This document shows, piece after piece, positions 1 through 64,000 of a stretch of 64,000 bases of DNA (its first letter is position 1; each line of letters begins with the position of its first letter). The notes beneath the pieces were generated by a model. The model was not told where the DNA came from. It made no database searches and saw nothing but the letters and a program-made list of their open reading frames with translations. Location: NCBI GenBank assembly GCA_025998755.1, contig AP024674.1, positions 2,682,162-2,746,161 on the forward strand, read 5' to 3'. This DNA comes from Armatimonadota bacterium. Its GTDB lineage: Bacteria > Armatimonadota > UBA5829 > DSUL01. The position numbers were made by a program, and so were the translations under genes.

Positions 1-1890
1 AAGCTGCGCCACCGTCACACCGGCAGATGCCACCGGAGCCGTCTCCCAGCCGAAATTGTCCACAGCCTTGACCCATACCTGATACGTCCGGCCGGGAACA
101 AGGGAAAGGGGAATGGTCACGCTGGTGCTCACACCCGCAGATGTCCATCCCAGGACCTGGGGGCCGTCTTTCTCCGTGACGCGGTAGAAGTAGCCTGCCA
201 GGCCAGCCTTGGCGTCTGTGCTCTGCCTCCAGGAGGCGCGGATCCGGGTCACCGAGGCCTGCACGGGCCCTCCGTCGTCCACCGGGCCCGGACTTGTGGG
301 CGGAGAGGAATCCACGCTCACCACCTGCGCCACCGTGGGACCGAACCAGACCCCAAAGCGGTCGTGCACCATTCTCCAGTCGGTGTAGTAGGCCAGGTCG
401 GTGAGGGGAGCGTTCATCGGAATCTGGAAGGTGACCATCTCTGCGGGACCGACGTTGCCCGGGACGGTCACGCGGGTGACAGTGGCCAGGGGGTCGGAAT
501 CCCCCACAGCTCCCAGGCGAAACTGGTGCTGCTCGTTCCAGATGCAGCCGCGGTTTCTCAGCGTGATGGAGACGGTGAAGCTGCTCCCTCCTTTGACCAG
601 GGAGGGGATATTGTGGCTGACCACCTCGTAAGAGCGCAGATCCCACGTCGGCGTCACACCAAAATAATCGCACACACCTTTGTAGAATCCCCACATCGAG
701 CTGGACGTATAGACCGGATCCTTCTGCGCGGGGACATCCGTGTCGCAGGAGTCGTGAAACCCCAGCTCCAGCAGACAGGCGGGCCGCCGGGGATAGTGGA
801 TCTCAGTGAACGCCTGGTTGGTGCGGGGCGTACAGTTGTTCCGGCAGGGATAAGACGGGTTATAGACCGCGCGGACCGCCGCGTAGATGGCCGTCTGACT
901 CTTCTGCCCAAGGCTGAGGGACTGAGAGTAGAACCCTCCCAGTTGCGTGGCATCCACGAACATCTCGATGCCCGTCGGACAGGATGTTCCATAGCAGTTG
1001 CCCTGGAAAGCGTTTGTGTGGATGGAGAGATACAGGTCGGTGCCGTCGTAGTTGGACGCCTCCGGGCGCGAGCGCCGGTCGTCGTCGACCTGGCTTGAGG
1101 TATAGTTTGGATCCCCCGGAATGCTGTTGGTGATGGGGCTATACACCGAGCGCGGGTAGCCTTTGTCATACAGATAAAAAGGCGCGCACATCTGCCACCA
1201 CGGCTTCCCGGAGAGGGGGTGATTCCCCCTGTTCTTGTTCGGCTCGCGGGTGTGATGGATGATGGCCCCGTCGGCCTGAAGATAGGTGACCAGCAGGTTC
1301 GCCAGTTCCAGGTTGCGGAAGTCCTCCTGCTGATGGTCGCCGCATGTGATGCCCCGCTGCGTGGTGAAGTAGCTGCCCGTCCAGTAGTAGCCGTGCCCGG
1401 GGCTGATAGTGATGCGCTTGCCCGCAAGCGCCCCGGATGTCAGAAAGATCTCCGTCCGCGGAGCTTCCTCCACAAAGGGTGAGGTCATCCGCAGCGACGA
1501 AGTGGGCTGCCCGTTGAACAGCACCCGCGCATCCAGGCCGTACGCGTCAGCGGTCCAGAGGAACTGTTCCTGAATGGCGTCAATGACCGTGTCCGGCAGC
1601 GGCGAAAGCAGCCCTGGCCCCGCCAGGTCCACCTCCGCCACGCCTTCCCGGATGATCACGGAGCGGACCACGGTACCCGGCGGAATGGCGGATGTCAACC
1701 GTTGCTGGAATCGCTCCGCCGCGGTGGGGCCTTCCGCCAGCGCCGCGGCAGCGGAGGGGAAATCCGGGGCATTGCGGGGGACGGTTATCAGGGAACCTTC
1801 AGAGCTGAGGAACACCACCGTGCCGGCTGCGGCCGGAAACGTGGCTTTGGCGACCAGGACACACGCAAGAAAAAAGATGCTTCGCTGCAA
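1..1890 (-). CDS. secreted N-acetylmuramoyl-L-alanine amidase with GerMN, Ig-like and FN3 domains (C-terminus off edge)
   Basis: The gene reads leftward off the window, so its C-terminus is missing; about 630 residues are visible. No ATG fits. I chose a TTG at 1890 because GGGAGG lies just upstream and a signal peptide (QRSIFFLACVLVAK) follows. Residues about 30-130 match a GerMN domain, with LAEGPT, a following IPPGTVV and GVAEVDLA. Residues about 155-410 are an Amidase_3 zinc hydrolase: SPGHGYYW, a Glu in EDFRNLELANLL, LSIHTNAF and LLELGFHDS supply the usual two His, metal Glu and catalytic Glu. An NBR1-type Ig-like domain (about 415-520) and a fibronectin type III domain (about 530-630) follow. 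The likely role is cleavage of the amide bond between MurNAc and the stem peptide outside the membrane. Family assignment is firm; the Ig and FN3 calls are from fold-typical sequence only. Confidence 0.88.
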   Translation of the reverse strand, partial: MQRSIFFLACVLVAKATFPAAAGTVVFLSSEGSLITVPRNAPDFPSAAAALAEGPTAAERFQQRLTSAIPPGTVVRSVIIREGVAEVDLAGPGLLSPLPDTVIDAIQEQFLWTADAYGLDARVLFNGQPTSSLRMTSPFVEEAPRTEIFLTSGALAGKRITISPGHGYYWTGSYFTTQRGITCGDHQQEDFRNLELANLLVTYLQADGAIIHHTREPNKNRGNHPLSGKPWWQMCAPFYLYDKGYPRSVYSPITNSIPGDPNYTSSQVDDDRRSRPEASNYDGTDLYLSIHTNAFQGNCYGTSCPTGIEMFVDATQLGGFYSQSLSLGQKSQTAIYAAVRAVYNPSYPCRNNCTPRTNQAFTEIHYPRRPACLLELGFHDSCDTDVPAQKDPVYTSSSMWGFYKGVCDYFGVTPTWDLRSYEVVSHNIPSLVKGGSSFTVSITLRNRGCIWNEQHQFRLGAVGDSDPLATVTRVTVPGNVGPAEMVTFQIPMNAPLTDLAYYTDWRMVHDRFGVWFGPTVAQVVSVDSSPPTSPGPVDDGGPVQASVTRIRASWRQSTDAKAGLAGYFYRVTEKDGPQVLGWTSAGVSTSVTIPLSLVPGRTYQVWVKAVDNFGWETAPVASAGVTVAQL

Positions 1891-2256
1891 GGCTGAACCT
1901 CCCGCGGACCTCTCCTCCAGAGCGCGGCGCGCTTACAGATGACGCACTCATCTTCAGTATACCAGATGAAAGGGCGCGGCAAGGGAAACCGGTTACACAA
2001 AAAAAGGGGGGGCGCCATTCGTGGATGTGGCGAATATCTCTTGACAACGGCCGTACAGCGTGTTAGTGTACAGTTGCGCTTGTGAGCGAGTTTGCGCGAA
2101 GGTGGCCCGCGAAAGACCCCCTTCTTCCGGTCTCTTGGCAGCTCCCCCTGCTGCGTAACGGGAGACAGTCCCTGACAGACCGCCCGTGCCGCGGCAGTGG
2201 CGGGCAGGAAACATCCGGCAGCAAAGCTGCCGCTTCTGTTGAAAGGAGGGAAGGCC
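1891..2256. other. divergent intergenic region with a 5' leader of about 180 nt
   Basis: This 366-bp gap separates the leftward amidase gene from the rightward large secreted gene. A TTGACA box at 2041-2046 lies 17 bp before a poor -10 (TAGTGT, 2064-2069). The presumed leader holds two hairpins: CCGCC..GGCGG around a TGCCGCGGCA core near 2190-2210, and GGCAGC-aaa-GCTGCC at about 2217-2231. The Shine-Dalgarno GAAAGGAGGG (2241-2250) follows. I do not recognise a known riboswitch class. Confidence 0.4.
2041..2069 (+). promoter_or_regulatory. possible sigma-70 promoter for the large secreted protein
   Basis: TTGACA (2041-2046) is a perfect -35 and is 17 bp from TAGTGT (2064-2069), which matches only three of six -10 positions. 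Position and direction suit the gene starting at 2257. Confidence 0.4.
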
Positions 2257-5200
2257 ATGCATACCCTCATTGCTGGCCTGCAGAGATGGGCTGCCGTCCC
2301 AGGTAGTCCGGGCAGAGGGAGGCGGCTGGCCACGGTCGCGATCGTATGCGCCGTTGTGGGCCTCATTGTGGCCGCGCCCGCGTCTGCTCTTACCGTCATT
2401 TCGCATTCCGCCAACACCGATGTCATCGTGGGGGTTCCCTACAACTCGCTGGAGTTCGAGAATCCCCTGACAGGTCCAGAGATGGTGCAGGGCTACGACC
2501 TGATCCAGTGGCGGGATGCCGATTACTCCCTGGCGGAATGGCCGCCGTCCTTTGATGACTGGACGGTCAATGACCCGTTCCGGATAGACGGGGACGCCAA
2601 CGAGGTTTGGTTGCGACAGAGAGGGCACTCGGCTTCCACCGCAACCACCATCCCAGGTTCCATCGTTTCCATCCACCTGGTTGGAGACGACAATGACGGA
2701 GTGGCTCAGGTCATGGTGGACGGCGAGGAAGTGGCCCGGCTGGATATGCACTCGCCGCAGCATCCTGAGACCGCGTGCGTCATAGTGAAGGGGCTTGCGC
2801 ATAGCCTGCACACCATCGAGGTGCACGATCTCGGCCCCGGTGCAGCCGGAGCAGACAATGATGACGTGGCTGTCTTGGGCGCGGGAGTGCTTCGAAAAGG
2901 CGTGGCGGTCAAGTGGGACCAGTCGCCGGAGGACAGGGAACCCCCGCAGGCGTGGCTCGGCTGGAACGAACTCTCAGTGGATGGAGGACAGCAGATCGCC
3001 GCGGATGACTGGCGCTGCGACACCGAGGAGCCGGTCACGGACATCCACTGGTGGGGTTCGTTCCTGAACTGGACGAGACCCGAACCGCCTCCGGACATGC
3101 CCAGCCACTTCCACATCGCCATCTGGACGGATGTGCCCGCCGGGCAAGATGAGCCCTGGAGCCATCCGGGACAGGTGATCTGGGAGACCGACTGCTATGA
3201 GTTCAGCATCACTCCGGAGGGCTTCGACTTCGACCCGCGTGACGAGTCGTTCGAGACCTGCTTCCGGTTCGACCAGACGTTGAACGAGCAGGAGTGGTTC
3301 CGCCAGACCTCTCAGCAGGGCATCTACTGGATCAGCATCGCCGCCGTGTATCCGGATGGCATGGTGGTGGAGCATCCTTGGGGGTGGAAGACGCGTCCAC
3401 GCGTTCCCGAATCGCTTGCGCCGGATGACGCGGTCCGCATCTTCATTCCAACTGCCCCCCGGCTGGGTGCCCAGTTCGAGAAGGGCGAGCCCATCTTCTG
3501 GCCCTCGCCTGAGCAGAGCTGGGATCTGGCCTTCGAGCTGACCACAGGAGGGTCTGCAACAAACAAGATTCTCCAGCCGCCGGATCCACGACTGCCCGGC
3601 GTCCACGCCCACGACTGGAGCGGATTCATGATGCGCGAGTGGAGCACCCTCGCGGACGACTGGATCTGCCTGGGTGGGGCCATCCTCAGCTTCGAGTGGT
3701 GGGGCAACTACGAGATGGACGAACTGGGACGCGAGAGGCGCGGGGAGGGAATCCGCAGCTTCCATCTCGGCATTCACCGGAACATGTGGGGGCTGCCGTT
3801 CATGCAGCCCGGTCCCGAGATGTACGGGTTGGATATCCCGTTCTCGATGGCCAACGAGACTTTCACGGGGTTGTTCAATCCGGAAGGGAGCCCCATCTAC
3901 CACTATGAGGTCGTGCTGCCGCAGCTGTTCCTTCAGGAGATCGAAGAGTGGTACTGGCTGAGCCTGACAGCGAACTCCAACAGCTTGCTCGCTCCGGCCT
4001 ACTGGAGGTGGCAGGAGCACTCCCGGCAGCCATATCCTCTGTTTGCCTCCGCGGTGCAGTCTCTCTCGGGCGGCCCGTGGCAGCAGATCAAGTGGGGATC
4101 GGATCCTGTCCGGTATACCGACCTGGCGTTCGCCGTGAACTCAGGCGTCAGCACTGGACAGATCATTAAATGGTCGCAGCCACCGGTGCCGGTGGTTCCG
4201 CCGGGACCATTCTTCAACGGCTGGAACGAGCGGTCCATCCGGGGCTCAGATCAGATCGTGGCGGATGACTGGGTCTGCACCGGCGAGCGACCGGTCACTG
4301 ACATCCACTGGTGGGGATCGTTCATAGGCTGGAGCAGGCGCGACCCGCCGAAGATGCCGGATGCCTTCGAGATCGCCATCTGGACCGACGTGCCGGTGGG
4401 ACCGGGGCAGCCCTGGAGCCACCCGGGGCGGGTCATCCATCGCATCATCTGCGAGGACTTCCGCTGGACCTTCGCAGGATGGGACGTGGATCCGCGCAAC
4501 CCGGCCGCAGCTCCTGAGGCGTGCTTCCTGTTCGAGCAGGATCTGAAACGGGAGGACTGGTTCTGGCAGAGGCCCGGAACCAACATCTACTGGATCAGCA
4601 TCTCGGCCATGTATCGCGACGGCCAGGAGCCGGAGTATCCGTGGGGATGGAAACTGCGGCCACGGCGGGAGTCGCCGGATGATGCGGTGCGGATCTTCAA
4701 GCCCACCATCATTCTGCCCGAGATCCCCTTCCAGGCCGGGGAGCCCATCTTCTGGCCCACCGAAAGGGAGAGCTGGGATGCGGCGTTCCGCCTGACCTCC
4801 GTGCTGCCGGGCGATCTGACGTTCGACATCTTCAAGGTGGTGCGCGACCACTTCTGGTGGCCGCGGCCCGGGAACCCGCCCAATAGGATGATGAGCCTGA
4901 AGGTCTCCGCATCCGCCACGGAAGCGGTCTTCTGGGACACCATCACGCTGCAGGCGGGAGGTACAGGAAACGACGCGGTAGACATCCTGTCCGTGGATGT
5001 CTACCTGGACGTCAACGCCAATGGCCTGTTGGACGCTGCAGACGTGCTGCTCGGAAGTGGAGCCTATCCGGTGGACAACGGGGCGGTGGCTATCGCGTTC
5101 GCGGCTCCGCCGCTGATTCCGGCCGGCGGGTCCGTGGCGGCGCTGATCGTCTACCAGATGAACCCCGCCATCGGCGGACCGGGTGGGCGGACCTACTGGT

Positions 5201-6033
5201 TCAGCGTCGTCGCAGCCTCCGGTACAGGCCAGATGACGGGAGCGGGCGTCAACATCAACGGGCTGCCGCTCACCAGCGCCCGGAAGATCGCCGTCCGAAG
5301 GCCCGTCCCGATCGGTCACGCCAAGAAGAATGTCGCTCCCGGAGGAGAGGTCTTCCTGGAGGGCAAGGTCGTAACGGCGGACTTCCGGAACAGGTTCAGC
5401 ATCTTCTACTTGGAGGAGCCGGACCGCTCCGCGGGCATCGGTGTGGTGCCTCCGCCTGAGCTGTTGAGCTTCCCGCTCAGCATCGGAGACGTCGTGCACG
5501 TTCTGGGGACGACGGGCTACTACGAGGCGGAGCAGACGGAGCTCATCATCATGGCGAAGGAACTCCTGGTGGAGCATCCCGGGGCGGCGCCCATCGTTGC
5601 GCTCAAGTTGAACAACCGCGACACGGGCGGCGGGGTCTTCGGCTTCCAGCCAGCCGTGGTGGATGATGCCCTGCCCGGCCCAGGCAATCCGCGGGTGCTG
5701 TCGCAGAGGCTGAACAACGTGGGAAGCCTGATCGAGACGTGGGGCACGGTGACCGGTCAGAACCCGGGACTCGGAGTGTTCTGGCTCGATGACGGCAGCA
5801 ACCTGCGGGATGGCAACCGGCTGCCTACGGGAGCGCCGGCGATCGGGGTGGCGGTGCTGATGCCCGGCGGTGCGGGTGCTCCGCTGCCTCCGGTCGGCAG
5901 CTTCCTGCGGGTCACCGGCATCATGTTCGCCATTCCCGCCGGGACTCCCGGGGACACGTATCCGATGCGCCTGCTGGTGCCGAGGACCACTTCGGACATC
6001 ATCGAGGTCGTCGGTCCGGGCATTCCGAGATAG
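2257..6033 (+). CDS. large secreted protein with three tandem WWG-type domains and a C-terminal OB-like module
   Basis: The protein has 1258 residues. The ATG at 2257 was chosen because GAAAGGAGGG sits 6 bp upstream and it begins a signal peptide (positive N-region, then a VAIVCAVVGLIVAAPASA core). Three related domains follow at about residues 217-432, 437-629 and 636-848. The first and third share DDW-x-C, PVTDIHWWGSF, IAIWTDVP, YWISI, PWGWK and DDAVRIF; the middle copy is diverged but keeps DDWIC and WWG. These resemble the uncharacterised DUF7901-like repeat seen in secreted planctomycete and armatimonad proteins (family naming tentative). A beta-rich segment (about 880-1000) contains LDVNANGLLDAADVLLGS. 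From about 1020 to the end are two OB-like domains also found in the secreted protein at 48216-49844. No catalytic motif is visible; an extracellular binding role is a guess. A strong terminator follows at 6057-6088. Confidence 0.85.
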   Translation: MHTLIAGLQRWAAVPGSPGRGRRLATVAIVCAVVGLIVAAPASALTVISHSANTDVIVGVPYNSLEFENPLTGPEMVQGYDLIQWRDADYSLAEWPPSFDDWTVNDPFRIDGDANEVWLRQRGHSASTATTIPGSIVSIHLVGDDNDGVAQVMVDGEEVARLDMHSPQHPETACVIVKGLAHSLHTIEVHDLGPGAAGADNDDVAVLGAGVLRKGVAVKWDQSPEDREPPQAWLGWNELSVDGGQQIAADDWRCDTEEPVTDIHWWGSFLNWTRPEPPPDMPSHFHIAIWTDVPAGQDEPWSHPGQVIWETDCYEFSITPEGFDFDPRDESFETCFRFDQTLNEQEWFRQTSQQGIYWISIAAVYPDGMVVEHPWGWKTRPRVPESLAPDDAVRIFIPTAPRLGAQFEKGEPIFWPSPEQSWDLAFELTTGGSATNKILQPPDPRLPGVHAHDWSGFMMREWSTLADDWICLGGAILSFEWWGNYEMDELGRERRGEGIRSFHLGIHRNMWGLPFMQPGPEMYGLDIPFSMANETFTGLFNPEGSPIYHYEVVLPQLFLQEIEEWYWLSLTANSNSLLAPAYWRWQEHSRQPYPLFASAVQSLSGGPWQQIKWGSDPVRYTDLAFAVNSGVSTGQIIKWSQPPVPVVPPGPFFNGWNERSIRGSDQIVADDWVCTGERPVTDIHWWGSFIGWSRRDPPKMPDAFEIAIWTDVPVGPGQPWSHPGRVIHRIICEDFRWTFAGWDVDPRNPAAAPEACFLFEQDLKREDWFWQRPGTNIYWISISAMYRDGQEPEYPWGWKLRPRRESPDDAVRIFKPTIILPEIPFQAGEPIFWPTERESWDAAFRLTSVLPGDLTFDIFKVVRDHFWWPRPGNPPNRMMSLKVSASATEAVFWDTITLQAGGTGNDAVDILSVDVYLDVNANGLLDAADVLLGSGAYPVDNGAVAIAFAAPPLIPAGGSVAALIVYQMNPAIGGPGGRTYWFSVVAASGTGQMTGAGVNINGLPLTSARKIAVRRPVPIGHAKKNVAPGGEVFLEGKVVTADFRNRFSIFYLEEPDRSAGIGVVPPPELLSFPLSIGDVVHVLGTTGYYEAEQTELIIMAKELLVEHPGAAPIVALKLNNRDTGGGVFGFQPAVVDDALPGPGNPRVLSQRLNNVGSLIETWGTVTGQNPGLGVFWLDDGSNLRDGNRLPTGAPAIGVAVLMPGGAGAPLPPVGSFLRVTGIMFAIPAGTPGDTYPMRLLVPRTTSDIIEVVGPGIPR

Positions 6034-6056
6034 GACCTGTCCGGCTGTTCTGAAGG

Positions 6057-6088
6057 GGGCGGGGCCCGTAAGGGTCCCGCCCTTTTTT
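6057..6088 (+). terminator. intrinsic terminator after the large secreted protein
   Basis: An 11-bp stem (6057-6067 with 6072-6082, one G-U pair) closes a GTAA loop and runs straight into six T residues (6083-6088). It lies 24 bp after the stop codon. Confidence 0.9.
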
Positions 6089-6190
6089 GATGAGGCCGTG
6101 GAGAGGAGAAGACCGGGGGATTCCCGAAGCGTATCGCGGCGTACGGAGCCGCTGCCGCGGCGACCGGTTCCGGATGTACAGGAGCCTGCG

Positions 6191-6883
6191 ATGCGTTTCG
6201 AAGAGTTGAAGCCTGAAGACTATATGCGGGCGCGCGATGCCGCGCCTGTCGCCTATATCCCCTGGGGGGCGCACGAGTGGCACGGCCGCCACAACGCGCT
6301 GGGGCTGGACACATTGAAGGCGTTGGGGCAGTGCCTGGAGCTTTGCGCGGTCACCGGCGGCGTGGTCTTCCCACCGGTCTACTGCGGCACCAACACCATG
6401 AAGGAGAACGGTCCCTGGCAGGGAACATTAGAGTTCAGCCGGGAGTGCGTCCGGATGCTGGCGCTGGAGCATATGCGGCAGATTGCCGCGGAAGGGTTCC
6501 GGGTGATTGTCATCCTGATGGGGCACTACGGTGGAGAGCATGTCCGGGTCATCACGGAAGCCGCCCGGCAGTTCAATGAGGAACAGGACTCCTGCGTCGC
6601 CTGGGCGGTCCCGGACCATGAGCTGACGGCGCAGGACGGGTTTCCCGGCGAGCACGCCGCCCTTTACGAGACCTCATACCTGATGTATTTCCGCCCGGAG
6701 CTGGTGGATCTCACCCGCCTGCCTGCGGAGGGAGAGCTTGTCTGGGAAGAGCAGGGTATCCACGGTGAGGACCCGCGAGCGGCATCCCGGGCGCACGGAC
6801 GCGAGGGGGTGCAGGCGCTGGTACGAAACGCCGCCCCGCGAGTTCTGGAGCTTCTCCGTCAGAAGACCACAGGCTCCGGCTGA
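6191..6883 (+). CDS. creatininase family amidohydrolase
   Basis: The 230-residue product matches the creatininase/MftE-like family of metal-dependent amidohydrolases. Family signatures visible are IPWGAHEWHGRHNALGLDT near the N-terminus (metal His/Glu and the PxGsxEQHG-like loop), ILMGHYGG (normally GNGGN) and PGEHAALYETSYL (the GxHAGxxETS metal-binding motif, here with EHAALYETS). An internal ATG at 6191 with AGGAG 7 bp upstream was preferred over longer reading frames, which would overlap the terminator. The substrate is unknown; family members hydrolyse cyclic amides or process mycofactocin precursors, and no mycofactocin genes are nearby. It is convergent with the next gene, only 10 bp away. 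Confidence 0.88.
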   Translation: MRFEELKPEDYMRARDAAPVAYIPWGAHEWHGRHNALGLDTLKALGQCLELCAVTGGVVFPPVYCGTNTMKENGPWQGTLEFSRECVRMLALEHMRQIAAEGFRVIVILMGHYGGEHVRVITEAARQFNEEQDSCVAWAVPDHELTAQDGFPGEHAALYETSYLMYFRPELVDLTRLPAEGELVWEEQGIHGEDPRAASRAHGREGVQALVRNAAPRVLELLRQKTTGSG

Positions 6884-6893
6884 GCCTTCACGG

Positions 6894-9431
6894 CTATTTC
6901 CGCCAGCGGATCGTCACGGTTACCCCGTCCGGGCTTCCGGGAAACGTCACATACAGCGTGTCGTCCTCTGTGGAAGTCCGGTGATCCACGGACTGGCCGG
7001 AGGGGGCCGCGCAGGCCACGCAGGCCACCGATTCCACTTGCCTGCCCGCCGTGTGGATGCGCATCGCGGCGGGTGTTCCCAGCGGGCCAGCGCACCGGAT
7101 CTCCATTGCGTCTTCCGTTGAGGAGACTATGGTGGCTTCGTAGCTTGCCGACAGGATCTGTGGGTCCAGAGAGTCCTCCACCAGACGCAGCAGCCGCGAC
7201 TGGCCCGGCTGCACCACGGGATCCTGCACCGGCCTGAGAGTGTGGTCCAGAAGGTTGATGTATCTTCCTCGCAGCCGGACTTCTTCCGTCATCGGGTGCA
7301 CGGCCACATAAGGACCGCGACGGATCAGGAACTCACGCCTCCAGGATGTGCGCTCGGCCGCCGAAGCTCGCGCTGTCGCCGTGTCAACCAACTCCTGCGC
7401 TCCGCCGGGATCGCGCGCGAAGCTCTCCGCGGACGCTCCGAAGAAGGTCAGCGTCCCGTCGCCGCACTTCCAGCGGAAGGCGGATCCGTCGTCCGGGTGA
7501 CCGGGCAAAGGTTCCGGCCGCATGCCGGTGAAGCTGTAGCGCGTCAGACCGGTATCCAGAAGCTGGCGTTCTTCGGGGCCGACGGCCGCGACATCCACCC
7601 GGAACTGATTTCCGATGGTCAGAAATACGCGTGTCCCCGGCCCGGCCGGAAACAGGTAGGTGAACGTCGCCGGGCCGTCCGCGAAGCGGCCCCCGCCGCC
7701 CGGAGTGGTCACCGTCCACTGTTCGCCCACCAGAAGCGCGGCTTCCCGGGCTGTGCCCGGCCGGATAATCTCGCTTTCGCCGCCCTTCTGAATGCGGATG
7801 CGGGTGACCATGCCTCCCCAGCCGTCGGCCTGCCGGGAGTCGCCGATGCGCACCGCCACGCTGTCACCCTCCTTCAGCCCCTCCGGCAGTGGTATCTCCC
7901 GCTCCTCCAGGTTGGACAGGTCGCGGATCTCCCGTTCCTCGGCGAGTACAGTGCGGAACTCCACCGGTCTGGCGCCCGCCTGACCCGCGCGGGTGGCCTG
8001 TAGTCCCAGTTCACGCAGCAGATGCTCATCGGGCGACTGGAAACCGTCGCGTTTCCACCACTGGTTTGCCTGATTGAAGGCGTTCGAACCACCCACAAGA
8101 ATGAGGTGCCCGCCCTGCCGGACCCATGCTGCAAGCGCGCGGTTGTATGCGGGGTCCATAGGCTTGAAGTAGTCGAAGCTAGCAAGCAGGGTGTGAAAAC
8201 TCTGCAGATACTCCGCGTCCGGCGCCCGCTCGACGGGCGCCACGCGCACAGGAATGCCGCGGTATACGAACGGCAGGGACAGGCCGTAAAAGCCGTTCAG
8301 GTTGTTTGCGTCCGGCTCCGCGCGCTGATAGGCCGCCGAGTCGCCGATCAGCACTCCCAGCCCCGTTCCCGGACGCCGGCGCGCGGGCATCCGGGAGATC
8401 TCCCGGAGCGCGTTGAAAGCGCATCCCAGCGCTGTGGCGTAGTCCTCGGGAATGCGGCCATAGATCCGGTTGGGCCATGGCAGCAGCTCGAAGGCGTTCA
8501 CCTCGGGGAACATCAGGCTGGCCACGAGGGTATGCTCGTAGTTGGAGCGGTAATCCTCCATCGTCCGGTCGGGGTTGTCTTCCAGCGGGTCCGCCAGGAA
8601 CCAGAGCCGCTTGCCGCGGCCGCGGTACAGCTCCACCAGCGAAGAGTATTCCAGGTAGCCGTTCTCGAAGGTCCGCTCCTTCATCTCTCCCCGGTACATG
8701 CAGGCGGAGCGGGCGGTGCCGGTCCACACCTGTCCCACCACCTCCTGCATCTCAGGCATCCGGGCGAAATCGTCAAACGGGAAGCTGATGCCCCAGCTGT
8801 GGTAGTTGACCGGGCTGTGGTGGGCCACCACGCGCAGCACCGACGGGTCCTCCTGCTGCACGGCCTGCAGGATGCGCTCGATGAGGTGGTACTGCATCCG
8901 CATTTTGAGCCGCTCGGACTTGATGCGCGCGTCGTGGCTGGATGCCGGGTCCTGCCATGGCTCGCCGTAGAAGCGCTGCCATTCGTCCTTGAAGCTCTGC
9001 GAGTATCCCGCAACGGCGAAGTACTCCGGTTCCTCGGGCATAACCGCGCGCGCTCCGTTGCGCACGGCGGTCAGGTAATAGTCCACGCTGGCCTGGATGC
9101 GCCGTTCTGTGGGGACAGTGTAGTAGCTGCCGGGACCGCAGGTGAGGATGGTGCCGTCGCGGGTGGTCTGGCCGTCCTCGGGGTATTGGCTGATGTAATC
9201 CGATCCCGTGCGGAAGCCCCCCATCACCCAGACGGTGTATCCACGCTCCGCCCAGGAGGCGATCCTCTCCTTCAGATTGCTTGCCACGATCGCCACATCG
9301 GACCGGATGTCGTGTCCGGGATGCCATCCCTCGGCCGTCTGGAAGGACGTTCCGGCTTCCGGGCGGGCGGCGGCCGGGACGGCAAGAATCGCCGCCAGCG
9401 CAAGGGCGCCTGCTAAGATCTGATAAGTCAT
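6894..9431 (-). CDS. secreted GH42-like putative glycoside hydrolase
   Basis: The 845-residue protein starts with a clear signal peptide (ILAGALALAAILAVPAAA) behind GGGAGGGG. Residues about 30-350 look like a TIM-barrel glycosidase, with MPEEPEYFAVAGY as a possible acid/base loop and WFLADPLEDNPDRTMEDYRSNYEHTLVASLMFPEVNAFELLPWP resembling the late barrel strands (quoted here as segments AFELLPWP and EHTLVASLMF). Residues about 360-460 (VLIGDS..., AAWVRQGGHLILVGG) resemble the GATase-like A4 domain of GH42 beta-galactosidases. The C-terminal 300 residues are beta-rich. It is the last gene of a leftward trio with a sialidase and a beta-helix protein, suggesting shared glycan breakdown. The barrel assignment is an inference and the substrate unknown. 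Confidence 0.7.
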   Translation of the reverse strand: MTYQILAGALALAAILAVPAAARPEAGTSFQTAEGWHPGHDIRSDVAIVASNLKERIASWAERGYTVWVMGGFRTGSDYISQYPEDGQTTRDGTILTCGPGSYYTVPTERRIQASVDYYLTAVRNGARAVMPEEPEYFAVAGYSQSFKDEWQRFYGEPWQDPASSHDARIKSERLKMRMQYHLIERILQAVQQEDPSVLRVVAHHSPVNYHSWGISFPFDDFARMPEMQEVVGQVWTGTARSACMYRGEMKERTFENGYLEYSSLVELYRGRGKRLWFLADPLEDNPDRTMEDYRSNYEHTLVASLMFPEVNAFELLPWPNRIYGRIPEDYATALGCAFNALREISRMPARRRPGTGLGVLIGDSAAYQRAEPDANNLNGFYGLSLPFVYRGIPVRVAPVERAPDAEYLQSFHTLLASFDYFKPMDPAYNRALAAWVRQGGHLILVGGSNAFNQANQWWKRDGFQSPDEHLLRELGLQATRAGQAGARPVEFRTVLAEEREIRDLSNLEEREIPLPEGLKEGDSVAVRIGDSRQADGWGGMVTRIRIQKGGESEIIRPGTAREAALLVGEQWTVTTPGGGGRFADGPATFTYLFPAGPGTRVFLTIGNQFRVDVAAVGPEERQLLDTGLTRYSFTGMRPEPLPGHPDDGSAFRWKCGDGTLTFFGASAESFARDPGGAQELVDTATARASAAERTSWRREFLIRRGPYVAVHPMTEEVRLRGRYINLLDHTLRPVQDPVVQPGQSRLLRLVEDSLDPQILSASYEATIVSSTEDAMEIRCAGPLGTPAAMRIHTAGRQVESVACVACAAPSGQSVDHRTSTEDDTLYVTFPGSPDGVTVTIRWRK

Positions 9432-9528
9432 GGTGGTCTATCCCCTCCCACAGGAAGCATCCAGCATCCGCAAGGAGATTCTCCGGGCGTGCTCCTCCGT
9501 CCTCTGGCGGCCGGGGTGCCCCTGTTTC

Positions 9529-10650
9529 TTAGAAGTCGCATTCCGAGAAGCGGTATCCCCGGATCTGCGCCGCCGGCGCATCGTCGCGGATGTAGTTCAC
9601 CACCAGAAAGCGGCCGGGTTCGTATTCCACCCATCCGGTATAGCCGCTGTCCGGTGAGGCGCTCCGGTCGTGGTCCAGCGGCAGCACAATGCCGGACTGT
9701 CGGGGTCGCTCTGGCTCCAGGGCGCTTTCCACGGATTCCAGATAAGCGAACGTGTTCTTCGCCCAGGGTGATCTTGCTCCCGGGAAATGACGATAGGTGA
9801 CCATCACCCTGCCGCTGCGGGTGAGATGAGCCACGGGGCGGTGGCCGCTCTCCATCAGGGTCGGGAAGGGACCCTCCCATGTCCAGCCGCCGTCGCGGGA
9901 GATGCTTTTGTAGACGGGCCGGCCTCTGGAGCTGTTCTCCCGCATATAGCAGACCAGCTCGCCGCCCGGCAGCTTCAGGATGGACGCCTCGCAGAAATCG
10001 TAGCTCTTCCGGCTGGCTATGGTGACCGGTTCTTTCCAGGTCTTGCCGCCGTCCTGGCTGTGGCTCACCACCTGGACCAGGTTGCCGGTGGAGGGGTCTC
10101 TGAGATGAGTCGCCAGGAGCCAGTGGCCTTCTTCCACTTCAATTACCTGGTCCGGCATAATGCCAGGCACCGTTGTGAAGACCGGACCATCCCAGGTCGC
10201 CGCATCGTCTTTACTGAAGAAAAATGCCACCCGCGATGCGGCCAGGTCGGCCTCGCCCGGAGGGACGCTGTAGACGTCGCAGAGAAGCAGGACGCGCCCG
10301 TCCGAGAGCTGTTGCACTTTAGGGCAGTTCCATTTGCGCAGGGCCTCTCCGATTCGCGTCTCTTCCACAAGCACCCGGCGCGGCGAGAATGTGGCGCCGT
10401 TATCGTCGCTTGTACGCACGATCAGCCTGCCATACTCCGAGGCGGAATGCGTGTCGCTCTCACGGTAGGTCAGCACCAGCCGGCCCGATGCCAGGCGCGT
10501 AAGGCTGGGAAAGCACTCGTAGGTGGAGTCATCGCGGCTGAGGGTGAACTTTTCGATGCGAACACCCACGTCACCGGCGGCCCGGGCACACGCCAGCGCG
10601 CCGGCCAGCAGCAGCCCTGCGAATACGACGGTGAGCGCTGGTTGGATCAC
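9529..10650 (-). CDS. secreted Asp-box sialidase family protein
   Basis: The 373-residue product begins at a GTG (10650) preceded by AGGAGGA and followed by a signal peptide (TVVFAGLLLAGALACARA). Four Asp-box motifs of the S-x-D-x-G-x-T-W type are visible: RTSDDNGATF, FFSKDDAATW, SHSQDGGKTW and SISRDGGWTW. These define a six-bladed beta-propeller of the exo-sialidase/BNR kind. LVLTYRES near the N-terminus and GELVCYMREN in the middle are typical of the family. It probably removes or binds terminal sugars outside the cell; true sialidase activity is not proven because the arginine triad cannot be verified by eye. It lies 43 bp after the beta-helix gene and 97 bp before the GH42-like gene on the same strand. 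Confidence 0.85.
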   Translation of the reverse strand: MIQPALTVVFAGLLLAGALACARAAGDVGVRIEKFTLSRDDSTYECFPSLTRLASGRLVLTYRESDTHSASEYGRLIVRTSDDNGATFSPRRVLVEETRIGEALRKWNCPKVQQLSDGRVLLLCDVYSVPPGEADLAASRVAFFFSKDDAATWDGPVFTTVPGIMPDQVIEVEEGHWLLATHLRDPSTGNLVQVVSHSQDGGKTWKEPVTIASRKSYDFCEASILKLPGGELVCYMRENSSRGRPVYKSISRDGGWTWEGPFPTLMESGHRPVAHLTRSGRVMVTYRHFPGARSPWAKNTFAYLESVESALEPERPRQSGIVLPLDHDRSASPDSGYTGWVEYEPGRFLVVNYIRDDAPAAQIRGYRFSECDF

Positions 10651-10693
10651 AGATCTGCTTCCTCCTGCGGAAATGCGTAGATCTGCTGTCTCC

Positions 10694-11785
10694 TCACTGC
10701 TGCGCCGTGGCCGACTGCACTTTGCCTTCAACGCGGTTGCCCGGGACATTGAAGAAATATGGCTCGCGGGCCGGCGGGCGCATGAAGCAATCTCCGAAGA
10801 TGACGGCATTGTTGCACGGCTCGGAGAATCGCGCTCCGTGAAGAGCGTTGTGGTATTCGTTGGCGAAGATTGTGACGTGCTGACGAGGCCGGCCGCGGAT
10901 CACGGTATATGTCCGGGGCTGATGGCTGTGAAACGTGTTGTGGCAGATGACCACCCAGTCCCCCGCGAATGGCTCGACCACCTGATCGGGCCGCCTGCTT
11001 TCGTGGTTTGCGTGCATGTCAAAGGCGTGGCTGATCAGACCTTCGGTGATGTCGGAGATATTGGAACACGCCAGATAGGCAGTCCCTGCGCGGCCGGTCC
11101 CGGCGATATCATGCCGGTTGTTGAGGAATTTATTCGCCACGATGTACGCCTGCGTTGAGGCCAGACAGACGCCGTAGCCCAGCCCTCTCCTCCGGCAGTG
11201 GTGCAGGAAGTTGTGGTGGATGCGGTGTCCGGTTCCCGCGTTCACCAGGTAGACCCCTGCGTGCGAGAATCCGGAAATGTCACAGTTGTCCACCTCGCAG
11301 CGCCGATGCCGGATGGTGATGCCGCGGCTGTTGGGCAGCTCGTAGGCGGATCCACGCTCCTCCGTATCCGGTCCAACGATCCGCAGGCCCGTCACCCGGA
11401 CACCCTCGCCGCCGGTCGTAAATACGCCGGGGCAGTCATGGTCGTGGAACCGGATGAGAGCGCCCGGGGAGCCGTTACGTCCCCGCCCGCTCGCCAGCGT
11501 CACGCGGCTCGGGATCTCCATCATCGAGCTGCCCGTGGCATCTATCTCCACGCCGTCCTCGATATAAACGATGTCCCCCGCTCGCGCCGCGTTGAGGGCT
11601 GCCTTCAGCTCCTCCAGAGTGCTCACGCGTCTGGCGTTGGCGGGATCCACTAGCCGAGTGTAACCGGGTCCGCCACCTATTGGGTCGGGGCCGGTGTAAT
11701 GCCGGGCTCCGCAGATCCTCTCCGCGCTGGAGGAGGCGCACAGGAGGCTGAGCATGGCCACGGTCAGCAGGAATCGCTTACTCAT
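10694..11785 (-). CDS. secreted right-handed beta-helix (pectate-lyase-like) protein
   Basis: The 363-residue protein has a signal peptide (KRFLLTVAMLSLLCASSSA) and a Shine-Dalgarno GGGAG. After a short N-terminal cap, the sequence shows the pectate-lyase superfamily pattern: DIVYIEDGVEID, then repeating strands such as VRVTGLRIVGP, ITIRHRRCEVDNCDISGFSHAGVYL, HRIHHNFLHHC (as short segments ITIRHRRCEVDN and GHRIHHNFLHHC), YIVANKFLNN and VVICHNTFHSH. This is a right-handed parallel beta-helix. It may be a polysaccharide lyase or a binding protein; no catalytic Asp/Arg set can be assigned by eye. It is the first gene of the leftward trio ending at 6894 and is divergent from the GH3 gene. Confidence 0.82.
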   Translation of the reverse strand: MSKRFLLTVAMLSLLCASSSAERICGARHYTGPDPIGGGPGYTRLVDPANARRVSTLEELKAALNAARAGDIVYIEDGVEIDATGSSMMEIPSRVTLASGRGRNGSPGALIRFHDHDCPGVFTTGGEGVRVTGLRIVGPDTEERGSAYELPNSRGITIRHRRCEVDNCDISGFSHAGVYLVNAGTGHRIHHNFLHHCRRRGLGYGVCLASTQAYIVANKFLNNRHDIAGTGRAGTAYLACSNISDITEGLISHAFDMHANHESRRPDQVVEPFAGDWVVICHNTFHSHQPRTYTVIRGRPRQHVTIFANEYHNALHGARFSEPCNNAVIFGDCFMRPPAREPYFFNVPGNRVEGKVQSATAQQ

Positions 11786-11899
11786 TGGGCTGTCTCCCTA
11801 TGCGGCCTTTTTCACCTGCGAAGCCCGCCTGCCCTTCTTCCTCGCAGGAGGCGAAGGTTGTTCGGGCTAAGCAGACCTGCGGAGGCACCGACGAAACCG

Positions 11900-14077
11900 A
11901 TGGAAGACAAAACCCTGAACACGGCCGCAGCCGGCAAGCGCCCCTGGCTGGACACGGATCTGCCGTTCGAGGAGCGGGCGCGCCTGCTTGTCTCGGCGAT
12001 GACGCTGGAAGAGAAGGCGTGGCAGATGGTCAACCACGCTCCCGGCATCGAGAGGCTGGGCGTGCCGCCATACGACTGGTGGAATGAATGCCTGCACGGA
12101 GTCGCCCGCGCGGGGGTGGCCACGGTGTTCCCGCAGGCCATCGGCCTCGCGGCCACGTGGAACACGGATCTGGTGCACCGGATTGCCGCCGTTATCTCCG
12201 ACGAAGCCCGCGCCAAGCACCACGAGTTCGCGCGGCGGGGGGACCGGGGCATCTATAAAGGGCTGACCTTCTGGAGCCCCAACATCAACATCTTTCGCGA
12301 TCCGCGCTGGGGCCGCGGCCAGGAGACGTATGGCGAATGTCCATTCCTGACCGGGCGTATCGGGGTGGCGTTCGTCACCGGCCTGCAGGGGGACCACCCG
12401 AAGTATCTGAAGGTGGTCGCCACGCCCAAGCACTTCGCAGTGCACAGCGGCCCGGAGAAGGACAGGCACCACTTCAACGCCGAGGTCAGCCCGAAGGATC
12501 TTCGCGAGACCTATCTGCCGGCCTTCCGGGACTGCGTGGTGGAAGGGAAGGCGTGGTCGGTGATGGGCGCTTACAACCGCACGAACGGCGAGCCCTGCTG
12601 CGCCAGTCCCACCTTGCTGCAACGTATCCTGCGGGAGGAGTGGCAGTTTCCAGGATACGTGGTCAGCGATTGCGGGGCCATCTGCGACATCCACGCTCAT
12701 CACAGGGTGACATCCTCTCCGGCGGAGTCGGCCGCTCTGGCCGTCCGCAGCGGCTGTGACCTCTGTTGCGGGGATACCTACACCAGCCTGACAGAGGCGG
12801 TGCGGCAGGAGCTCATTTCGGAAGACGAGGTAGATCGGGCGCTCACGCGCTTGTATACGGCGCTTTTCCGGCTGGGGATGTTCGACCCGCCGGAGAGCGT
12901 TCCTTACGCTTCCATCCCTTACGAAGTCAACGACTGCGACGAGCACCGGCAGCTTGCGCGCGAGGCTGCCCGGCAGAGCATTGTGCTTCTGAAGAATGAA
13001 GGCGGCCTGCTGCCATTGCCGAAGGATCTGAAGAGGCTGGCGGTCATCGGACCCAATGCGGATTCCCTGGATGTGCTTCTGGGCAACTATTACGGGACGC
13101 CCTCCCGCTACGTGACTCTGCTTGAGGGCATTAACCGGAAGGTGCAACCAGGCGCCCGGGTGTTCTATGCTCCGGGGTGTGCGGTCACCGGCGGAGGGAG
13201 GGAAGGGTTCAGCGAGGCCCTGGCCGCTGCCGAAAGGGCGGATGCCGTGGTGATGTGCCTTGGCCTTTCGCCGAAGCTGGAAGGCGAAGAGGGCGAGGTG
13301 GCCGACTCCGACGGCGGCGGCGACCGTCTCCATATCCATCTGCCCGGACTGCAGCAGGAGCTGCTTGAGGCGGTCTGCGGGACGGGGAAACCTGTCGTGC
13401 TTGTGCTGACCCAAGGCAGCCCACTGGCCATCCCCTGGGCAGCGGAGCATGTCCCCGCCATCCTAAGCGTCTGGTATCCGGGCGAGGAGGGCGGAAGCGC
13501 TCTGGCGGACGTGCTTTTCGGGGACGCAGTTCCCGGAGGACGCCTTCCGTTCACCACGCCTGTATCGCTGCACGACGTTCCTCCCTTCGAGGACTACCGA
13601 ATGGACGGCCGCACCTACCGTTTCGCGAAAAAGGAGCCGCTCTTCCCGTTCGGCTTCGGGTTGAGCTACACCACCTTCGAATACGCAGGACTTCGGTTGA
13701 GGTCCGGACAGATCTCCACCGGCGAACCGCTGGAGTTGAGCGTGGAGGTCGCCAACACGGGGCACTGCGCCGGGGATGAGGTGATCCAGTGCTACATCAC
13801 CGACCGGGAAGCCTCTGTGCGAACTCCTGTGCGCCAGCTTGCGGCATTCCGCAGAATCACCCTCCGGCCGGGCGAGCGCCGGACGGTAAACTTCACCATC
13901 CAGCCACGTCAGATGGCCGTGGTGACGGAGGATGGCCGGTTCGTGGTGGAGCCGGGCGTTTTCCTGGTCACCGTGGGTGGATCGCAGGGAGATGCGCGCA
14001 GTCTGGCGCTCGGCGCTGCTTCAAGCGTTCAGGCGGAGTTCGAAGCCTGTGGCGCTCCGGTGGAGCTCCCGCGTTGA
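11900..14077 (+). CDS. glycoside hydrolase family 3 (beta-glucosidase/xylosidase type)
   Basis: The 725-residue protein covers a full GH3 architecture: barrel domain (about 20-310), alpha/beta sandwich (about 370-560) and a C-terminal fibronectin III-like domain (about 620-710). Diagnostic motifs are WWNECLHGVAR, WSPNINIFRDPRWGRGQETYGE, ATPKHFAVHSGPE, VMGAYNRTNGEPCCAS and VVSDCGAI, whose Asp is the catalytic nucleophile. FPFGFGLSYTTF links to the last domain. The WNE..HGV and KHF..H patterns are closest to xylan 1,4-beta-xylosidase/arabinosidase members. No signal peptide is apparent with the ATG at 11900, so it is probably intracellular; GGAGG lies about 15 bp upstream. It likely cleaves imported oligosaccharides and heads a rightward carbohydrate run. 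Confidence 0.93.
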   Translation: MEDKTLNTAAAGKRPWLDTDLPFEERARLLVSAMTLEEKAWQMVNHAPGIERLGVPPYDWWNECLHGVARAGVATVFPQAIGLAATWNTDLVHRIAAVISDEARAKHHEFARRGDRGIYKGLTFWSPNINIFRDPRWGRGQETYGECPFLTGRIGVAFVTGLQGDHPKYLKVVATPKHFAVHSGPEKDRHHFNAEVSPKDLRETYLPAFRDCVVEGKAWSVMGAYNRTNGEPCCASPTLLQRILREEWQFPGYVVSDCGAICDIHAHHRVTSSPAESAALAVRSGCDLCCGDTYTSLTEAVRQELISEDEVDRALTRLYTALFRLGMFDPPESVPYASIPYEVNDCDEHRQLAREAARQSIVLLKNEGGLLPLPKDLKRLAVIGPNADSLDVLLGNYYGTPSRYVTLLEGINRKVQPGARVFYAPGCAVTGGGREGFSEALAAAERADAVVMCLGLSPKLEGEEGEVADSDGGGDRLHIHLPGLQQELLEAVCGTGKPVVLVLTQGSPLAIPWAAEHVPAILSVWYPGEEGGSALADVLFGDAVPGGRLPFTTPVSLHDVPPFEDYRMDGRTYRFAKKEPLFPFGFGLSYTTFEYAGLRLRSGQISTGEPLELSVEVANTGHCAGDEVIQCYITDREASVRTPVRQLAAFRRITLRPGERRTVNFTIQPRQMAVVTEDGRFVVEPGVFLVTVGGSQGDARSLALGAASSVQAEFEACGAPVELPR

Positions 14078-14407
14078 TGTAACTCGGAAGGCCGGACTGT
14101 GAGCGCGTTGTTGCGCAGGGGTTTGGTCCCGGAAGGGGCTGCTGCGATTTGTGCTCTGTCCGGCCGTGCGCGCTCCAGATGGGGGAAAACGCTTAGGGAG
14201 AGGCCTCCCGGTCTGCTCCTTGCGATCGCCGATGGCTGGTGCTGGCCGCGTGCCGGAGGTCGAGGGGCTCCGGTGGCCCGCACGCTGGTGCTGTGGCCCG
14301 GATGAGGGAGCGTGTGAACGCCGGATGGAAGCAACCGGCGCTCCCAGCTCGCGGCAAGAGGAGGTCTTTTAGAGGCGGGTCCCTGCTGCGGCCGCGGAGG
14401 TTGATAA
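14078..14407. other. intergenic gap with no recognised feature
   Basis: This 330-bp stretch between the GH3 and mutarotase genes is GC-rich and lacks a convincing reading frame, terminator or known RNA element. The only clear signal is GGAGG at about 14396-14400, the ribosome binding site of the next gene. Confidence 0.5.
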
Positions 14408-15277
14408 ATGTGTGGAAGGGACGTTAACCCGATTTGCGAGTTTGAAGGGCGGGGCGGCCTGGCGGCGGTGCGCCTGCGGCACCCGTCGGGAGCCGAGGCC
14501 GAGGTCTACCGCAACGGCGCCCACGTAACGTCGTGGACTCTGCCGCAGGGAGAGGAGATGCTCTTCCTGAGCCGCATGAGTCGGTGGGAGGAAGGAAGGG
14601 CCATCCGTGGCGGCATTCCCCTGGTGTTCCCGCAGTTCGGCCCGGGACGCCTGCCGCAGCATGGCTTCGCGCGCACAAGCCTTTGGTCACTTGACGAAGC
14701 GGGGACGGCGCGGGATGGCAGTGTGCGGGCGCTGTTCAGCCTTGAAGACACCGATTCCACCCGTGCCATCTGGCCCTATCGGTTCTCAGCCCGAATGGAG
14801 GTGGGTCTGAAGGAGGATAGCCTGAGCATCTCATTGCAGATCGTCAACCAGGACCATGAGCCGTTCTCTTTTCAGATAGCCCTGCACACATACTTCCGGG
14901 TGGATGATATCTCGGCGGTCATGCTGGAAGGTCTCCGGGGCGTCGAGTTAGTGGACTCCCTTCGCGGTGGAGTCCGGGAGACGGAGGACCGGGAAGCCAT
15001 CACCTTCGAGTGCGAGACGGACCGCATCTATGAGAACGCGCCGGAGACCCTCCGCCTGGTGGATGCCGCCCGCGGCCGTGCCGTGGTCATCTCCAGCTAT
15101 GGGATGCCCGATGCCGTAGTCTGGAACCCCTGGGTGGAGAAGTCCCGCAGAATGGAAGACTTCGGCGACGACGAGTATACCCGGATGCTCTGCGTTGAGA
15201 CAGGGATAGTGCTTCAGCCGGTGACGCTGGCGCCGGGCGCGGCCTGGTCGGGCGGCAGCGTCTTCGATGCCGCGTAA
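14408..15277 (+). CDS. D-hexose-6-phosphate mutarotase (YeaD-like aldose epimerase)
   Basis: The 289-residue protein interconverts the anomers of glucose-6-phosphate or a related hexose phosphate in the cytosol. Family marks are ATG-proximal AEVYRNGAHVTSW, IRGGIPLVFPQFG, LPQHGFART (catalytic His), FQIALHTYFRV (second His) and the C-terminal VWNPWVEKS...MEDFGDDEYTRMLCVETG block, shown here as VVWNPW and DDEYTRMLCVETG, with the catalytic Glu. Length is normal for the family. The ATG has GGAGG 7 bp upstream. Position after the GH3 gene suggests it handles sugars released from oligosaccharides. Confidence 0.92.
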   Translation: MCGRDVNPICEFEGRGGLAAVRLRHPSGAEAEVYRNGAHVTSWTLPQGEEMLFLSRMSRWEEGRAIRGGIPLVFPQFGPGRLPQHGFARTSLWSLDEAGTARDGSVRALFSLEDTDSTRAIWPYRFSARMEVGLKEDSLSISLQIVNQDHEPFSFQIALHTYFRVDDISAVMLEGLRGVELVDSLRGGVRETEDREAITFECETDRIYENAPETLRLVDAARGRAVVISSYGMPDAVVWNPWVEKSRRMEDFGDDEYTRMLCVETGIVLQPVTLAPGAAWSGGSVFDAA

Positions 15278-15345
15278 ACCACTCCTGCTTCGGGTCATAA
15301 TGCCCTGCGGTGGGCAATCGGAAGGAAAGGACGCTTCCTGCCATC

Positions 15346-16236
15346 GTGATAGTCAACTGCTTCCAGCAGCCCGGCCGGTGGTTCCGGGCGAACTTCCATA
15401 CTCACACCACCCTCTCCGACGGAGACACCGGCCTGCCTGAGCGGTGCCGGCAATACCGCGACCAGGGGTATCACGTTCTTGCCATCACGGATCACGAAAA
15501 GACGAACAACACAGAAGGCCTGAGTGATGACGGTTTCCTGGTGATCAGTGGGATGGAGACGCATCCGCCGGATCCTTCGGGAGGGCTTTATCATCTGGTT
15601 TGCCTCAATGTGCCGCACGGCTTCAGCCTTGCCGATGTGGACGATCCCAACGAGCGCATCCGGCGGGTGAGGGAGGCAGGCGGAGAGGTCGTCATCGCTC
15701 ACCCTTACTGGTGCGGGCACACGCTCGCCGACCTGCTGCCGCTGGAAGGGGCGGTGGCGGTGGAGGTCTACAACGCCACCTGCTCGAAGATCGGCAAGGC
15801 TTTCAGCAATGTGCATTGGGACGATCTTCTTGCGGCCGGCCGCACTCTTCCCGCTGTGGCGGTGGACGACGTCCACCGCGGGCGCGACATTTTTATGGGA
15901 TGGACCTGGCTGAAGATGCCGGATCTCACGGTGCAGTCCGTGCTTCAGGCGCTTCGCACCGGATGTTTCTACTCGTCCTGTGGTCCGGAGATCTTTGATT
16001 TCCAGGTCTCGGACGGCGTGGCTCGCGTGCGCTGCTCGCCGGCGCGGGAGGTGCATTTCATCGGGCGCAACTCCAGCGGGCGCAGTTTCTACGCCGACGG
16101 AGGCGAACCGTTCACGGAGGTCGAAACGCCGGTCAACCGTGGGATGAGCTATGTCCGCTGCGAGGTGTTGGATGCCGCGGGCAACCGCGCCTGGACCAAT
16201 CCGGTCTTCCCGGACGAGGTAATTCCTCCGAACTAA
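15346..16236 (+). CDS. PHP-domain metal-dependent phosphoesterase
   Basis: About 296 residues. Visible PHP signatures are NFHTHTTLSDG, ITDHEKT, GMETHPPD, VIAHPYW and AVDDVHRGRD, which supply the His/Asp/Glu cluster that binds two or three metal ions. Start choice is uncertain: GTG at 15346 has AAGGAAAGGA about 15 bp upstream, and GTG at 15310 is an alternative adding 12 residues. There is no signal peptide, unlike the paralogue at 50527-51540 with the same organisation. The C-terminal part (VARVRCSPAREVHFIGRNSS onward) is a beta-sandwich-like extension. The substrate is unknown. It precedes a GH99-like gene by 32 bp, so the two are probably cotranscribed. Confidence 0.85.
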   Translation: MIVNCFQQPGRWFRANFHTHTTLSDGDTGLPERCRQYRDQGYHVLAITDHEKTNNTEGLSDDGFLVISGMETHPPDPSGGLYHLVCLNVPHGFSLADVDDPNERIRRVREAGGEVVIAHPYWCGHTLADLLPLEGAVAVEVYNATCSKIGKAFSNVHWDDLLAAGRTLPAVAVDDVHRGRDIFMGWTWLKMPDLTVQSVLQALRTGCFYSSCGPEIFDFQVSDGVARVRCSPAREVHFIGRNSSGRSFYADGGEPFTEVETPVNRGMSYVRCEVLDAAGNRAWTNPVFPDEVIPPN

Positions 16237-16268
16237 AGCGGGAACGCCCCGGCCGAAGGAGGGGCAAA

Positions 16269-17456
16269 ATGGGAGATATTCGCGTCATCGCCGTCGCCGG
16301 GCTCGCTCTGCTGGTGGCCGGGTGCCTCCCCAGCTTCCCGGATGGCAGGCCTCTGGTGGTTGCGCACTATTACACCTGGTACTGCACTCAGTGGGGCGCG
16401 GGCGGCCACTGGGGACACTGGCGCCACGACGGACAGAGCGCCCTGCTGGACCGTCCGGCCGACCCGGAGAACATCCTGTTCCCTCCGGCCATCCGCGAGA
16501 TCAGCTCCTGCGCCTATCCGCTCATCGGCCTGTACGACAGCATGGAGCGCGAGGTGGTGCGGTGGCATATCCGGCTGGCGAAGGCGGCGGGCATTGACGC
16601 ATTTCTTGTGGACTGGTGGGGTCCGGCCACCTGGCAGAAACCTTCCGGCTGGACCCACGATGTCTTTATCAAGACGGTCCTCCCTGTAGCGGAAGAGGAA
16701 GGCTTCAAGGTTGCGCTCTTCGATGAATGCGCGCAGTTCGTGGAGCGCTTCGAGGATGTCAAGGAGTGGACGGCCCGGTATCTCAGTCGCTTCAAGGACA
16801 GTCCTGCATGGCTGCGCATAGAAGGAAAGCCGGTCTGGGCGGTCTATCAGCTTTGGGAGGGCCGGTTGTCGGCCGAGCAGGGGAGGGAACTGATCGCTCA
16901 CGTGGAGCGGGAGTGCGGCCCGGTCTTCTGGGTGGTGGACCGGATGCGCGGACAGGCCACTGGGGATGGCTTCCGTCTGTTTGCTCCGGACGACTGGCTG
17001 GGCATTGCGCGGCTGGACTGCGTGATGGGTTACGCAATGTTCAGCACTCACCGCGTCTACGAGTATCAAGACCTGGCGCCCCTGTACCGTGAGTTCGTTC
17101 GCTCTGTGCACTCTGCCGGTAAGGAGGCGCTTCTACCGGTTCACCCGGGACACGACAACCGTAAGATCGCAGAAGACCCTTGGGTCATGCCTCGGCGCGA
17201 CGGGCAGACGCTTCGGGATTTCTGGAAAGCCGCCGTGGAAGCGGGCGCGGACATCATCGGGATCACATCATTCAATGAGTGGCCGGAGACCACTGTCGTG
17301 GAGCCTGCGCTGACTTGGGGTGATCCATACCGGTATCTGCGTATCATCGCAGAACTGCAGGGGAAGGAGTTCGATGCTCCTCCTCTGCCGCCGCTGGAGA
17401 AGCTTGATCCTGCCGTCCGGGAATATCTGAAGGACCGGTTCCAGTCCGGCCGCTGA
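16269..17456 (+). CDS. GH99/GH71-like secreted lipoprotein
   Basis: The 395-residue protein starts at an ATG with GAAGGAGGGG upstream and carries a lipoprotein signal (VAGLALLVAGC), so it is probably anchored outside the membrane. VVAHYYTWY at the start of the mature protein, IDAFLVDWWGP, KPVWAVYQLW, LLPVHPGHDNR and ITSFNEWPETTVVEP match the endo-alpha-mannanase-like GH99 group and its GH71 relatives, where the Glu in FNEW is near the active site. Length fits a single barrel. Its likely role is attack on mannan-type or glucan-type polysaccharide; the exact linkage cannot be read from the sequence. A hairpin follows at 17472. Confidence 0.82.
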   Translation: MGDIRVIAVAGLALLVAGCLPSFPDGRPLVVAHYYTWYCTQWGAGGHWGHWRHDGQSALLDRPADPENILFPPAIREISSCAYPLIGLYDSMEREVVRWHIRLAKAAGIDAFLVDWWGPATWQKPSGWTHDVFIKTVLPVAEEEGFKVALFDECAQFVERFEDVKEWTARYLSRFKDSPAWLRIEGKPVWAVYQLWEGRLSAEQGRELIAHVERECGPVFWVVDRMRGQATGDGFRLFAPDDWLGIARLDCVMGYAMFSTHRVYEYQDLAPLYREFVRSVHSAGKEALLPVHPGHDNRKIAEDPWVMPRRDGQTLRDFWKAAVEAGADIIGITSFNEWPETTVVEPALTWGDPYRYLRIIAELQGKEFDAPPLPPLEKLDPAVREYLKDRFQSGR

Positions 17457-17471
17457 AGGCGGCAAAAGGGG

Positions 17472-17504
17472 GGCGGGCGGAGGTTGCCCTTCCGCCCGCC
17501 TTCT
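17472..17504 (+). terminator. hairpin after the GH99-like gene
   Basis: A 10-bp perfect stem (17472-17481 with 17491-17500, GGCGGGCGGA/TCCGCCCGCC) closes a 9-nt loop. Only TTCT follows, so termination may be weak or Rho-aided. Confidence 0.6.
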
Positions 17505-17692
17505 GGTCTGCGCGATTGTTGCGGGGACAGAGCCTGCGTCTTCCGTCCCCGCGGGGTGGTCAAGACCTCAAGATATCGGCTCTTGGCGCATCCTGCGCTC
17601 AGCCTGTCCAATCATCCTACCATGCTTTCCGCAGCGTGTGAAGACCTGCCCACAACTTTTTTGCGAATTTGTTCCAGGAGCAGCGGGTGCGC

Positions 17693-18802
17693 TCAGCCGG
17701 CCGCTGTTTCCTGACGGGGTGGAACCGATGCAGTGGACGGCAGACGCTCAGAAAGAGGCGGATACAGCGCCGATGCGATGATATACAGGCTGGCCGCCAC
17801 AGGCACTCCCAGGATGAAGCCTACCAGCCCGAACAGTTCACTGCCCGCCAGGATGGCAAACAGCGCCGCCAGGGGGTTCAGCCCTGTGAACCGGCCCAGA
17901 ATACGGGGCGTCAGCACGGTGTCGAACAGCGTAAGGTTCAAACCCAAGACCACCGCCGTCACCACCACCGCGCTCACCAGGTTTCCACCGGGCGCCATCA
18001 GCGTAACCAGCGCCACTGTCAGCGTCAGAAGCAGTGTTCCAATATAAGGCACGGCGTAAAGCAGCGCCGCCAGCATCCCAAGCAAGAACGGATAGCTTGC
18101 CTCTATGCCCGGGATCTGGTCCAGAAGCAGCAGAACGCAGGTGACGGTCACACCGTAAGTGCAACACAGGACTATGAGCCCGCGCAAATACCCCAGGAAG
18201 ACCGTTCCGACCTTCTCCATCACCTCCGCCACTCCTTCCCGATACTGCGGAGGCACCACATGGATCGCTCGCTGCTTCATTTTCGGCCAGTCGTTCAGCA
18301 TGTAGAATGTGGCGATCAGCATCACGATGACGTTCAGCAAGAACCCGATCGTCCCGGAGAGCCCGCCAAGCAGCCTTCGAAGCATTTTCGGCCCCTCCGT
18401 CTTCGCCACCTCTTCCAGTGTCGCGCTCAGCTCTGCCGCCGTTCGCGGGATGGGCAGGCGCAGTCGCTCCACCAGGTCGTGGCTCGAAATGGAGACCCAG
18501 AGCTTGCGGGCCTGGTCTATATACGCAGGCCACTGCCGGGCCAGCGCCTCGCCTTCTGCCACGATGATGGGGAGGAGCCAGAACAGAAGCGACCCCATCA
18601 ACGTGAAAAACACCACGTAGACGATCAGCACCCCGTAGCTGCGGGGCAGACCGCGCCGCTGCAGCCGCTGCAGGGCGGGATCCAGCACCGCCGCCACCGC
18701 CATGGCGATCAGGAACGGAGTGAGGACGCGGCTCACCAGCCACAGCAGCACGACGACGAAGGCCAGCACCACCGCAGCCGCCGCGAGGCGCGACGCCCGC
18801 AT
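17693..18802 (-). CDS. AI-2E/PerM family transporter
   Basis: The 369-residue membrane protein shows the family layout: two N-terminal membrane helices (AAAVVLAFVVVLLWLVSRVL, then a segment ending VAAVL), VLIVYVVFFTLMGSLLFWLL, a soluble stretch (about 90-170), then four or five closely spaced helices with FLLGMLAALLYAVPYIG and LNPLAALFAILAGSELFGLVG, the conserved family core. Members are predicted exporters, some of autoinducer-2 and some acting as antiporters in salt stress. It begins 11 bp after the sigma-factor stop and is the last gene of the fur-to-sigB operon, so it is probably stress-induced. Confidence 0.92.
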   Translation of the reverse strand: MRASRLAAAAVVLAFVVVLLWLVSRVLTPFLIAMAVAAVLDPALQRLQRRGLPRSYGVLIVYVVFFTLMGSLLFWLLPIIVAEGEALARQWPAYIDQARKLWVSISSHDLVERLRLPIPRTAAELSATLEEVAKTEGPKMLRRLLGGLSGTIGFLLNVIVMLIATFYMLNDWPKMKQRAIHVVPPQYREGVAEVMEKVGTVFLGYLRGLIVLCCTYGVTVTCVLLLLDQIPGIEASYPFLLGMLAALLYAVPYIGTLLLTLTVALVTLMAPGGNLVSAVVVTAVVLGLNLTLFDTVLTPRILGRFTGLNPLAALFAILAGSELFGLVGFILGVPVAASLYIIASALYPPLSERLPSTASVPPRQETAAG

Positions 18803-18813
18803 GGGGACCGGCG

Positions 18814-19581
18814 CTACGCTGTCAGCATTTCCCGCAGCTTTTTGAGCGCCTTGTTCTGAAGCCGCGACACGTGCATCTGGCTGATGTTCAGACGTTTGGC
18901 CACCTCCGTCTGCGACATATCGAGGAAATAGCGGTAGAGAAGCACTGCGCGCTCACGCTCGCCCAGGTTCTGCATGGCTCGCGTGAGGTCGTCATATAGC
19001 TCCAGTTTCTCCAGCAGCTCGTCCTGCGCCCCCAGCGAGTCGGACGGCTTCATCCCCGCCGCATCCCCTTCGCTGGACGAGGGAGCATCCACGGAGACCG
19101 GTGAATACGCGCTGGCCACGGCCAGCCCGTCGAGAACGTCCTGCGGTGGCACCTGCAGACGTTCCGCGATCTCCTCGATAGTGGGTTCGCGTCCCAGTTC
19201 GTGCGAAAGCTCCTCAGAGACCTTGGAGACCTGCTGGTTCAGCTCCTGAAGGCGCCGCGGGACCTTCAGACCCCACGCCCTGTCCCGGAAATAACGGCGG
19301 ATCTCCCCCACAATGGTGGGTGTGGCGAAGGTGCAGAACTTCGAGCCGCGAGAGGGGTCGTAGCGGTCAACGGCCTTGATCAGGCCGATATTGCCCACGG
19401 CGATCAGATCTTCCAGAGGCTCGCCGCGGTTGGCGAACTTGCTGGCCAGGTAGCGCACCAGCCTCTGGTTAGAGTCTATGAGCTGCTTCCTGAGGCGCGG
19501 GTCCCGTGTCCTGGCGAATTCCCTGAAAAGCTCCTCGGAATCGTCGCGGTCGGCGTTGCCCCGGCGGCTACCCCGCGGCAT
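18814..19581 (-). CDS. sigB: RNA polymerase sigma factor, SigB/SigF/SigG group
   Basis: About 255 residues from ATG 19581 (a GTG at 19596 is possible). Region 2 is excellent: NQRLVRYLASKF, DLIAVGNIGLIKAVDRYDPS, then RGSKFCTFATPTIVGEIRRYFRD, quoted here as KFCTFATPTIVGEIRRYF, the hallmark of the SigB/F/G group. Region 3 includes LGREPTIEEIAERLQ and region 4 includes LGERERAVLLYRYFLDMSQTEVAKRLNISQ (helix-turn-helix; key part SQTEVAKRLNIS). The start overlaps the end of the rsbW-like gene by 14 bp, so the two are translationally coupled. It would direct RNA polymerase to general-stress promoters; a matching promoter precedes hsp20 at 26008-26033. Confidence 0.95.
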   Translation of the reverse strand: MPRGSRRGNADRDDSEELFREFARTRDPRLRKQLIDSNQRLVRYLASKFANRGEPLEDLIAVGNIGLIKAVDRYDPSRGSKFCTFATPTIVGEIRRYFRDRAWGLKVPRRLQELNQQVSKVSEELSHELGREPTIEEIAERLQVPPQDVLDGLAVASAYSPVSVDAPSSSEGDAAGMKPSDSLGAQDELLEKLELYDDLTRAMQNLGERERAVLLYRYFLDMSQTEVAKRLNISQMHVSRLQNKALKKLREMLTA

Positions 19582-20017
19582 CTCTTCCCTGTTCACAGTT
19601 TTTGACCAGGCGAACCACCTGTCCCCCGCCGGCGGCCTCGCCGATTCCCACCTCATCCACCAGAAGCTGCATCAGGGAGATGCGGAAGCTTTCGTCATCG
19701 AAGTCCGGATCAATATCCAGGGAACCGGAAGGACCGGCTTCCGGGGGAATGGGAACATCGTCGCAGATGGTGAGGACGATGCGTCCTTCCTCCAGCTCGC
19801 CTGTTACGGTGATACGCGAGGCCGCGCGTCCCGCCTTTTCCGCCCGTTGCACCGAGGATGCGCAGGCTTCTCCCACCGCCAGGCGCAGGTCCTCCACCTC
19901 GTTGTACGAGAGGGGAAGCCGCCCGCACAGACCCAGAACGGCAAGCCGCACCACCGAGACATACTCGGCCAGCGCAGGGACTCTGAGTTCCATCACCGGC
20001 GCATCGTTGAGCGACAC
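19568..20017 (-). CDS. rsbW: RsbW-like anti-sigma factor (serine kinase)
   Basis: The 149-residue protein has a GHKL ATPase fold: VEDLRLAVGEACASSV is the N-box, IVLTICDDV the G1 region and ISLMQLLVDEV the equivalent of the G2 helix. In SigB systems it binds and holds the sigma factor, and phosphorylates its antagonist RsbV. GTG at 20017 is preceded by AAAGGAAC and lies 4 bp after the rsbV stop. Gene order rsbV-rsbW-sigB is the classic partner-switch arrangement, which supports the assignment beyond the sequence itself. Confidence 0.9.
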   Translation of the reverse strand: MSLNDAPVMELRVPALAEYVSVVRLAVLGLCGRLPLSYNEVEDLRLAVGEACASSVQRAEKAGRAASRITVTGELEEGRIVLTICDDVPIPPEAGPSGSLDIDPDFDDESFRISLMQLLVDEVGIGEAAGGGQVVRLVKNCEQGRDAAG

Positions 20018-20021
20018 GGGC

Positions 20022-20372
20022 TCAGTTCCTTTCCGCGCGCGCGACCGCCTCGTCCACCGACTTCAGGATGGTGAACACATTATGCAGCCCCGTAACCTCC
20101 AGCACGTGCTGGATCCTGGGCTTGGGGTTCACCAGAAATACCTCGCCGCCGTTCTCACGCGAGCGCTTCAGACCGGCCACCAGGATCCCCAGACCGCTGG
20201 AGTCCAGGTAGTCCACCTTGCTCAGGTCCATGACGAGATACTTCGACCCGCCGTCAAGCTGCTCCAGCATCGCCGACCGGACCCGGGGAGACGAATACAC
20301 GTCCACTTCTCCGGAGAGAGAGACCACTGCGATGTTGTCTCCCCGTTTCTCCGTATGGATGCCCAGTTCCAT
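20022..20372 (-). CDS. rsbV: RsbV-like anti-sigma-factor antagonist (STAS domain)
   Basis: The 116-residue protein is a single STAS domain: VVSLSGEVDVYSSPRVRSAM, YLVMDLSKVDYLDSSGLGIL, whose Ser in DSSGLG is the usual phosphorylation site, and VLEVTGLHNVFTI. Unphosphorylated RsbV binds RsbW and frees the sigma factor. I chose ATG 20372 because GGAGG precedes it by 4 bp; an upstream in-frame start would add an unlikely charged tail. No RsbU-type phosphatase is in the window. Confidence 0.93.
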   Translation of the reverse strand: MELGIHTEKRGDNIAVVSLSGEVDVYSSPRVRSAMLEQLDGGSKYLVMDLSKVDYLDSSGLGILVAGLKRSRENGGEVFLVNPKPRIQHVLEVTGLHNVFTILKSVDEAVARAERN

Positions 20373-20500
20373 CAAACCTCCAGACTCTTCCCTGCCGGAC
20401 TGTGCCTCTCGCGCATCTTTACCGGGCTTGCCCAACGTTCCCAGCCGGGAATCGCGGGTGGCGCCCGTCCCGCGGACGGCTTCCGTTCCCTGTTTCTTTC

Positions 20501-20830
20501 TTAGCCCACGTTCTCGGTCGAGGATTCCACCTCTTCCGCTGCCTGGCTGACCGCCTCGCGCCCGGCCTCCACGGCCTCCTTGATGCGAACGCTGGCTTCC
20601 TCCACCAGATCCTTGCCTTTGGCGGCCAGCTCCTCGGCGCGGGAGACCAGGTCACCCGCCACCCGCTCGGCCTTGCTCTTTAGATCATCCAGAGTATGCC
20701 GGACATCCTCGCGCATCTCCGTGCCCGTCTTCGGGGCGAAAAGCAGGGCCACAGCGGCCCCAACCAGCGCCCCCAATCCCACACCCGCCAGCACATTGAT
20801 CAGGACATTGCGGTCGTTTCGCTCATCCAT
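20501..20830 (-). CDS. YtxH domain general-stress protein
   Basis: The 109-residue protein opens with VLAGVGLGALVGAAVALLFAPKTGTEMREDV, of which ALVGAAVALLFAPKTGTEMR is the YtxH signature: a glycine-rich membrane helix followed by APKsGkE. The rest is a charged helical, probably coiled-coil segment. YtxH proteins of Bacillus are SigB-controlled, which fits a neighbour two genes from sigB. It overlaps the end of the DUF948-like gene by 8 bp. Confidence 0.88.
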   Translation of the reverse strand: MDERNDRNVLINVLAGVGLGALVGAAVALLFAPKTGTEMREDVRHTLDDLKSKAERVAGDLVSRAEELAAKGKDLVEEASVRIKEAVEAGREAVSQAAEEVESSTENVG

Positions 20831-21233
20831 TCCTGCTCTCGTCCTTTCGTTTGTCGGAGGGGTTCAACAATCTGTCCAACCCCGCAGCCACACCGGCCGC
20901 CACCCGTGCCGCCATTCCGGCCGAGTTGGCCGCAACCTTTTTCGCCGTTCCCACCGCACGCAGACCCGTCACCGCGCTTGCCACAGCGCCCACCGCACGC
21001 TCCGCCGCGCCGATCTTCACCGTCACAGACTGCACGGTCTGTTGCACCTGGTCGAGGATACTGTTCGCGCGGTCTGTTACGGTGCGCACCTGGGTCTGGA
21101 CGGCTTCGGAGGTCTCAGTGACAACCTTCGCTATCCGCCGCAGCACGAGGAAGGCCATCAGCAGCATGAGGATGATGAAGGCCACCAGGATGGTGAGCAA
21201 GATAGCGATCCACAGGCCCTGGCCGGCTGTCAC
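20823..21233 (-). CDS. DUF948-like membrane-anchored protein
   Basis: The 136-residue protein has one N-terminal membrane helix (AILLTILVAFIILMLLMAFLVL), then a long amphipathic helix (VVTETSEAVQTQVRTVTDRA and onward) and an alanine-rich C-terminus. This is the layout of DUF948 proteins, often paired with YtxH in Gram-positive genomes, and the pair occurs here. Function is unknown; a cell-envelope stress role is inferred from its neighbours. Its start overlaps the mnmA stop as ATGA. Confidence 0.75.
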   Translation of the reverse strand: MTAGQGLWIAILLTILVAFIILMLLMAFLVLRRIAKVVTETSEAVQTQVRTVTDRANSILDQVQQTVQSVTVKIGAAERAVGAVASAVTGLRAVGTAKKVAANSAGMAARVAAGVAAGLDRLLNPSDKRKDESRNG

Positions 21234-22354
21234 TGCTGCACTCCTCCTTCAACGGGCTGCCTGGCCCCGCGGCACACGCTCTCGATCGTGCCGCCGCCTA
21301 GCACCGTCTCCCCGTCATAGAACACAGCTGCCTGTCCCGGGGTCGGTGCGCGTTCCGGGGTGACAAATTCAAGCTCCCACTCGCCGTCCGGCAGCGGCCG
21401 GACTGTGGCCGGGACTTCGCGCATATTGTATCTGACTTTACAGGTCACGGCAATCGGACCGGCCGGAGGCACTCCCGACACCCACTTTACCGCTCCCACC
21501 CGCACGCTGGTGGTCATCAACTCTTCCCACGGGCCCACGGTGATGATATTCCGGCATGTGTCTATGTCCACCACATACAGTGGTTCGGCGGCGGCCACGC
21601 CGATCCCCTTCCTCTGTCCGATGGTGAACCCGGCTGCTCCGGGGTGCCTTCCCAGAAGCCTGCCCGATGTGTCCCGGATCTCTCCCGGCACCGCGGTCTC
21701 GGGCCTGCGCTGCGCCAGGAAGGCGCGGTGGCCTTCGCTGCCCACAAAGCAGATCTCCTGACTGTCCGGCTTCCGCCACACTGGCAGCCCCATCTCTCTG
21801 GCCAGCGTCCGGGCGTCCTTCTTGGCCATATCCCCCAGAGGAAACTCCAGGCGCGCAAGCTCCCGCTGCCCCAACATATACAGAACGTAAGACTGATCTT
21901 TCCGGGGGTCGGCCGCGCGCAGGAGGGTGAACCGTCCTTCAGCGTCCCGGCCGATCCGCGCATAGTGCCCCGTGGCCAGGCGGTCCGCCCCCAGAGCCTG
22001 CGCTTTGCCCAGCAGGGCGCTGAACTTCACGTGCTCGTTGCACCGGATGCACGGGTTCGGGGTCCTCCCGCGCGAGTATTCGTCCAGAAAATCGGCGATG
22101 ACGGAGCGTTCGAACTCTTCCCGCATGTTGAGGACGTAATGGGGGATGTCCAGCATTGTGGCCACGCGACGCGCGTCCTCCACGGCGTCCAGCGAGCAGC
22201 AACCCTGCCCCTCGGAAGGCGCGTCGGACGGCCAGATCTGCAGCGTCACTCCGATGACGTTATACCCCCGCTCCTTCAGCAGAGCTGCGGCGACGGAGCT
22301 GTCCACTCCGCCACTCATGGCCACCACCACTGTCATGCCGGTTCTGTCCGTCAC
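21230..22354 (-). CDS. mnmA: tRNA-specific 2-thiouridylase MnmA
   Basis: The 374-residue enzyme installs the 2-thio group on wobble uridine 34 of Lys, Glu and Gln tRNAs. VVVAMSGGVDSSVAA is the PP-loop that adenylates the base; CIRCNEHVKF holds the first catalytic Cys, and DSQEICFVG the second that carries the persulfide. GHYARIG and KDQSYVLYML are also typical. GTG at 22354 was favoured because GAGGTG lies 6 bp upstream; ATG 22336 is an alternative. It begins 28 bp after the Fur-family gene and ends in an ATGA overlap with the next gene. Confidence 0.96.
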   Translation of the reverse strand: MTDRTGMTVVVAMSGGVDSSVAAALLKERGYNVIGVTLQIWPSDAPSEGQGCCSLDAVEDARRVATMLDIPHYVLNMREEFERSVIADFLDEYSRGRTPNPCIRCNEHVKFSALLGKAQALGADRLATGHYARIGRDAEGRFTLLRAADPRKDQSYVLYMLGQRELARLEFPLGDMAKKDARTLAREMGLPVWRKPDSQEICFVGSEGHRAFLAQRRPETAVPGEIRDTSGRLLGRHPGAAGFTIGQRKGIGVAAAEPLYVVDIDTCRNIITVGPWEELMTTSVRVGAVKWVSGVPPAGPIAVTCKVRYNMREVPATVRPLPDGEWELEFVTPERAPTPGQAAVFYDGETVLGGGTIESVCRGARQPVEGGVQQ

Positions 22355-22382
22355 GGCGCCCACCTCGCGGGATCGTTCCGCC

Positions 22383-22877
22383 TCAGCCGCCGGAGCGGGC
22401 GCGGCGGCACGCAGGGCAATAGCCGCCGATCTCCACGCGTGCCATCTCGATGGAGTAACCGCGCTTCGTCTCCACCTCCCGTTCCATCTCCGCCCAGGTC
22501 TCCGGCTGCATATCCTCCACCTTGCCGCACTGCATGCAGACGATGTGCAGGTGCATCTTCTCGGGGAGCGGCTCGTAAAAGTGCCCGTCGTGCTCCCCCA
22601 TGTGCAGCAGATCCAGCTCGTCTATGAGCCCCAGCTTCCGCAACCGCTTGATGGTCCGGTAGACGGTGGTCTTGTCAATGGCGGGGACGCGGCGTCGCGC
22701 CTCGCGAAGCAGCGTGGGGGCGTCCAGGTGCTCGCGCGAGTTCTCCAGCAGGTCCACAATCACCTGCCGCTGTCGCGTCATCCGCAGCCCCTTCTCCCGG
22801 CAGGCCTCGGAAAGGGACTTCCCGGCCATCTTCCGGTCGTAGGAGCGGTCGCTCACAGCCTGTGATCTGGTCTCCAT
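22383..22877 (-). CDS. Fur family transcriptional regulator (Fur/PerR/Zur group)
   Basis: The 164-residue regulator has a winged-helix DNA-binding domain (KGLRMTRQRQVIVDLLENS, IDKTTVYRTIKRLRKLGLI) and a metal/dimer domain with DGHFYEP, HLHIVCMQCGK and a C-terminal CPACRRA. The two CxxC pairs (CMQC, CPAC) form the structural zinc site. Sequence alone does not separate Fur, PerR and Zur. ATG 22877 gives a normal length; its ribosome binding site is poor. It is the first gene of the operon that ends with the sigma factor and AI-2E protein, so metal or peroxide sensing may feed into general stress control. Confidence 0.92.
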   Translation of the reverse strand: METRSQAVSDRSYDRKMAGKSLSEACREKGLRMTRQRQVIVDLLENSREHLDAPTLLREARRRVPAIDKTTVYRTIKRLRKLGLIDELDLLHMGEHDGHFYEPLPEKMHLHIVCMQCGKVEDMQPETWAEMEREVETKRGYSIEMARVEIGGYCPACRRARSGG

Positions 22878-23012
22878 ACCGCCATGGTGGCTCCTATCGC
22901 TTCTCTTTGTCAAATAAAACACTTACCCTGCAGAACAGGCGCCCGTTTGCCGATGTACAGGGATGCCCGTCTTTTTGCCAGGTCAAGGGTCCTGCCGCCG
23001 TGTCCGGAAGCG

Positions 23013-23042
23013 TTGCCCTCCTGGCTCCGAACGTGCTATAAT
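23013..23042 (+). promoter_or_regulatory. sigma-70 promoter of the 64-residue gene
   Basis: TTGCCC (23013-23018) and a perfect TATAAT (23037-23042) are 18 bp apart, with an extended TG just before the -10. Confidence 0.75.
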
Positions 23043-23044
23043 AA

Positions 23045-23066
23045 AACCCGGTAAATCTACCGGGTT
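23045..23066. promoter_or_regulatory. perfect palindrome over the transcription start
   Basis: AACCCGGTA and TACCGGGTT (9 bp each) flank a 4-nt centre. The site begins 2 bp after the -10 and covers the expected start point, so it can act as an operator or as a 5' hairpin on the mRNA. It does not resemble a Fur box. Confidence 0.7.
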
Positions 23067-23087
23067 GAGACAGAGGAGGGCAAGCTG

Positions 23088-23282
23088 ATGAAGCCGGATT
23101 CTGATGTCAGAGGCCCGGAGGCCCCCGCCGTGGCGGCGGTCTCCATTTACCCTGGAGAGCGCCACCTGCTGGATCCCGAGCTGGTGGCCGAGGCAAGGAG
23201 GAGCCTCATCGAGAATCACGAGCTCCTGTGCGAGCCGGCGTGTTCGTCGGATCTCGAAAACGATATCCTTCTGGAGCTCTGA
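23088..23282 (+). CDS. 64-residue orphan protein
   Basis: I do not recognise this protein. It has a complete transcription unit of its own: promoter (23013-23042), palindrome at the start site, GAGGAGGG 8 bp before the ATG, and a terminator at 23371-23398. The sequence is acidic, has no membrane segment, and ends LENDILLEL. Two Cys sit close together in LLCEPACSSD. The middle, LLDPELVAEARRSLIENHEL, should be helical. It could be a small regulator or a peptide precursor, but no modifying enzyme is adjacent. Confidence 0.7.
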   Translation: MKPDSDVRGPEAPAVAAVSIYPGERHLLDPELVAEARRSLIENHELLCEPACSSDLENDILLEL

Positions 23283-23370
23283 GTCCGGTCCGGGCTGTTT
23301 CGCCGGTGTCCCGGAAGTTCACCGGCGGGCAGGGAAAGCCCGGCAGACAGGTTTGAGGCGATACTGCAAG

Positions 23371-23398
23371 GCGGACCCAGTCGGGTCCGCTTTCTCTT
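23371..23398 (+). terminator. intrinsic terminator of the 64-residue gene
   Basis: GCGGACCC and GGGTCCGC (8 bp) enclose AGTC and are followed by TTTCTCTT. It also separates this unit from the convergent ASKHA gene. Confidence 0.85.
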
Positions 23399-23424
23399 GT
23401 ACCCCCCTCCGATGGGCTCCTAGC

Positions 23425-25272
23425 TCAGCCCGTGGGGAAGAACATGGCGTCCATATAGGCGTCGCGGAAGTCGGGGCTGCCAGAGAGTTCCACATAGCGC
23501 ACCCGGGACCTCAGCCTCTGCGCCTGCCGGCGCTCCGCGTGCGAGAGAAGCGCCATCTGCGCCCCCACTCCTGCCGCATTGCCCACCGAGCGGATGCGGT
23601 TGAGCGGCACGGCTGGAAGCAGCCCGATCCGCCGGGCGCTTGAGGGTCTCACAAAGTTGCCGAACGCTCCGGCCAGCAGGACGACGCCCAGCCCGGCGGG
23701 GTCCACTCCGTTGCGGTCGCACAGCACCTGGATGCCGGCCGCGATGGAGCCCTTGGCGTTCTGAAGCTCCCGGATATCCGCCTGGGTCAGCGCCACTTCC
23801 CCCTGATGCCGGTCACCAAAGACCACCTCCTGCGCGCCGTCGCGCTCGCGCAGCCGGGCGGCGACCGGAGCCGGGACCGTATCCGGAAGTTCGTCCGCGG
23901 GCAGCAGGCGGCCGGTCTCGTCCACCAGTCCGCTTTCCAGCAGCGCCGCCACCGCGTCCACCAGTCCGGAACCGCAGAAACCCCGGGCGCGCGCTCCGCC
24001 GATGGTCTCGATGCAGAAGTCCCCGTCCGGCGTCAGGCGGACCGATGTGATGGCTCCCTCCGCAGCTCGCATTCCGCTGGAGATGTTCGCGCCCTCAAAG
24101 CACGGGCCGGCCGGCGCGGCGCAGGCCACGATGTCCCCGTTGACGCACAGGACGATCTCCCCGTTCGTCCCGATATCCACCAGGAGAGAGGTTCCTTTGC
24201 GCCTCCAGAGCCGTGTCGCCAGGATGTCCGCCACAATATCGCCGCCCACGTAGCTTGCCACCGCGGGCATCACATACACCCGTCCGGCGGGGTTGATGTC
24301 CATCCGCGCCTGACCGGGCGGAAGGGAAAGCCCCTCCTGGACTACGGGAATATAGGGAGCGAACGCGATGTTGCGGGGATCTATCCCCAGGAACAGATGC
24401 TGCATCACACTGTTGCCCGCCACCGAGACGGCATACACCTGGCGGCGGTCCGCTCCAGCCTCGTCGCAGAGTTCCCCGATCATCCGGTTCAGCCGGTTGC
24501 AGACCTGGGTATGGAGCGTCTTCAGGCCGTTCGGCTCGTTGATGGCATACTCTATTCGGCTGATGACGTCCGCCCCATAGGAAACCTGCGGATTCAGATC
24601 GCTCGCTACAGCAAGTTCTTCGCCGGTCCATAGGTCACGCAGGTAGCCCACCAGAGTGGTGGTTCCGATGTCGAACGCCACCCCAAGGAGCGATGCTGTC
24701 GTGTCACCCGGCTCGATGCCTGTCAGGCGCCCGTCGCAGAGCACTGCCGTCGCCTGCCATTCGGGGCGAAGCGCTCCGGCAAGCGAGCGCAGCACCTCCA
24801 GTCCCACCGTGTCCTCTGCAGCGATCCCCAGCTCGCGGCAGGCCCTGGCATAGTCGCCGGTCTGGTCCTCCAGCGACGGTGGAGTCAGTTTGAAGACGCG
24901 CTTCACCACCGGAGGGGCCAGCCGGAACCGCGCGCGCACCCCGCCGGTCAGAATCTGCTGCGGTCCATAGGACGGGACTGTGACCTCCACCTCCCCGCGG
25001 GGCCACGTCTGGCACGCCAGCCGCCAGCCGTCCTTCAACTGCTCTTCGGAAAGGAATCGCCGTTCGGTGTCGGTGGGTTCCGAAACAGGGCCTTTGACGA
25101 ACACCAGGCACTTACCGCAGGTTCCGACCCCATTGCAGGTGTTATAGATGGCGACATCCGCCTCGCGGGCCAGAGCGAAGATGGTCAGGGAGTCGCGGAC
25201 GTGACGAACACGGTCGGAAGGGAGGAAGCGCACGCAGGCCTCTGTGCGCCGAGAGGGCGATCTGTCTGTCAT
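23425..25272 (-). CDS. 2Fe-2S ferredoxin plus ASKHA domain protein (corrinoid-protein reductive activator type, DUF4445)
   Basis: About 615 residues from ATG 25272. The N-terminal 2Fe-2S ferredoxin shows TCNGVGTCGKCLVF and a later LACQT, giving the four cluster cysteines. The C-terminal two thirds are an ASKHA ATPase: GVAFDIGTTTLVGYL, SYGADVISRIEYA, LVDIGTNGEIVL, GFCGSGLVDAVAALL and VLLAGAFGNFV. Such RamA/RACE proteins use ATP to reduce the cobalt of corrinoid proteins that slip to the inactive Co(II) state. No corrinoid protein or methyltransferase lies in the window, so the partner must be elsewhere. Upstream, ATGACG and TATGAT at 18-bp spacing may be a weak promoter. Confidence 0.88.
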   Translation of the reverse strand: MTDRSPSRRTEACVRFLPSDRVRHVRDSLTIFALAREADVAIYNTCNGVGTCGKCLVFVKGPVSEPTDTERRFLSEEQLKDGWRLACQTWPRGEVEVTVPSYGPQQILTGGVRARFRLAPPVVKRVFKLTPPSLEDQTGDYARACRELGIAAEDTVGLEVLRSLAGALRPEWQATAVLCDGRLTGIEPGDTTASLLGVAFDIGTTTLVGYLRDLWTGEELAVASDLNPQVSYGADVISRIEYAINEPNGLKTLHTQVCNRLNRMIGELCDEAGADRRQVYAVSVAGNSVMQHLFLGIDPRNIAFAPYIPVVQEGLSLPPGQARMDINPAGRVYVMPAVASYVGGDIVADILATRLWRRKGTSLLVDIGTNGEIVLCVNGDIVACAAPAGPCFEGANISSGMRAAEGAITSVRLTPDGDFCIETIGGARARGFCGSGLVDAVAALLESGLVDETGRLLPADELPDTVPAPVAARLRERDGAQEVVFGDRHQGEVALTQADIRELQNAKGSIAAGIQVLCDRNGVDPAGLGVVLLAGAFGNFVRPSSARRIGLLPAVPLNRIRSVGNAAGVGAQMALLSHAERRQAQRLRSRVRYVELSGSPDFRDAYMDAMFFPTG

Positions 25273-25386
25273 AGGGTGCAACCGGTCCTGGCTTTGGGAT
25301 TTTCCGGGTGCATCATAGCGGGAAAACCGCCGCTGCGTCATCGGGATAAGTTCGCGAAGGGGTGCTGGGGGACAGGCCTTTGATGC

Positions 25387-25411
25387 AAAAAGGGCGCCCT
25401 TTGGGGCGCCC
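25387..25411 (-). terminator. intrinsic terminator of hsp20
   Basis: Read leftward, an 8-bp GGGCGCCC stem (25404-25411 with 25392-25399) closes a 4-nt loop and ends in five T residues (25391-25387). It isolates hsp20 from the ASKHA gene. Confidence 0.88.
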
Positions 25412-25440
25412 CCACGGTGTCAGTCGGAAGACTCCAGGCG

Positions 25441-25953
25441 TCAAGCCGACTCGACCTTGATGTTCCGGGTCTTGGCCACCTGGGTCTTCGGGAGGGTGAC
25501 CTTCAGCACGCCGTTCTTCATGACAGCCTTCGCCTTGTCCGCATCAACCTCCGCAGGCAGGCGGAATGACCGCCGGAACGCGCCGCGCGCGCTCTGCCGG
25601 ATATGGTAGCGGCCCTCCTCCTTCTCCTCCTCTGCGGCGCGCTCACCGGAGATGGTGAGCGTGTCGCCGGTCACGGAGATCTGGACGTCTTTCTGCTCCA
25701 CACCCGGCAGCTCCACCGAGATGCGGACGTCCTCACCGGTCTCATAGATGTCAACCGCGCCAAACCCGGCGTCAAAGACAGGCGACTCGAACAGCGGGCC
25801 GGAAAGGACACCCAGTCCACCGAACAGGCGGTCCACGCTTCGGCGCAACTCGTCGAACTCTCGGAACAGCGACCTCGCCGGAGCGGACCAGAAGTCAGTC
25901 AGGCTGTCCTCCCTTCGGACCAGGGCTCCCTCGGTATCGTTCTTGCGCACCAT
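25441..25953 (-). CDS. Hsp20/alpha-crystallin small heat shock protein
   Basis: The 170-residue chaperone binds unfolding proteins and prevents aggregation. The alpha-crystallin domain spans about residues 65-160: VDIYETGEDVRISVELPGV, VQISVTGDTLTISGER, GAFRRSFRLPAEVDADKAKA and MKNGVLKVTLPK, the last being the conserved A-x-x-x-n-GVL motif. The N-terminal arm is charged. AAAGGAGG lies 10 bp before the ATG. A SigB-type promoter at 26008-26033 and a terminator at 25387 make it a single-gene unit, probably part of the general-stress regulon run by the sigma factor at 18814-19581. Confidence 0.95.
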   Translation of the reverse strand: MVRKNDTEGALVRREDSLTDFWSAPARSLFREFDELRRSVDRLFGGLGVLSGPLFESPVFDAGFGAVDIYETGEDVRISVELPGVEQKDVQISVTGDTLTISGERAAEEEKEEGRYHIRQSARGAFRRSFRLPAEVDADKAKAVMKNGVLKVTLPKTQVAKTRNIKVESA

Positions 25954-26007
25954 TCGATCATCACCTCCTTTGCACCGTGTCTTGTCTTTCCACCTCCCGT
26001 TCCTGTA

Positions 26008-26033
26008 ATACCCTTGCCCGTCGCGGACTAAAC
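26008..26033 (-). promoter_or_regulatory. SigB-type promoter of hsp20
   Basis: Read leftward, GTTTAG (26033-26028), 14 bp, GGGTAT (26013-26008) matches the known SigB consensus GTTTAA-N12-14-GGGTAT at 11 of 12 positions. It predicts a start near 26000 and a leader of about 47 nt. Confidence 0.8.
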
Positions 26034-26067
26034 ATACTGATGTGAAAAAACTTTAGTCTTATAGACT

Positions 26068-26511
26068 CATATATGTCCGCCCTGGCCCTGCTCAGCCCCT
26101 GTGCAGGGAGCCCCGGCACCTAGGGAGGGTAAGTCCAGAACACATTCCGCAACGCGTGTTCTCGATGCGCACGGCTTGCCCTGCGCTTTTCGACCGGCGC
26201 AAGGAGCACCCGAGAGTGTCGAGTCTGGAGCCAAGAGGCCCGACAAGGGCAGACGCCCTGATCCCAGGCCCTCTCCCGTTCCTGAAAAAGGGCTTCCCAC
26301 TTGCTGCCTCTGTTTCCGGAGCGCCGCTACACGCTCAAATGGTGGAGTAGTGCCGAGGGAGCAAATTCCTCCGCCCCTGCCGAGAGAAGGTTTGGATGCG
26401 GGGAGCCGAAGCTCGGCGCTCCGGGGAGCTTGTTCCCAAAGCACCCGGCCAAGCACAAAGGATCGATCCAGGACGGAAGGGACGGATGCTGGCTGTCAAT
26501 AAGGCGAATGC
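26068..26511. other. gap upstream of hsp20 with no recognised gene
   Basis: About 440 bp with no convincing coding frame on either strand. An inverted repeat AGTCT-TAT-AGACT (26055-26067) and a wider GACTAAA...TTTAGTC pair (26026-26032, 26052-26058) sit at its left end, around the hsp20 promoter. Confidence 0.45.
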
Positions 26512-26611
26512 CAAAAAAGTATCGGGCCCGGTCTGGGCAGCCGGGCCCGATTGCGTTGCAGGCGCCAGCCTGCGATGACGCCTGCGCGAGGCAAACTTGT
26601 TGTCCACCAGC
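26512..26611 (-). ncRNA. candidate small RNA of about 100 nt with two competing hairpins
   Basis: A strong leftward promoter (26618-26646) predicts a start near 26611. About 60 nt later an 11-bp perfect stem (26541-26551 with 26521-26531) is followed by ACTTTTTT, a good terminator. Before it, GCAGGCG at 26585-26579 and GCAGGC at 26573-26568 can each pair with the same downstream GCGCCTGC (26564-26558), so two mutually exclusive hairpins are possible. I see no 6S, SRP or tmRNA signature. A leader-peptide frame starting GTG GAC AAC AAG exists, but has no clear ribosome binding site. Confidence 0.6.
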
Positions 26612-26617
26612 GTCTAT

Positions 26618-26646
26618 AGTATGCCAGAGAAAAGTCTTCCTGTCAA
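26618..26646 (-). promoter_or_regulatory. sigma-70 promoter of the candidate small RNA
   Basis: Read leftward, TTGACA (26646-26641), 17 bp, CATACT (26623-26618). The -35 is perfect and the -10 matches four of six. Confidence 0.75.
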
Positions 26647-26900
26647 CACCTTTTTTAGAGAAATTTTCACCGTGCAAGGCCGCAATTTGATAAGATATAG
26701 ACAGGTAAGTTTATAAATTCTTCTTTCGTACCGACGGACCAGGCGGAGAGACCATAGCTTATGCCTCTCAGCCGCCCAGAGGGAAACGCGCTGGAGAATC
26801 GGTCGCGGGAAGGTTATACTGTCGCAACCGCCACAGGGGACGGGAGACCGTCCCATGCCGTTGCGGCAGAGGCGCTTCGGAGAACGGGGAGCACGCAGAG

Positions 26901-28118
26901 GTGTCCAGACGTCCTGTCTATCTGCGCATAGCTGAAGAGATCAAAGCCGAATGGCTGACGGGAGCGCGCTTGCGTCCCGGCGACCGCCTGCCCACCCAGC
27001 ACGAATTGCGGAAGCGCTACGGCGCCAGTCTGCCCACCATCGTCCGCGCCCTGGGAGTTCTCGCATCGGAAGGTCTGATACGCAGCCGTCAGGGGAGCGG
27101 CACCTACGTTGCCGAAGTTACTCCTGAGCGCCGCGTCCGTCCCGTCTCCACCTCTTTCATCAGCTTCATTGCCCAGCTGAAGGACGATTGGCTCAGTGTG
27201 CGGGCGTTCCGGGGTGTTGAGCGCAGGGCCCGCGAGCACGGATACAAGCTGCTGACCGCCAGCGCCAGCTTCTCAGCCGACCACGAAGCCCGCCTCATAG
27301 AGGAGCATCTTGCGGCCGGAGCCGTGGGGGTGGTCATCTCTCCTGCAGTCCGGGAGCGGCGGCATCTCGCTGAGGATTATATGACCCGGCGCTGGCGCGA
27401 TGTGCCCATCGTGGCCATCGACATGGGGCAGGAATACTGGGACCGTCCCATGGTCGTATTCGACAACTACCGCCTGGGCTACGATATGACGAAAGCCCTC
27501 ATCCAGCACGGGCGGCGCAGAATCGCTTTCATGCACGTCTCTGAAGAGCAGCTCTGGAACTCCGTGCACGAGAGGCGCCAGGGTTGGGAAAGTGCCCTGC
27601 GCGAAGAGGGCATCCCCATCCCACCCGCTTATCGCGGTTGGCCCTCTCCTCCGCGACTAGAGACGTGGGTCAAGGGTTTTGATGAGGACTTCGGGGAGAT
27701 CACCCGCGAGCTGCTCTCGCTGGATCCTGTCCCGGACGCCGTAATCGCCTGGGAAGATCACTCCGCCATGCAGCTTATCCGGGCGCTTATGGAGGAGGGA
27801 GTCAAGGTCCCGGATGATATCCTGGTGGCGGGGTTCGACGACCACGACGCCACCAGCTACTTCTATCCCCGCTTCCCAACTTCCCACCCGGATTTCGGAC
27901 GGGCAGGCGAGATTGCGGTGGACATTATCCATCGCATTCTGAGCGGCGAGCCTCTTCGCCCCAGAACTTACATCCTGCCGGTTCCGGTGATATGGCGTAA
28001 TCCGGACGACGAGGTCCATCCGCACCATCAGCCTGCAAAGGGCTCTTCGCACGCTGGACCCGTTGCCGCACAGCCCCGCATGCCCGAGAATCCGCTCAGC
28101 GTTCCACCGTATCCCTGA
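26901..28118 (+). CDS. GntR-type HTH regulator with LacI-like periplasmic-binding domain
   Basis: The 405-residue regulator starts at GTG 26901. Residues about 1-75 are a GntR winged helix (YLRIAEEIKAEWLTG, LRPGDRLPTQHELRKRYG, TIVRALGVLASEGLIRSRQG, GSGTYVAE). Residues about 85-375 are a type I periplasmic-binding-protein fold as in LacI: ERRAREHGYKLLTA, GAVGVVISPA, VFDNYRLGYDMTKALIQHG, RRRIAFMHVS, PDAVIAWEDHSAMQLIRAL and DILVAGFDDHD. Regulators with this AraR-like layout respond to sugars. It probably controls carbohydrate genes, perhaps including the convergent DUF4091 gene, whose stop codon lies inside its last codons. Confidence 0.9.
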   Translation: MSRRPVYLRIAEEIKAEWLTGARLRPGDRLPTQHELRKRYGASLPTIVRALGVLASEGLIRSRQGSGTYVAEVTPERRVRPVSTSFISFIAQLKDDWLSVRAFRGVERRAREHGYKLLTASASFSADHEARLIEEHLAAGAVGVVISPAVRERRHLAEDYMTRRWRDVPIVAIDMGQEYWDRPMVVFDNYRLGYDMTKALIQHGRRRIAFMHVSEEQLWNSVHERRQGWESALREEGIPIPPAYRGWPSPPRLETWVKGFDEDFGEITRELLSLDPVPDAVIAWEDHSAMQLIRALMEEGVKVPDDILVAGFDDHDATSYFYPRFPTSHPDFGRAGEIAVDIIHRILSGEPLRPRTYILPVPVIWRNPDDEVHPHHQPAKGSSHAGPVAAQPRMPENPLSVPPYP

Positions 28119-30948
28119 GCTGCTCGATCAGCAGCGCGAGCTCCTGACGGGCAGCGTAGAGCACATCGGGGTCCCGGGTGTACTCGGTCATGGAGGCGGC
28201 CACCTCCGGACGCACCTTCAGCGCGGCGCGGGCCCTCTGAAGCAGGCGGGGCGAAGCGGCTCCTGATCTCTCCGCCTTGTCCGTCAGGAACTTGAGGATG
28301 GCGAAGTAGTCATAATCGTCAATGCCGTCCCGGATGGACGCCAGACGGATGGACGCAAGCGGCTGCCCCTGCGGCCCCGGGTATAGAAGCTGTCCGTCTC
28401 CGTTGAAGGTGGCGCAGGTAAACGTGTTCCACGGGATCTCCGGCCAGCGCTTGCCCGCCTCCATCATACGCCGGATGAGCGGGTCATCCGGCCCCTGCTC
28501 TGGGTTGCGATTGGTCTCCCAGAGGTTGACCGCATAATACAGGAAGCCGGGGACGTTATACTTCCAGTTCTGCCAGAAGATGATGCGCGGGTCTATGGCG
28601 GGATAGTCAATGAAGAAGTTCGGCCAGGGATGATACGGATGGCAGCAAACGTAAGTCCATACCTCATCGCCGTCGCGCCGGTACTCCTCCGCCTGCTCGT
28701 GAATGTAATGGGACGTCAGAGGCACCCAGATGTCCACGTATCCTTTCAGTTCGGGGTGCGGCATGACTGTGGTCATGCGGCGAAGGTCCGGGAAGCGCCG
28801 CTTCAGCCAGCCATACGTCTCGCGCATCTCCCAGAACTTCTCGCGGGGGCACTCGTCGAAGCCGTAGATATAGGTCATCTCCCACCAGCCGCGCGGCTTC
28901 AGGTAAGCTTGCCAGTCCTCGATGAGCGCGGCCAGCTCCTGTCCTCCCTTCTCGTTCTCGTACTTGTGCCAGGTGCACGCCAGAGTGAAAGAGTTCAGCC
29001 CGCGCTCCACGCAGAACTCCATCAGGTCGCGCTCGGGTTGGGGAGTCTTTGAGTAGATATTCGTGGGGTTCAGCCGGTAGTCCAGCATGAACGCGTACCA
29101 CTGCTTGCGCATCTCATCAGAGACCGGCTTACCGTACCACTCCGCCAGTTCGTGCTGGAAGAGCGCAAACGCTGTCTTCTGGGCCGGTGCCCTGGGAAGG
29201 TCGAAGTCCCACACCCGCACCTCCAGCGGGACGCTGGTCTCGGGAGCGTTGGCGGGAGCGATGCGAACCTGTCCCCGGTAGACGCCAGCCGGGATACCCG
29301 GTGGAGCGAAAACCGTTACCCATACCGGCTTCAGCGCGCCCTTTTGGAGATCGAACAGGGCATTGTCCATGAGCGGATCGGGATACCACCCCGCATACTC
29401 CACGGCGTAGCGAGGCCACGGGGTCTTGACGAAATCTACCAGGTTCAGACGGACGTTTCCCCGGCCGATGACTGCGCCGTGCGGGCCAGTCAGGTCCGTG
29501 GCTGACACGCTCACCCGATTCAGATCGCTGCCGTAGGCCACTACCACTACCTGCACGCTCTCCTTCTCATTTCGGGCCAGCGAGATACGGGCAGGAACCC
29601 CGAACCTTCCCGAAAAAGGCTCGTCTCTCAGTACCTTGGTCAGGGCGGACTCGACTCCGACAGAGTAGCCTTTCCGGCCGGTGTCCGCGCAGACCGCACG
29701 AGCCTGTGCCAGCTCGCGGGCCACACCGTCCAGCATGGCCTCCAGCTCTAGCCAGGCCTTGCGGCCTTCGGCGGACCGGGCAAAGGCTGCCACGCCATCC
29801 AGCCTGGCGAGGACCGCTGACACCATCTCACGCTCGCGCTGCCGGGCGGGCCTGAGATCTGCCGCCAGCCTTTTGAGGCTGGCCAGCTTCTGACGCAGCG
29901 GAGGGACCCAAGCGTAATCTTGAGGAGAACGACCGGCCAACTGCCCGGTGGACTCGTCATAGACTGCGAACGCGATGCGATGCAGTCCTTCGAAGGGGAA
30001 GCGATACTGAAAGGTGTATTCCTGCCGGCCCGGAGCGGCTGAGGTGCGGTGGCTGGAGAGGACTTTCCCCTCGCAGAGCACATCCACGCGGACGGGAACG
30101 GGGCGGCTGCGGGGGTTCTCGAAGCTCACGGTGGCCGGGTAGCGTCCCGGGGCGGAGACAAACGTCTCGGGCCGGCTGCAGGTGCCTGCTCCCCTTAGCC
30201 CGACCGGTGCCCACTCCTTCCGGGCCTTCCGGTCCCGGATGACCAGAGCGGCGGAAAGCCCGTCCGTGTCCTGGAAGGTCATCTCCCCCCAGTTCTCAGG
30301 CTCCACAAGATGATAGCGGATGCTTGCCCAGACGCTGCGCTCCTTCACAGTCATGGATCGCCGAGCGAAGTTCGCCTTCCACCTTTCTCCCGGCCGGGGT
30401 GCGGCGACACCCAGGGTCTTGAAGGGGATCGTGAAGAAAGCGGTCCAGGCAGACTCCTCGCGTCCGGTCTCCACAGTCCACTGGCCGTCCCAGCTTTCGG
30501 GCTGCTCGGGACGGTCCTTTTCATCGTACTGCGTGCCGGCCACGGTCGCGCCAAGATGGAAATAGGTCTTCGGGTCGCGGTCCGGGTCCAGCATCACGTA
30601 GACCGAGTCGTCCTGCCAGATGCGCGAATCCCGCTCCGTCAGTTGCCCGCTCAAGCGGTCCATCCGTTCTTCGAAGCAGCGGAAGAAGACATACAGGTTC
30701 GCGTCATCCCAGGCCAGGCGCACCTCGGTCTGCTGCTCGGGGAGATAGTCTATGACGTAGTTTTCGAAGCGCGGGATAACAGCCATCCGTCGCTGCACCG
30801 CACGGACGGGAGAGTTTCCCTGCAGTTCCGAGCCAGTGAGCTTGCGGACGGAGACTGCCGGGGGCGTTCCAATGGGGTCGCGCGCGATGGAAGGCAAGGC
30901 CGCGGGAGCGGCCAGAAAAAGCAGCGTCAGCACAGACAGCGCTCTCAT
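28096..30948 (-). CDS. secreted DUF4091 glycoside-hydrolase-like protein with N-terminal CBM9-like domain
   Basis: The 950-residue protein starts at ATG 30948 behind AAGGAGG and has a signal peptide (LSVLTLLFLAAPAALPSIA). Residues about 50-235 resemble a CBM9-type sugar-binding domain (EVRLAWDDANLYVFFRCFE, DDSVYVMLDPD, WTAFFTIPFKTLG). Beta-sandwich segments and a coiled stretch follow. Residues about 500-850 form a glycosidase-like barrel (YGFDECPREKFWEM, VPLTSHYIHEQ, WTYVCCHPYHPWPNFFIDYP, given here as WTYVCCHPYHPWPN). The end, LASIRLASIRDGIDDYDYFA, is the DUF4091 signature. DUF4091 proteins are predicted glycosidases; GH123 enzymes share the fold. It overlaps the convergent regulator by 23 bp. 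Confidence 0.85.
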   Translation of the reverse strand: MRALSVLTLLFLAAPAALPSIARDPIGTPPAVSVRKLTGSELQGNSPVRAVQRRMAVIPRFENYVIDYLPEQQTEVRLAWDDANLYVFFRCFEERMDRLSGQLTERDSRIWQDDSVYVMLDPDRDPKTYFHLGATVAGTQYDEKDRPEQPESWDGQWTVETGREESAWTAFFTIPFKTLGVAAPRPGERWKANFARRSMTVKERSVWASIRYHLVEPENWGEMTFQDTDGLSAALVIRDRKARKEWAPVGLRGAGTCSRPETFVSAPGRYPATVSFENPRSRPVPVRVDVLCEGKVLSSHRTSAAPGRQEYTFQYRFPFEGLHRIAFAVYDESTGQLAGRSPQDYAWVPPLRQKLASLKRLAADLRPARQREREMVSAVLARLDGVAAFARSAEGRKAWLELEAMLDGVARELAQARAVCADTGRKGYSVGVESALTKVLRDEPFSGRFGVPARISLARNEKESVQVVVVAYGSDLNRVSVSATDLTGPHGAVIGRGNVRLNLVDFVKTPWPRYAVEYAGWYPDPLMDNALFDLQKGALKPVWVTVFAPPGIPAGVYRGQVRIAPANAPETSVPLEVRVWDFDLPRAPAQKTAFALFQHELAEWYGKPVSDEMRKQWYAFMLDYRLNPTNIYSKTPQPERDLMEFCVERGLNSFTLACTWHKYENEKGGQELAALIEDWQAYLKPRGWWEMTYIYGFDECPREKFWEMRETYGWLKRRFPDLRRMTTVMPHPELKGYVDIWVPLTSHYIHEQAEEYRRDGDEVWTYVCCHPYHPWPNFFIDYPAIDPRIIFWQNWKYNVPGFLYYAVNLWETNRNPEQGPDDPLIRRMMEAGKRWPEIPWNTFTCATFNGDGQLLYPGPQGQPLASIRLASIRDGIDDYDYFAILKFLTDKAERSGAASPRLLQRARAALKVRPEVAASMTEYTRDPDVLYAARQELALLIEQLRDTVER

Positions 30949-31232
30949 CGGTGCGTCCTCCTTGAGCAGCAAAGGGCGGCCGGCTACGGCCACCCTTGAG
31001 ACAGAGCCGGTTCCTCAGTGTAACAGAGATAGTATCATCCTGCCAATCTTCCGTTTGCATCTTTCGCGACAAAATCCTGACCCTAACAGGAACTGTTGCC
31101 GATAATCGGACTGATGTTTCCAGACTCCCGCTGGCCGCTCCGTGATTCCGGGAGATCCTGCGCGCGAGATGGTGCGATGCCGATAAGCCGACTCAGTGAT
31201 CGGCGCGCTAACGACACCGTTGGTAGAACGCC

Positions 31233-34200
31233 GTGAAATCCATCAGTTTTAGAATAACAGCATTGCTTTGCCTGGCGGCCGTTGCTCTCGCGGCGGCACT
31301 TCTCGTCCGTCACCGGACGCTCACGACCGAGGCGGAGATGATCGCGGCCCAGGTCCGCGAAGAGCGATCGCACACACTGGACCGCATCGTACAGCTCCAC
31401 TCGCGCAGGGTCTGGAGCCTGGTGTACGACTACACCTTCTGGGACGCGATGGTGGAGTTCGTGCTCGAAAGAGACGCCGGGAAAGCGAGCAGTTTCCTCG
31501 ACTCTGCCCTCCAGACCTACGGGACGGACGGCATCTGGGTCTACAACCTGCAAAGGGAACAGATCTACGCCGCTCATAGTTCTCGCGCCGGTTCCAGGCT
31601 GCTGACTATGCGTCTCCCGCCGGAAACGTTCAAGGAGATCAAGAGGCGTCGCCTGCTAAGATTCTTCACTTGGACTCCACAGGGTCTGCTGGAGATCCAC
31701 GGCGCAACGATTCACTCGTCGGCCGACGAGGATCGCCTGGGGACGCCTTACGGCTACTTCCTGGCCGGCAAACTCTGGGATGAGGAGACTCTGGCCTCAT
31801 TGGCAAAGGACGCCGCTTGCCGGTTAGCGGTCCTTCGTCGCCCTGGCAATCGCCAACAGGACCAGGTGGGCGCCTTCACATACCTGCAGCCGCTGCCGGG
31901 CTGGAACGGAAGGGAAGTGGCGTATCTTCAGGCCTCTTTCGAAAGCCCCGGCTTGAAGGCGCTAGCAAGAGGCTCGCTTCAGCAGCTTGTTATATCCCTT
32001 GCGATGACTGCCGCGCTGTTAAGCCTGATGGCCATCCTGCTGGCCCGTTGGGTCGGGAAACCGTTGGAGCGGGTGGCGCGAGCCGCGAGCACGGGTGACC
32101 TGGAGCGCATCGCGGAGCTGCAAAGCCAGTCGACGGAGATCGGAGAAATTGCACGGCTCATTGGACAATTCTTCCAGCAGGAAGAGAGGAAGCGGGAGGA
32201 AACCCGCGAGCGGGAGCGTCTGCTACGCGCCTGGCAGGAGAGTGAAGAGCGCTACCGCGTTGTTGCCGAGATCACGGGCAACGTTATCTTCCAGGTGGAT
32301 AGGGACGGCTTTTTCACCTTCCTGAACCCGGCCTGGAAGGAGTTGACGGGCTTCACCGTGCAGGAGGGACTGGGACACTGTTCCCTGGAATTCTTGCCGG
32401 AAGAAGACCGCGAACAGGCGATGGAGCAATTCTGGAAGCTGCGCGAGCCGGGACATCCTCCTGTCGCGGCGCACGTTCGCTTCATCCGCAAAGATGGCAG
32501 CCTCCGTTGGGCGTGGGTCAAAGCGGGGCAGGTGCTCTCACCTACAGGCGAGGTTGTCGCCTCCATCGGAATAATGACGGATGTGACCGAGCACCTCCAG
32601 CAGCAGCAGGAGATCGAGCGGCTCTCCCTGGTGGCGCGCAAGACCGCAAACGCTGTCGTCCTCACCGATTTGGACCTCCGCATCACCTGGGTCAATGAAG
32701 CCTTCTCGCGGCTGACAGGTTACAGCACGGAAGACGTTCTCGGCACGAGGGCGGACGAAGTGCTTATCGCGCCCGGTTCCTCTAAGGATGTGGCTGAGGA
32801 GGTTCGCCGGAAACTGGCGGAGTGCGTCGGGTTCCAGATGGAGATCTGCCAGAGGACGAAGTCCGGCGACCCCTGCTGGACACTGCTGGAGGCCACGCCC
32901 ATCCGCAGAGAGGACGGAGCTCCGGACGGGTTTGTGCTTATCCAGACGGACATCACGCAGACCCGCAGGCGAGAGATGGAGTTCCGTGCCCAGACCGAAG
33001 CGCTGGAGCTCCAGCTGCTCCAGCAAAAACACTCGGCGGACAGGACCTGCCGGGAGTTGGAGCGTCAGCTAGAGGAGCGAATGAAGTCGGAAGAGGAGCT
33101 GCGGCGCGAGCTGGAGCGGCTGGAGCAGATCCGCCGTCGCTTGGAAGAGCAAACAATAACCCTGCTGAAACAGGCGGAAGAGTTGACCTTCACCCGGGAC
33201 AAGGCGCTCGAGGCCGCGCGGTTGAAGTCCGAGTTCCTTGCCAACATGAGCCACGAGATCCGCACTCCGCTGAACGGCGTCATCGGGATGACCTCGCTTC
33301 TGCTGGACACCTCATTGAGCGAAGAGCAGCGCGACTTCGCCGAGACCATCCGCACGAGCGGAGAGGTCCTGCTGTCCGTCATCAACGATATTCTGGACTA
33401 CTCCAAGATGGAAGCCGGCAGGCTGGAGCTGGAGTGCCTGGACTTCAACCTGCGGACGGTCCTGGAGGAAGCGCTGGACGTCCTGGCAGTGCGCGCGGCC
33501 GAAAAGGGCTTGGAGCTTGTCCTGGATCTGCCCCAGGACGTCCCGCAACTCTTGAAAGGCGACGCAGGCAGGCTGCGGCAGGTGTTGCTGAACCTGATCG
33601 GCAACGGCGTGAAGTTCACCAGAGAGGGAGAGGTCGCAGTGTCGGTGGCGGTGGTGGATCAGGATCGCACATCCGCCACCCTGCGGTTCGCCGTTTCCGA
33701 CACCGGGATCGGCATCCCGAAAGAGGCGCAGGAGCGCCTCTTCCAGCCTTTTTCCCAGGCCGATGGCTCGATGACGCGCAAATACGGGGGCACGGGGCTG
33801 GGGCTTGCCATCTCCCGCAGGCTGGTTGAACTGATGGGCGGCACAATCTCCGTGCAAAGTGAGCCAGGTAAAGGGTCTACCTTCTTCTTCACCGCGTGTT
33901 TTCAGAGACAGGCGTCGCAGAGACCTGCCAAGCGCCCTCCGGCGGACATCCGGGGCCTCAAGGTGCTGGCCGTCGACGATAACGCCACCAACCGCCGAAT
34001 CCTTTACGAGCAGCTGAAGGCGTGGGGATGCCGGCCTGCAACTGCCTCCTGCGCCTCAGAAGCGCTGGAAATCCTTCGCCTAAGCGCTGCCGAAGACCCG
34101 TTCCGTGTCGCCCTGCTGGACCTGCAGATGCCCGAAGTGGACGGGCTGACACTGGGAAAGCAGATCCGAAACGATCCGCAGAACGCCGGGTGTATGCTGA

Positions 34201-34838
34201 TACTTCTGACCTCCGTGGTGGGCGTCGGTGCGAGAGAACAGGCTCTCGAAGCGGGCTTTTCCGCCACGCTCACCAAGCCGGTGAAGCAGTCGGCGCTGTT
34301 CGAATCACTGGTGGACGCCGCGGCGGCGGCCGGTTGGACGGCTCATCCGGGATCCATCTCGGAGGCGAACGCTCAGCCGGTCGCCCAGCCCGGCGGCAAC
34401 CGCAGCAGGCCGCGCACGCCGCAGGTCCGCTGCCTGGTGGTGGATGATAACCCCGTCAACCGGACGGTCGCCGAGCAGATGCTGCTACGCGAGCGCTGCC
34501 ACGTTGACCTGGCGACGAACGGCCAGGAGGCTTTGGAAGCCTTGGAGCTGAGCTGCTATGACATTGTGTTCCTGGATCTCCAGATGCCGGTGCTGGGCGG
34601 GCTGGAAGCCACGCGGCAGATCCGCGCGAGCGAAAAAGCATCGGGGCGCCACGCGTGGATTGTGGCCATGACGGCACATGCTCTGCCGGAGGACCGAGAG
34701 AAATGCCTGGCGGCCGGGATGGATGACTACATTGCAAAGCCGCTGACGGCGACGGACATCCGGCAAGCGATCCAGAGGTGGAGGGTTGCAGTCTCTCGCC
34801 GCACGGGCGAGCGAAGGTCTGAAAGACAGGTCGCCTGA
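31233..34838 (+). CDS. hybrid sensor histidine kinase (CHASE4-like, PAS-PAS-HisKA-HATPase-REC-REC)
   Basis: The 1201-residue protein has membrane helices at about 7-24 and 250-272 enclosing an extracellular CHASE4-like sensor ([17 protein letters not shown]). After a HAMP-like linker come two PAS domains (about 335-450 and 460-575) and a coiled coil. HisKA has [19 protein letters not shown] with the phospho-accepting His near 674; the ATPase has [19 protein letters not shown] and [13 protein letters not shown]. Two receiver domains follow, with [12 protein letters not shown] (Asp near 962) and [12 protein letters not shown] (Asp near 1115). It should phosphorelay internally and pass signal to an unknown partner. 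GTG 31233 has a weak ribosome site. The next gene, an HD-GYP protein, starts 57 bp downstream. Confidence 0.93.
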
Positions 34839-34895
34839 AACAGGGGCAAAGTCCAACAGCCAGCAAGGGTAAGCGCGCTGGACCGGCTACTGGCG

Positions 34896-36779
34896 GTGCA
34901 GCGCGAACGCAGACAACGCATGAAAGAGGGCCGTACCACAACAACCGAAGAGACAGGTGGGAAGTCCAGGTCATCACTGCTCGCGAGGCTGAGCTTGCGA
35001 TGGAACGGACACCTGGAGCGCCGGGTGCGCGAGCGGACGGAAGAGCTTCACCGGTTGAACCTGGAGCTCGAGGCAGAGATCGGCGAGCGCAGGCGCATCG
35101 AGGACTCGCTGCGCCGCCGGGCTGCATTCGAGCAGGATATAGCCGTAATTTTCGCGAATTTTATTAACCTTCCCTCGCATAAGTTGGAGCAGGAGATTGC
35201 CCGAGCGCTGGAAGTCCTTGCCCGGCACACGGGAGCAGACGCCTGTCTGCTGTGGGAACTTACCGAAGATGGCGGCAGCGTGAAAATGCGCCATCACTGG
35301 GCCAGCCCTGACCTCAAGTTACCCGTCTTCTGCGAGGATTTCTATCCTGTGCAGCCATTCGGATGGTGGATGGACCGGATGCGGGCTTTCGAGCCCATAC
35401 TGGTCTCGAGAGTCGATGAGCTGCCCGACGAAGCATCGGCCGAGCGGTCAGCCTTGCAGGAACTGGGACTGCACTCTCTGATGGCAGTGCCAGTTGCCTC
35501 TCGCGGATGGCTGAAGGGGTTTGTGGCGCTCTGGGCGATCCGCGCTCCCAGAGAGTGGGAGGAGGACGACGTTCCGCTGGTGAGGCTGGCGGGCGAGGCC
35601 CTTTCCAGCGCCCTGGAGCGTCAGCGCTCCGAGCAGCAGGTCCGCCGTCTGAACAGTTTGCTGGAGAAGCGCATTCAGCGGCTGAACGCGCTCCGGCAGA
35701 TTGACATCTGTATCGCGACTGGGATGGATCTCCACGTTTCGATGGGGATGCTGCTCTCTCAAGCCCGGGAGCAGCTGGGAGCAGCAGTCGCCGCGATACT
35801 TCTGCTTGATGAGGACAGCCAGACACTCCGATACGCCTACAGCGAGGGACTGCCGCTTCAATCCCTCGAGCAGACCCTCCTGAAATTGGGGGAGCAGTTT
35901 CCGGGACAGGCGGCTCTCACGGGGGAGATCATCTGCGTGGACGATTTTGAAACCCTCCCAGAGGTCTCTCGCCCTCGAAGCCCGGCCCTGCGTTGCGGAA
36001 AGTTTAGGGCATGCTGTTCCGCGCCCCTGACGGTGCGTGGCACGACAAAAGGAGCCCTGGAGTTATTGTTTGAACAACCCGTACTCGCCGATCGGGAATG
36101 GAAGGATTTTGTGGCCATGCTGGCCAGCCTGGCCGGCATCGCCATTGACAGCCATCGGCTGGTGTCCGACCTGCAGCAGACCAACCGGGAGCTCATCGCG
36201 GCCTATGACGCGACCATCGAGGGGTGGTCCCGGGCTATGGACCTGCGGGACCGGGCAACCTGGGGCCACAGCGACCGGGTGGCATCTCTGACGGTGCGTG
36301 TGGCAAGACGCCTGGGAGTCCCCGAGGAAGAACTGGTTCATATCCGCCGCGGAGCACTGCTCCATGACATTGGCAAGATGGCGACACCGGATACCATTCT
36401 GCTGAAACCGGGAAAGCTGACCGAGGAGGAGCGCGCCATCATGGAGCAGCACACCACCCACGCATATGAGATGCTTTCCCCCATCGAGTTTCTCAGACCC
36501 GCTCTGGACATCCCCTTCTGCCATCATGAACGGTGGGACGGTTCGGGTTATCCGCGGGGGTTGAAGGGAGAGGAGATCCCGCTCGGAGCGCGGGTATTCG
36601 CTGTTGTGGACGTATTCGACGCGCTCACTTCCGACCGTCCGTACCGATCCGGGTGGTCCAGGGACAAGGCGCTGGAGCACATCTGCGCGCTGGCGGGCTC
36701 GCATTTCGATCCTCGGGTGGTGGAGGCGTTTATGCAGGAGTTGCTCGAACATGGCGGGGGACTTCGCGAAGCAGCCTGA
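34896..36779 (+). CDS. GAF-GAF-HD-GYP cyclic-di-GMP phosphodiesterase
   Basis: About 627 residues from GTG 34896; ATG 34920 is an equally plausible start. A coiled coil (ERRVRERTEELHRLNLELEAE region) leads to two GAF domains at about 80-240 and 260-420. The C-terminal HD-GYP domain has GALLHDIGKMATPD, HTTHAYEMLS, IPFCHHERWDGSGYPRGLKG and VVDVFDALTSDRPYR, all residues expected for an active c-di-GMP phosphodiesterase. There is no membrane segment. Position right after the hybrid kinase suggests shared signalling, perhaps with the GAF domains sensing a second input. It carries no receiver domain of its own. Confidence 0.92.
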   Translation: MQRERRQRMKEGRTTTTEETGGKSRSSLLARLSLRWNGHLERRVRERTEELHRLNLELEAEIGERRRIEDSLRRRAAFEQDIAVIFANFINLPSHKLEQEIARALEVLARHTGADACLLWELTEDGGSVKMRHHWASPDLKLPVFCEDFYPVQPFGWWMDRMRAFEPILVSRVDELPDEASAERSALQELGLHSLMAVPVASRGWLKGFVALWAIRAPREWEEDDVPLVRLAGEALSSALERQRSEQQVRRLNSLLEKRIQRLNALRQIDICIATGMDLHVSMGMLLSQAREQLGAAVAAILLLDEDSQTLRYAYSEGLPLQSLEQTLLKLGEQFPGQAALTGEIICVDDFETLPEVSRPRSPALRCGKFRACCSAPLTVRGTTKGALELLFEQPVLADREWKDFVAMLASLAGIAIDSHRLVSDLQQTNRELIAAYDATIEGWSRAMDLRDRATWGHSDRVASLTVRVARRLGVPEEELVHIRRGALLHDIGKMATPDTILLKPGKLTEEERAIMEQHTTHAYEMLSPIEFLRPALDIPFCHHERWDGSGYPRGLKGEEIPLGARVFAVVDVFDALTSDRPYRSGWSRDKALEHICALAGSHFDPRVVEAFMQELLEHGGGLREAA

Positions 36780-36794
36780 ATACCTCCGGGGGAT

Positions 36795-36823
36795 TTGACG
36801 CGCCGCCCGGCCGTGACTATAGT
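36795..36823 (+). promoter_or_regulatory. sigma-70 promoter of the DoxX operon
   Basis: TTGACG (36795-36800), 17 bp, TATAGT (36818-36823). Both boxes match at five of six positions. The predicted start near 36830 lies about 50 bp before the doxX ATG. Confidence 0.75.
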
Positions 36824-36882
36824 CCTGTGCGGCTGCGGCACAGAGCGGAAGACCTGTGGAGGCCGTGGCCGGAGAGTGGCCG

Positions 36883-37359
36883 ATGTCGGATATCAAGACC
36901 AGGCGCTGGATCGCCCTCGCAAGGATTGCGGCGGGGCTGGCGTTGCTCTACGGCGCGCTCCCCAAGTTCAGCGTGGGATTCCTTCAGGGGTTCCCCTCCA
37001 GTGTGAGCGCGTGCGCAACCGGCAACCCGTTTCCGTGGCTGAGGACTTTTCTGGTGGAGATGGTGCTGCCCCATCAGCAGGTGTTCGCGGTGATGCTGGC
37101 GGTGGTGGAACTGCTGATGGGCGTGGCGCTGACTCTGGGATTCCTGACCGGGCTCGCCTCGCTTGCGGCCATGATCTGGGCTGCTTTGATGATGCTTGCC
37201 ACCTCGCATCTGACGAATCCTCTGCCGTATGCTCCTCCCGCCGCGCTGGCTCCAGGAGCGCATGCCGTGCTGCTTTTTCTGCTTTTCTTCGTCAGCCGAG
37301 CAGGGCGGACCTGGGGTGTGGATGCGCGGGTGGCCCCAGGGAAGGGCTGGATCTGGTAG
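36883..37359 (+). CDS. DoxX family membrane protein
   Basis: The 158-residue protein has four membrane helices: ALARIAAGLALLYGALPKF with the family's early GxxxxxxGxxKF pattern, a segment with VFAVMLAVVELLMGVALTLG, LASLAAMIWAALMMLATSH and HAVLLFLLFFVSRAG. DoxX relatives range from quinol-oxidase subunits to redox-stress membrane complexes; the exact role here is open. ATG 36883 has GGAGAG 7 bp upstream. It is the first gene of a promoter-led operon with two apparently inactive enzyme homologues. Confidence 0.85.
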   Translation: MSDIKTRRWIALARIAAGLALLYGALPKFSVGFLQGFPSSVSACATGNPFPWLRTFLVEMVLPHQQVFAVMLAVVELLMGVALTLGFLTGLASLAAMIWAALMMLATSHLTNPLPYAPPAALAPGAHAVLLFLLFFVSRAGRTWGVDARVAPGKGWIW

Positions 37360-37367
37360 GCAAGCTG

Positions 37368-37874
37368 ATGTTGCGCGTATGGCTCATCGCCTGGCAGGCC
37401 GGTGGTGACGCCGCGACTCAAGACGTCTCTGCCCGGCTGGCCAGGCAAGAATTCCGGGAGGTGCTGTATCGTCCCGGAGGACCGGCGTCGGATCTCGCCC
37501 GCGCCATCGCAGGTCGTTGCGGCCTGCAGGAGAAGGCCCTCACTGCCGATGCTTCCTGTAGGAAAGATGCCACAGTGTCCGGAGGTCTGCTGGGGCTGCT
37601 GGAGGCGCTGCGCTCCGGCGAAGGAGACGAAGGCAGCATCTGCGTACTGGTGGAGCCGGAAGAGTGCCGGCGGGCGGTCTGTGAAATTATGGGATTGCCC
37701 GGGGGGCGTGAGAACGCCGTGAGGCTGGATCCGGGGGCAGTGAATCTTCTTCTGTTCGACCCCCGTCGTGGCTGGATGCTGGAGACTGTCAACGACACGG
37801 AGCACCTCCGGCGCTGGCAGGAAACACCACAGGCGCCCGCGCAGCCTACCAGGAAGCACGCGGCGGAATCTTGA
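37368..37874 (+). CDS. degenerate histidine-phosphatase-like protein
   Basis: The 168-residue protein follows the plan of the histidine phosphatase (phosphoglycerate mutase-like) family but lacks its catalytic residues. The first strand reads RVWLIAWQAGGDA where active enzymes have L-x-R-H-G-x-T. The substrate-proximal Arg segment appears as RPGGPASDLARAIAGRCGL. The last conserved His region appears as ICVLVEPEECRRAVCEIMGL where H-G-G would be expected. The length and strand order still fit. It is probably a binding or regulatory pseudoenzyme. It starts 8 bp after doxX and is 24 bp before the ADP-ribosylglycohydrolase-like gene. Family placement is by pattern only. Confidence 0.6.
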   Translation: MLRVWLIAWQAGGDAATQDVSARLARQEFREVLYRPGGPASDLARAIAGRCGLQEKALTADASCRKDATVSGGLLGLLEALRSGEGDEGSICVLVEPEECRRAVCEIMGLPGGRENAVRLDPGAVNLLLFDPRRGWMLETVNDTEHLRRWQETPQAPAQPTRKHAAES

Positions 37875-37898
37875 GGAGCGGCTAGAGAGGGCACGGAA

Positions 37899-38942
37899 CT
37901 GGACACAGAGCTGTTTGACCGGATCTATGGCTGTCTGCTGGGGGTGGCGATCGGCGACGCGCTGGGTCAGCCGCGCAGGGGGCTGGACTGGCGGGGAGTG
38001 CAGGAGCGCTTCGGAGGCGCTCTGGAGCTGGCTCCCTGGCCGCTGGATGCCCAGCCCGTGGCACAACAGCCGGCTGGACGAATCGGCGAGCTGGCGCAGC
38101 TGGTGATGCGCCTTTCGCTGCGGGCGGGAGCATCCGGCATCCGGCCGCGCACCGGGCTGCTGGTGGACGAGCTTCTGGGGATGGAGACCCTCTCCAGCCT
38201 GCCCGCGCAGGCCGCCGTCGCGCGCATCCGCGCCGGAATAGAGCCCACACGGTCCGCCGTTCCTGAGCTGGCCGGGCCCGAGGCGCTGTATGTGGCCGTG
38301 CCCGTCGGCATTGCCAATGCGGGCGATCCCGAGACAGCCTTCCTGGCGACGCGGGCGATCGCCGGCACCATCCTTCTCGGCGCGTCCCTTGATGCCGGTC
38401 AGACGTTCGCCGCAGGGGTCTCCGCGGCGCTCATCCCGGGAGCCACTCCGTCTTCTATTCTGGAAGTGATGCTGGACCTTGCCCCCCCCGGTGTCTCGCG
38501 GGAACTGGTGCCGGCTGCACGTTTCGCGGCCGCGCATCTGGGCGATCCCACCGACAATCTGATGCCAGCCATCCACGACCGCTTCTCCTCGCGGCGCTCC
38601 GCGGACGTGCACGGCCCGGCGGTGGAGTCCCTGGTGGTGGCAGCGATGCTGGTATACCTCAGCGACGGCTTGCCCGGGCAGTCTCTGCGGGCTGCGGCAT
38701 CCTACGGCGGCTGGAGTCATGCCACCACGGCTGCAGCCGGAGCTCTGGCGGGATGCCTGTCCGGGGCGACATCCATGCCGCAGGAGTTGACGCAGACCGT
38801 TCTTGCCGCCAATCCGGACGTGGACATCGTCCAGGCAGCCCGGCAACTTTGCAGGCTGATCCGCCTGGAGTGTGAGAGGCAGAGGAAACGGCTGGATCAG
38901 ATTGAGCAGCTGGCCGGGGCGGATGCGGCTCAAAGGCGCTGA
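37899..38942 (+). CDS. ADP-ribosylglycohydrolase-like protein with degenerate metal sites and a non-AUG start
   Basis: About 347 residues. The family's N-terminal signature DRIYGCLLGVAIGDALGQP is intact, but it lies upstream of the first GTG (37944). In-frame sequence opens only after a stop at 37872-37874 and has no ATG, GTG or TTG before the signature, so a CTG at 37899 with AGAGAGGG 7 bp upstream is the best start. The two metal-binding motifs of active enzymes are lost: the usual T-D-D-T stretch reads WPLDAQPVAQ, and the usual G-G-D-T-D-T reads YGGWSHATTAAAGALAGC. The helical fold appears kept. It is probably a non-catalytic ADP-ribose-binding or scaffold protein partnered with the two genes before it. 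Confidence 0.68.
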   Translation: MDTELFDRIYGCLLGVAIGDALGQPRRGLDWRGVQERFGGALELAPWPLDAQPVAQQPAGRIGELAQLVMRLSLRAGASGIRPRTGLLVDELLGMETLSSLPAQAAVARIRAGIEPTRSAVPELAGPEALYVAVPVGIANAGDPETAFLATRAIAGTILLGASLDAGQTFAAGVSAALIPGATPSSILEVMLDLAPPGVSRELVPAARFAAAHLGDPTDNLMPAIHDRFSSRRSADVHGPAVESLVVAAMLVYLSDGLPGQSLRAAASYGGWSHATTAAAGALAGCLSGATSMPQELTQTVLAANPDVDIVQAARQLCRLIRLECERQRKRLDQIEQLAGADAAQRR

Positions 38943-39032
38943 GGCTTTGCGGGCGGAACCCTCCTGCCACCCTGTAGTTCCCGGCGCCGAGGCCGTCTGA
39001 CCCGGATCCTCGACCTCTTATTCACCTGTACA

Positions 39033-39096
39033 CGAAAAAGCCCGGCCGGTGGCCCGGCCGGGCAGTTACGAGAAAGGAGGGTGGGAAGCTTTCGTT
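39033..39096 (-). ncRNA. small RNA unit 1 (anti-Shine-Dalgarno type)
   Basis: The 24-nt block is at 39093-39070. A 10-bp GCCCGGCCGG stem (39063-39054 with 39049-39040) with a 4-nt loop is followed by TTTTTCGTG. Predicted length is about 64 nt. It is the last unit; the rightward ADP-ribosylglycohydrolase-like gene ends about 90 bp further left. Confidence 0.75.
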
Positions 39097-39102
39097 TCTT
39101 CT

Positions 39103-39128
39103 GACGTCGGCCTCGTCTGTTTTGTTCC
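39103..39128 (-). promoter_or_regulatory. ECF-type promoter of small RNA unit 1
   Basis: Read leftward, GGAACA (39128-39123), 16 bp, CGTC (39106-39103). An A-rich segment (GTGTGAAAAAAGTTTACAG) lies upstream. Confidence 0.78.
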
Positions 39129-39230
39129 CGCTCTGTAAACTTTTTTCACACTATTTCTAATCCGAAGTCCGGACAGTTAGCGGTTGTGGAACGCCCTGCG
39201 ACAGCTCCGCCCCCGGCCGGTGTCTGAGAT

Positions 39231-39304
39231 GCCATACAACAACCGACCCCCGGCCTCCAAGGGCCGGGGGTCGGAAGAGAAAGGAGGGTGGGAAGCTTTC
39301 TATC
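39231..39304 (-). ncRNA. small RNA unit 2 (anti-Shine-Dalgarno type)
   Basis: The 24-nt block is at 39300-39277. A 12-bp stem (39273-39262 with 39255-39244) encloses a 6-nt loop. Its tail, GTTGTTGTATGG, is the weakest of the four. Predicted length is about 74 nt. Confidence 0.72.
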
Positions 39305-39310
39305 TTCTAG

Positions 39311-39336
39311 GACGGATCCACCGGGCGAAAGGTTCC
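39311..39336 (-). promoter_or_regulatory. ECF-type promoter of small RNA unit 2
   Basis: Read leftward, GGAACC (39336-39331), 16 bp, CGTC (39314-39311), with an A/T-rich stretch upstream. Confidence 0.8.
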
Positions 39337-39500
39337 GCCAGCGAAACAAATTCTTCAACAATTCTTTGCCCCGGCCGACCCGGGAGACACTCCTTTGATC
39401 TCCGTGTCTTGACCTGCCCGCCGCGGTTTCAGCTTTACAATGGCAGGTCACTGCGCCGGGAGCGACCGCGTCACCAGCCGCTCTGAGCACGATGGGCCGC

Positions 39501-39569
39501 AAAACAACCAACCCCCGGCTCTGCTGAGCCGGGGGCTGGAAGAGAAAGGAGGGTGGGAAGCTTTCTACC
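39501..39569 (-). ncRNA. small RNA unit 3 (anti-Shine-Dalgarno type)
   Basis: The 24-nt block is at 39565-39542. A 10-bp stem (39535-39526 with 39521-39512; GCCGGGGG-type sequence unlike unit 4) with a 4-nt loop ends in TGGTTGTTTT. Predicted length is about 69 nt. Confidence 0.75.
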
Positions 39570-39575
39570 TACTTT

Positions 39576-39601
39576 GACGTAAACCATTGCAGAAAGGTTC
39601 C
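39576..39601 (-). promoter_or_regulatory. ECF-type promoter of small RNA unit 3
   Basis: Read leftward, GGAACC (39601-39596), 16 bp, CGTC (39579-39576), preceded by an A-rich region (GAAAAAAGATGAAAAAAACG). Confidence 0.8.
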
Positions 39602-39702
39602 GCCCGGAAAACGTTTTTTTCATCTTTTTTCCCGTCGCCCCTTATGCCGTCGAGCAGGAATGCGGGCGGGACCGGTGCGGGTGTCTTCTGGCGGGACAAG
39701 CC

Positions 39703-39768
39703 AAAGAAAATCCCCGGGCGGTGACCCGCCCGGGGTTGAGAGAGAAAGGAGGGTGGGAAGCTTTCATC
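39703..39768 (-). ncRNA. small RNA unit 4 (anti-Shine-Dalgarno type)
   Basis: The transcript should start 6-8 nt after the -10, just before the conserved 24-nt block that begins GAAAGCTTCCC and ends CCTCCTTTCTC. Six nucleotides later a 10-bp stem (39735-39726 with 39721-39712) closes a 4-nt loop and runs into ATTTTCTTTGG. The predicted RNA is about 66 nt: an unpaired pyrimidine-rich 5' half and a terminator. Confidence 0.75.
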
Positions 39769-39774
39769 TGCTTT

Positions 39775-39800
39775 GACGATAGCCTGGCAAAAAAGGTTCC
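39775..39800 (-). promoter_or_regulatory. ECF-type promoter of small RNA unit 4
   Basis: Read leftward, GGAACC (39800-39795), 16 bp, CGTC (39778-39775). An A/T-rich stretch (TTTATAAAAAAAGCG) precedes the -35 like an UP element. It lies 17 bp after the stop of the GxGYxYP-like gene. Confidence 0.8.
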
Positions 39801-39817
39801 GCATTAACACGCTTTTT

Positions 39818-42613
39818 TTATAAAGATTTTGTTCCAGCCGGCCGGACCTCCACCTCCGACTCCCACCAGGGACACCCTGCTTCCACGAATGGTCCCCCTC
39901 CGTCCGCCATCGAAAGATGAAAAACGTACCGGCCACGCTGCGCCGGAGCCATGATGCGGACGCGAAGCACAATCCCCTCTCCCGGACGCACATCGTGTGG
40001 AAGCTCCAGCCGCTCAGCGCGTGTCCAGTCTACACGGTCTGCCAGGCCGCAGAGAAGATGAACTTCTCCCGCTCTCCACGTGTCCCACCCGTCGTTGCGG
40101 ATGCCCACCACGACCTCCCGCTGCCGGCCGGCCTCGAATCCTGCGGAAGCGTCGTCGAACGTGAACGTGCACCGGCGTTCGTTCTTGCCGCCCAGGTGAT
40201 GCCGAAGAAGATAATAGAACGTCCAGGGATCCAGGAACGCATGCGGCGCGTTCGGGCTGGAAGCCTGCGCCGCATCCATTAGAGAGCGCACGAACGAGGG
40301 GCCCAGCAGGATGAGCCGGAAACTCAGGAACTGAAGCCCCTCCCGCCTGAAACGCTCCATGCAGGCGATATTGGCCTCGTTGTCCGGGCACAGATCGTGC
40401 ATCTGCCACGCCACGGGGGTGTTTCCCCGAAGGTGGCCCTCCCCATCCATCCAGGCCCGCTGGGTGGCCATCCCGTCAGGGCTGAACTCGGCCGTCATCT
40501 CCTCGGACTCCGGCGTAAGTTTCCCTGCGTGCCCGTTGATCAGGAATCCCGTGATCCGGAGGTTGTAGCGGCGGTACAACTCCCGGCAATGGTTCACCCA
40601 CGCCGCGCGCGCCGACGGCAGTCCTGATACCGGCCGCGGCTCCAGGAGGACGGTAGGATTTACGTATCCCGCGCCGCTGTCTCCCGCCGTGAAAAAGTCC
40701 GCTTCCGAGGCCGAGTTCCACGCGTAATGGAGCGCAGCCGGGTTGCGGGCGCTCAGGTTGGGGTTGAACGCCCAGCCCATCGGCACACTGCCCCGTTCAG
40801 GATCCGCCCACAGTTCGGGGATCTTGCGGGTGAGCCAGGCAGCAGAGTCGAAGTCCCCGATATAGAACAGGGTGAAACCAAGAGGCGCCAGGCTCCCATC
40901 CGCGGCCATATAACCCTGCTCCATCAGGCGGCGGGGTGTGGGAGGCGGGTTCTGCACATAGCGGTCCGGCAGAGGCATCTGGCTCCAGAGGGATGCGTTG
41001 GCCATAGCCGAAAGGCTGTGGGCGTCAGCGTCCAGATAGCCGTTGTAGGCGGAGAGCACCCGCACCAGCTCCCATTCCGAAGCAACCGGCTCATGGCGGC
41101 CCGGGGGGACGGCGTGGTCCGTATATTTGAATGCCCACGGAGTGAAGCCGGCCACGTGCATCATGCGGCCGCCGCTGCGTTCCCACGCCGATCGCATCAG
41201 CTTCCGGAACGTCTCCAGATCGGCACCCACCGGCTGATTGGGGTCATCCTGCGGAGCTTCATCGCCCCAGTTGGACAGGTCGAACAGAAACCCGCGTCCC
41301 GCCACGATCCAGTCATGGTTCGTCAGACAGTGCTCCCACCAGGGCATTGTGCCGGAACGCTGCAGCCAGAAGGCGTCCAGCCAGTAGCCCAGCCTGCACG
41401 GATCCGCCCGTCCCGAATCCAGATAGCGCTCCTTTGCCCAGAGATAAGCATCACATTTGGCGCTGCCAGACCCGCCCTCCCGCAGCGGAAAGAGCCCCGT
41501 GAGCTCCAGTTTCACTGGAAAAAGCTTCCGCAGCCGCGCTCCCAGTGAGCCTTCCGGCTCGCTTCCCCGCACGGGCAGAAGATCCTCCACACCGGCGGCG
41601 GTAGTGGCCACGTTGGAGGTGGCCGGAACAGCCGGGTCCCAGACCACCAGCCCCTTCACTTCCCCCGCGAATCGCGTGGCCACCTGCAAAAGCGCGTCTT
41701 CCGGCGTTCCGTCCCCTCCGTATGTTACCAGCGAGACCTTCTCCAGCCAGTTGCCCGGCCGGCGCAGGTAATCCAGCCAGAAATCGTCCGCTTCGAACAC
41801 GCGCAACATCAGGCGTGGCCCCTTGCGGTTGACGATCCCCTGGAGACAGGCGGCGGCGTGGAACAGCTCGTACATCCGGCTGGCCAGAGCGGGGTCGCCG
41901 GCCACATCCCACGATGCCGCGTCCCGCAGATCCAGGACCACAAGCTCGCCCTGCGCCTGCGGAGCTGTCCACACATAGAACTCCGCTGACGATTCCGCAG
42001 TCCGGCCCTCCGCTGCGGCTTTCACAGTGACAGTGTGAAGCCCTTCGCGGAGGCGTATCCGCACGGACTGCCGGCCCGGCTCGCAGCCGCCGGCGCCCCG
42101 AAGCCGCGAACCATCGAGGGTGATGACGACCTCATCCAGAATCCCGGCGTGTTCCGTCTCCCAGACCAGCTCCACATCCGCTCCCGTCACCCGTCCAGCG
42201 TGAGCGGGGCGGACGATGCGGACCAGGGGAGTCTGCGGTGTCACGAACTCCGACCAGCCGGACCAGTCACCCCATCGCCCGCCGGAGCGGACTCTTGCCC
42301 GGGCCCTGAGGGCCGCCGCCGGTGGGAGGGAAGGAAGCTGCACGGTGTAGCTGCGGGAGTCCACCTGGCCCGAAGACCAGAGCAGGCCATCCGGCGAATG
42401 CACTTCGGCCTCGAAGGCGTCGTGAGGCTCCGCAATGAACGCAAGGGCCGGCCGCAGCGTGTCCACGGGGCCGGCGGGAAAAGTGATCCTTGTTTCCAAA
42501 CTCTTTACCTCCTCCGGAGGGTAAGCCGCTGCCTGCGCGGCCACAGCCAGAAAGGCAGCGGCTGCCACAGCCCTTGCGGCTACAGGCCATGTCGGCATTC
42601 TCAATGCTCTCAT
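39818..42613 (-). CDS. secreted GxGYxYP-like putative glycoside hydrolase
   Basis: About 931 residues from ATG 42613, which overlaps the tilS stop as ATGA. A signal peptide (RAVAAAAFLAVAAQAAA) is followed by two Ig-like beta domains (about 30-215). Next comes a segment with DLRDAASWDVAGDPALASRM and LFHAAACLQGIVNRKGPRLML, matching the LQGlvNr pattern of the GxGYxYP family. A large central domain contains WWEHCLTNHDWIVAGRGFLFDLSNWGDE (key part LTNHDWIVAGRGFLFDLSNW), FTLFYIGDFDSAAWL, and GTPVAWQMHDLCPDNEA-like sequence (NTPVAWQMHDLCPDNEANI). The C-terminus is again beta-rich. It is probably an extracellular glycan-active enzyme; activity is unproven for the family. The sRNA array begins just downstream. 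Confidence 0.72.
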   Translation of the reverse strand: MRALRMPTWPVAARAVAAAAFLAVAAQAAAYPPEEVKSLETRITFPAGPVDTLRPALAFIAEPHDAFEAEVHSPDGLLWSSGQVDSRSYTVQLPSLPPAAALRARARVRSGGRWGDWSGWSEFVTPQTPLVRIVRPAHAGRVTGADVELVWETEHAGILDEVVITLDGSRLRGAGGCEPGRQSVRIRLREGLHTVTVKAAAEGRTAESSAEFYVWTAPQAQGELVVLDLRDAASWDVAGDPALASRMYELFHAAACLQGIVNRKGPRLMLRVFEADDFWLDYLRRPGNWLEKVSLVTYGGDGTPEDALLQVATRFAGEVKGLVVWDPAVPATSNVATTAAGVEDLLPVRGSEPEGSLGARLRKLFPVKLELTGLFPLREGGSGSAKCDAYLWAKERYLDSGRADPCRLGYWLDAFWLQRSGTMPWWEHCLTNHDWIVAGRGFLFDLSNWGDEAPQDDPNQPVGADLETFRKLMRSAWERSGGRMMHVAGFTPWAFKYTDHAVPPGRHEPVASEWELVRVLSAYNGYLDADAHSLSAMANASLWSQMPLPDRYVQNPPPTPRRLMEQGYMAADGSLAPLGFTLFYIGDFDSAAWLTRKIPELWADPERGSVPMGWAFNPNLSARNPAALHYAWNSASEADFFTAGDSGAGYVNPTVLLEPRPVSGLPSARAAWVNHCRELYRRYNLRITGFLINGHAGKLTPESEEMTAEFSPDGMATQRAWMDGEGHLRGNTPVAWQMHDLCPDNEANIACMERFRREGLQFLSFRLILLGPSFVRSLMDAAQASSPNAPHAFLDPWTFYYLLRHHLGGKNERRCTFTFDDASAGFEAGRQREVVVGIRNDGWDTWRAGEVHLLCGLADRVDWTRAERLELPHDVRPGEGIVLRVRIMAPAQRGRYVFHLSMADGGGPFVEAGCPWWESEVEVRPAGTKSL

Positions 42614-43992
42614 GGGCGGCGCGCCCACGAGGGAAGAGCGCCGCCGGGCGGGCAAACGGCCACCAGGGTATCCGCCCCCCCATATGCCACCTGTTCCGAG
42701 ACAGCCACGCCGGGAATCCAGAGAATCTCCTCCCCCGCGCAGATGAGTGGGACGCGCTTCCGGTCTTCCCGCGGCACGTGCCGGTCTGTAAAGATATCCT
42801 GAAGCTTCTTCGCCGCGCCCAGCCCCTTCGGACGCATCCGGTCGCCCGGCCGCCAGTTTCTCACGTGGAGCATTCTGTTCCCTGCCTGGAAGGTCAAGCG
42901 CAAAGGCTCGTCGCCGGCGTGATCCGGCTCTGACACGTGGATGCGCCAGCCTCCTGGCGTGGTTACCTCTCCCGCCTTGGGAAGCTCCAGCTCGAACGGC
43001 TCCGGCTCCGCAACGGGACGGGAACGGCTCAGACGGAGCCACCGGGCATCCGACGAGACGCGCACACCCAGCCCGATGTCCTCTGCTGGCGACGGCTGCC
43101 GGGCCGCCGACAGGACGCGCTGGCACATCCGGAAGGTCACGTCGCGTGGTCCGCCGGTCAGACGCTCCAGCGCCAGCCGCGCGGCGCGCCGGGCCAGAGC
43201 CGGATGAGCATCTCGAAGGGCGGCCGCATCCAGAAACAGCTCCCCGGTGCCAGTGCTGGATTGAACGAGAAGGTTCAGGAGCTCCTGCGCCTGCGCGTCC
43301 AGAAAGGCATTTTCCTCGGCCGCCATCTCGGCCAGCCGGAGGAGGCTTTCGCGTACGGAAGGGGATACCTCGCGCTCTAACAGAGGCAGCACGCTGTGAC
43401 GGATGCGGTTTCGCAGAAAGCGTGCATTCCGGTTGCTGGCATCCTCGCGCCACCCTTGACCGAGTTGCTCAAGATGCAGGCGCACCGCCTCGCGAGAGCG
43501 TCCCAGAAACGGCCGGACGAACTCGCCCGACCTCCAGGCGATTCCCTGCAGTCCCCGCAGTCCCGCGCCGCGCAGGAGATTCATGAGAACGGTCTCCGCG
43601 CGGTCGTCCGCGGTATGGCCCGTGGCGATGACGCGGCACCCCGCGTCTTTTGCTGCTTGCCGGAGAAACGCAAGCCGTTCATTCCTGGCCGCCGCCTCCG
43701 CCGAGCCCGGACCCAGCGAACGGGATCGTCCCGTTATAAGACGGACACCTAGAGCGTCGCAGAGATCCCGGACAAAGTCTGCGTCCTCTCCCGATTCGGC
43801 ACGCATCGCATGGTCGAGGTGAGCCGCGAAGACCTCCCATCGTCCGGCTGGCGCAAGGTCCAGAAGCGTCCGCAGCAGGCACACGCTATCAGCCCCGCCG
43901 GACACGGCCGCAAGTACCCGGTCCCCCGGAGCGATCAGCTCCCGGACCCGGATGTCTTCCAGCACCAGTTCAAGGAAGCCCGGCCCATCCAT
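42610..43992 (-). CDS. tilS: tRNA(Ile)-lysidine synthase TilS
   Basis: The 460-residue enzyme converts cytidine 34 of the minor tRNA-Ile(CAU) to lysidine using ATP and lysine, which lets it read AUA. The PP-loop is RVLAAVSGGADSVCLL; AHLDHAMRAESGEDADFV, TGHTADDRAETVLMNLLRG, GIAWRSGEFVRPFLGRSREAV and DASNRNARFLRNRIRHSVLP are standard TilS blocks. The C-terminal third has the substrate-recognition domain (LHVRNWRPGDRMRPKGLGAAKKLQDIF). I chose ATG 43992 because it gives the normal N-terminus; starts up to 44106 are open. It is translationally coupled to the GxGYxYP-like gene. Confidence 0.94.
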   Translation of the reverse strand: MDGPGFLELVLEDIRVRELIAPGDRVLAAVSGGADSVCLLRTLLDLAPAGRWEVFAAHLDHAMRAESGEDADFVRDLCDALGVRLITGRSRSLGPGSAEAAARNERLAFLRQAAKDAGCRVIATGHTADDRAETVLMNLLRGAGLRGLQGIAWRSGEFVRPFLGRSREAVRLHLEQLGQGWREDASNRNARFLRNRIRHSVLPLLEREVSPSVRESLLRLAEMAAEENAFLDAQAQELLNLLVQSSTGTGELFLDAAALRDAHPALARRAARLALERLTGGPRDVTFRMCQRVLSAARQPSPAEDIGLGVRVSSDARWLRLSRSRPVAEPEPFELELPKAGEVTTPGGWRIHVSEPDHAGDEPLRLTFQAGNRMLHVRNWRPGDRMRPKGLGAAKKLQDIFTDRHVPREDRKRVPLICAGEEILWIPGVAVSEQVAYGGADTLVAVCPPGGALPSWARRP

Positions 43993-44160
43993 CTCTGCTG
44001 GCAAGGTACACCACCCGCCCCGGGCCGTCAACTCGGGCTGCACGCGCAACTCCGCCATCAATTGACAGAGCCTGCGGCGTTGGCGTAACATCACCCCGTC
44101 CCCCAAAGCGCAAAAGCGCAGCGGGGCTATTCATCGCCGCTTCAGGGAGTGAGCCGTCCG

Positions 44161-44955
44161 TTGCCGACTCTTGATCTGGAAGGTTGGAAAGCGTCGTATC
44201 TGGATTACGGAGTCGGACTCCCCCTGGTGTTCATCCCCGGCATAGAGGAGTATAAGGAGTCTTTCGACTACCAGATCCGCGGGCTTTCGGACCGCTACCG
44301 CGTGCTGGCCTACGATGTCCGTGAGCATGAGGACGGCCACGCGGGGGATCTCTCCGTGCTGGTGGAGGATCTGGCCCGGCTGCTAGACCGCCTGCGCCTG
44401 CCGGGCGCTGTGATCGCAGGACACTCCTTCGGCAGTCTGATAGCCCAGCTGTTTGCTCGGACGTATCCGGAGCGCACGACCGCGCTCATCCTGATTTCAG
44501 GATTCGCCAAGGCTCCCACCCAGAACCCGCACACTCTTCTTCGGTATCTGGGCTCCGGGCACATGCTGGAGCCCGAGTCCCGCTGGGAGCGGCTGTTGAT
44601 CCGCCTGGGGCTGCGCAAGCCTGAAGAGCCGGAACTGGAGGAGCACCTGGCCTGGGTCAGCAAGCAGGCGGCCAAGACGAGCCAGGCCACCCTGCGCGAC
44701 CGGCTGACCATCGTGCGGCAGTTCGACAGCCGCCCCTGGCTGGAGCGCCTTTGGATGCCGCTGCTTCTCATCGTGGGCCAGTATGACCGCCCCCCGTTCC
44801 TCTCCGCGGCCCAGCTATTGCAGCATATGACTCCCGACTCGGTGGTGGAAGTGGTGGAAGGAGCCGGTCATTTCCCGCATATCGAACGCCATGACCTCAC
44901 CAACGCGTTCGTGGACGAGTTCCTGGCAGCCCGGCTCACCAGCCTGGTGGACTGA
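44161..44955 (+). CDS. alpha/beta hydrolase
   Basis: About 264 residues. GLPLVFIPGIEEYKESFDYQ gives the oxyanion-hole region, VIAGHSFGSLIAQLFA the nucleophile elbow with catalytic Ser, LLLIVGQYDRPPFLS the acid region with an Asp, and GAGHFPHIERH the catalytic His. A complete Ser-Asp-His triad makes activity likely; the substrate is unknown. TTG 44161 is preceded by GGGAG at 7 bp; GTG 44149 is an alternative start with no good ribosome site. It is divergent from tilS and followed at 11 bp by tatD. Confidence 0.9.
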   Translation: MPTLDLEGWKASYLDYGVGLPLVFIPGIEEYKESFDYQIRGLSDRYRVLAYDVREHEDGHAGDLSVLVEDLARLLDRLRLPGAVIAGHSFGSLIAQLFARTYPERTTALILISGFAKAPTQNPHTLLRYLGSGHMLEPESRWERLLIRLGLRKPEEPELEEHLAWVSKQAAKTSQATLRDRLTIVRQFDSRPWLERLWMPLLLIVGQYDRPPFLSAAQLLQHMTPDSVVEVVEGAGHFPHIERHDLTNAFVDEFLAARLTSLVD

Positions 44956-44966
44956 ACCGCTGCTCC

Positions 44967-45749
44967 GTGATAGACACCCACTGCCACCTTTACGATCCCC
45001 GTTTCGATGAGGACATCGAGGAGACGTTGGGCCGGGCTCGGCAGGCCGGCGTGACCGGCATGCTGATTGCGGCGTGCGATCGCGAGACTGCGGACCGCGC
45101 GGAACGCCTGGCCGAGGCGGAAGCACTTTCATTGGCCCTCGGGCTCCACCCGCACGAAGCGTCCCGGTCGGTGGAGGATAAGGGCTGGCTGGAGGACATC
45201 CGGGCGCGGCTCCTGCGTTGTCCGGCGGCGGCCGCAGTGGGCGAGATGGGGCTTGACTATCACTACACGTTCTCCCCTCCCGATGTGCAGCGTCAGGTCT
45301 TCCGGGCGCAGCTGGAGCTGGCGAAAGAACTCGGCCTGCCGGTCACCATCCACTCTCGCGCGGCGGAGGAGGAGGTCCTGGATATTCTGGAAGAGGCCGG
45401 CCCTCCGCCGGCGGGCGCGGTGCTTCACGCCTTCACCGGTTCGGAAGCGGCGGCCAAGCGGGCCCTTGAGATGGGACTGTACATTGGCGTGACAGGGATG
45501 ATCACATTCCGCAACGCCGAAGACCTGCGCCGCATCATCGCCACCGTCCCCCTGGAACGCATCCTGCTGGAAACGGACAGTCCCTATCTGGCGCCGGTTC
45601 CCCACAGGGGGAAGCGGAATGAGCCCGCCTTCCTCATCCACGTGCGGGATGCGCTGGCAGACCTGCTGGGGGTGTCCGCCGCGGAGGTTCAGCGGATAAC
45701 GACGGAGAATGCCAGAAGGGTGTTCACGCGCCTGCGCGAGACGATCTGA
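44967..45749 (+). CDS. tatD: TatD family metal-dependent deoxyribonuclease
   Basis: The 260-residue TIM-barrel hydrolase has all the family metal ligands: IDTHCHLYD, GLHPHEA, AVGEMGLDYH, VTIHSRAAEEE, AVLHAFTGS and ILLETDSPYLAP. TatD-type enzymes act as 3'-5' DNA or RNA exonucleases in repair and turnover. GTG 44967 begins 11 bp after the hydrolase stop. The C-terminal VQRITTENARRVF is the usual end of bacterial members. Confidence 0.95.
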   Translation: MIDTHCHLYDPRFDEDIEETLGRARQAGVTGMLIAACDRETADRAERLAEAEALSLALGLHPHEASRSVEDKGWLEDIRARLLRCPAAAAVGEMGLDYHYTFSPPDVQRQVFRAQLELAKELGLPVTIHSRAAEEEVLDILEEAGPPPAGAVLHAFTGSEAAAKRALEMGLYIGVTGMITFRNAEDLRRIIATVPLERILLETDSPYLAPVPHRGKRNEPAFLIHVRDALADLLGVSAAEVQRITTENARRVFTRLRETI

Positions 45750-45796
45750 GCATCCTTGTCGCATTTTCGGCGCAAGACATCAGGAGAGGGGCGCAA

Positions 45797-46750
45797 ATGG
45801 CTGAATGGATTGTCCGCGAAATGCGCGGAGAGGATCTGGCGGACATCATGGAGGTGGCGCGGCTCTCTCTGCCGGCTGACCCGATGTGCCCGGAGCTTTT
45901 TGCGCGCAGAGTCTTTCTGGACCAGAACTTCTCGCCCGCCACATCGCTGGTGGCGGAGCGGGGCGGACGTGTGGCGGGATTCGTGACGGGTTTTGTGCGC
46001 CGGTATCCCATCGAAGATATGCCGGATGACAGCAACCGGAGCTGGATCACGCTTTTCGCCGTGCACCCTGATGCGCGTGGGTGTGGTGCGGCCACGGTCC
46101 TCTTCAATCATCTGGAAGAGACCCTGAAAGAGATGGGCAAAAGTTCGGTTCTGGTGGGTCCGTATGTCCCCAACTGGTGGGTGCCCGGGGTGGACGAGAA
46201 GGAATATCCCGCGGCCATCGAGTTCTTGAGCAAGCGGGGATATTCGGTGGTCACCCGTCCTCTTTCGATGGACAGCGATCTGGTGGCCTATCGCCGACCG
46301 CATTGGGTCTCAGAAAAGGAAAAGTCCCTGACGGAGTCCGGTGTGCGTTTTCAGGATTTTCGCCCGGAGCTCATCCCGGCGCTGTTCGGATTCCTGAAGC
46401 GGGAGTTTCCAGGCGATTGGCAGAGGCACTTGCGCGCCACGTGCCAGCGCATCCTTCAGGGCGAATATTCTCCCCGGCAGGTGCAGGTGGCCACGGAGGA
46501 CGGCGAGGTCGTGGGGTTCGCACACTATGAGGGCGAGAGGTTCGGTCCCTTCGGCACCGCTTCTGCGGTGCGGGGAAGGGGGATCGGGGCGGTTCTGCTT
46601 TGCCGAAGCATCGAAGCCATGCGGGAAAACGGACTGCACAACGCCTATTTCCTGTGGACCAACGACGAAAGCGCCCGGCTCTATTCCTCAGCGGCGGGGT
46701 TCCGGGAGAGCCGGCGCTTCGCACTGATGAAAAAGGAGTTGGGAGGATGA
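45797..46750 (+). CDS. tandem GNAT N-acetyltransferase
   Basis: The 317-residue protein contains two GNAT folds. The first (about 1-160) has the acetyl-CoA loop in WITLFAVHPDARGCGAATVLF; the second (about 180-310) has TASAVRGRGIGAVLLCRSIEAM and ARLYSSAAGFRES. CAGGAGAGGGG lies 5 bp before the ATG. Its stop overlaps the start of a sugar-binding lipoprotein gene as ATGA, so the two are translationally coupled. The acceptor is unknown; an amino sugar is a reasonable guess from the neighbour. Confidence 0.88.
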   Translation: MAEWIVREMRGEDLADIMEVARLSLPADPMCPELFARRVFLDQNFSPATSLVAERGGRVAGFVTGFVRRYPIEDMPDDSNRSWITLFAVHPDARGCGAATVLFNHLEETLKEMGKSSVLVGPYVPNWWVPGVDEKEYPAAIEFLSKRGYSVVTRPLSMDSDLVAYRRPHWVSEKEKSLTESGVRFQDFRPELIPALFGFLKREFPGDWQRHLRATCQRILQGEYSPRQVQVATEDGEVVGFAHYEGERFGPFGTASAVRGRGIGAVLLCRSIEAMRENGLHNAYFLWTNDESARLYSSAAGFRESRRFALMKKELGG

Positions 46751-48054
46751 AATCTGCACGCCTTCGGGCCGCTGCAGTCGCGGCAGTTGCCCTCCTGGCC
46801 GCTTTTCAGGGAGGATGCTCCCGCGCGCCGGAAGAAGGCGTGGTCACGCTCCGCCTGGTGCTGTGGGGGACGGCCAAAGACGAGGCGTCCCTGAACGAGA
46901 TGCTCCAGCGCTTCTACCGTGAGAACCCTGGTGTGCGGGTGAAGCTGGAGATCACTCCCCACGCCCGCGTCTTCGATAAACTTTTGATCTCTTTCGCGGG
47001 CGGGCGCGCCCCGGATGTGTCGCGGGTCAGTTCTTTATGGTTTTATCCCCTGGCGGCGAAGGGGGTGCTGGCCGATCTGACCCCCTTCATCGAGCAGGAT
47101 CGCTCCTTCGACCTGAACGACTTCTATGAGGCAGCGCTCGACGGCTGGGGACGATATGGCGGGCGGGTCCACGCTCTGCCCACGGATCTGGATCTGACCG
47201 CCATGTTCTACAACAAGAAGATGTTCGATAAGGCGGGCATCCCGTATCCGGACTACTCCTGGGACTGGAAGCGGTATCTGGAGGTCTGCCGTAAGCTGAC
47301 AAAGGATCTGGACGGGGATGGCCGCATTGACCAGTGGGGCACATCGCTGGATGGCTACTGGCAGTCTTACGTCTACCAGAATGGTGGCAGCATCCTGAAC
47401 GAAGACAATACCCGGTGTATGCTGGACCGGCCGGAAGCCTACGAGGCCATTCAGTGGATGGCAAACCTCCGCCTGAAGTGGGGAGTTGCGCCCAGTCCCG
47501 CGGACACGGCTGACGTGGGGCTTACCGGCCTGTGGGCCAGCGGGCGTCTGGGAATGTACTTTACGGGCAGTTGGGCGGCTGCCATGGTGTTCCGCGACCG
47601 GGTGAAAGACTTCGATTGGGACGTGGCGCCGGTGCCGAAGGGCAGGCGCCGGGCCACCTTCCTGGGAGGCTCCGCTTTCGCGATGATCTCCAGCACAAAG
47701 CATCCGAAGGAGGCCTGGGAGCTGGTGAAGTTCCTGACCAGCCCGTATGTGCAGGAGCGGTGGGCGCGGGAATATCAGATCATGCCCAGCCGCCGCTCCG
47801 TGGCCGAGTCCGGCGCGTTCCGCGACCTAAAGGAGCCGCCTGAGCACAGACAGGTCTTCATCGATGCCGCGCAGTATGGTCGGACCCTGCCGAGCGTGTA
47901 TTCTCAGCGGGAGATGAACGACATCATCAGCAACTACATCTCCATGGCACTTCTGGGCAAGATGACGGCCAGAGAAGCCTGCGAGACGGTGACGCCGCTG
48001 GTGAACGACCTGCTGCGCTATGACCGGGAACGCGAACGCCGTACCGGTCGCTGA
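46747..48054 (+). CDS. ABC transporter extracellular sugar-binding lipoprotein (orphan)
   Basis: The 435-residue protein has a lipoprotein signal (VALLAAFQGGC) and the family 1 solute-binding pattern: VTLRLVLWGTAKDEASL, YRENPGVRVKLEITP, DKLLISFAGGRAPDVSRVSS, LPTDLDLTAMFYNKKMFDKAGI, YPDYSWDWKRYLEVCRKLT and RRATFLGGSAFAMIS. It would capture an oligosaccharide for import. GGAGG precedes the ATG and the start overlaps the GNAT gene. No permease or ATPase genes follow; the next gene has its own promoter, so the partner transporter must be elsewhere. Confidence 0.92.
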   Translation: MKSARLRAAAVAAVALLAAFQGGCSRAPEEGVVTLRLVLWGTAKDEASLNEMLQRFYRENPGVRVKLEITPHARVFDKLLISFAGGRAPDVSRVSSLWFYPLAAKGVLADLTPFIEQDRSFDLNDFYEAALDGWGRYGGRVHALPTDLDLTAMFYNKKMFDKAGIPYPDYSWDWKRYLEVCRKLTKDLDGDGRIDQWGTSLDGYWQSYVYQNGGSILNEDNTRCMLDRPEAYEAIQWMANLRLKWGVAPSPADTADVGLTGLWASGRLGMYFTGSWAAAMVFRDRVKDFDWDVAPVPKGRRRATFLGGSAFAMISSTKHPKEAWELVKFLTSPYVQERWAREYQIMPSRRSVAESGAFRDLKEPPEHRQVFIDAAQYGRTLPSVYSQREMNDIISNYISMALLGKMTAREACETVTPLVNDLLRYDRERERRTGR

Positions 48055-48085
48055 GCAGGCCCAGATTCACCCGTCTTACTACCGA

Positions 48086-48114
48086 TTGACAGGGACACAA
48101 CAAAGCCGTACAAT
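48086..48114 (+). promoter_or_regulatory. sigma-70 promoter of the secreted GH-A-like gene
   Basis: TTGACA (48086-48091), 17 bp, TACAAT (48109-48114). The start is expected near 48121, giving a leader of about 95 nt. Confidence 0.82.
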
Positions 48115-48215
48115 CGAATACAGAGAGACACGGGTCGCGGAAGCGTTGAGGCAGTGACTTGGCCGAGCGTGCAGCCATGGCCTTGGCGTAGAAGAAAGGA
48201 CCTGGGACATCTGTT

Positions 48216-49844
48216 ATGACGCGTCGCATCCTCCCGGCGGGACAGGCCTGCGGTGTCCCGCACTGGGCGGCGGCCCTGCTTGCCGCGGTGCTGGTTGCCG
48301 CGCTCCCCGCGAGCGCCATCGCGCAGCAGGCCACGCCCAGTCTCAGCAAACTGTCCATCCATCTGATCCTGAACTACACCACGGGAGCGCGGCAGATCGT
48401 GGCCGCGCACCCGCGCGTACTCAAGATCCTGGACACGCACACCTCGATGCTGGAAGCGATGCGGGACTACAAGTCCCGCACGCCCGGAGGCATTGTGGTG
48501 CTCCGCATCTACACCGCGCATCGCTACACCCTGAACGACAACCCGTACACAGCGGCGGAGCATTTCTGGAACAGCATCCTGGCGCCCAGGGTCAACGCCC
48601 TTTCTCCGCAGGATCGCGCCCTAATAGACTATCTGGAAGGGCCCAACGAGGCGGACAGCACACCCACGTGGAACAGCCCGGCGGAAGTGGCGTGGTACAA
48701 CGCCTTCTGGATGCGTCTTGCCCCGCTGATCGCCTCGGCTGGATTCCGCCCGTGTGCATACAGCATCTCTGTGGGCAACCCTCCAGGTTCGCTGGAGGAG
48801 ATCCATAAGATACTGGACACTATTGCGCCCTCGCTGCGGGTCATCAAACAGCTCGGCGGAGCCTGGAGCTATCACCCGTATACCATCCTGTATACCAAGG
48901 ATGTGGGCACCGAGAATTGGTTTTCCCTCCGGTATCGCCTGTTCTACTCCTATTTCGCCAGCAAACATCCGGACCTCGTGGACCTTCCCATGATCCTTAC
49001 GGAAGGGGGTGTGGACGGTCAGTCCTCGCCGCTCGGACCGGGTTGGAAGGGTGGAGGCGACGCTGCCAAATTCCAGGACTGGCTGGCCTGGTGGGACAGC
49101 GAGATTCGTAAGGATCCGTATATCCTCGGATGCACCCTCTTCCAGAGCGGCGATCCGGTGGGCTGGTGGAGCTTCGACATCGAGCCCATTGCCGCCTGGC
49201 TGGCGCAGCATCTACGGAACAACCGGGCCACAGGCACTCCGCGGCAGGCCCGACAGGCAGCCAACGGTCAGGCGGTAACCATCAGTGGAGGAGTGGTTTC
49301 GGCCGCCTTTCCGGGAGTCCTCTACGTTCAGTCTCCGGACCGGGCTCACGGCGTGCGGGTGGAGAAAGCCAACCACGGTGTACAAGCAGGCGCGAGGGTG
49401 GATGTGTCCGGTGTCGCCCGTACCAATGCCAACGGAGAAAAGTATATTCAAGCCGACTGGGTGAGCGCGCTCGGCTCTGTGCCCGTTACTCCGCTGGCCA
49501 TCCGGTCCTCCTGGCTTGGTGGTGGTCCCTGGCTCCATAACCCTGCCACCGGGGCGGGTCAGCGCGGCGTAACCGGAGGAGTGGGCGTCAACAACATAGG
49601 GCTGCTGGCCACGGTCTGGGGACGAGTGCGCTCGGTGCAGTGGAATCCTCAACCGGCCAGAGTCATGCTTGACGATGGAACGGGCAAAGTCATACGCGTG
49701 GACTTTCCGGGCGGGGCCATACTTCCCGCCGTCGGTTCCTACGTGCGCGCAACCGGCCCGGTCTCCTGCTACGCCTCCGGCAGTTCCATCCTCCCCAGAC
49801 TGCTCCTGCGCAGCCAGAACGATCTGCAGATCCTCTCGCCTTAG
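48216..49844 (+). CDS. secreted GH-A-clan-like protein with C-terminal OB-like module
   Basis: The 542-residue protein has a signal peptide (AALLAAVLVAALPASAIA). Residues about 40-340 look like a GH-A clan barrel: YLEGPNEAD (acid/base Glu after Asn), WSYHPYT, and PMILTEGGVDG (nucleophile Glu), then YILGCTLFQSGD and GWWSFD. Residues about 350-542 are two OB-like domains that align with the end of the protein at 2257-6033: SPDRAHGVRV against EPDRSAGIGV, then GVNNIGLLATVWG..., MLDDGTG and PAVGSYVRATG against NNVGSLIETWG, WLDDGSN and PPVGSFLRVTG. Substrate unknown; the shared module probably attaches or targets the protein. Confidence 0.8.
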   Translation: MTRRILPAGQACGVPHWAAALLAAVLVAALPASAIAQQATPSLSKLSIHLILNYTTGARQIVAAHPRVLKILDTHTSMLEAMRDYKSRTPGGIVVLRIYTAHRYTLNDNPYTAAEHFWNSILAPRVNALSPQDRALIDYLEGPNEADSTPTWNSPAEVAWYNAFWMRLAPLIASAGFRPCAYSISVGNPPGSLEEIHKILDTIAPSLRVIKQLGGAWSYHPYTILYTKDVGTENWFSLRYRLFYSYFASKHPDLVDLPMILTEGGVDGQSSPLGPGWKGGGDAAKFQDWLAWWDSEIRKDPYILGCTLFQSGDPVGWWSFDIEPIAAWLAQHLRNNRATGTPRQARQAANGQAVTISGGVVSAAFPGVLYVQSPDRAHGVRVEKANHGVQAGARVDVSGVARTNANGEKYIQADWVSALGSVPVTPLAIRSSWLGGGPWLHNPATGAGQRGVTGGVGVNNIGLLATVWGRVRSVQWNPQPARVMLDDGTGKVIRVDFPGGAILPAVGSYVRATGPVSCYASGSSILPRLLLRSQNDLQILSP

Positions 49845-49845
49845 T

Positions 49846-49864
49846 CCCGGAGCCTCGCTCCGGG
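49846..49864 (+). terminator. hairpin after the GH-A-like gene
   Basis: CCCGGAGC-ctc-GCTCCGGG, an 8-bp stem 2 bp after the stop codon region. No T-run follows, so efficiency is uncertain. Confidence 0.5.
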
Positions 49865-49876
49865 AGATCTGCAGTT

Positions 49877-49968
49877 GTTGAGCCGCCCGGCGCAGCCGGG
49901 CGAGTCGAAACCACGGACATCAACCTGCGTGGTCTCGATACTCGAGGCTTGGGCCGCGCTACTCGACC
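49877..49968 (-). repeat. dispersed palindromic element, copy A
   Basis: This 92-bp element is the inverted counterpart of 58012-58104. Read on the minus strand it contains GTCGAGTAGCGCGGC, AAGCC, GTATCGAGACC, GCAGGTTGATGTCCG and GGTTTCG, then a CGCCCGG/CCGGGCG hairpin and GGCTCAAC. It resembles the GTCGAGTA...TATCGAGAC REP-type elements known from actinobacterial genomes. Confidence 0.75.
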
Positions 49969-50029
49969 ACCGTAGGATGACTGGCGTTGGACCGGAAAGG
50001 AGACGAAACGGGGCTGCCGCCGGCGCCGG

Positions 50030-50530
50030 TCAGCTGTCAGGGGATAGCGCTTTCTCCATCTGGATGCACTCGAAGCAGGTTCCGTCAGCGCCGGTGTGCT
50101 GCACGCGGCCAATCTCGCGGAATCCGCAGGCCAGATAGAACGGCAGCGCGTTCAGCGACGCTCGCAAAAACAGCCGGTCCCTGCCTGCCGAACGGGCAAG
50201 CTGCTCGAAATGCTCCATAAGGATCCGGCCGATCCCGTGCCCGCTGAAAGCCGGATGCACATACACAGACGCCACCTCTCCCGTGGAGACCACAAACCGC
50301 CCGAACGCGATGATGCTACCCGCCTGCTCCACAACAACGAGCGATCCGTCCTCAGCAGCGCCGCGGAGATCCTCCGCAGTCAACAGGCCTTGCCAAGCAC
50401 GGATCTGAGAGGGGTAATAGTGCCCTGCCGCCAGATGTTCCACCGAGGTGCGGAAGACAGCCAGCGCGTCGCCCTCATCGCCAGGGCGGCCCGGCCGGAG
50501 GATGAGATCCGCCGGGAGCGGGACGCTCAC
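50030..50530 (-). CDS. GNAT family N-acetyltransferase
   Basis: The 166-residue protein is a single GNAT domain. LILRPGRPGDEGDALAVF is the first strand-helix, VASVYVHPAFSGHGIGRILM the acetyl-CoA pyrophosphate loop (R/Q-x-x-G-x-G/A as SGHGIGR), and LNALPFYLACGFREIGR the usual C-terminal motif. GTG 50530 overlaps the PHP gene's stop by 4 bp, so it is coupled to it. Acceptor unknown. Confidence 0.9.
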   Translation of the reverse strand: MSVPLPADLILRPGRPGDEGDALAVFRTSVEHLAAGHYYPSQIRAWQGLLTAEDLRGAAEDGSLVVVEQAGSIIAFGRFVVSTGEVASVYVHPAFSGHGIGRILMEHFEQLARSAGRDRLFLRASLNALPFYLACGFREIGRVQHTGADGTCFECIQMEKALSPDS

Positions 50531-51540
50531 TCCTGCCGTCCGGCGTCCAGGAACACCGGCTGCACCAGCGCAAGCGAACCGTCGGAGGCTACCACCCGCG
50601 CCCGGACGTATCCGGTTCTCCCCGAAAGATCAAACCGGGCAGCCTCGCCGTGCGCCACTTCCAGCAGGCGCCCCTCCGGCCCCCGCAGTTCGATGCGATA
50701 CCGTAAGCCCGCCGCAGGCCAGACCTTCAGCGCAAGCGATTCTCGCCCCACCCGAATTTCCCGCAGTTCCACCCCCGTGGAGGCGTAGAAATCACCCCGC
50801 GCCAGAGCCGATGCGATGGCCCCTGATGTCAGCTCCCGCGCCCGGACCATCACCCATCCCTTGCCCGGGCCGTCCGGGTGTCCCGGCACGTAGGTGTGGA
50901 CATCGTCGGTCGCGGTCCCCCAGATGCGCACTCCCCGAGTCAGCAGCCAGTCCCACATCTGCTCCGTGGACCGAATCCCGCTCTTCGGATCTCCCTCGTT
51001 CAGGCAGCCGCTGCTCATGTTGTAGATCTCCAGCAGGACCGCTCCCCGGACCGGAAGCACCTCTTCCGCGTTGAACGCCCGCGTCCAGTTGGGATGGTTG
51101 ATCATCGCCACTCCGCCGGCGGCACGGATGGCATCCACCTGCCGCTGCAGCGCATCCGGGACCGTCTCGCCTCCCTGCGGCCCGATCTCGCTTCGGATGT
51201 TGATGCCGCACGTATGGACGTTCCTCCCGCCGGGCTTCGAGTCCAGTTCAATGCCCGGCAGAACAATGAATGCCGGCGTCTGGACGTGCGCCAGAGGCTC
51301 CACCGGCGTCAGACGGCGGTGATCCGTGATGACACAGAAGTGGTATCCGTGCTCCCGGTACCACAGGGCCGCCTCCTCGGGAGGCAGTTTGCCGTCGGAG
51401 TTGGTGGTATGCCCGTGCAGGTTGCCACGAAACCACCGCTCGCCGGCACAGCAGGAACACGGCAGAACCGCACCCAGACAGACGGCCGCCGCGGCCAGAA
51501 CGGTTAGTCCAAGAGGACCGTGGTTGAAAGACGAGTGCAT
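50527..51540 (-). CDS. secreted PHP-domain protein
   Basis: The 337-residue protein has an N-terminal export signal (LTVLAAAAVCLGAVLPCSCC; a lipobox is possible) and a PHP domain with NLHGHTTNSDG, VITDHRRLTP, LPGIELDSK, AMINHPNW and ATDDVHTYVPG. The C-terminal part is a beta sandwich. It is a paralogue of the cytosolic PHP protein at 15346-16236, sharing order of motifs and the C-terminal extension. Metal-dependent phosphoester cleavage outside the cell is likely; substrate unknown. It lies 46 bp after the GH20 gene. Confidence 0.87.
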   Translation of the reverse strand: MHSSFNHGPLGLTVLAAAAVCLGAVLPCSCCAGERWFRGNLHGHTTNSDGKLPPEEAALWYREHGYHFCVITDHRRLTPVEPLAHVQTPAFIVLPGIELDSKPGGRNVHTCGINIRSEIGPQGGETVPDALQRQVDAIRAAGGVAMINHPNWTRAFNAEEVLPVRGAVLLEIYNMSSGCLNEGDPKSGIRSTEQMWDWLLTRGVRIWGTATDDVHTYVPGHPDGPGKGWVMVRARELTSGAIASALARGDFYASTGVELREIRVGRESLALKVWPAAGLRYRIELRGPEGRLLEVAHGEAARFDLSGRTGYVRARVVASDGSLALVQPVFLDAGRQE

Positions 51541-51586
51541 CCGCTTTGTCCTTGGTCAGGCAACGTTTTGCGTGGAATCGCCCCGC

Positions 51587-53104
51587 TCATTGTTGAGAGG
51601 GCGGCCTCCAAATGCCACGGGGATGCGTCCATCCCTTGTAGCGATCCTTCCAGTTGTCAGCCTGTTCCGGGTAGGGAAACGGAAGCCGGGAGAAGTAGCG
51701 ATCCCGGTGGCCCAGCAGGCGTTCTTCGAACTCCTCGAACGGCACAGACCGTCCTTCCGGTCCCTGCCAGAGCCGCTCCGCAAGGGCCAGCAGGCGCGGG
51801 TAGAAGCCCAGGTCTTCGATGATCTGCCATTCGTCTTCCACAGGCGGATCGTGCCACGCCTCGCCCTGGCCCCCCAGCAGCCCAGGCACGGGCAGGGGGA
51901 CATCTTCGTTGGGGCTCCACTCGTAAATACGCCGCACGTACTCCGGCGCAAGGCCGTAATCGAAATATACGTCCCGCGAGTGAGAGTTGATCACGCGGTA
52001 TCCCATCGCCGCAATGGAAGGCGCGTGGCTACCCATTTTCCAGGAATGGATCACCACGTCCTTCGGGATGCCCTGATCCAGCTGGTCGTTCCATGTGACC
52101 GTCGTGCGTCCCAGCTCCTTCACCACCTCGTTCATACGAGAGATGAAATAGGCCATCAGCGTGGGCGGATGATCGGGCTGACTTGAGATCTCCTCCCACT
52201 TGGCCTGACAGCGGGGGCAGTCCGCTCCCCCCTCGCACTCGTCGGTGCCGATGTGGATGTAGGGTGACGGAAACACCTCCGCCACCTCCTCCAGAATGGT
52301 CTTCAGCGTGGAATAAAGCTCTTCGCAGCCCATGCACATCGTGTCGTTTGTGCACTTCAGATGCGGCATCAGGTCCAGGAAGGCCGTGCAATGCCCGGGC
52401 ATCTCTATCTCCGGCATCACGTTGATAAACCTTGCGGCGGCATACTCCACCAGCTCGCGAAGCTCGTCCTGAGTGTAGTAAGGCTCCGTCTTCAGGTGAG
52501 GAAACGCGCGGGTCTCGAAACGCCAGCCCGGATACTCTGTCAGGTGCATATGAAAGACGTTCAGTTTGTAACGCGAGGCGATGTCTATCTGGCGCCGGAG
52601 GAACTCGGGACTCTGATAGTTGCGTCCCTGGTCCAGCATGATTCCGCGCCACGGAAATGCCGGCCAGTCCTCTATGACGCAACAGGGAGCAGTCAGCCTC
52701 CCGCCCTCGAACCGCAGCATCTGCCGCAGCGTCTGCACCCCGTAGAAGAGCCCTGCCGGAGCGTTCGCCTGCACCAGGGCTCCCGGTCCGACGGTGAGAC
52801 GATATCCCTCCTCACCGAACTGCTCGCCGATGTCCGTCAACAGAAGCCCGAACGCGCCTTCCAGCGGAGAGCCTGCCGCCGTGATCTCCGGGTCATCCAC
52901 GATCTCCAGCACGGGAAACTCCTCAGCCGTCCATCCGGTCAGCTCGTTCACGGCGCGGGCGAGCGCCTCGTAGGCGAGCTCAAAGGACGACTCCGCCATC
53001 TCCGGAGCCACGATTCGGAAACGAGGCGCCATGCGGCTGAAGTCGGTTACGTTGCCGGTCCACTCAACGGACCGCGGAAGGGGAATGAGCGCGGCTTGCT
53101 GCAT
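51587..53104 (-). CDS. glycoside hydrolase family 20 beta-N-acetylhexosaminidase
   Basis: The 505-residue protein has a GH20b-like N-terminal domain (about 1-125, ending in LFYGVQTLRQML) and a GH20 barrel: FPWRGIMLDQGRNY, LNVFHMHLTEYPGWRFE, VMPEIEMPGHCTAF and YIHIGTDECEGG, where the Asp-Glu pair assists and protonates during substrate-assisted hydrolysis. WNDQLDQGIPKDVVIHSWK and GGQGEAWHDP supply later barrel strands. No signal peptide is seen, so it may act on imported chitooligosaccharide or glycoprotein fragments. Its ribosome binding site (AGGGGG) sits inside a hairpin at 53112-53141. Confidence 0.92.
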   Translation of the reverse strand: MQQAALIPLPRSVEWTGNVTDFSRMAPRFRIVAPEMAESSFELAYEALARAVNELTGWTAEEFPVLEIVDDPEITAAGSPLEGAFGLLLTDIGEQFGEEGYRLTVGPGALVQANAPAGLFYGVQTLRQMLRFEGGRLTAPCCVIEDWPAFPWRGIMLDQGRNYQSPEFLRRQIDIASRYKLNVFHMHLTEYPGWRFETRAFPHLKTEPYYTQDELRELVEYAAARFINVMPEIEMPGHCTAFLDLMPHLKCTNDTMCMGCEELYSTLKTILEEVAEVFPSPYIHIGTDECEGGADCPRCQAKWEEISSQPDHPPTLMAYFISRMNEVVKELGRTTVTWNDQLDQGIPKDVVIHSWKMGSHAPSIAAMGYRVINSHSRDVYFDYGLAPEYVRRIYEWSPNEDVPLPVPGLLGGQGEAWHDPPVEDEWQIIEDLGFYPRLLALAERLWQGPEGRSVPFEEFEERLLGHRDRYFSRLPFPYPEQADNWKDRYKGWTHPRGIWRPPSQQ

Positions 53105-53111
53105 GAATAAC

Positions 53112-53141
53112 GGCCCCCTGAAGGTTTGGCATCAGGGGGCC
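53112..53141 (-). promoter_or_regulatory. hairpin enclosing the GH20 ribosome binding site
   Basis: GGCCCCCTGA and TCAGGGGGCC (10 bp) enclose a 10-nt loop. On the minus strand the 3' arm contains AGGGGG, the Shine-Dalgarno of the GH20 gene 7 nt before its ATG. No T-run follows, so it may be a weak terminator after phoU or a structure that hides the ribosome site. Confidence 0.6.
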
Positions 53142-53181
53142 TCTTGCACGCCAGGCGTGCGGATTCCTTCGCTTGCGGAGG

Positions 53182-53844
53182 TCAGGTGTGCAGCTCGCGG
53201 AGTTCGCCGGTCTGCATGTAGTACACGCGCTCGCCCACGTTGGTGCAGTGGTCGGCGATCCGCTCCAGAAACCGGCTCATCAGAATAACGCCGATGCCCA
53301 GCTCCGCCGAGGATGGGTTCTGCTGGATCTGCTCCAGCACCTCCGAGTGAACCTCGCGGTTCAGGCGGTCCACCTCATCGTCGCCTGCGATCATGCTCTG
53401 GATCAGGTCCAGGTCGTGGGAGACGAACGCCTGCAGGGTCTCACGCAGCATCCGGATGACAACCTCGGACATCCGCTGCAGCTTGGCATACGACGGGCTG
53501 GCCGGCGCATTCACCAGGCGGATGCTCATCTTGGCGATATCCACAGTGTAATCGCCCATCCGCTCCACATCGGTGATGATCTTGAGCGCCGCGGCTATGA
53601 CCCGCAGATCGCGCGCCATCGGCTGCTGCAGCGCGAGCAGGTGCAGGCAGTTGTTCTCGATCTTGAGGTTCAGCTCATCAACTATATCGTCCATCTCCTG
53701 CGCGCGCCGCGCCTCGTCCACATCGCGGTGGGCCAGGCTATGCATGCTGAGACGGATCATGTCCTCCACCACACTGGACATCCGCAGGATGTCCTGCTGG
53801 AGCTCCGTGAGCTGCTCTTCAAATGTATGCCTGAGAACCGTCAT
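53182..53844 (-). CDS. phoU: phosphate signalling protein PhoU
   Basis: The 220-residue protein is two three-helix bundles with the PhoU repeat: LQQDILRMSSVVEDMIRLSM, ALQQPMARDLRVIAAALKIITDVERMGDYTVDIA (key E-R-x-G-D core) and, in the second half, VILMSRFLERIADHCTNVGERVYY. The E/D-x-x-x-D metal sites on each bundle are present. PhoU restrains Pst uptake and phosphate signalling when phosphate is ample. It is the last gene of the pst operon, 111 bp after pstB. Confidence 0.95.
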   Translation of the reverse strand: MTVLRHTFEEQLTELQQDILRMSSVVEDMIRLSMHSLAHRDVDEARRAQEMDDIVDELNLKIENNCLHLLALQQPMARDLRVIAAALKIITDVERMGDYTVDIAKMSIRLVNAPASPSYAKLQRMSEVVIRMLRETLQAFVSHDLDLIQSMIAGDDEVDRLNREVHSEVLEQIQQNPSSAELGIGVILMSRFLERIADHCTNVGERVYYMQTGELRELHT

Positions 53845-53955
53845 TGGTCTGGGTACCTTTCAGGCGGCGCCACGCTCGGCCCTGGGCGCGGACGCCGGCA
53901 ACGGGGATGCCGGATACTGCGGGGACAGCCGAATGTCCTGCATGATATCCGTATT

Positions 53956-54840
53956 CTATCCGAATCGCCCGGTGATGTAGTCTTCCGTCCGCGAGTCCGC
54001 CGGGCGGGTGAAGATGTCGTCTGTCGAGCCGAATTCGATCAGCTCGCCCAGCAAGAAGAACCCGGTCTTGTCGGACACCCGGGCAGCCTGCTGCATGTTG
54101 TGCGTGACGATGACGATGCAGATGGATTTTGCCAGCTCCCGCATCAGCTCCTCGATCCGCAAGGTCGAGATTGGATCCAGCGCGGAGCAAGGCTCGTCCA
54201 TCAGCAGCACTTCGGGCTCGGCCGCAAGCGCTCTGGCGATGCACAACCTCTGCTGCTGACCACCGGAGAGCGCTAGGGCGCTCTTGTGCAGGACGTCCTT
54301 GACTTCCTCGAACAGCGCGGCCCTTTCCAGCGCCTTCTCTACGATTTCGGTCAAGCGGGCCATATTCTTCACCCCGCTCAGGCGAGGGGCATAGGCCACA
54401 TTCTCGAAGACGCTCTTGGGGAAGGGGTTGGGCTTCTGGAACACCATGCCCACCCTCCGGCGCAGTTCCACCACATCCACCCGGCGGCCGTAGACATCCT
54501 CGCCGTCCAGCAGAACCTGCCCAGTGGTGCGGACGTTTGGGATCAGGTCGTTCATCCGGTTGAACGCGCGCAGGAACGTGGATTTCCCGCACCCGCTCGG
54601 ACCGATAAGCGCAGTGATCTCGTAGTTACGGATCTCGATGCTGACATCCGAGAGCGCCTGCTTCGGGCCGTACCACAGCGACAGGTGGCTGGAAGCAAGC
54701 TTGACGGGACGGTCCAGCGGCCGACCGTCTTCCGGGACTGTCGCTCGTTGGATGTTCAGCAGCGTCTCCGGGCGGGCCGGTCCGTCCGTCCGGGGACCGG
54801 CCTGTTCATTCTCTGTCATTGTCTTCATTGAATCAGACAT
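53956..54840 (-). CDS. pstB: phosphate ABC transporter ATP-binding protein PstB
   Basis: The 294-residue ATPase has Walker [10 protein letters not shown], the Q-loop region [18 protein letters not shown], signature LSGGQQQRL and Walker [13 protein letters not shown], with [14 protein letters not shown] as the switch region. All are PstB-typical. ATG 54840 follows GGAAGG; a further in-frame ATG at 54822 would remove six residues. It powers import through PstC and PstA. Confidence 0.96.
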
Positions 54841-54886
54841 TTCAGCCTTCCGCAAACCAGACCGTTGTTCCGGGCTCCCTCAGGGC

Positions 54887-55813
54887 TCAGCTCTGCTCCA
54901 TCTTTGCCCGGGTGCGGCTGCGAAGCAGGATGGCGGCAAAGTTCAACGCAAAGGTCAGAAGCAGTAACACCAGGGTGGTGGCGTACTGTATGGGCATGGT
55001 ATCGTCCACGTTTACGGACTGGGTGCTCATTACGAAGATGTGGTATCCCAACTCCATGAACTGGCTGTTCAGCGTCTTGGGCAGTTCCGGCAGGAAGTAT
55101 GCCGCTCCGGTGAATAGGATCGGCGCCACCTCTCCCGCTCCGCGCGACACCGAAAGGATTCCGCCGGTCAGGATACCCGGCAGAGCCTGGGGGATCACAA
55201 CCTTCCAGGTGGTCTGCCATTTCGTGGAGCCGAGCGCCAGACTACCTTCTCGGTAGGAATCCGGAACCGCACGAAGCGCCTCCTCCGTGGAGACCACCAC
55301 TACGGGCAGGGTGAGCAGCGCAAGCGTCAGAGCCGCCCACAGCAGACACGGCTGGCCCCATACCAGCTGGCCGCCGTAGAGCGAGCGGTCTATGCCGCGG
55401 CCCACAAACTGGATGAAGAAGCCGAGCCCGAAAAGGCCAAACACAATGGACGGAACGCCAGCCAGATTATGGACGGCCGACCGGATGATATCCACCATTC
55501 GGCCCCGCGCATACTCGTGCATGTAAACGGCAGTCATCGCCCCAATCGGCACGACGGCGATCGCCATGACGATGACCAGCAGCACTGTACCGTAGATGGC
55601 GGGGAAGATCCCTCCCTCGGTCATCCCGGCCTCCGGCGCCTTTGTCAGGAACTCCCAGGTGACGTGCGGTCCGCCGTTCCAGATAATGATGCCCATCAGG
55701 ATCACCACGATGGACACTATGAGCAAGGCACACAGGCCCGTCAGAAAGGCGATGGAGCCGGCTGCCACCTGCGGTCCGCGCCCGTGCGGAAGTGTCCTTA
55801 CGGGTTGACTCAT
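54887..55813 (-). CDS. pstA: phosphate ABC transporter permease PstA
   Basis: The 308-residue permease has six membrane helices and the EAA-type loop EEALRAVPDSYREGSLALGSTKWQT. GVPSIVFGLFGLGFFIQFVG and RGAGEVAPILFTGAAYFLP are PstA-typical. ATG 55813 overlaps the pstC stop as ATGA. It pairs with PstC to form the phosphate channel. Confidence 0.95.
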   Translation of the reverse strand: MSQPVRTLPHGRGPQVAAGSIAFLTGLCALLIVSIVVILMGIIIWNGGPHVTWEFLTKAPEAGMTEGGIFPAIYGTVLLVIVMAIAVVPIGAMTAVYMHEYARGRMVDIIRSAVHNLAGVPSIVFGLFGLGFFIQFVGRGIDRSLYGGQLVWGQPCLLWAALTLALLTLPVVVVSTEEALRAVPDSYREGSLALGSTKWQTTWKVVIPQALPGILTGGILSVSRGAGEVAPILFTGAAYFLPELPKTLNSQFMELGYHIFVMSTQSVNVDDTMPIQYATTLVLLLLTFALNFAAILLRSRTRAKMEQS

Positions 55814-56775
55814 TTCAGGCTCCCCAGCTTGCGGCTGATGCGCCGCACCAGCGCATGTGAGAAGAGATTCAGCACGAAGGTAATGGCAAACAACACCACC
55901 CCGATGAAGAACAGGACCGTGTAATGGGCGTCCCCGAAGACCACTTCCGCCATCTCCTGTCCGATGGTGGCGGCCATGGTCCGCGTGCTGTCGAATGGGC
56001 TCCACGAGACGATGGCGGCGTTCCCTGTGGCCATCAGGACGATCATCGTCTCACCTATGCCGCGCCCGATGCCCAGGATCACCGCTGCCGCAATGCCCGG
56101 AGCCGCCGCAGGCACCACAACACTGAGCGCGGTCTGCGCCTTGGTGGCTCCGAGCGCAAGGCTTGCCTCGCGGAAATCTTTCGGGATGGCGGTCAGGGCA
56201 TCCTCAACCACCGTGAAGATCACCGGCGTGATGGCCAGCCCCACAGCGATCCCTCCCACGAATGCGTTCAGACGGGACTGCACCCCCGTGATCTTCTGCA
56301 GAAAGGTGGCCAGCACCATCAGTGCGATGAAGCCGAGCACCACCGAGGGAAACCCGGCCAGGATCTCGATGACCGGTTTGACCAACTCGCGCGCCTTGCG
56401 CGGAGCAAATTCGGCGGTGTAAATGGCTCCACCAATGGCAAGCGGAGTGGCGAACAGAATGGCGACGATGGTCACCTTCAGGGTGCCGATGATCAGCGGG
56501 ATGATGGAATACTTCGGCTCCACACCCACCGGCTGCCACATCCGGGTGGTGAACAGGCTCTGAAGTGTCACCTCTTCCTGAATCTCCCTGCTGGTCACCA
56601 GAGGCAGAGCCTCGCGACCGACGAACACGAAGATAAGAAAGACTCCCAGTATGGACAGCGTGGACGCAATCAGAATGATGTGTTCCGCAAGCGTCTCCAG
56701 AGGACGGAAACGCCTAGCGGTGAGCGGGCGCGCCGGCGCCCGCTCAACCGTTGTTGCATTGTCAACCAATGGCAT
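55810..56775 (-). CDS. pstC: phosphate ABC transporter permease PstC
   Basis: The 321-residue permease shows IILIASTLSILGVFLIFVFVG as its first helix, LVKPVIEILAGFPSVVLGFIAL, the EAA-type loop EDALTAIPKDFREASLALGATKAQT, and RGIGETMIVLMATGNA. These fix it as PstC. It begins 35 bp after the pstS stop. Confidence 0.95.
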   Translation of the reverse strand: MPLVDNATTVERAPARPLTARRFRPLETLAEHIILIASTLSILGVFLIFVFVGREALPLVTSREIQEEVTLQSLFTTRMWQPVGVEPKYSIIPLIIGTLKVTIVAILFATPLAIGGAIYTAEFAPRKARELVKPVIEILAGFPSVVLGFIALMVLATFLQKITGVQSRLNAFVGGIAVGLAITPVIFTVVEDALTAIPKDFREASLALGATKAQTALSVVVPAAAPGIAAAVILGIGRGIGETMIVLMATGNAAIVSWSPFDSTRTMAATIGQEMAEVVFGDAHYTVLFFIGVVLFAITFVLNLFSHALVRRISRKLGSLK

Positions 56776-56810
56776 CGCCCCCGGCTTCTTCCTTCACCCC
56801 GCGCACCAGT

Positions 56811-57692
56811 TTACAGAATCGGGATATATTCCACCTCTTCGACTACCTTCTGTCCCTCCTCAGAGAGCGTCCAGTCAATGAACTCCTTGATGGCGCCGGT
56901 TGGTTCGCCGACGGTGTAGAAGTACAGATCGCGGGACAGCGGATAGGTGCCGGACTTGATGGCCTCCTTCGTGGGAGCCACGGGCTCCGACTTGTCGTCT
57001 TTGCTGATGAGCACATCCCGAACGCCCTTGGTGTAGGCGACGCCGCCGTAACCAATGCCGTTTTTGTCCTTCGAGACCGCATTGACCACGCTGGCCGTGC
57101 CCGGCATGTTCTGGGCGCGCGGGTCGAAGTCCTCGTCCTCCAGGACGTGCTCTTTGAAGTAAACATAAGTCCCGGAGTTGTTTTCGCGGCTGTAGAGCGT
57201 GATGGGCGCGTCGTTTCCGCCCACTTCCTTCCAGTTCTTGATCTTGCCCGTGTAGATCGCCTTGAGCTGCGGGATGGAAAGGCTCTTGACCGGGTTGGAC
57301 TCGTGCACGTACACCGACAGTCCGTCCTTCGCCACCACGAACTCCACCACATCCTTGCCGAACTTAGCCTTGACGCCTTCCTTCTCCTTGTCCTTGATGG
57401 GGCGCGAAGACTGGGCGATATCCGTGGTGCCGTTCTGCAGGGCCGCAATGCCGGTGCCGGAACCACCGCCTGTCACCTGGATGGTTACATTCGGGTGGGT
57501 GCTCATGTAGCGCTCGGCAAGGCGCTGGCCCAGGATGACCATCGTATCCGAGCCTTTGACGGTTACGGTCTCCTTGCCGCCACCCGCGTCTTCACCGGTC
57601 TGCTGCGGGCCGGCGCATCCGGCAGCCAGAACAGCCACGGCAGCGAAAGCCGCCAGCCGGGCCAGAATGGATGACCTGACAAATCTCTGCAT
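56811..57692 (-). CDS. pstS: phosphate-binding lipoprotein PstS
   Basis: The 293-residue protein starts at ATG 57692 behind GGAAGGGAGA and has a lipoprotein signal (FAAVAVLAAGC). Phosphate-contact motifs are VKGSDTMVILGQ, VTGGGSGTGIAAL, TDIAQSSRPI and YSRENNSGTYVYF. PLSRDLYFYTV near the end is also typical. It captures inorganic phosphate for PstCAB. It is first in the operon, and a palindrome resembling a Pho-regulator site lies upstream at 57814-57832. Confidence 0.96.
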   Translation of the reverse strand: MQRFVRSSILARLAAFAAVAVLAAGCAGPQQTGEDAGGGKETVTVKGSDTMVILGQRLAERYMSTHPNVTIQVTGGGSGTGIAALQNGTTDIAQSSRPIKDKEKEGVKAKFGKDVVEFVVAKDGLSVYVHESNPVKSLSIPQLKAIYTGKIKNWKEVGGNDAPITLYSRENNSGTYVYFKEHVLEDEDFDPRAQNMPGTASVVNAVSKDKNGIGYGGVAYTKGVRDVLISKDDKSEPVAPTKEAIKSGTYPLSRDLYFYTVGEPTGAIKEFIDWTLSEEGQKVVEEVEYIPIL

Positions 57693-57813
57693 TATGATAC
57701 TCTCCCTTCCGGGCTCAATGGGTGACCAGGGCCTTTTGCTAGGCCACCCAAGGGATAGTACTCCCCGGCCATTGCTCACCCTTCAAACGATTGTTATGCT
57801 TGGATGAATGTAA

Positions 57814-57832
57814 TGTTACAATCGCTGTAACA
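57814..57832 (-). promoter_or_regulatory. Pho-box-like palindrome upstream of pstS
   Basis: TGTTAC-N7-GTAACA is a perfect inverted repeat; read leftward it also contains the near-direct repeats TTGTTACA and TTGTAACA, 4 bp apart. A possible -10 (CATAAC) lies downstream near 57800. A PhoB/PhoP-type regulator is the obvious candidate, but no such gene is in the window. Confidence 0.6.
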
Positions 57833-58011
57833 ATTCCGTGTGTGGCCCACTGAGCTTCCGGAAGGAAGAGAATAACTGCCTGGGCGAGCCGTCGTTGACC
57901 AGCAGCCTGTTTTGCCGTGGATTTCCAATCCGGGCATCCGTTCAACTCTCAACATTCAGCCGCAGCCGCTCCAGCCTGATCCTTCGCTCTGTACCCCGCA
58001 CTATCTACGCT

Positions 58012-58104
58012 TGTCGAGTAGCGCGGCGAAAGCCGCGCGTATCGAGACCTTGCAGGTTGATGTCCGCGGTTTCGCCCCGTCCGCCACCGGCGGACGGCTC
58101 AACC
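58012..58104 (+). repeat. dispersed palindromic element, copy B
   Basis: This 93-bp element is homologous to copy A at 49877-49968 but lies in the opposite orientation. It has GTCGAGTA, a GCGCGGC-gaaa-GCCGCGC hairpin, GTATCGAGACC, GCAGGTTGATGTCCG, GGTTTCG and a CCGTCCGCC/GGCGGACGG hairpin whose sequence differs from copy A while the pairing is kept. It is in the gap before the DUF4838 gene. Confidence 0.75.
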
Positions 58105-58245
58105 GGCATAGGCCGTGAGTTGCGGGAGCGACTTCGCCGACCTACGGCGTCTGTGGCCGTTCCCGCTTGGCCTTTCGCAACTGTCTTTCCGCGGCAGTGT
58201 TATAATCGCCGCAGTTGTTTGGCGAACAGGAGGCTGGCGGGTGTG

Positions 58246-60057
58246 ATGAAAACGGCGCTTTGCGCAATCGTTGCGGCAGGAGGTGTCCTGATGAGTGTTG
58301 GGGGAGTCGCAGGCGGAACAGCAGCGGATGATCTGGAGCTTGCTACAGGGGGCAGGACGGACTACGTTATTGTCGTCGCCCGCGATGCGACCCCTTCGGA
58401 GCGGCACGGAGCGCAGGAACTGGCCCGGTTCCTGAAAGAGATGTCCGGCGCGGACTTCCCGGTCGTTCAGGAGAGCAGACGCGTACCCGAAAAAGCCGTT
58501 CTGGTGGGTCGCGGGCGGACGGTGGAGTCGCTGATCGGCGCCGGGGAGTTCCGCGGGCTGGGAGACGACGGATTCCTGATTCGTGTCTGCGGGCAGCGCT
58601 TGATCCTTGCAGGCGGCAGGCAGCGGGGCTCGATGTACGCCTGTTACAGTCTGCTGGAGGACGTCCTGGGCTGCCGCTGGTATACCAGCACAGTCAGTGT
58701 GATCCCGAAGAAGCCCACGATACGCATCCCGGCCGGACTCTCGGTGCGCGAGGTCCCTTCCTTCGAGAACCGGGATCCGTTCTACTTCGATGCATTCGAT
58801 GCGGACTGGGCGGCGCGCAACCGCTCCACCGCTAACCATTCCCGGCTGGATGAAACCCGTGGCGGGAAGATCGCCTACTTCCCCTTTGTCCACAGCTTCG
58901 AGATGCTAGTCCCTCCCGGAGAATACTACGACAAGCACCCGGAGTATTTCTCGCTGGTGGATGGTAAGCGTCTGAAGGAACATTCGCAGCTCTGCCTGAC
59001 GAACCCGGATGTCCTGCGCATCGCCACGGAGCGGGTGTTGCAGTGGATGGAAGCCCACCCGGAGGCGAAGATCTTCTCCGTGTCCCAGAACGACTGGGGG
59101 AACCCCTGTCAGTGCGAGTCCTGCCAGGCGGTGGTCAGGAGGGAAGGCTCGGAATCCGGTCCGCTGCTGGAGTTCGTCAACGCCATCGCGCGCGAGACCC
59201 GAAAGCGCTTCCCGGACCGGCTGATAGACACCCTGGCCTATCAATATACGAAGGAACCCCCGCGCACCGTCCGGCCGGAGCCCAACGTCCGCGTGCGTCT
59301 GTGTCCCATTGAGGCCTGTGTGGCCCATCCTTTCGAGCAATGCCAGCGGAATGCCGTCTTTGTGGACGTGCTGAAGCGGTGGACAGACATCACGGACAAT
59401 CTCTACGTCTGGCATTATGTGGTCAACTTCCGGTGCTACCAGCAGCCCGTCCCCAATCTGCGTGAGCTGGCCGCCGATATCCCGATGTATGCCCGCCACG
59501 GCGTCAAAGGTCTCTTTCTGCAGGGGATGTATCAGGAAGGTGGCAACGGAGAGCTGTGCGAACTGCGGTCCTGGGTCATGGCCAAGATGCTCTGGAATGC
59601 CAACCGGGACATGAACGCCCTGGTGGATGACTTCCTCAACGGTTACTACGGGCCCGCCGCTCCCGCCATGCGCCGTTACATTGACCTGATGCACGACAAT
59701 GTGGAGAAGAACAGTATCCACGTGGGCATCTACGATCCTCCCACGGCACCCTATCTGACCAAAGAGGTGCTTTCGGCCGCGGAGGGATGCTTCGATGAGG
59801 CCGAGGCGGCGGTGCGGTTCCGGCCCGAGTATCTGCGGCGCGTCCAGCGTGACCGGCTGGCCATCCGCTACGTGCGTCTGATGCAGGACATCGAACGGTG
59901 GAGGGAATCGGGCAGGGAGACTAAAGCCGCAGGGGATCTGTGGGCCCGCCTTCAGCAGTTCGCCGCGGACCTGGAGAGCCACGGCGCGAAGCGCATCAGC
60001 GAGCCGCAGACCATCCGCGAGTGGTTGGAGGGATTGCGCCGGGAGCTGGGGCAATGA
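58246..60057 (+). CDS. secreted DUF4838 family protein (GH67-like N-terminal domain)
   Basis: The 603-residue protein has a signal peptide (CAIVAAGGVLMSVGGVAG). Residues about 25-150 resemble the alpha-glucuronidase N-terminal domain (ERHGAQELARFLKEMSGADF, VLVGRG, GSMYACYSLLEDVLGCRWY). Residues about 190-460 are the DUF4838 domain: YYDKHPEYFSLVDGKR, QLCLTNPDVL, FSVSQNDWGNPCQCESCQAV and TLAYQYTKEPP, with a CxCxxC cluster. Such proteins are thought to be glycan-active. AGGAGG lies about 12 bp upstream; GTG 58243 is an alternative start. A perfect TATAAT sits at 58201-58206 without a clear -35. The stop overlaps the next gene as ATGA. Confidence 0.86.
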   Translation: MKTALCAIVAAGGVLMSVGGVAGGTAADDLELATGGRTDYVIVVARDATPSERHGAQELARFLKEMSGADFPVVQESRRVPEKAVLVGRGRTVESLIGAGEFRGLGDDGFLIRVCGQRLILAGGRQRGSMYACYSLLEDVLGCRWYTSTVSVIPKKPTIRIPAGLSVREVPSFENRDPFYFDAFDADWAARNRSTANHSRLDETRGGKIAYFPFVHSFEMLVPPGEYYDKHPEYFSLVDGKRLKEHSQLCLTNPDVLRIATERVLQWMEAHPEAKIFSVSQNDWGNPCQCESCQAVVRREGSESGPLLEFVNAIARETRKRFPDRLIDTLAYQYTKEPPRTVRPEPNVRVRLCPIEACVAHPFEQCQRNAVFVDVLKRWTDITDNLYVWHYVVNFRCYQQPVPNLRELAADIPMYARHGVKGLFLQGMYQEGGNGELCELRSWVMAKMLWNANRDMNALVDDFLNGYYGPAAPAMRRYIDLMHDNVEKNSIHVGIYDPPTAPYLTKEVLSAAEGCFDEAEAAVRFRPEYLRRVQRDRLAIRYVRLMQDIERWRESGRETKAAGDLWARLQQFAADLESHGAKRISEPQTIREWLEGLRRELGQ

Positions 60058-61142
60058 CGGCCTGGAGGGTTCTGTTCACGATGCTGACGATCCTGGTGAC
60101 AACGGGGACGTACGCAGCGGAGAGTCCCTCGGAGATACGTTGGGTGAATGCCACCAGCCTCAGAGTGGAGGGTCAGGGCTGGCCGGGAGAAACACGCCCC
60201 TTCCGGCGGCTTCCGGACCGCGCGGAGGGCAAGGTGCCGGACAAGGTCTGGGAACTTTCGGGCAATTGCGCCGGGCTGGCAGTCCGCTTTGTGAGCGACT
60301 CTTCCGAGATCCACGTCCGATGGACTGTCTCCGCGCCGTTCACGATGAACCATATGGCGGATACCGGCATCAGCGGGCTGGACCTTTACGTCCGGCGGGA
60401 CGGAGAATGGCGCTGGATGGCTGTCGGGCGGCCGGACGGGGTGGAGAATGAAAAACTTCTGGTCTCTGGTCTGCCACGCGAGCAGCGGGAGCTGATGCTG
60501 TCTCTCCCGCTTTACAACGGGCTGACCCGGCTGGAGATAGGCGTTCCGGCTGGCTGCCTCATCGAGCCTGCTCCAGCCTGGCCGGAAGGCACGAAACCGA
60601 TCGTGTTCTACGGCACGTCCATCGTCCAGGGCGGGTGCGCCAGCCGCCCCGGGATGGCCTACCCCGCCATTCTGGGCCGCCGGCTGGGTCTGCCGTCCGT
60701 GAACCTGGGGTTCTCCGGCAACGGGAAGACGGAACCCGAGATGGCAGACCTGCTGGCGGAACTGGATGCGGCAGTATTTGTGATAGACCCGCTTCCGAAT
60801 ATGGGCGCGGTTCCCGTGGAGGAGCGGATCACCTACCTGCTGGATGTGCTGCGGCGGAAGCGGCCTGGCACGCCGGTCATCCTGGTGGAAAGCTACGGCA
60901 ACCGCGGGGAGCCGGCGCGCAGCGGCAGGCGTCCGGAGGACACATCCGTCAATGAGGAGATGCGCCGCGCGTACCAGAAGGCAAAGCCCCTGTGGGGTGG
61001 TCTGCTGACTCTGGTGGAGGGACGCACGTTGTTGGGCGAAGACTGCGAGGACACCGTAGACGGAGTTCACCCGACGGACCTGGGATTCCACCGCCTGGCG
61101 GATGCGCTGGAACCGGCGCTCCGCAAGGCCCTGGGCCGGTAG
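60054..61142 (+). CDS. secreted SGNH/GDSL esterase with N-terminal beta-sandwich
   Basis: The 362-residue protein has a signal peptide (FTMLTILVTTGTYA). Residues about 20-175 are a beta-sandwich domain common before bacterial SGNH hydrolases (AGLAVRFVSDSSEIHVRW). The hydrolase part has IVFYGTSIVQGGCAS (the Ser in GTSI is the nucleophile), VNLGFSGNGKTE (Gly and Asn of the oxyanion hole) and DGVHPTDLGFHRL (catalytic Asp-His). It likely removes acetyl or other acyl groups from polysaccharide. The start overlaps the DUF4838 stop, implying coupled action. Confidence 0.92.
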   Translation: MTAWRVLFTMLTILVTTGTYAAESPSEIRWVNATSLRVEGQGWPGETRPFRRLPDRAEGKVPDKVWELSGNCAGLAVRFVSDSSEIHVRWTVSAPFTMNHMADTGISGLDLYVRRDGEWRWMAVGRPDGVENEKLLVSGLPREQRELMLSLPLYNGLTRLEIGVPAGCLIEPAPAWPEGTKPIVFYGTSIVQGGCASRPGMAYPAILGRRLGLPSVNLGFSGNGKTEPEMADLLAELDAAVFVIDPLPNMGAVPVEERITYLLDVLRRKRPGTPVILVESYGNRGEPARSGRRPEDTSVNEEMRRAYQKAKPLWGGLLTLVEGRTLLGEDCEDTVDGVHPTDLGFHRLADALEPALRKALGR

Positions 61143-61241
61143 ACAGGACGGCGGCAGGGAAGGGAGCAGGCTTCGCGGAATCTACCTGCCGGGGTTCATC
61201 CCCAGCCTGCACTTACAGATATTACGGAAGGAAGGTTTGAT

Positions 61242-62252
61242 ATGTCGGAAACGAAGGACACGGGTATACGCTTCGGGGTCATCGGGTACGGCGGAGCTTT
61301 CAACATGGGCAAGATGCACGCAGAGCACGCGGCCGCGGCCGGGATGCCGCTGACCGCAGTCTGCGACCTGGACCCGGCGCGAACCGAGGCGGCGCGCGCC
61401 GATTTCCCGGGGATCGAGACCTACAACGACGTGGACGAGTTTCTTGCGAAGGCACCGGTGGACCTGGTAACGGTCATCACGCCGCACAATACACACGCGG
61501 ACCTGTGCATTCGCTGCTCCCGGGCCGGCAAGCACGTTATCACAGAGAAGCCCATGTGTCTGACAGCCGACGAGGCGACGGCGATGATCGAGACCGCCCG
61601 CGAGGCGGGAAAAATGCTCTCCGTCTACCACAACCGGCGCTGGGACGGCGACTTCCTGGCCATCAAACGAGCCGTGGACGCGGGGCTGATCGGCGATGTG
61701 TTTTCCATCGAAATGTCCATGGGAGGGTTCGGCCATCCGGGCCACTGGTGGCGAAGCAGCAAGGAGATCTCCGGCGGCAACTTCTATGACTGGGGCGCGC
61801 ATATGGTGGACTGGATGCTGAACATCGTCGGCAAGAAGGTGCTGGACGTGACTGGCATCTTCCAGAAGCGCGTCTGGATGGACGTGACCAACGAGGACCA
61901 TACTCAGGCCATCATCCGCTTCGAGGACAACATTTGGGGGAACGTGGAGATTTCCAGCATCGCGCGCGCCGGGAAACCGCGTTACCGCATTCTGGGAACG
62001 GCGGGCGCCATTGTGGATCGGTGGGAGGGCCATTTCGAGCTGCTGTCCTCCGTGGAGGGCATGCAGGCGGAATGCAAGGTCCGTTATCTGGAGACAGACT
62101 GGCCGGCTTACTACCGCAACATCGCTGGATTCCTTACAGGCAAAGAAGAGCTTGCTGTCACTCCTGAGAGCGCGCGCCGGGTCATCTCCGTCATCGAGAC
62201 CGCGGAGAAGTCCGCGGAGGCCGGAAAGGCCCTGGTTCCGCCGTTCGTCTGA
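61242..62252 (+). CDS. Gfo/Idh/MocA family oxidoreductase
   Basis: The 336-residue protein has a Rossmann domain (GVIGYGGAFNMGKMHAEHA, AVCDLDPARTEAARADFP, VDLVTVITPHNTHADLC, KHVITEKPMCLTADEA) and a C-terminal alpha/beta domain. EKP and the later DWGAHMVDWMLNIVG carry the usual catalytic Lys and His. It oxidises or reduces a sugar or inositol derivative with NAD(P). GAAGGAAGG precedes the ATG. It follows the SGNH gene by about 100 bp and may process the same substrates. Confidence 0.93.
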   Translation: MSETKDTGIRFGVIGYGGAFNMGKMHAEHAAAAGMPLTAVCDLDPARTEAARADFPGIETYNDVDEFLAKAPVDLVTVITPHNTHADLCIRCSRAGKHVITEKPMCLTADEATAMIETAREAGKMLSVYHNRRWDGDFLAIKRAVDAGLIGDVFSIEMSMGGFGHPGHWWRSSKEISGGNFYDWGAHMVDWMLNIVGKKVLDVTGIFQKRVWMDVTNEDHTQAIIRFEDNIWGNVEISSIARAGKPRYRILGTAGAIVDRWEGHFELLSSVEGMQAECKVRYLETDWPAYYRNIAGFLTGKEELAVTPESARRVISVIETAEKSAEAGKALVPPFV

Positions 62253-62289
62253 ATCTCCCGAACACAGAAGAGGCTGTTGCAAACAGATG

Positions 62290-62320
62290 AGGCCCCTGCC
62301 GCCACGGCGGCAGGGGCCTT
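62290..62320. terminator. bidirectional hairpin between convergent genes
   Basis: GGCCCCTGCCGCC and GGCGGCAGGGGCC, a near-perfect 12-13 bp stem, lies between the oxidoreductase and citrate synthase stops. Tails are short on both sides. Confidence 0.65.
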
Positions 62321-62344
62321 CAACGCGCTTCGCCAAGGGCGCTC

Positions 62345-63601
62345 CTAGCGCGGGGGTACCTCGCGCTCGGTGGGACCGGTGTAGATCTGCCTTGGCCTGT
62401 TGATGCGGGTGGCCGGGTCCTGCTTCATCTCTCTCCAGTGGGCGATCCAGCCCGGCATCCGCCCCAAGGCAAACATGACCGTAAACATGTTCGTGGGAAT
62501 CCCCATCGCCTTGTAAATGATTCCGCTGTAGAAGTCCACGTTCGGATACAGCTTGCGCTCGATGAAGTACTCGTCGCTCAGGGCGGCCTCCTCCAGGTGC
62601 TTGGCGATATCCAGCAGGGGATCCTTGACACCCACTACCTCCAGCACCTTGTCGGCCTGCTCTTTGAGGATCCGTGCGCGCGGATCGTAGTTCTTGTAGA
62701 CGCGGTGTCCGAAACCCATAAGGCGGAAGCCGGAGTCTTTGTCCTTGGCCATCGCGATGTATTTCTTGTAGTCTCCGCCGTCGTCCCGGATCCGCTCCAG
62801 CATCTGGATGACCTCCTGGTTCGCTCCGCCGTGCAGCGGTCCCCACAGGGCGCAAACGCCAGCCGAGATCGAGGCGAACAGACTGGCTCCGCTGGAGCCC
62901 ACCATGCGAACGGTGGACGTGCTGCAGTTCTGCTCGTGATCCGCGTGTAGGATGAGCAGCAACCGAAGTGCCTCCTCCAGCACGGGAGGCGCCTGATATT
63001 CCTCCATCGGATGAGCGAACATCATGTGCAAGATGTTCGCGGGGTAGCTGAGGTCCGGCCTGGGATAGACGAAGGGCTCCCCGATGGACTTCTTGTAAGC
63101 GTAGGCGCTGATTGTCTTGGCCTTTGCCAGCACCCGGATCATGTTCAGCTCTTCATCCCCGTCCGGGTAGAAGCCAGAAAGCGAGGCCACCATGGCGGAG
63201 AGAATGGCCATCGGGTGGGTCATGGGCGGGAAGTGGTTGAAAAAGTTCTTCATGTCCTCGTGGATGATGCTGTGCTGCGTCATCAGCTTCGAGAACGTCG
63301 CATACTCCTCCGCAGTCGGCCACTTCCCGTAAATCAGAAGATAGGCCACCTCGATGAATCGCGCCTTGGCCTCAACGAGCTTCTCGATGGGATATCCCCG
63401 GTAGCGCAGAATTCCGCGCTCACCGTCAATGTAGGTGATGGCGCTTTCGCAGGAGCCCGTGTTTGCGTAGCCCGGGTCCAGGGTGATGGCGCCGGTTTTG
63501 GCGCGAAGCGAAGTGATGTCAATGCCCACCTCGTTTTCCGAACCGACGACGACCGGAAACTCGTATTCCTTGCCTTCGAGAACCAGTTTGGCTGTGCTCA
63601 T
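62345..63601 (-). CDS. gltA: citrate synthase
   Basis: The 418-residue enzyme condenses oxaloacetate with acetyl-CoA, the first step of the citric acid cycle. It is the type II bacterial form: a small N-terminal domain, then GILRYRGYPIEKL, HADHEQNCSTSTVR (catalytic His), GPLHGGANQEV (second His), MGFGHRVYKNYDPRA and, near the end, FYSGIIYKAMGIPTNMFTVMF with the catalytic Asp. AAAAGGAAAG precedes the ATG. A strong promoter at 63844-63873 predicts an unusually long leader of about 235 nt. Confidence 0.96.
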   Translation of the reverse strand: MSTAKLVLEGKEYEFPVVVGSENEVGIDITSLRAKTGAITLDPGYANTGSCESAITYIDGERGILRYRGYPIEKLVEAKARFIEVAYLLIYGKWPTAEEYATFSKLMTQHSIIHEDMKNFFNHFPPMTHPMAILSAMVASLSGFYPDGDEELNMIRVLAKAKTISAYAYKKSIGEPFVYPRPDLSYPANILHMMFAHPMEEYQAPPVLEEALRLLLILHADHEQNCSTSTVRMVGSSGASLFASISAGVCALWGPLHGGANQEVIQMLERIRDDGGDYKKYIAMAKDKDSGFRLMGFGHRVYKNYDPRARILKEQADKVLEVVGVKDPLLDIAKHLEEAALSDEYFIERKLYPNVDFYSGIIYKAMGIPTNMFTVMFALGRMPGWIAHWREMKQDPATRINRPRQIYTGPTEREVPPR

Positions 63602-63843
63602 TGTCGCTGCTTTCCTTTTGGTCCGTTAGAGAGGAGGAAGCCGGGTTTTGTTGGGAGAGGGGCCGCTGCCGGCCGCTTCCTCAGGCTTGCCGCCGGAAGG
63701 CTGCGGGATATCCTTCGGAGTTCTGCGCCTGATGGCGGGAAAATCAATGGTTCCGTCTGCTTCCCGTGGCGGGATTTGCCGTTGCCGCCCCCTTCCCCGC
63801 GCCGCGGTGCACATATCGTCCCCGGCTCCGGAAAGACGAGGAG

Positions 63844-63873
63844 ATTATAGACATCCGCCCGCGGGGCTGTCAA
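63844..63873 (-). promoter_or_regulatory. sigma-70 promoter of citrate synthase
   Basis: Read leftward, TTGACA (63873-63868), 18 bp, TATAAT (63849-63844): both boxes are perfect. Between it and the start codon (63602-63843) I see no gene. Confidence 0.85.
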
Positions 63874-63910
63874 CGCAGGTGGATTCCCGTGTCTGGTCCA
63901 AGCGGGAATG

Positions 63911-63945
63911 TTACCCTGCAGGTAAACCTTGGTGTTCCAGGAACA
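63911..63945. promoter_or_regulatory. two palindromes upstream of the citrate synthase promoter
   Basis: TTACC-ctgca-GGTAA (63911-63925) and TGTTCC-a-GGAACA (63933-63945) are perfect inverted repeats placed about 40-75 bp before the -35. They could be activator sites for citrate synthase or operators for a gene beyond the right edge. Confidence 0.5.
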
Positions 63946-64000
63946 TCCAACCGGAATACCTCCCTTACGGGGTAATCCCTCCGACGCAGGCGGACGAGTG

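Follow-up and report, generated by a model that had tools for sequence, protein, structure and literature searches.

Pseudoenzymes are best studied in eukaryotes. DoxX-family membrane proteins are known from mycobacteria, where DoxX, SodA, and SseA form a membrane-associated oxidoreductase complex. Among ADP-ribosylglycohydrolases (ARHs), ARH1 and ARH3 hold Mg ions in the ADP-ribose pocket (PMC9738213). For vertebrate ARH2, activity was not detected, in keeping with its altered critical residues, and this protein may act in myofibril assembly (PMC9738213, PMC7390403). Migrated or new catalysis is also known among pseudoenzymes (PMC10211241). Our literature searches found no work joining DoxX with a histidine phosphatase (HP) and none on ARH, pseudoenzymes, and bacteria together. 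A conserved bacterial operon in which a membrane protein is combined with two unrelated pseudoenzymes would offer a small and testable case of how enzyme folds turn into parts of complexes.

We analyzed a window of 64,000 nucleotides (positions 2682162-2746161) of a single-contig 3.29-Mb Armatimonadota genome (G000), and compared it with a sister species (G001) and with representatives of a second (G002) and a third genus (G003). Three co-oriented genes, separated by gaps of 8 and 24 bases, encode a DoxX-family protein, a pseudo-histidine phosphatase (pHP; P0002), and a pseudo-ADP-ribosylglycohydrolase (pARH; P0003). Their coordinates (Table 1) had been predicted correctly from the sequence, as had a good sigma-70 promoter before doxX. 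In the 2.6 kb searched, two promoter-like sites were observed versus 0.2 expected, and one of them is the site upstream of the operon. Similar sites precede doxX in two other genera (TTGACG-N18-TATGAT at L069 5915-5944 and, read by eye, TTGACG-N18-TATAGT at L068 165-194). The first hexamer is located 68 to 88 bases before the DoxX start codon in all three genera. Since the promoter recurs in three genera, a chance occurrence is unlikely. The region directly upstream (31233-36779) encodes, in the same direction, a GAF-HD-GYP protein and a large hybrid histidine kinase with CHASE4, PAS, and receiver domains.

Table 1. Features of the DoxX-pHP-pARH locus (positions in the window)
Feature	Position	Strand	Evidence or remark
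Sigma-70-like operon promoter, TTGACG-N17-TATAGT	36795..36823	+	10/12 consensus; like sites in two other genera
DoxX-family membrane protein, 158 aa	36883..37359	+	PF07681, 26 bits; orthologues 42-44% identical; hydrophobic segments
pHP, 168 aa; H, R, E, H of the active site replaced or deleted	37368..37874	+	Alignments, profile comparison, model
WLIAWQAG where L-x-R-H-G is expected (pHP)	37380..37403	+	Alignment, profile comparison
Glu96 where the second catalytic His is expected (pHP; VEPEE vs VAHKS)	37653..37655	+	Profile comparison
pARH, 347 aa; start codon probably CTG 37899	37899..38942	+	PF03747, 69.3 bits; dN/dS 0.127
Arg27 replacing Glu of G-D-A-L-G-x-x-x-E (pARH)	37977..37979	+	Same in G000, G001, and G002
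R-I-G-E-L-A-Q-L at the T-D-D-T metal-motif site (pARH)	38079..38102	+	Profile alignment
YGGWSHATTAAAGALAG at the G-G-D-T-D-T metal-motif site (pARH)	38703..38753	+	S, H, A, T unchanged across three genomes

The assignment of the first protein to the DoxX family was upheld by PF07681, with 26.0 bits in this genome and 31.7 and 24.4 bits for the others (cut-off 23.6). The locus thus shares a DoxX-family membrane partner with the DoxX-SodA-SseA complex. It differs from that system in that no sodA or sseA gene, and hence no superoxide dismutase or sulfurtransferase gene, was recognized within the cassette or directly beside it.

The second protein, originally predicted to be histidine-phosphatase-like, matched no family in a Pfam search when P0002 was used alone. 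Its orthologues from the two other genera (G003 and G002) pass PF00300 (68.6 and 39.9 bits; cut-off 21.7), and HHalign matched a three-genus pHP alignment to intact HPs from the same class at a probability of 99.4%. The AlphaFold model of pHP (pLDDT 71, pTM 0.68) was superimposed onto PGAM5 (3o0t) with a Z score of 14.8 and an rmsd of 2.0 Å over 130 aligned residues, and onto YhfR with a Z score of 14.7. These results agree with the original call. They place pHP, by the fold of the model (Z 13-15), by the C-terminal VNDxxHL segment, and by the profile match of its orthologues, beside branch 1 of the HP superfamily (PF00300; PGAM5, PhoE/YhfR, SixA). Unlike members of this branch, pHP is shortened to about 155-168 aa and lacks the catalytic tetrad His-Arg-Glu-His in all three genera. 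The R-H-G site reads A-W-Q, S-C-P, and S-A-M across the genera; in G000 the segment is WLIAWQAGG, containing the predicted LIAWQAGG. At the site of the second catalytic His, E, E, and S are found, another residue takes the place of Arg in the S-x-L-x-R-A helix, and the segment carrying the third acid (GEWEG) is deleted. The structural overlay, proposed originally as a check, matched HP structures; nevertheless, none of the four catalytic positions has kept its residue, each being replaced or deleted. Because the pocket residues vary among the three genera, a conserved phosphate ligand is unlikely there, and in pHP only the fold, as seen in the model, seems to be kept. The neighbors of those intact HPs that are closest to pHP within the class (tatC and others) gave no clue from context.

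The third protein had been called ARH-like, and its match to PF03747 covers the whole domain (positions 1-287 of 287; cut-off 26.2 bits). The G002 orthologue is also matched end to end. Like the PF03747 proteins DraG, ARH1, and ARH3, pARH contains an N-terminal GCLLGVAIGDALG and a C-terminal GALAG segment. In contrast to them, it has other residues in place of the TDDT and DTDT metal motifs and of the motif Glu: of the five key acidic positions, four are lost and one is Glu. According to profile alignment, the TDDT columns correspond to G63-E64-L65-A66 within PAGRIGELAQ, and the site reads G-E-L-A in G000 and S-E-T-L in G002. The first metal motif had been placed at WPLDAQPVAQ; this position was wrong, the true site being GRIGELAQ, and the proposed loss of the motif stands. 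The second motif reads YGGWSHATTAAAG, exactly as predicted. Here, the DTDT columns are W272-S273-H274-A275, and the G-G-D-x-D-T-T site reads G-G-W/L-S-H-A-T. The three other ARHs of this genome have intact D-T-D motifs.

In pARH, Arg, His, and hydrophobic residues thus occupy the positions of the metal ligands, and the pocket segments are conserved. Arg27, Glu64, Ser273, His274, and Thr276 are identical in G000, G001, and G002, which represent two genera. Residues 7-31 and 262-286, which frame the old active site, rank among the best-conserved segments between the genera (68% and 64% identity vs 37% overall), and the first-motif segment (55-79) is 24% identical. Between G000 and G001, the dN/dS of pARH is 0.127 (20 nonsynonymous vs 55 synonymous differences), compared with 0.20 for the adjoining GxGYxYP gene. 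This low value indicates that the gene is maintained by purifying selection and is not a decaying relic. The pocket was deduced from sequence alone; an AlphaFold model of pARH calculated from a two-sequence alignment reached a pLDDT of 43, and its Foldseek matches were meaningless. The start codon was also considered. No ATG, GTG, or TTG is present between the upstream stop codon and the conserved N-terminal helix, neither here nor in G001, and the G002 orthologue has an ATG at the place aligned with CTG 37899. Most likely, pARH starts at this CTG and not at GTG 37944.

The solved structure closest to pARH in sequence is 8xks_Q, named ARHL (E 1.1e-11 with the profile, 1.8e-6 with P0003 alone); ARHL is also present in entries 8xqw and 8xqx. 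We take these structures to be the green-algal chloroplast Ycf2-FtsHi import motor; a literature search and a search of the PDB for FtsH gave no confirmation of the identity of the 8xks complex. Like pARH, ARHL lacks both metal motifs, and the corresponding columns read GDFAN and GGHAPAT. Unlike pARH, it has 495 aa with an N-terminal extension. That a component of a solved complex shows the matching motif loss suggests a tendency of the ARH fold to be reused in this way, as a part of complexes. ARH2 (ADPRHL1) resembles pARH as an ARH member with changed critical residues and without detected activity (PMC9738213, PMC7390403). It provides another precedent for noncatalytic use of the ARH fold. 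It is a eukaryotic, cytoplasmic muscle protein, and we assume that its loss was independent of that in pARH. Tandem double-ARH proteins of approximately 700 aa were also observed (L008, L009, L010, L011, and L013). The metal motifs have been lost from their N-terminal half, and EDDNQ and GRDSDT are preserved in the C-terminal one; in G020, the two parts are encoded by separate, neighboring genes (L012, L023). An origin of pARH from these proteins was considered and rejected, as the tree places pARH, weakly and on a long branch, outside their clade.

A search for the three-gene set in related genomes, suggested with the original prediction, retrieved the complete DoxX-pHP-pARH order in G002, whose pARH is 38% identical to that of G000. 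G001 contains pHP-pARH, with the contig end falling inside pHP, and G003 contains DoxX-pHP without an adjoining pARH; with assembly completeness of 69% (G001) and 80% (G003), gene absence in these genomes is no proof. Among 291 Armatimonadota genomes, pARH was found in three (E below 1e-180; next match 1e-15). A DoxX alignment scan of 84,980 genomes returned only the two genomes already known, the cassette was not found in viral contigs, and plasmids gave only weak ARH matches. As far as seen, the cassette is confined to one Armatimonadota family. Its flanks differ, with FemAB-type and alanine-racemase genes downstream in G002 and not in G000. Since the order is kept while the flanks differ, the cassette is old within the family. 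The catalytic losses are common to the orthologues, for pHP in all three genera and for pARH in each of the three genomes carrying the gene. The adjacent loss of catalysis in two enzymes of unrelated fold, as originally claimed, thus extends beyond the single genome. In the window, positions 17693-22363 comprise a run of mnmA, YtxH-like, STAS, anti-sigma, sigma factor, and PerM-like genes. In G002, this run lies a few genes from the cassette (L029 1801-6705), which is a trace of an old shared neighborhood.

We favor, with about an even chance of being right, the view that the operon encodes a membrane-associated noncatalytic module. The conserved gene set and the selection on at least one of the two pseudoenzymes suggest that they are probably noncatalytic parts of a membrane-linked complex. 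DoxX would be the integral membrane part. The shortened HP domain of pHP may have retained its fold for protein binding, and pARH would be a helical domain whose pocket has been rebuilt, with Arg, Glu, and His replacing the metal-binding acids. It may bind a partner or, independently of metal, an anionic ligand; Arg27 and His274, as seen in two genera, possibly form such a metal-free anion site. We infer a single complex of the three products, with pHP and pARH on the inner side of the membrane and a structural or regulatory role for the module. The conservation of gene order and promoter across genera, the retained folds (judged from the model of pHP and the profile match of pARH), and the lower dN/dS of pARH than of its neighbor argue for this module. 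Against it stand the DoxX-pHP pair of G003, which shows that the three genes are not strictly interdependent, the fast divergence of pHP, which is 24-30% identical between genera (30% for G002), and its last 47 codons, for which omega between the sister species is about 1.1, indicating no constraint, with only 9 changes. The two pHP features, together with the loss of all catalytic residues, would fit a decay in which pHP and pARH are both pseudogenes on their way out. The reading frames are open in every genome that has the genes, the promoter and gene order are conserved, and the modeled pHP fold is retained; decay is already disfavored for pARH by its omega, making this the least probable explanation and a very improbable one.

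Of the other explanations, the least unlikely is that DoxX alone matters, and that pHP and pARH are cotranscribed for historical reasons, each acting alone elsewhere. The DoxX-pHP pair of G003 also agrees with such passengers, as do the additional downstream genes in G002. The gene order, constant across genera despite differing flanks, and the short intergenic gaps argue against them. Next in likelihood, and still improbable, is a new chemistry, in which the invariant Arg27, Glu64, Ser273, and His274 would constitute a metal-free active site of a repurposed enzyme, comparable to SelO among pseudokinases. Three of these four residues are in the best-conserved segments, and pseudoenzymes offer a precedent (PMC10211241); only two independent genera are compared, however, and Gly-rich ARH segments are conserved for fold reasons as well. 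About as improbable is a sensor, in line with the ligand suggested originally, in which pARH would bind ADP-ribose or an NAD-related ligand without hydrolysis and signal via pHP to DoxX. The full-length profile match and the two conserved pocket segments are consistent with it. Yet the motifs lost in pARH are those that hold Mg in the ADP-ribose pocket of ARH1 and ARH3 (PMC9738213), and ARHL, the closest relative in the PDB, is likewise devoid of them. A more specific version, with DoxX as anchor, pHP as hinge, and a pARH Arg/His site reading ADP-ribose or a related nucleotide metal-free, has a slim chance. Taken together, the shared losses, the conserved set beside DoxX, and the selection on pARH make it reasonable to assume, as originally proposed, that the module acts at the membrane as a noncatalytic scaffold or sensor.

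Downstream of the operon, at 39040-39765, we observed four copies of an element with spacings of 207, 265, and 200. On the minus strand, it consists of GAAAGCTTCCCACCCTCCTTTCTC followed by a GC-rich hairpin and, in places, a T-run, and it contains CCTCCTTT, the complement of a Shine-Dalgarno sequence. An Rfam search with the element gave no match. Its 21-base core is present in 8, 5, 6, and 3 copies in G000 to G003, and a reversed control in none. The repeat is possibly an undescribed small-RNA family.

Follow-up and report, generated by a model that had tools for sequence, protein, structure and literature searches.

A stretch of 64,000 nt from an Armatimonadota genome (hereafter the window) carries, in the gap that separates a GxGYxYP glycoside-hydrolase gene from a convergent ADP-ribosylglycohydrolase gene, four copies of one 24-nt block, GAAAGCTTCCCACCCTCCTTTCTC. 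This raises the question of whether these are genes for small RNAs and, if so, what would switch them on and what they would act upon. The block occurs exactly four times in the window, always on the minus strand, and only 0.02 occurrences of its 19-nt core, allowing up to three mismatches, would be expected there by chance. A preliminary description of this DNA had proposed four minus-strand units, each with a promoter, block and hairpin, and all four were recovered with the following coordinates:

39818–43453, minus strand: upstream neighbor, ORF of a putative GxGYxYP glycoside hydrolase (true start probably internal)
39775–39800, minus strand: unit 4, ECF-type promoter (-35 GGAAC at 39800–39796, -10 CGTC at 39778–39775)
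39742–39765, minus strand: unit 4, conserved 24-nt 5' block
39702–39735, minus strand: unit 4, terminator hairpin (39735–39712) and T-rich tail
39576–39601, minus strand: unit 3, ECF-type promoter (39601–39597 and 39579–39576)
39542–39565, minus strand: unit 3, conserved 24-nt block
39501–39539, minus strand: unit 3, terminator hairpin (39539–39508) and T-rich tail
39311–39336, minus strand: unit 2, ECF-type promoter (39336–39332 and 39314–39311)
39277–39300, minus strand: unit 2, conserved 24-nt block
39236–39274, minus strand: unit 2, terminator hairpin (39274–39243) and tail
39103–39128, minus strand: unit 1, ECF-type promoter (39128–39124 and 39106–39103)
39070–39093, minus strand: unit 1, conserved 24-nt block
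39030–39063, minus strand: unit 1, terminator hairpin (39063–39040) and T-rich tail
37944–38942, plus strand: downstream convergent neighbor, ADP-ribosylglycohydrolase

All four promoters read GGAAC(C/A)-N16-CGTC, and the gap between the end of CGTC and the block is 9, 10, 10 and 9 nt from unit 4 to unit 1. Each block is followed by a hairpin that is unlike the others in sequence and ends in a T-rich tail, as had been described, with stems that we measured at 10–14 bp rather than the 10–12 bp first reported. A terminator scan recovered all four hairpins on the minus strand, with 6 sites in the region where 2.1 would be expected. Rfam gave no match in the window at the gathering threshold, and sub-threshold matches to P15 and STnc310, which lay on GC-rich stems and were mostly antisense, were judged to be chance.

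The units in the window are half of those in the genome (3.29 Mb, one contig), which has eight copies at four loci: the four described above, a tandem pair at 1838798 and 1838973, and single copies at 2369110 and 1708257. The profile search that gave these eight also found six copies in the same genus and, in the family's two remaining genera, seven and three (the relatives in this family being metagenome-assembled genomes according to public records). The same search brought up homologues, likewise often tandem, in another three families of the class. A second profile detected copies in 17 of 28 genomes of one Armatimonadota class, with 1–8 per genome, and none in 263 other Armatimonadota genomes; profile searches also gave no recognizable copy in the f2 genomes. 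The search of relatives for the block followed by a hairpin, which the preliminary description had proposed, yielded in all 43 copies in 17 genomes, 23 from the window's family and 20 from other families. An 18-mer search of all genomes returned 15 stretches; eight are Armatimonadota copies, and the seven from other groups (L035, L037–L040, L043, L044) have no promoter and terminator and were discarded as chance. One isolated GCTTCCCACCCTCC in a related genome (L231, G001:C230:19498), lacking a clear promoter or terminator, is possibly a decayed copy or chance.

The array lies just downstream of the GxGYxYP gene in the window's genome and in two relatives, G001 and G002, where it adjoins the GxGYxYP and tilS genes in conserved synteny and has three and two units, respectively. 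The third unit of G001 (L032, 6601–6665) is a hybrid that joins the promoter of unit 2 of the window's genome to the terminator of its unit 1, suggesting that the array changes size, by gain or loss, through recombination at the identical block. Such a hybrid, and the fact that the copies are multiple and intergenic, would also suit a DNA-level repeat (the ends of a mobile element or a recombination site) instead of RNA genes. We regard this as very improbable, as every family keeps the promoter spacing, the position of the block and a hairpin that is fully paired though different in sequence. Outside the syntenic array the copies are spread over unrelated loci, and the flanking ORFs listed include no evident transposase. 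Plasmid and phage searches were also without a match, so an origin from a mobile element or plasmid was rejected. In genera g5 and g11 of family f3, a tandem pair was seen to adjoin the same ABC exporter genes, encoding an ATPase and a membrane protein of about 555 aa (L235, L236, L234 and L243, in G007, G005, G015 and G014).

GGAAC-N17-CGT ends 9–11 nt upstream of the block in 33 of the 43 copies. These include all 20 from outside the window's family, which retain both the promoter spacing and the hairpin; in them the promoter is typically GGAACA-N15-TCGTA and the block CAAACCTTCCCACCCTCTTTTCTC, and in their aligned profile the promoter, block and terminator alone stand out. The three elements occur together in 33 copies with unrelated flanks. 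A hairpin follows the C-rich block in every one of the 43 copies (-15 to -33 kcal/mol), mostly with a T-rich tail; its z-score against shuffled sequence is below -2 in 42, and there are 28 different stem starts. Hairpins were folded copy by copy, the terminator stems being too different to align. Across the class the invariant core of the block is UUCCCACCCUC, the exceptions being single C-to-T changes in two G002 copies, and predicted folding leaves this core unpaired with a mean probability of 0.94. The tail of the block is CCUCUUUUC in the three other families. A GAAAG/CUUUC hairpin within the block was considered as a defining structure and set aside, as it was found only in part of the window's family, is disrupted by GATAG and CATTC variants and is missing from the other families. 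The initial reading of the units as ECF-promoter-driven, separately terminated sRNAs is backed by the 33 recurrent copies and by the same promoter at a SigE-type gene (see below), and from this sequence evidence we consider it almost certain that the units form a real sRNA family.

Within the window's family, 10 of 23 copies have no ECF promoter. About seven of these have sigma70-like -10 boxes at the matching place (e.g., TATTAT, TATAAT and TACAAT), with TTGCNN 17–18 bp upstream in the window's genome, where the copies at 1838798, 1838973 and 2369110 (L008, L009) carry sigma70-like promoters instead of the ECF promoter; the others of the ten have no clearly assignable promoter. Judging by these promoters, one and the same RNA appears to be produced under two kinds of control, and the ten copies suggest that part of the family does not answer to the SigE-like sigma factor discussed next. 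As the block is kept where the promoter changes, selection appears to act on the RNA itself and not on an extended promoter.

It had also been proposed to look for an ECF sigma gene preceded by the same promoter. The sigma genes of the genome were listed and their upstream regions scanned, and one such gene was found, a SigE-like gene at 1929557; among the ECF genes of this genome it alone has GGAAC and CGT suitably spaced near its start (promoter at about C1:1929443, L055). The protein gave its best scores with SigE and SigW, and its best named match is actinobacterial SigE. Downstream in the same operon lie a zinc-finger anti-sigma factor and then an HtrA-type protease, both confirmed by their zinc-finger and trypsin-like protease domains, in the same order as sigE-rseA-htrA of mycobacteria. 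In each of the four genomes of the window's family GGAAC-N17/18-CGTA lies just upstream of the sigma orthologue, mostly with a spacer of 18 rather than 17, and the same promoter precedes 12 of 13 clear orthologues from other families, giving 16 of the 17 genomes examined (orthologue loci L143, L150, L153, L173–L185). The thirteenth orthologue (G019), at which the site is 706 nt upstream of the reference point and the locus ends at the contig end, was left uncounted.

The promoter consensus of actinobacterial SigE is GGAAC-N17-18-cGTT (PMC10012870). From the promoter shared by the orthologues, the match to SigE and this consensus, we infer that the SigE-like sigma drives the sRNA, and consider such control highly probable. 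The f2 genomes also have the sigma operon and its promoter; having no detectable RNA, they suggest an older regulon to which the RNA was added as an arm, or from which it was lost. Genome-wide, GGAAC-N17-CGTC could not serve to define this regulon, since it occurred at 63 sites against 38 in a reversed control, and as most of the sites examined were inside genes the pattern is uninformative without position. Two further observations were made on promoters and sigma factors. An aroE-like gene in two genera has GGAACAAAG...CGTC 3 nt ahead of its ATG (L097:1863, L106:2025); if this is a promoter, the mRNA would be leaderless. A sigma-70 region-2 match, in a SigB/SigF-like ORF, is present on the minus strand of the window at 19273–19482 (L051).

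The block contains CCUCCUUUCU, which is identical to the anti-Shine-Dalgarno tail of the organism's own 16S rRNA (3' end GGATCACCTCCTTTCTAAGG), and so is predicted to be able to pair with Shine-Dalgarno (SD) sequences. Targets were analyzed by pattern searches and in a 1.26 Mb sample of stretches from the same genome with 931 predicted starts. In this sample the block preferred SD regions over coding sequence more strongly than 194 of 200 shuffled blocks, with 6 of 200 as good. This preference, together with CACCCUCCUUUCU in the block set against CACCUCCUUUCU in the 16S rRNA, would fit a general mimic of the 16S 3' end, which competes with ribosomes at many strong SDs and broadly lowers translation, that of secreted proteins included. 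However, mean pairing to start regions was no stronger than for shuffled C-rich blocks, and the CCUCUUUUC tail of the three other families weakens the mimicry. Genes for secreted proteins did show stronger predicted pairing than other genes, by a margin greater than that of 148 of 150 shuffled blocks. Since the 16S tail itself gave the same difference, we attribute this bias to stronger SDs at those genes and do not take it as evidence of a target enrichment among them. That the RNA blocks, as a 16S mimic, the strong SD sites of a whole class of mRNAs, notably those for exported proteins, and not just of one or two, is in our view improbable. If it did, a mimic made in bulk from several genes under a stress sigma would put a general brake on translation in response to envelope stress.

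The anti-SD reading of the preliminary description holds as far as the identity to the 16S 3' end and the preference for SD regions are concerned, and is weakened by the different tail in other families, by the class-wide core being UUCCCACCCUC and by the outcome of the target prediction that had been suggested alongside it: no conserved target emerged from the pattern searches. Exact wobble-tolerant complements of the core were no commoner than control patterns, and none of the sites checked had a complement of the core at a ribosome site common to several genomes. The one start-proximal candidate, at a malic enzyme gene in G011, was dropped, as it appears to lie inside the coding sequence. 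The one target named at the outset is a match within the window:

2241–2250, plus strand: 10-nt exact complement GAAAGGAGGG, the strong SD of a secreted DUF7901 protein (ORF 2257–6033)

The match is indeed present, 6 nt before the ATG, and is an unusually perfect SD, which makes it non-specific as evidence; by complementarity, the DUF7901 mRNA is a possible target. The best predicted pairing for a secreted protein, and the second best of 722 start regions scored, was at the start of a gene for a secreted subtilase of 1534 aa (C1:1602417; L258:2417), where GGAAAGGAG and TGGGAAGCTTT are both complementary to the block (-30 kcal/mol).

The best-conserved part of the block, UUCCCACCC, is almost without complement near start codons, with 0–1 exact 8- or 9-mer matches in the 931 start regions. 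An RNA that mainly binds a protein, as a sponge or ligand, would have this property if the invariant UUCCCACCCUC were a protein-recognition site and not an mRNA seed, and the failure to find a conserved complementary mRNA and the single identical block amid free variation elsewhere fit a binding site as well. We nevertheless think protein binding unlikely to be the main function, given that the neighboring CCUCCUUUC tail equals the 16S tail and matches SDs, with exact 9-mer matches at 10 of 931 starts and none internally. Nor do we know of any C-rich RNA-binding partner in this group of Armatimonadota.

An Hfq gene (PF17209, E about 1e-27) was found in 11 of the 12 genomes searched. In view of the predicted ability to pair with SDs, the preference for SD regions and the presence of Hfq, the most likely mechanism is that, under envelope stress, the RNA pairs with the help of Hfq to the G-rich ribosome sites of a limited number of mRNAs. 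Each unit would then be a complete gene for a trans-acting sRNA of about 64 nt, composed of an ECF-type promoter, an unpaired C-rich 24-nt 5' working segment and a Rho-independent terminator. The promoter would most likely be read by the SigE-like sigma of the sigma/zinc-finger anti-sigma/HtrA operon, which may control itself through the same sequence. Envelope stress would release the sigma, several copies would fire together, and a high dose of one RNA would result. The exposed UUCCCACCCUC core of this RNA and the anti-SD-like tail next to it could pair with G-rich ribosome-binding sites, probably with Hfq, and so reduce the translation of selected mRNAs, in the manner of the enterobacterial sigma-E sRNAs. 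We favor an ECF-driven, trans-acting sRNA that pairs at ribosome sites under envelope stress as the probable explanation of the locus as a whole; for repression by SD pairing taken by itself, we judge the chances to be even.

The closest known counterparts are MicA and RybB of enterobacteria, which are sigma-E-dependent sRNAs (PMC1804206). The predicted Armatimonadota RNA resembles them in being small and separately terminated, with promoters of an envelope-stress ECF type, a conserved 5' end open for pairing and an Hfq homologue in the genome. It differs in having no sequence or Rfam relation to them, in its 1–8 copies, often in tandem, and in its predicted driver, a sigma like actinobacterial SigE that is accompanied by a zinc-finger anti-sigma factor and HtrA. 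The upstream ECF promoter (33 of 43 copies), the terminator hairpin (43 of 43) and Hfq (11 of 12 genomes) correspond to what characterizes ECF-dependent sRNAs. The actinobacterial SigE regulon is similar in its promoter, GGAAC-N17/18-CGT(T) (PMC10012870), and in its sigma factor, the best named match of ours. LhrC1–5 of Listeria are multicopy, induced by envelope stress, and aim a single-stranded UCCC motif at ribosome sites (PMC4132741). The Armatimonadota RNA likewise is multicopy, has a single-stranded, UCCC-containing motif that may pair, and a predicted link to envelope stress; in contrast, LhrC depends on the two-component system LisRK and not on an ECF sigma, has three redundant motifs (PMC4132741), and shows no homology by Rfam search. 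The resemblance to LhrC, as to MicA and RybB, is one of working principle. Other UCCC-motif sRNAs are RsaE and FsrA. To our knowledge, no such multicopy sRNA has been described in the actinobacterial SigE regulon.

The preliminary comparison with CcsR1–4 holds for the tandem arrangement and the anti-SD-like motif and is otherwise loose, since CcsR1–4 are processed from the ccaF1 3' UTR (PMC8625941). The "anti-SD loop" RNAs of alphaproteobacteria, to which CcsR and the CCUCCUCCC RNAs belong, share with our units four tandem copies, a relation to stress and a C/U-rich anti-SD-like motif. However, each Armatimonadota unit comes with a promoter and a terminator of its own, and the gene upstream of the array in the window encodes a GxGYxYP protein and not CcaF1. 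Rhizobial RNAs of this group carry the CCUCCUCCC motif in several hairpin loops (PMC3927594), whereas the Armatimonadota motif is UUCCCACCCUC and lies in a mostly unpaired 5' segment. As motif, structural context and biogenesis all differ, membership in the group was rejected. On the sequence evidence, the predicted RNA represents a new family that is confined to one class and consists of ECF-driven, multicopy sRNAs of about 64 nt, of a kind that is itself already known.

Our literature searches found no sRNA described in Armatimonadota, so that this family, with its predicted sigma and with Hfq present, would give the phylum its first defined sRNA regulon. The hypothesis can be tested directly by means of the profile models and the conserved promoter. 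The family also offers a clear natural case of one RNA body under different promoters, apparently ECF-driven across the class and with sigma70-like versions in one family. More broadly, it suggests that the enterobacterial logic of an envelope-stress ECF sigma with a non-coding arm may operate in an unrelated phylum with a SigE/HtrA-type system.
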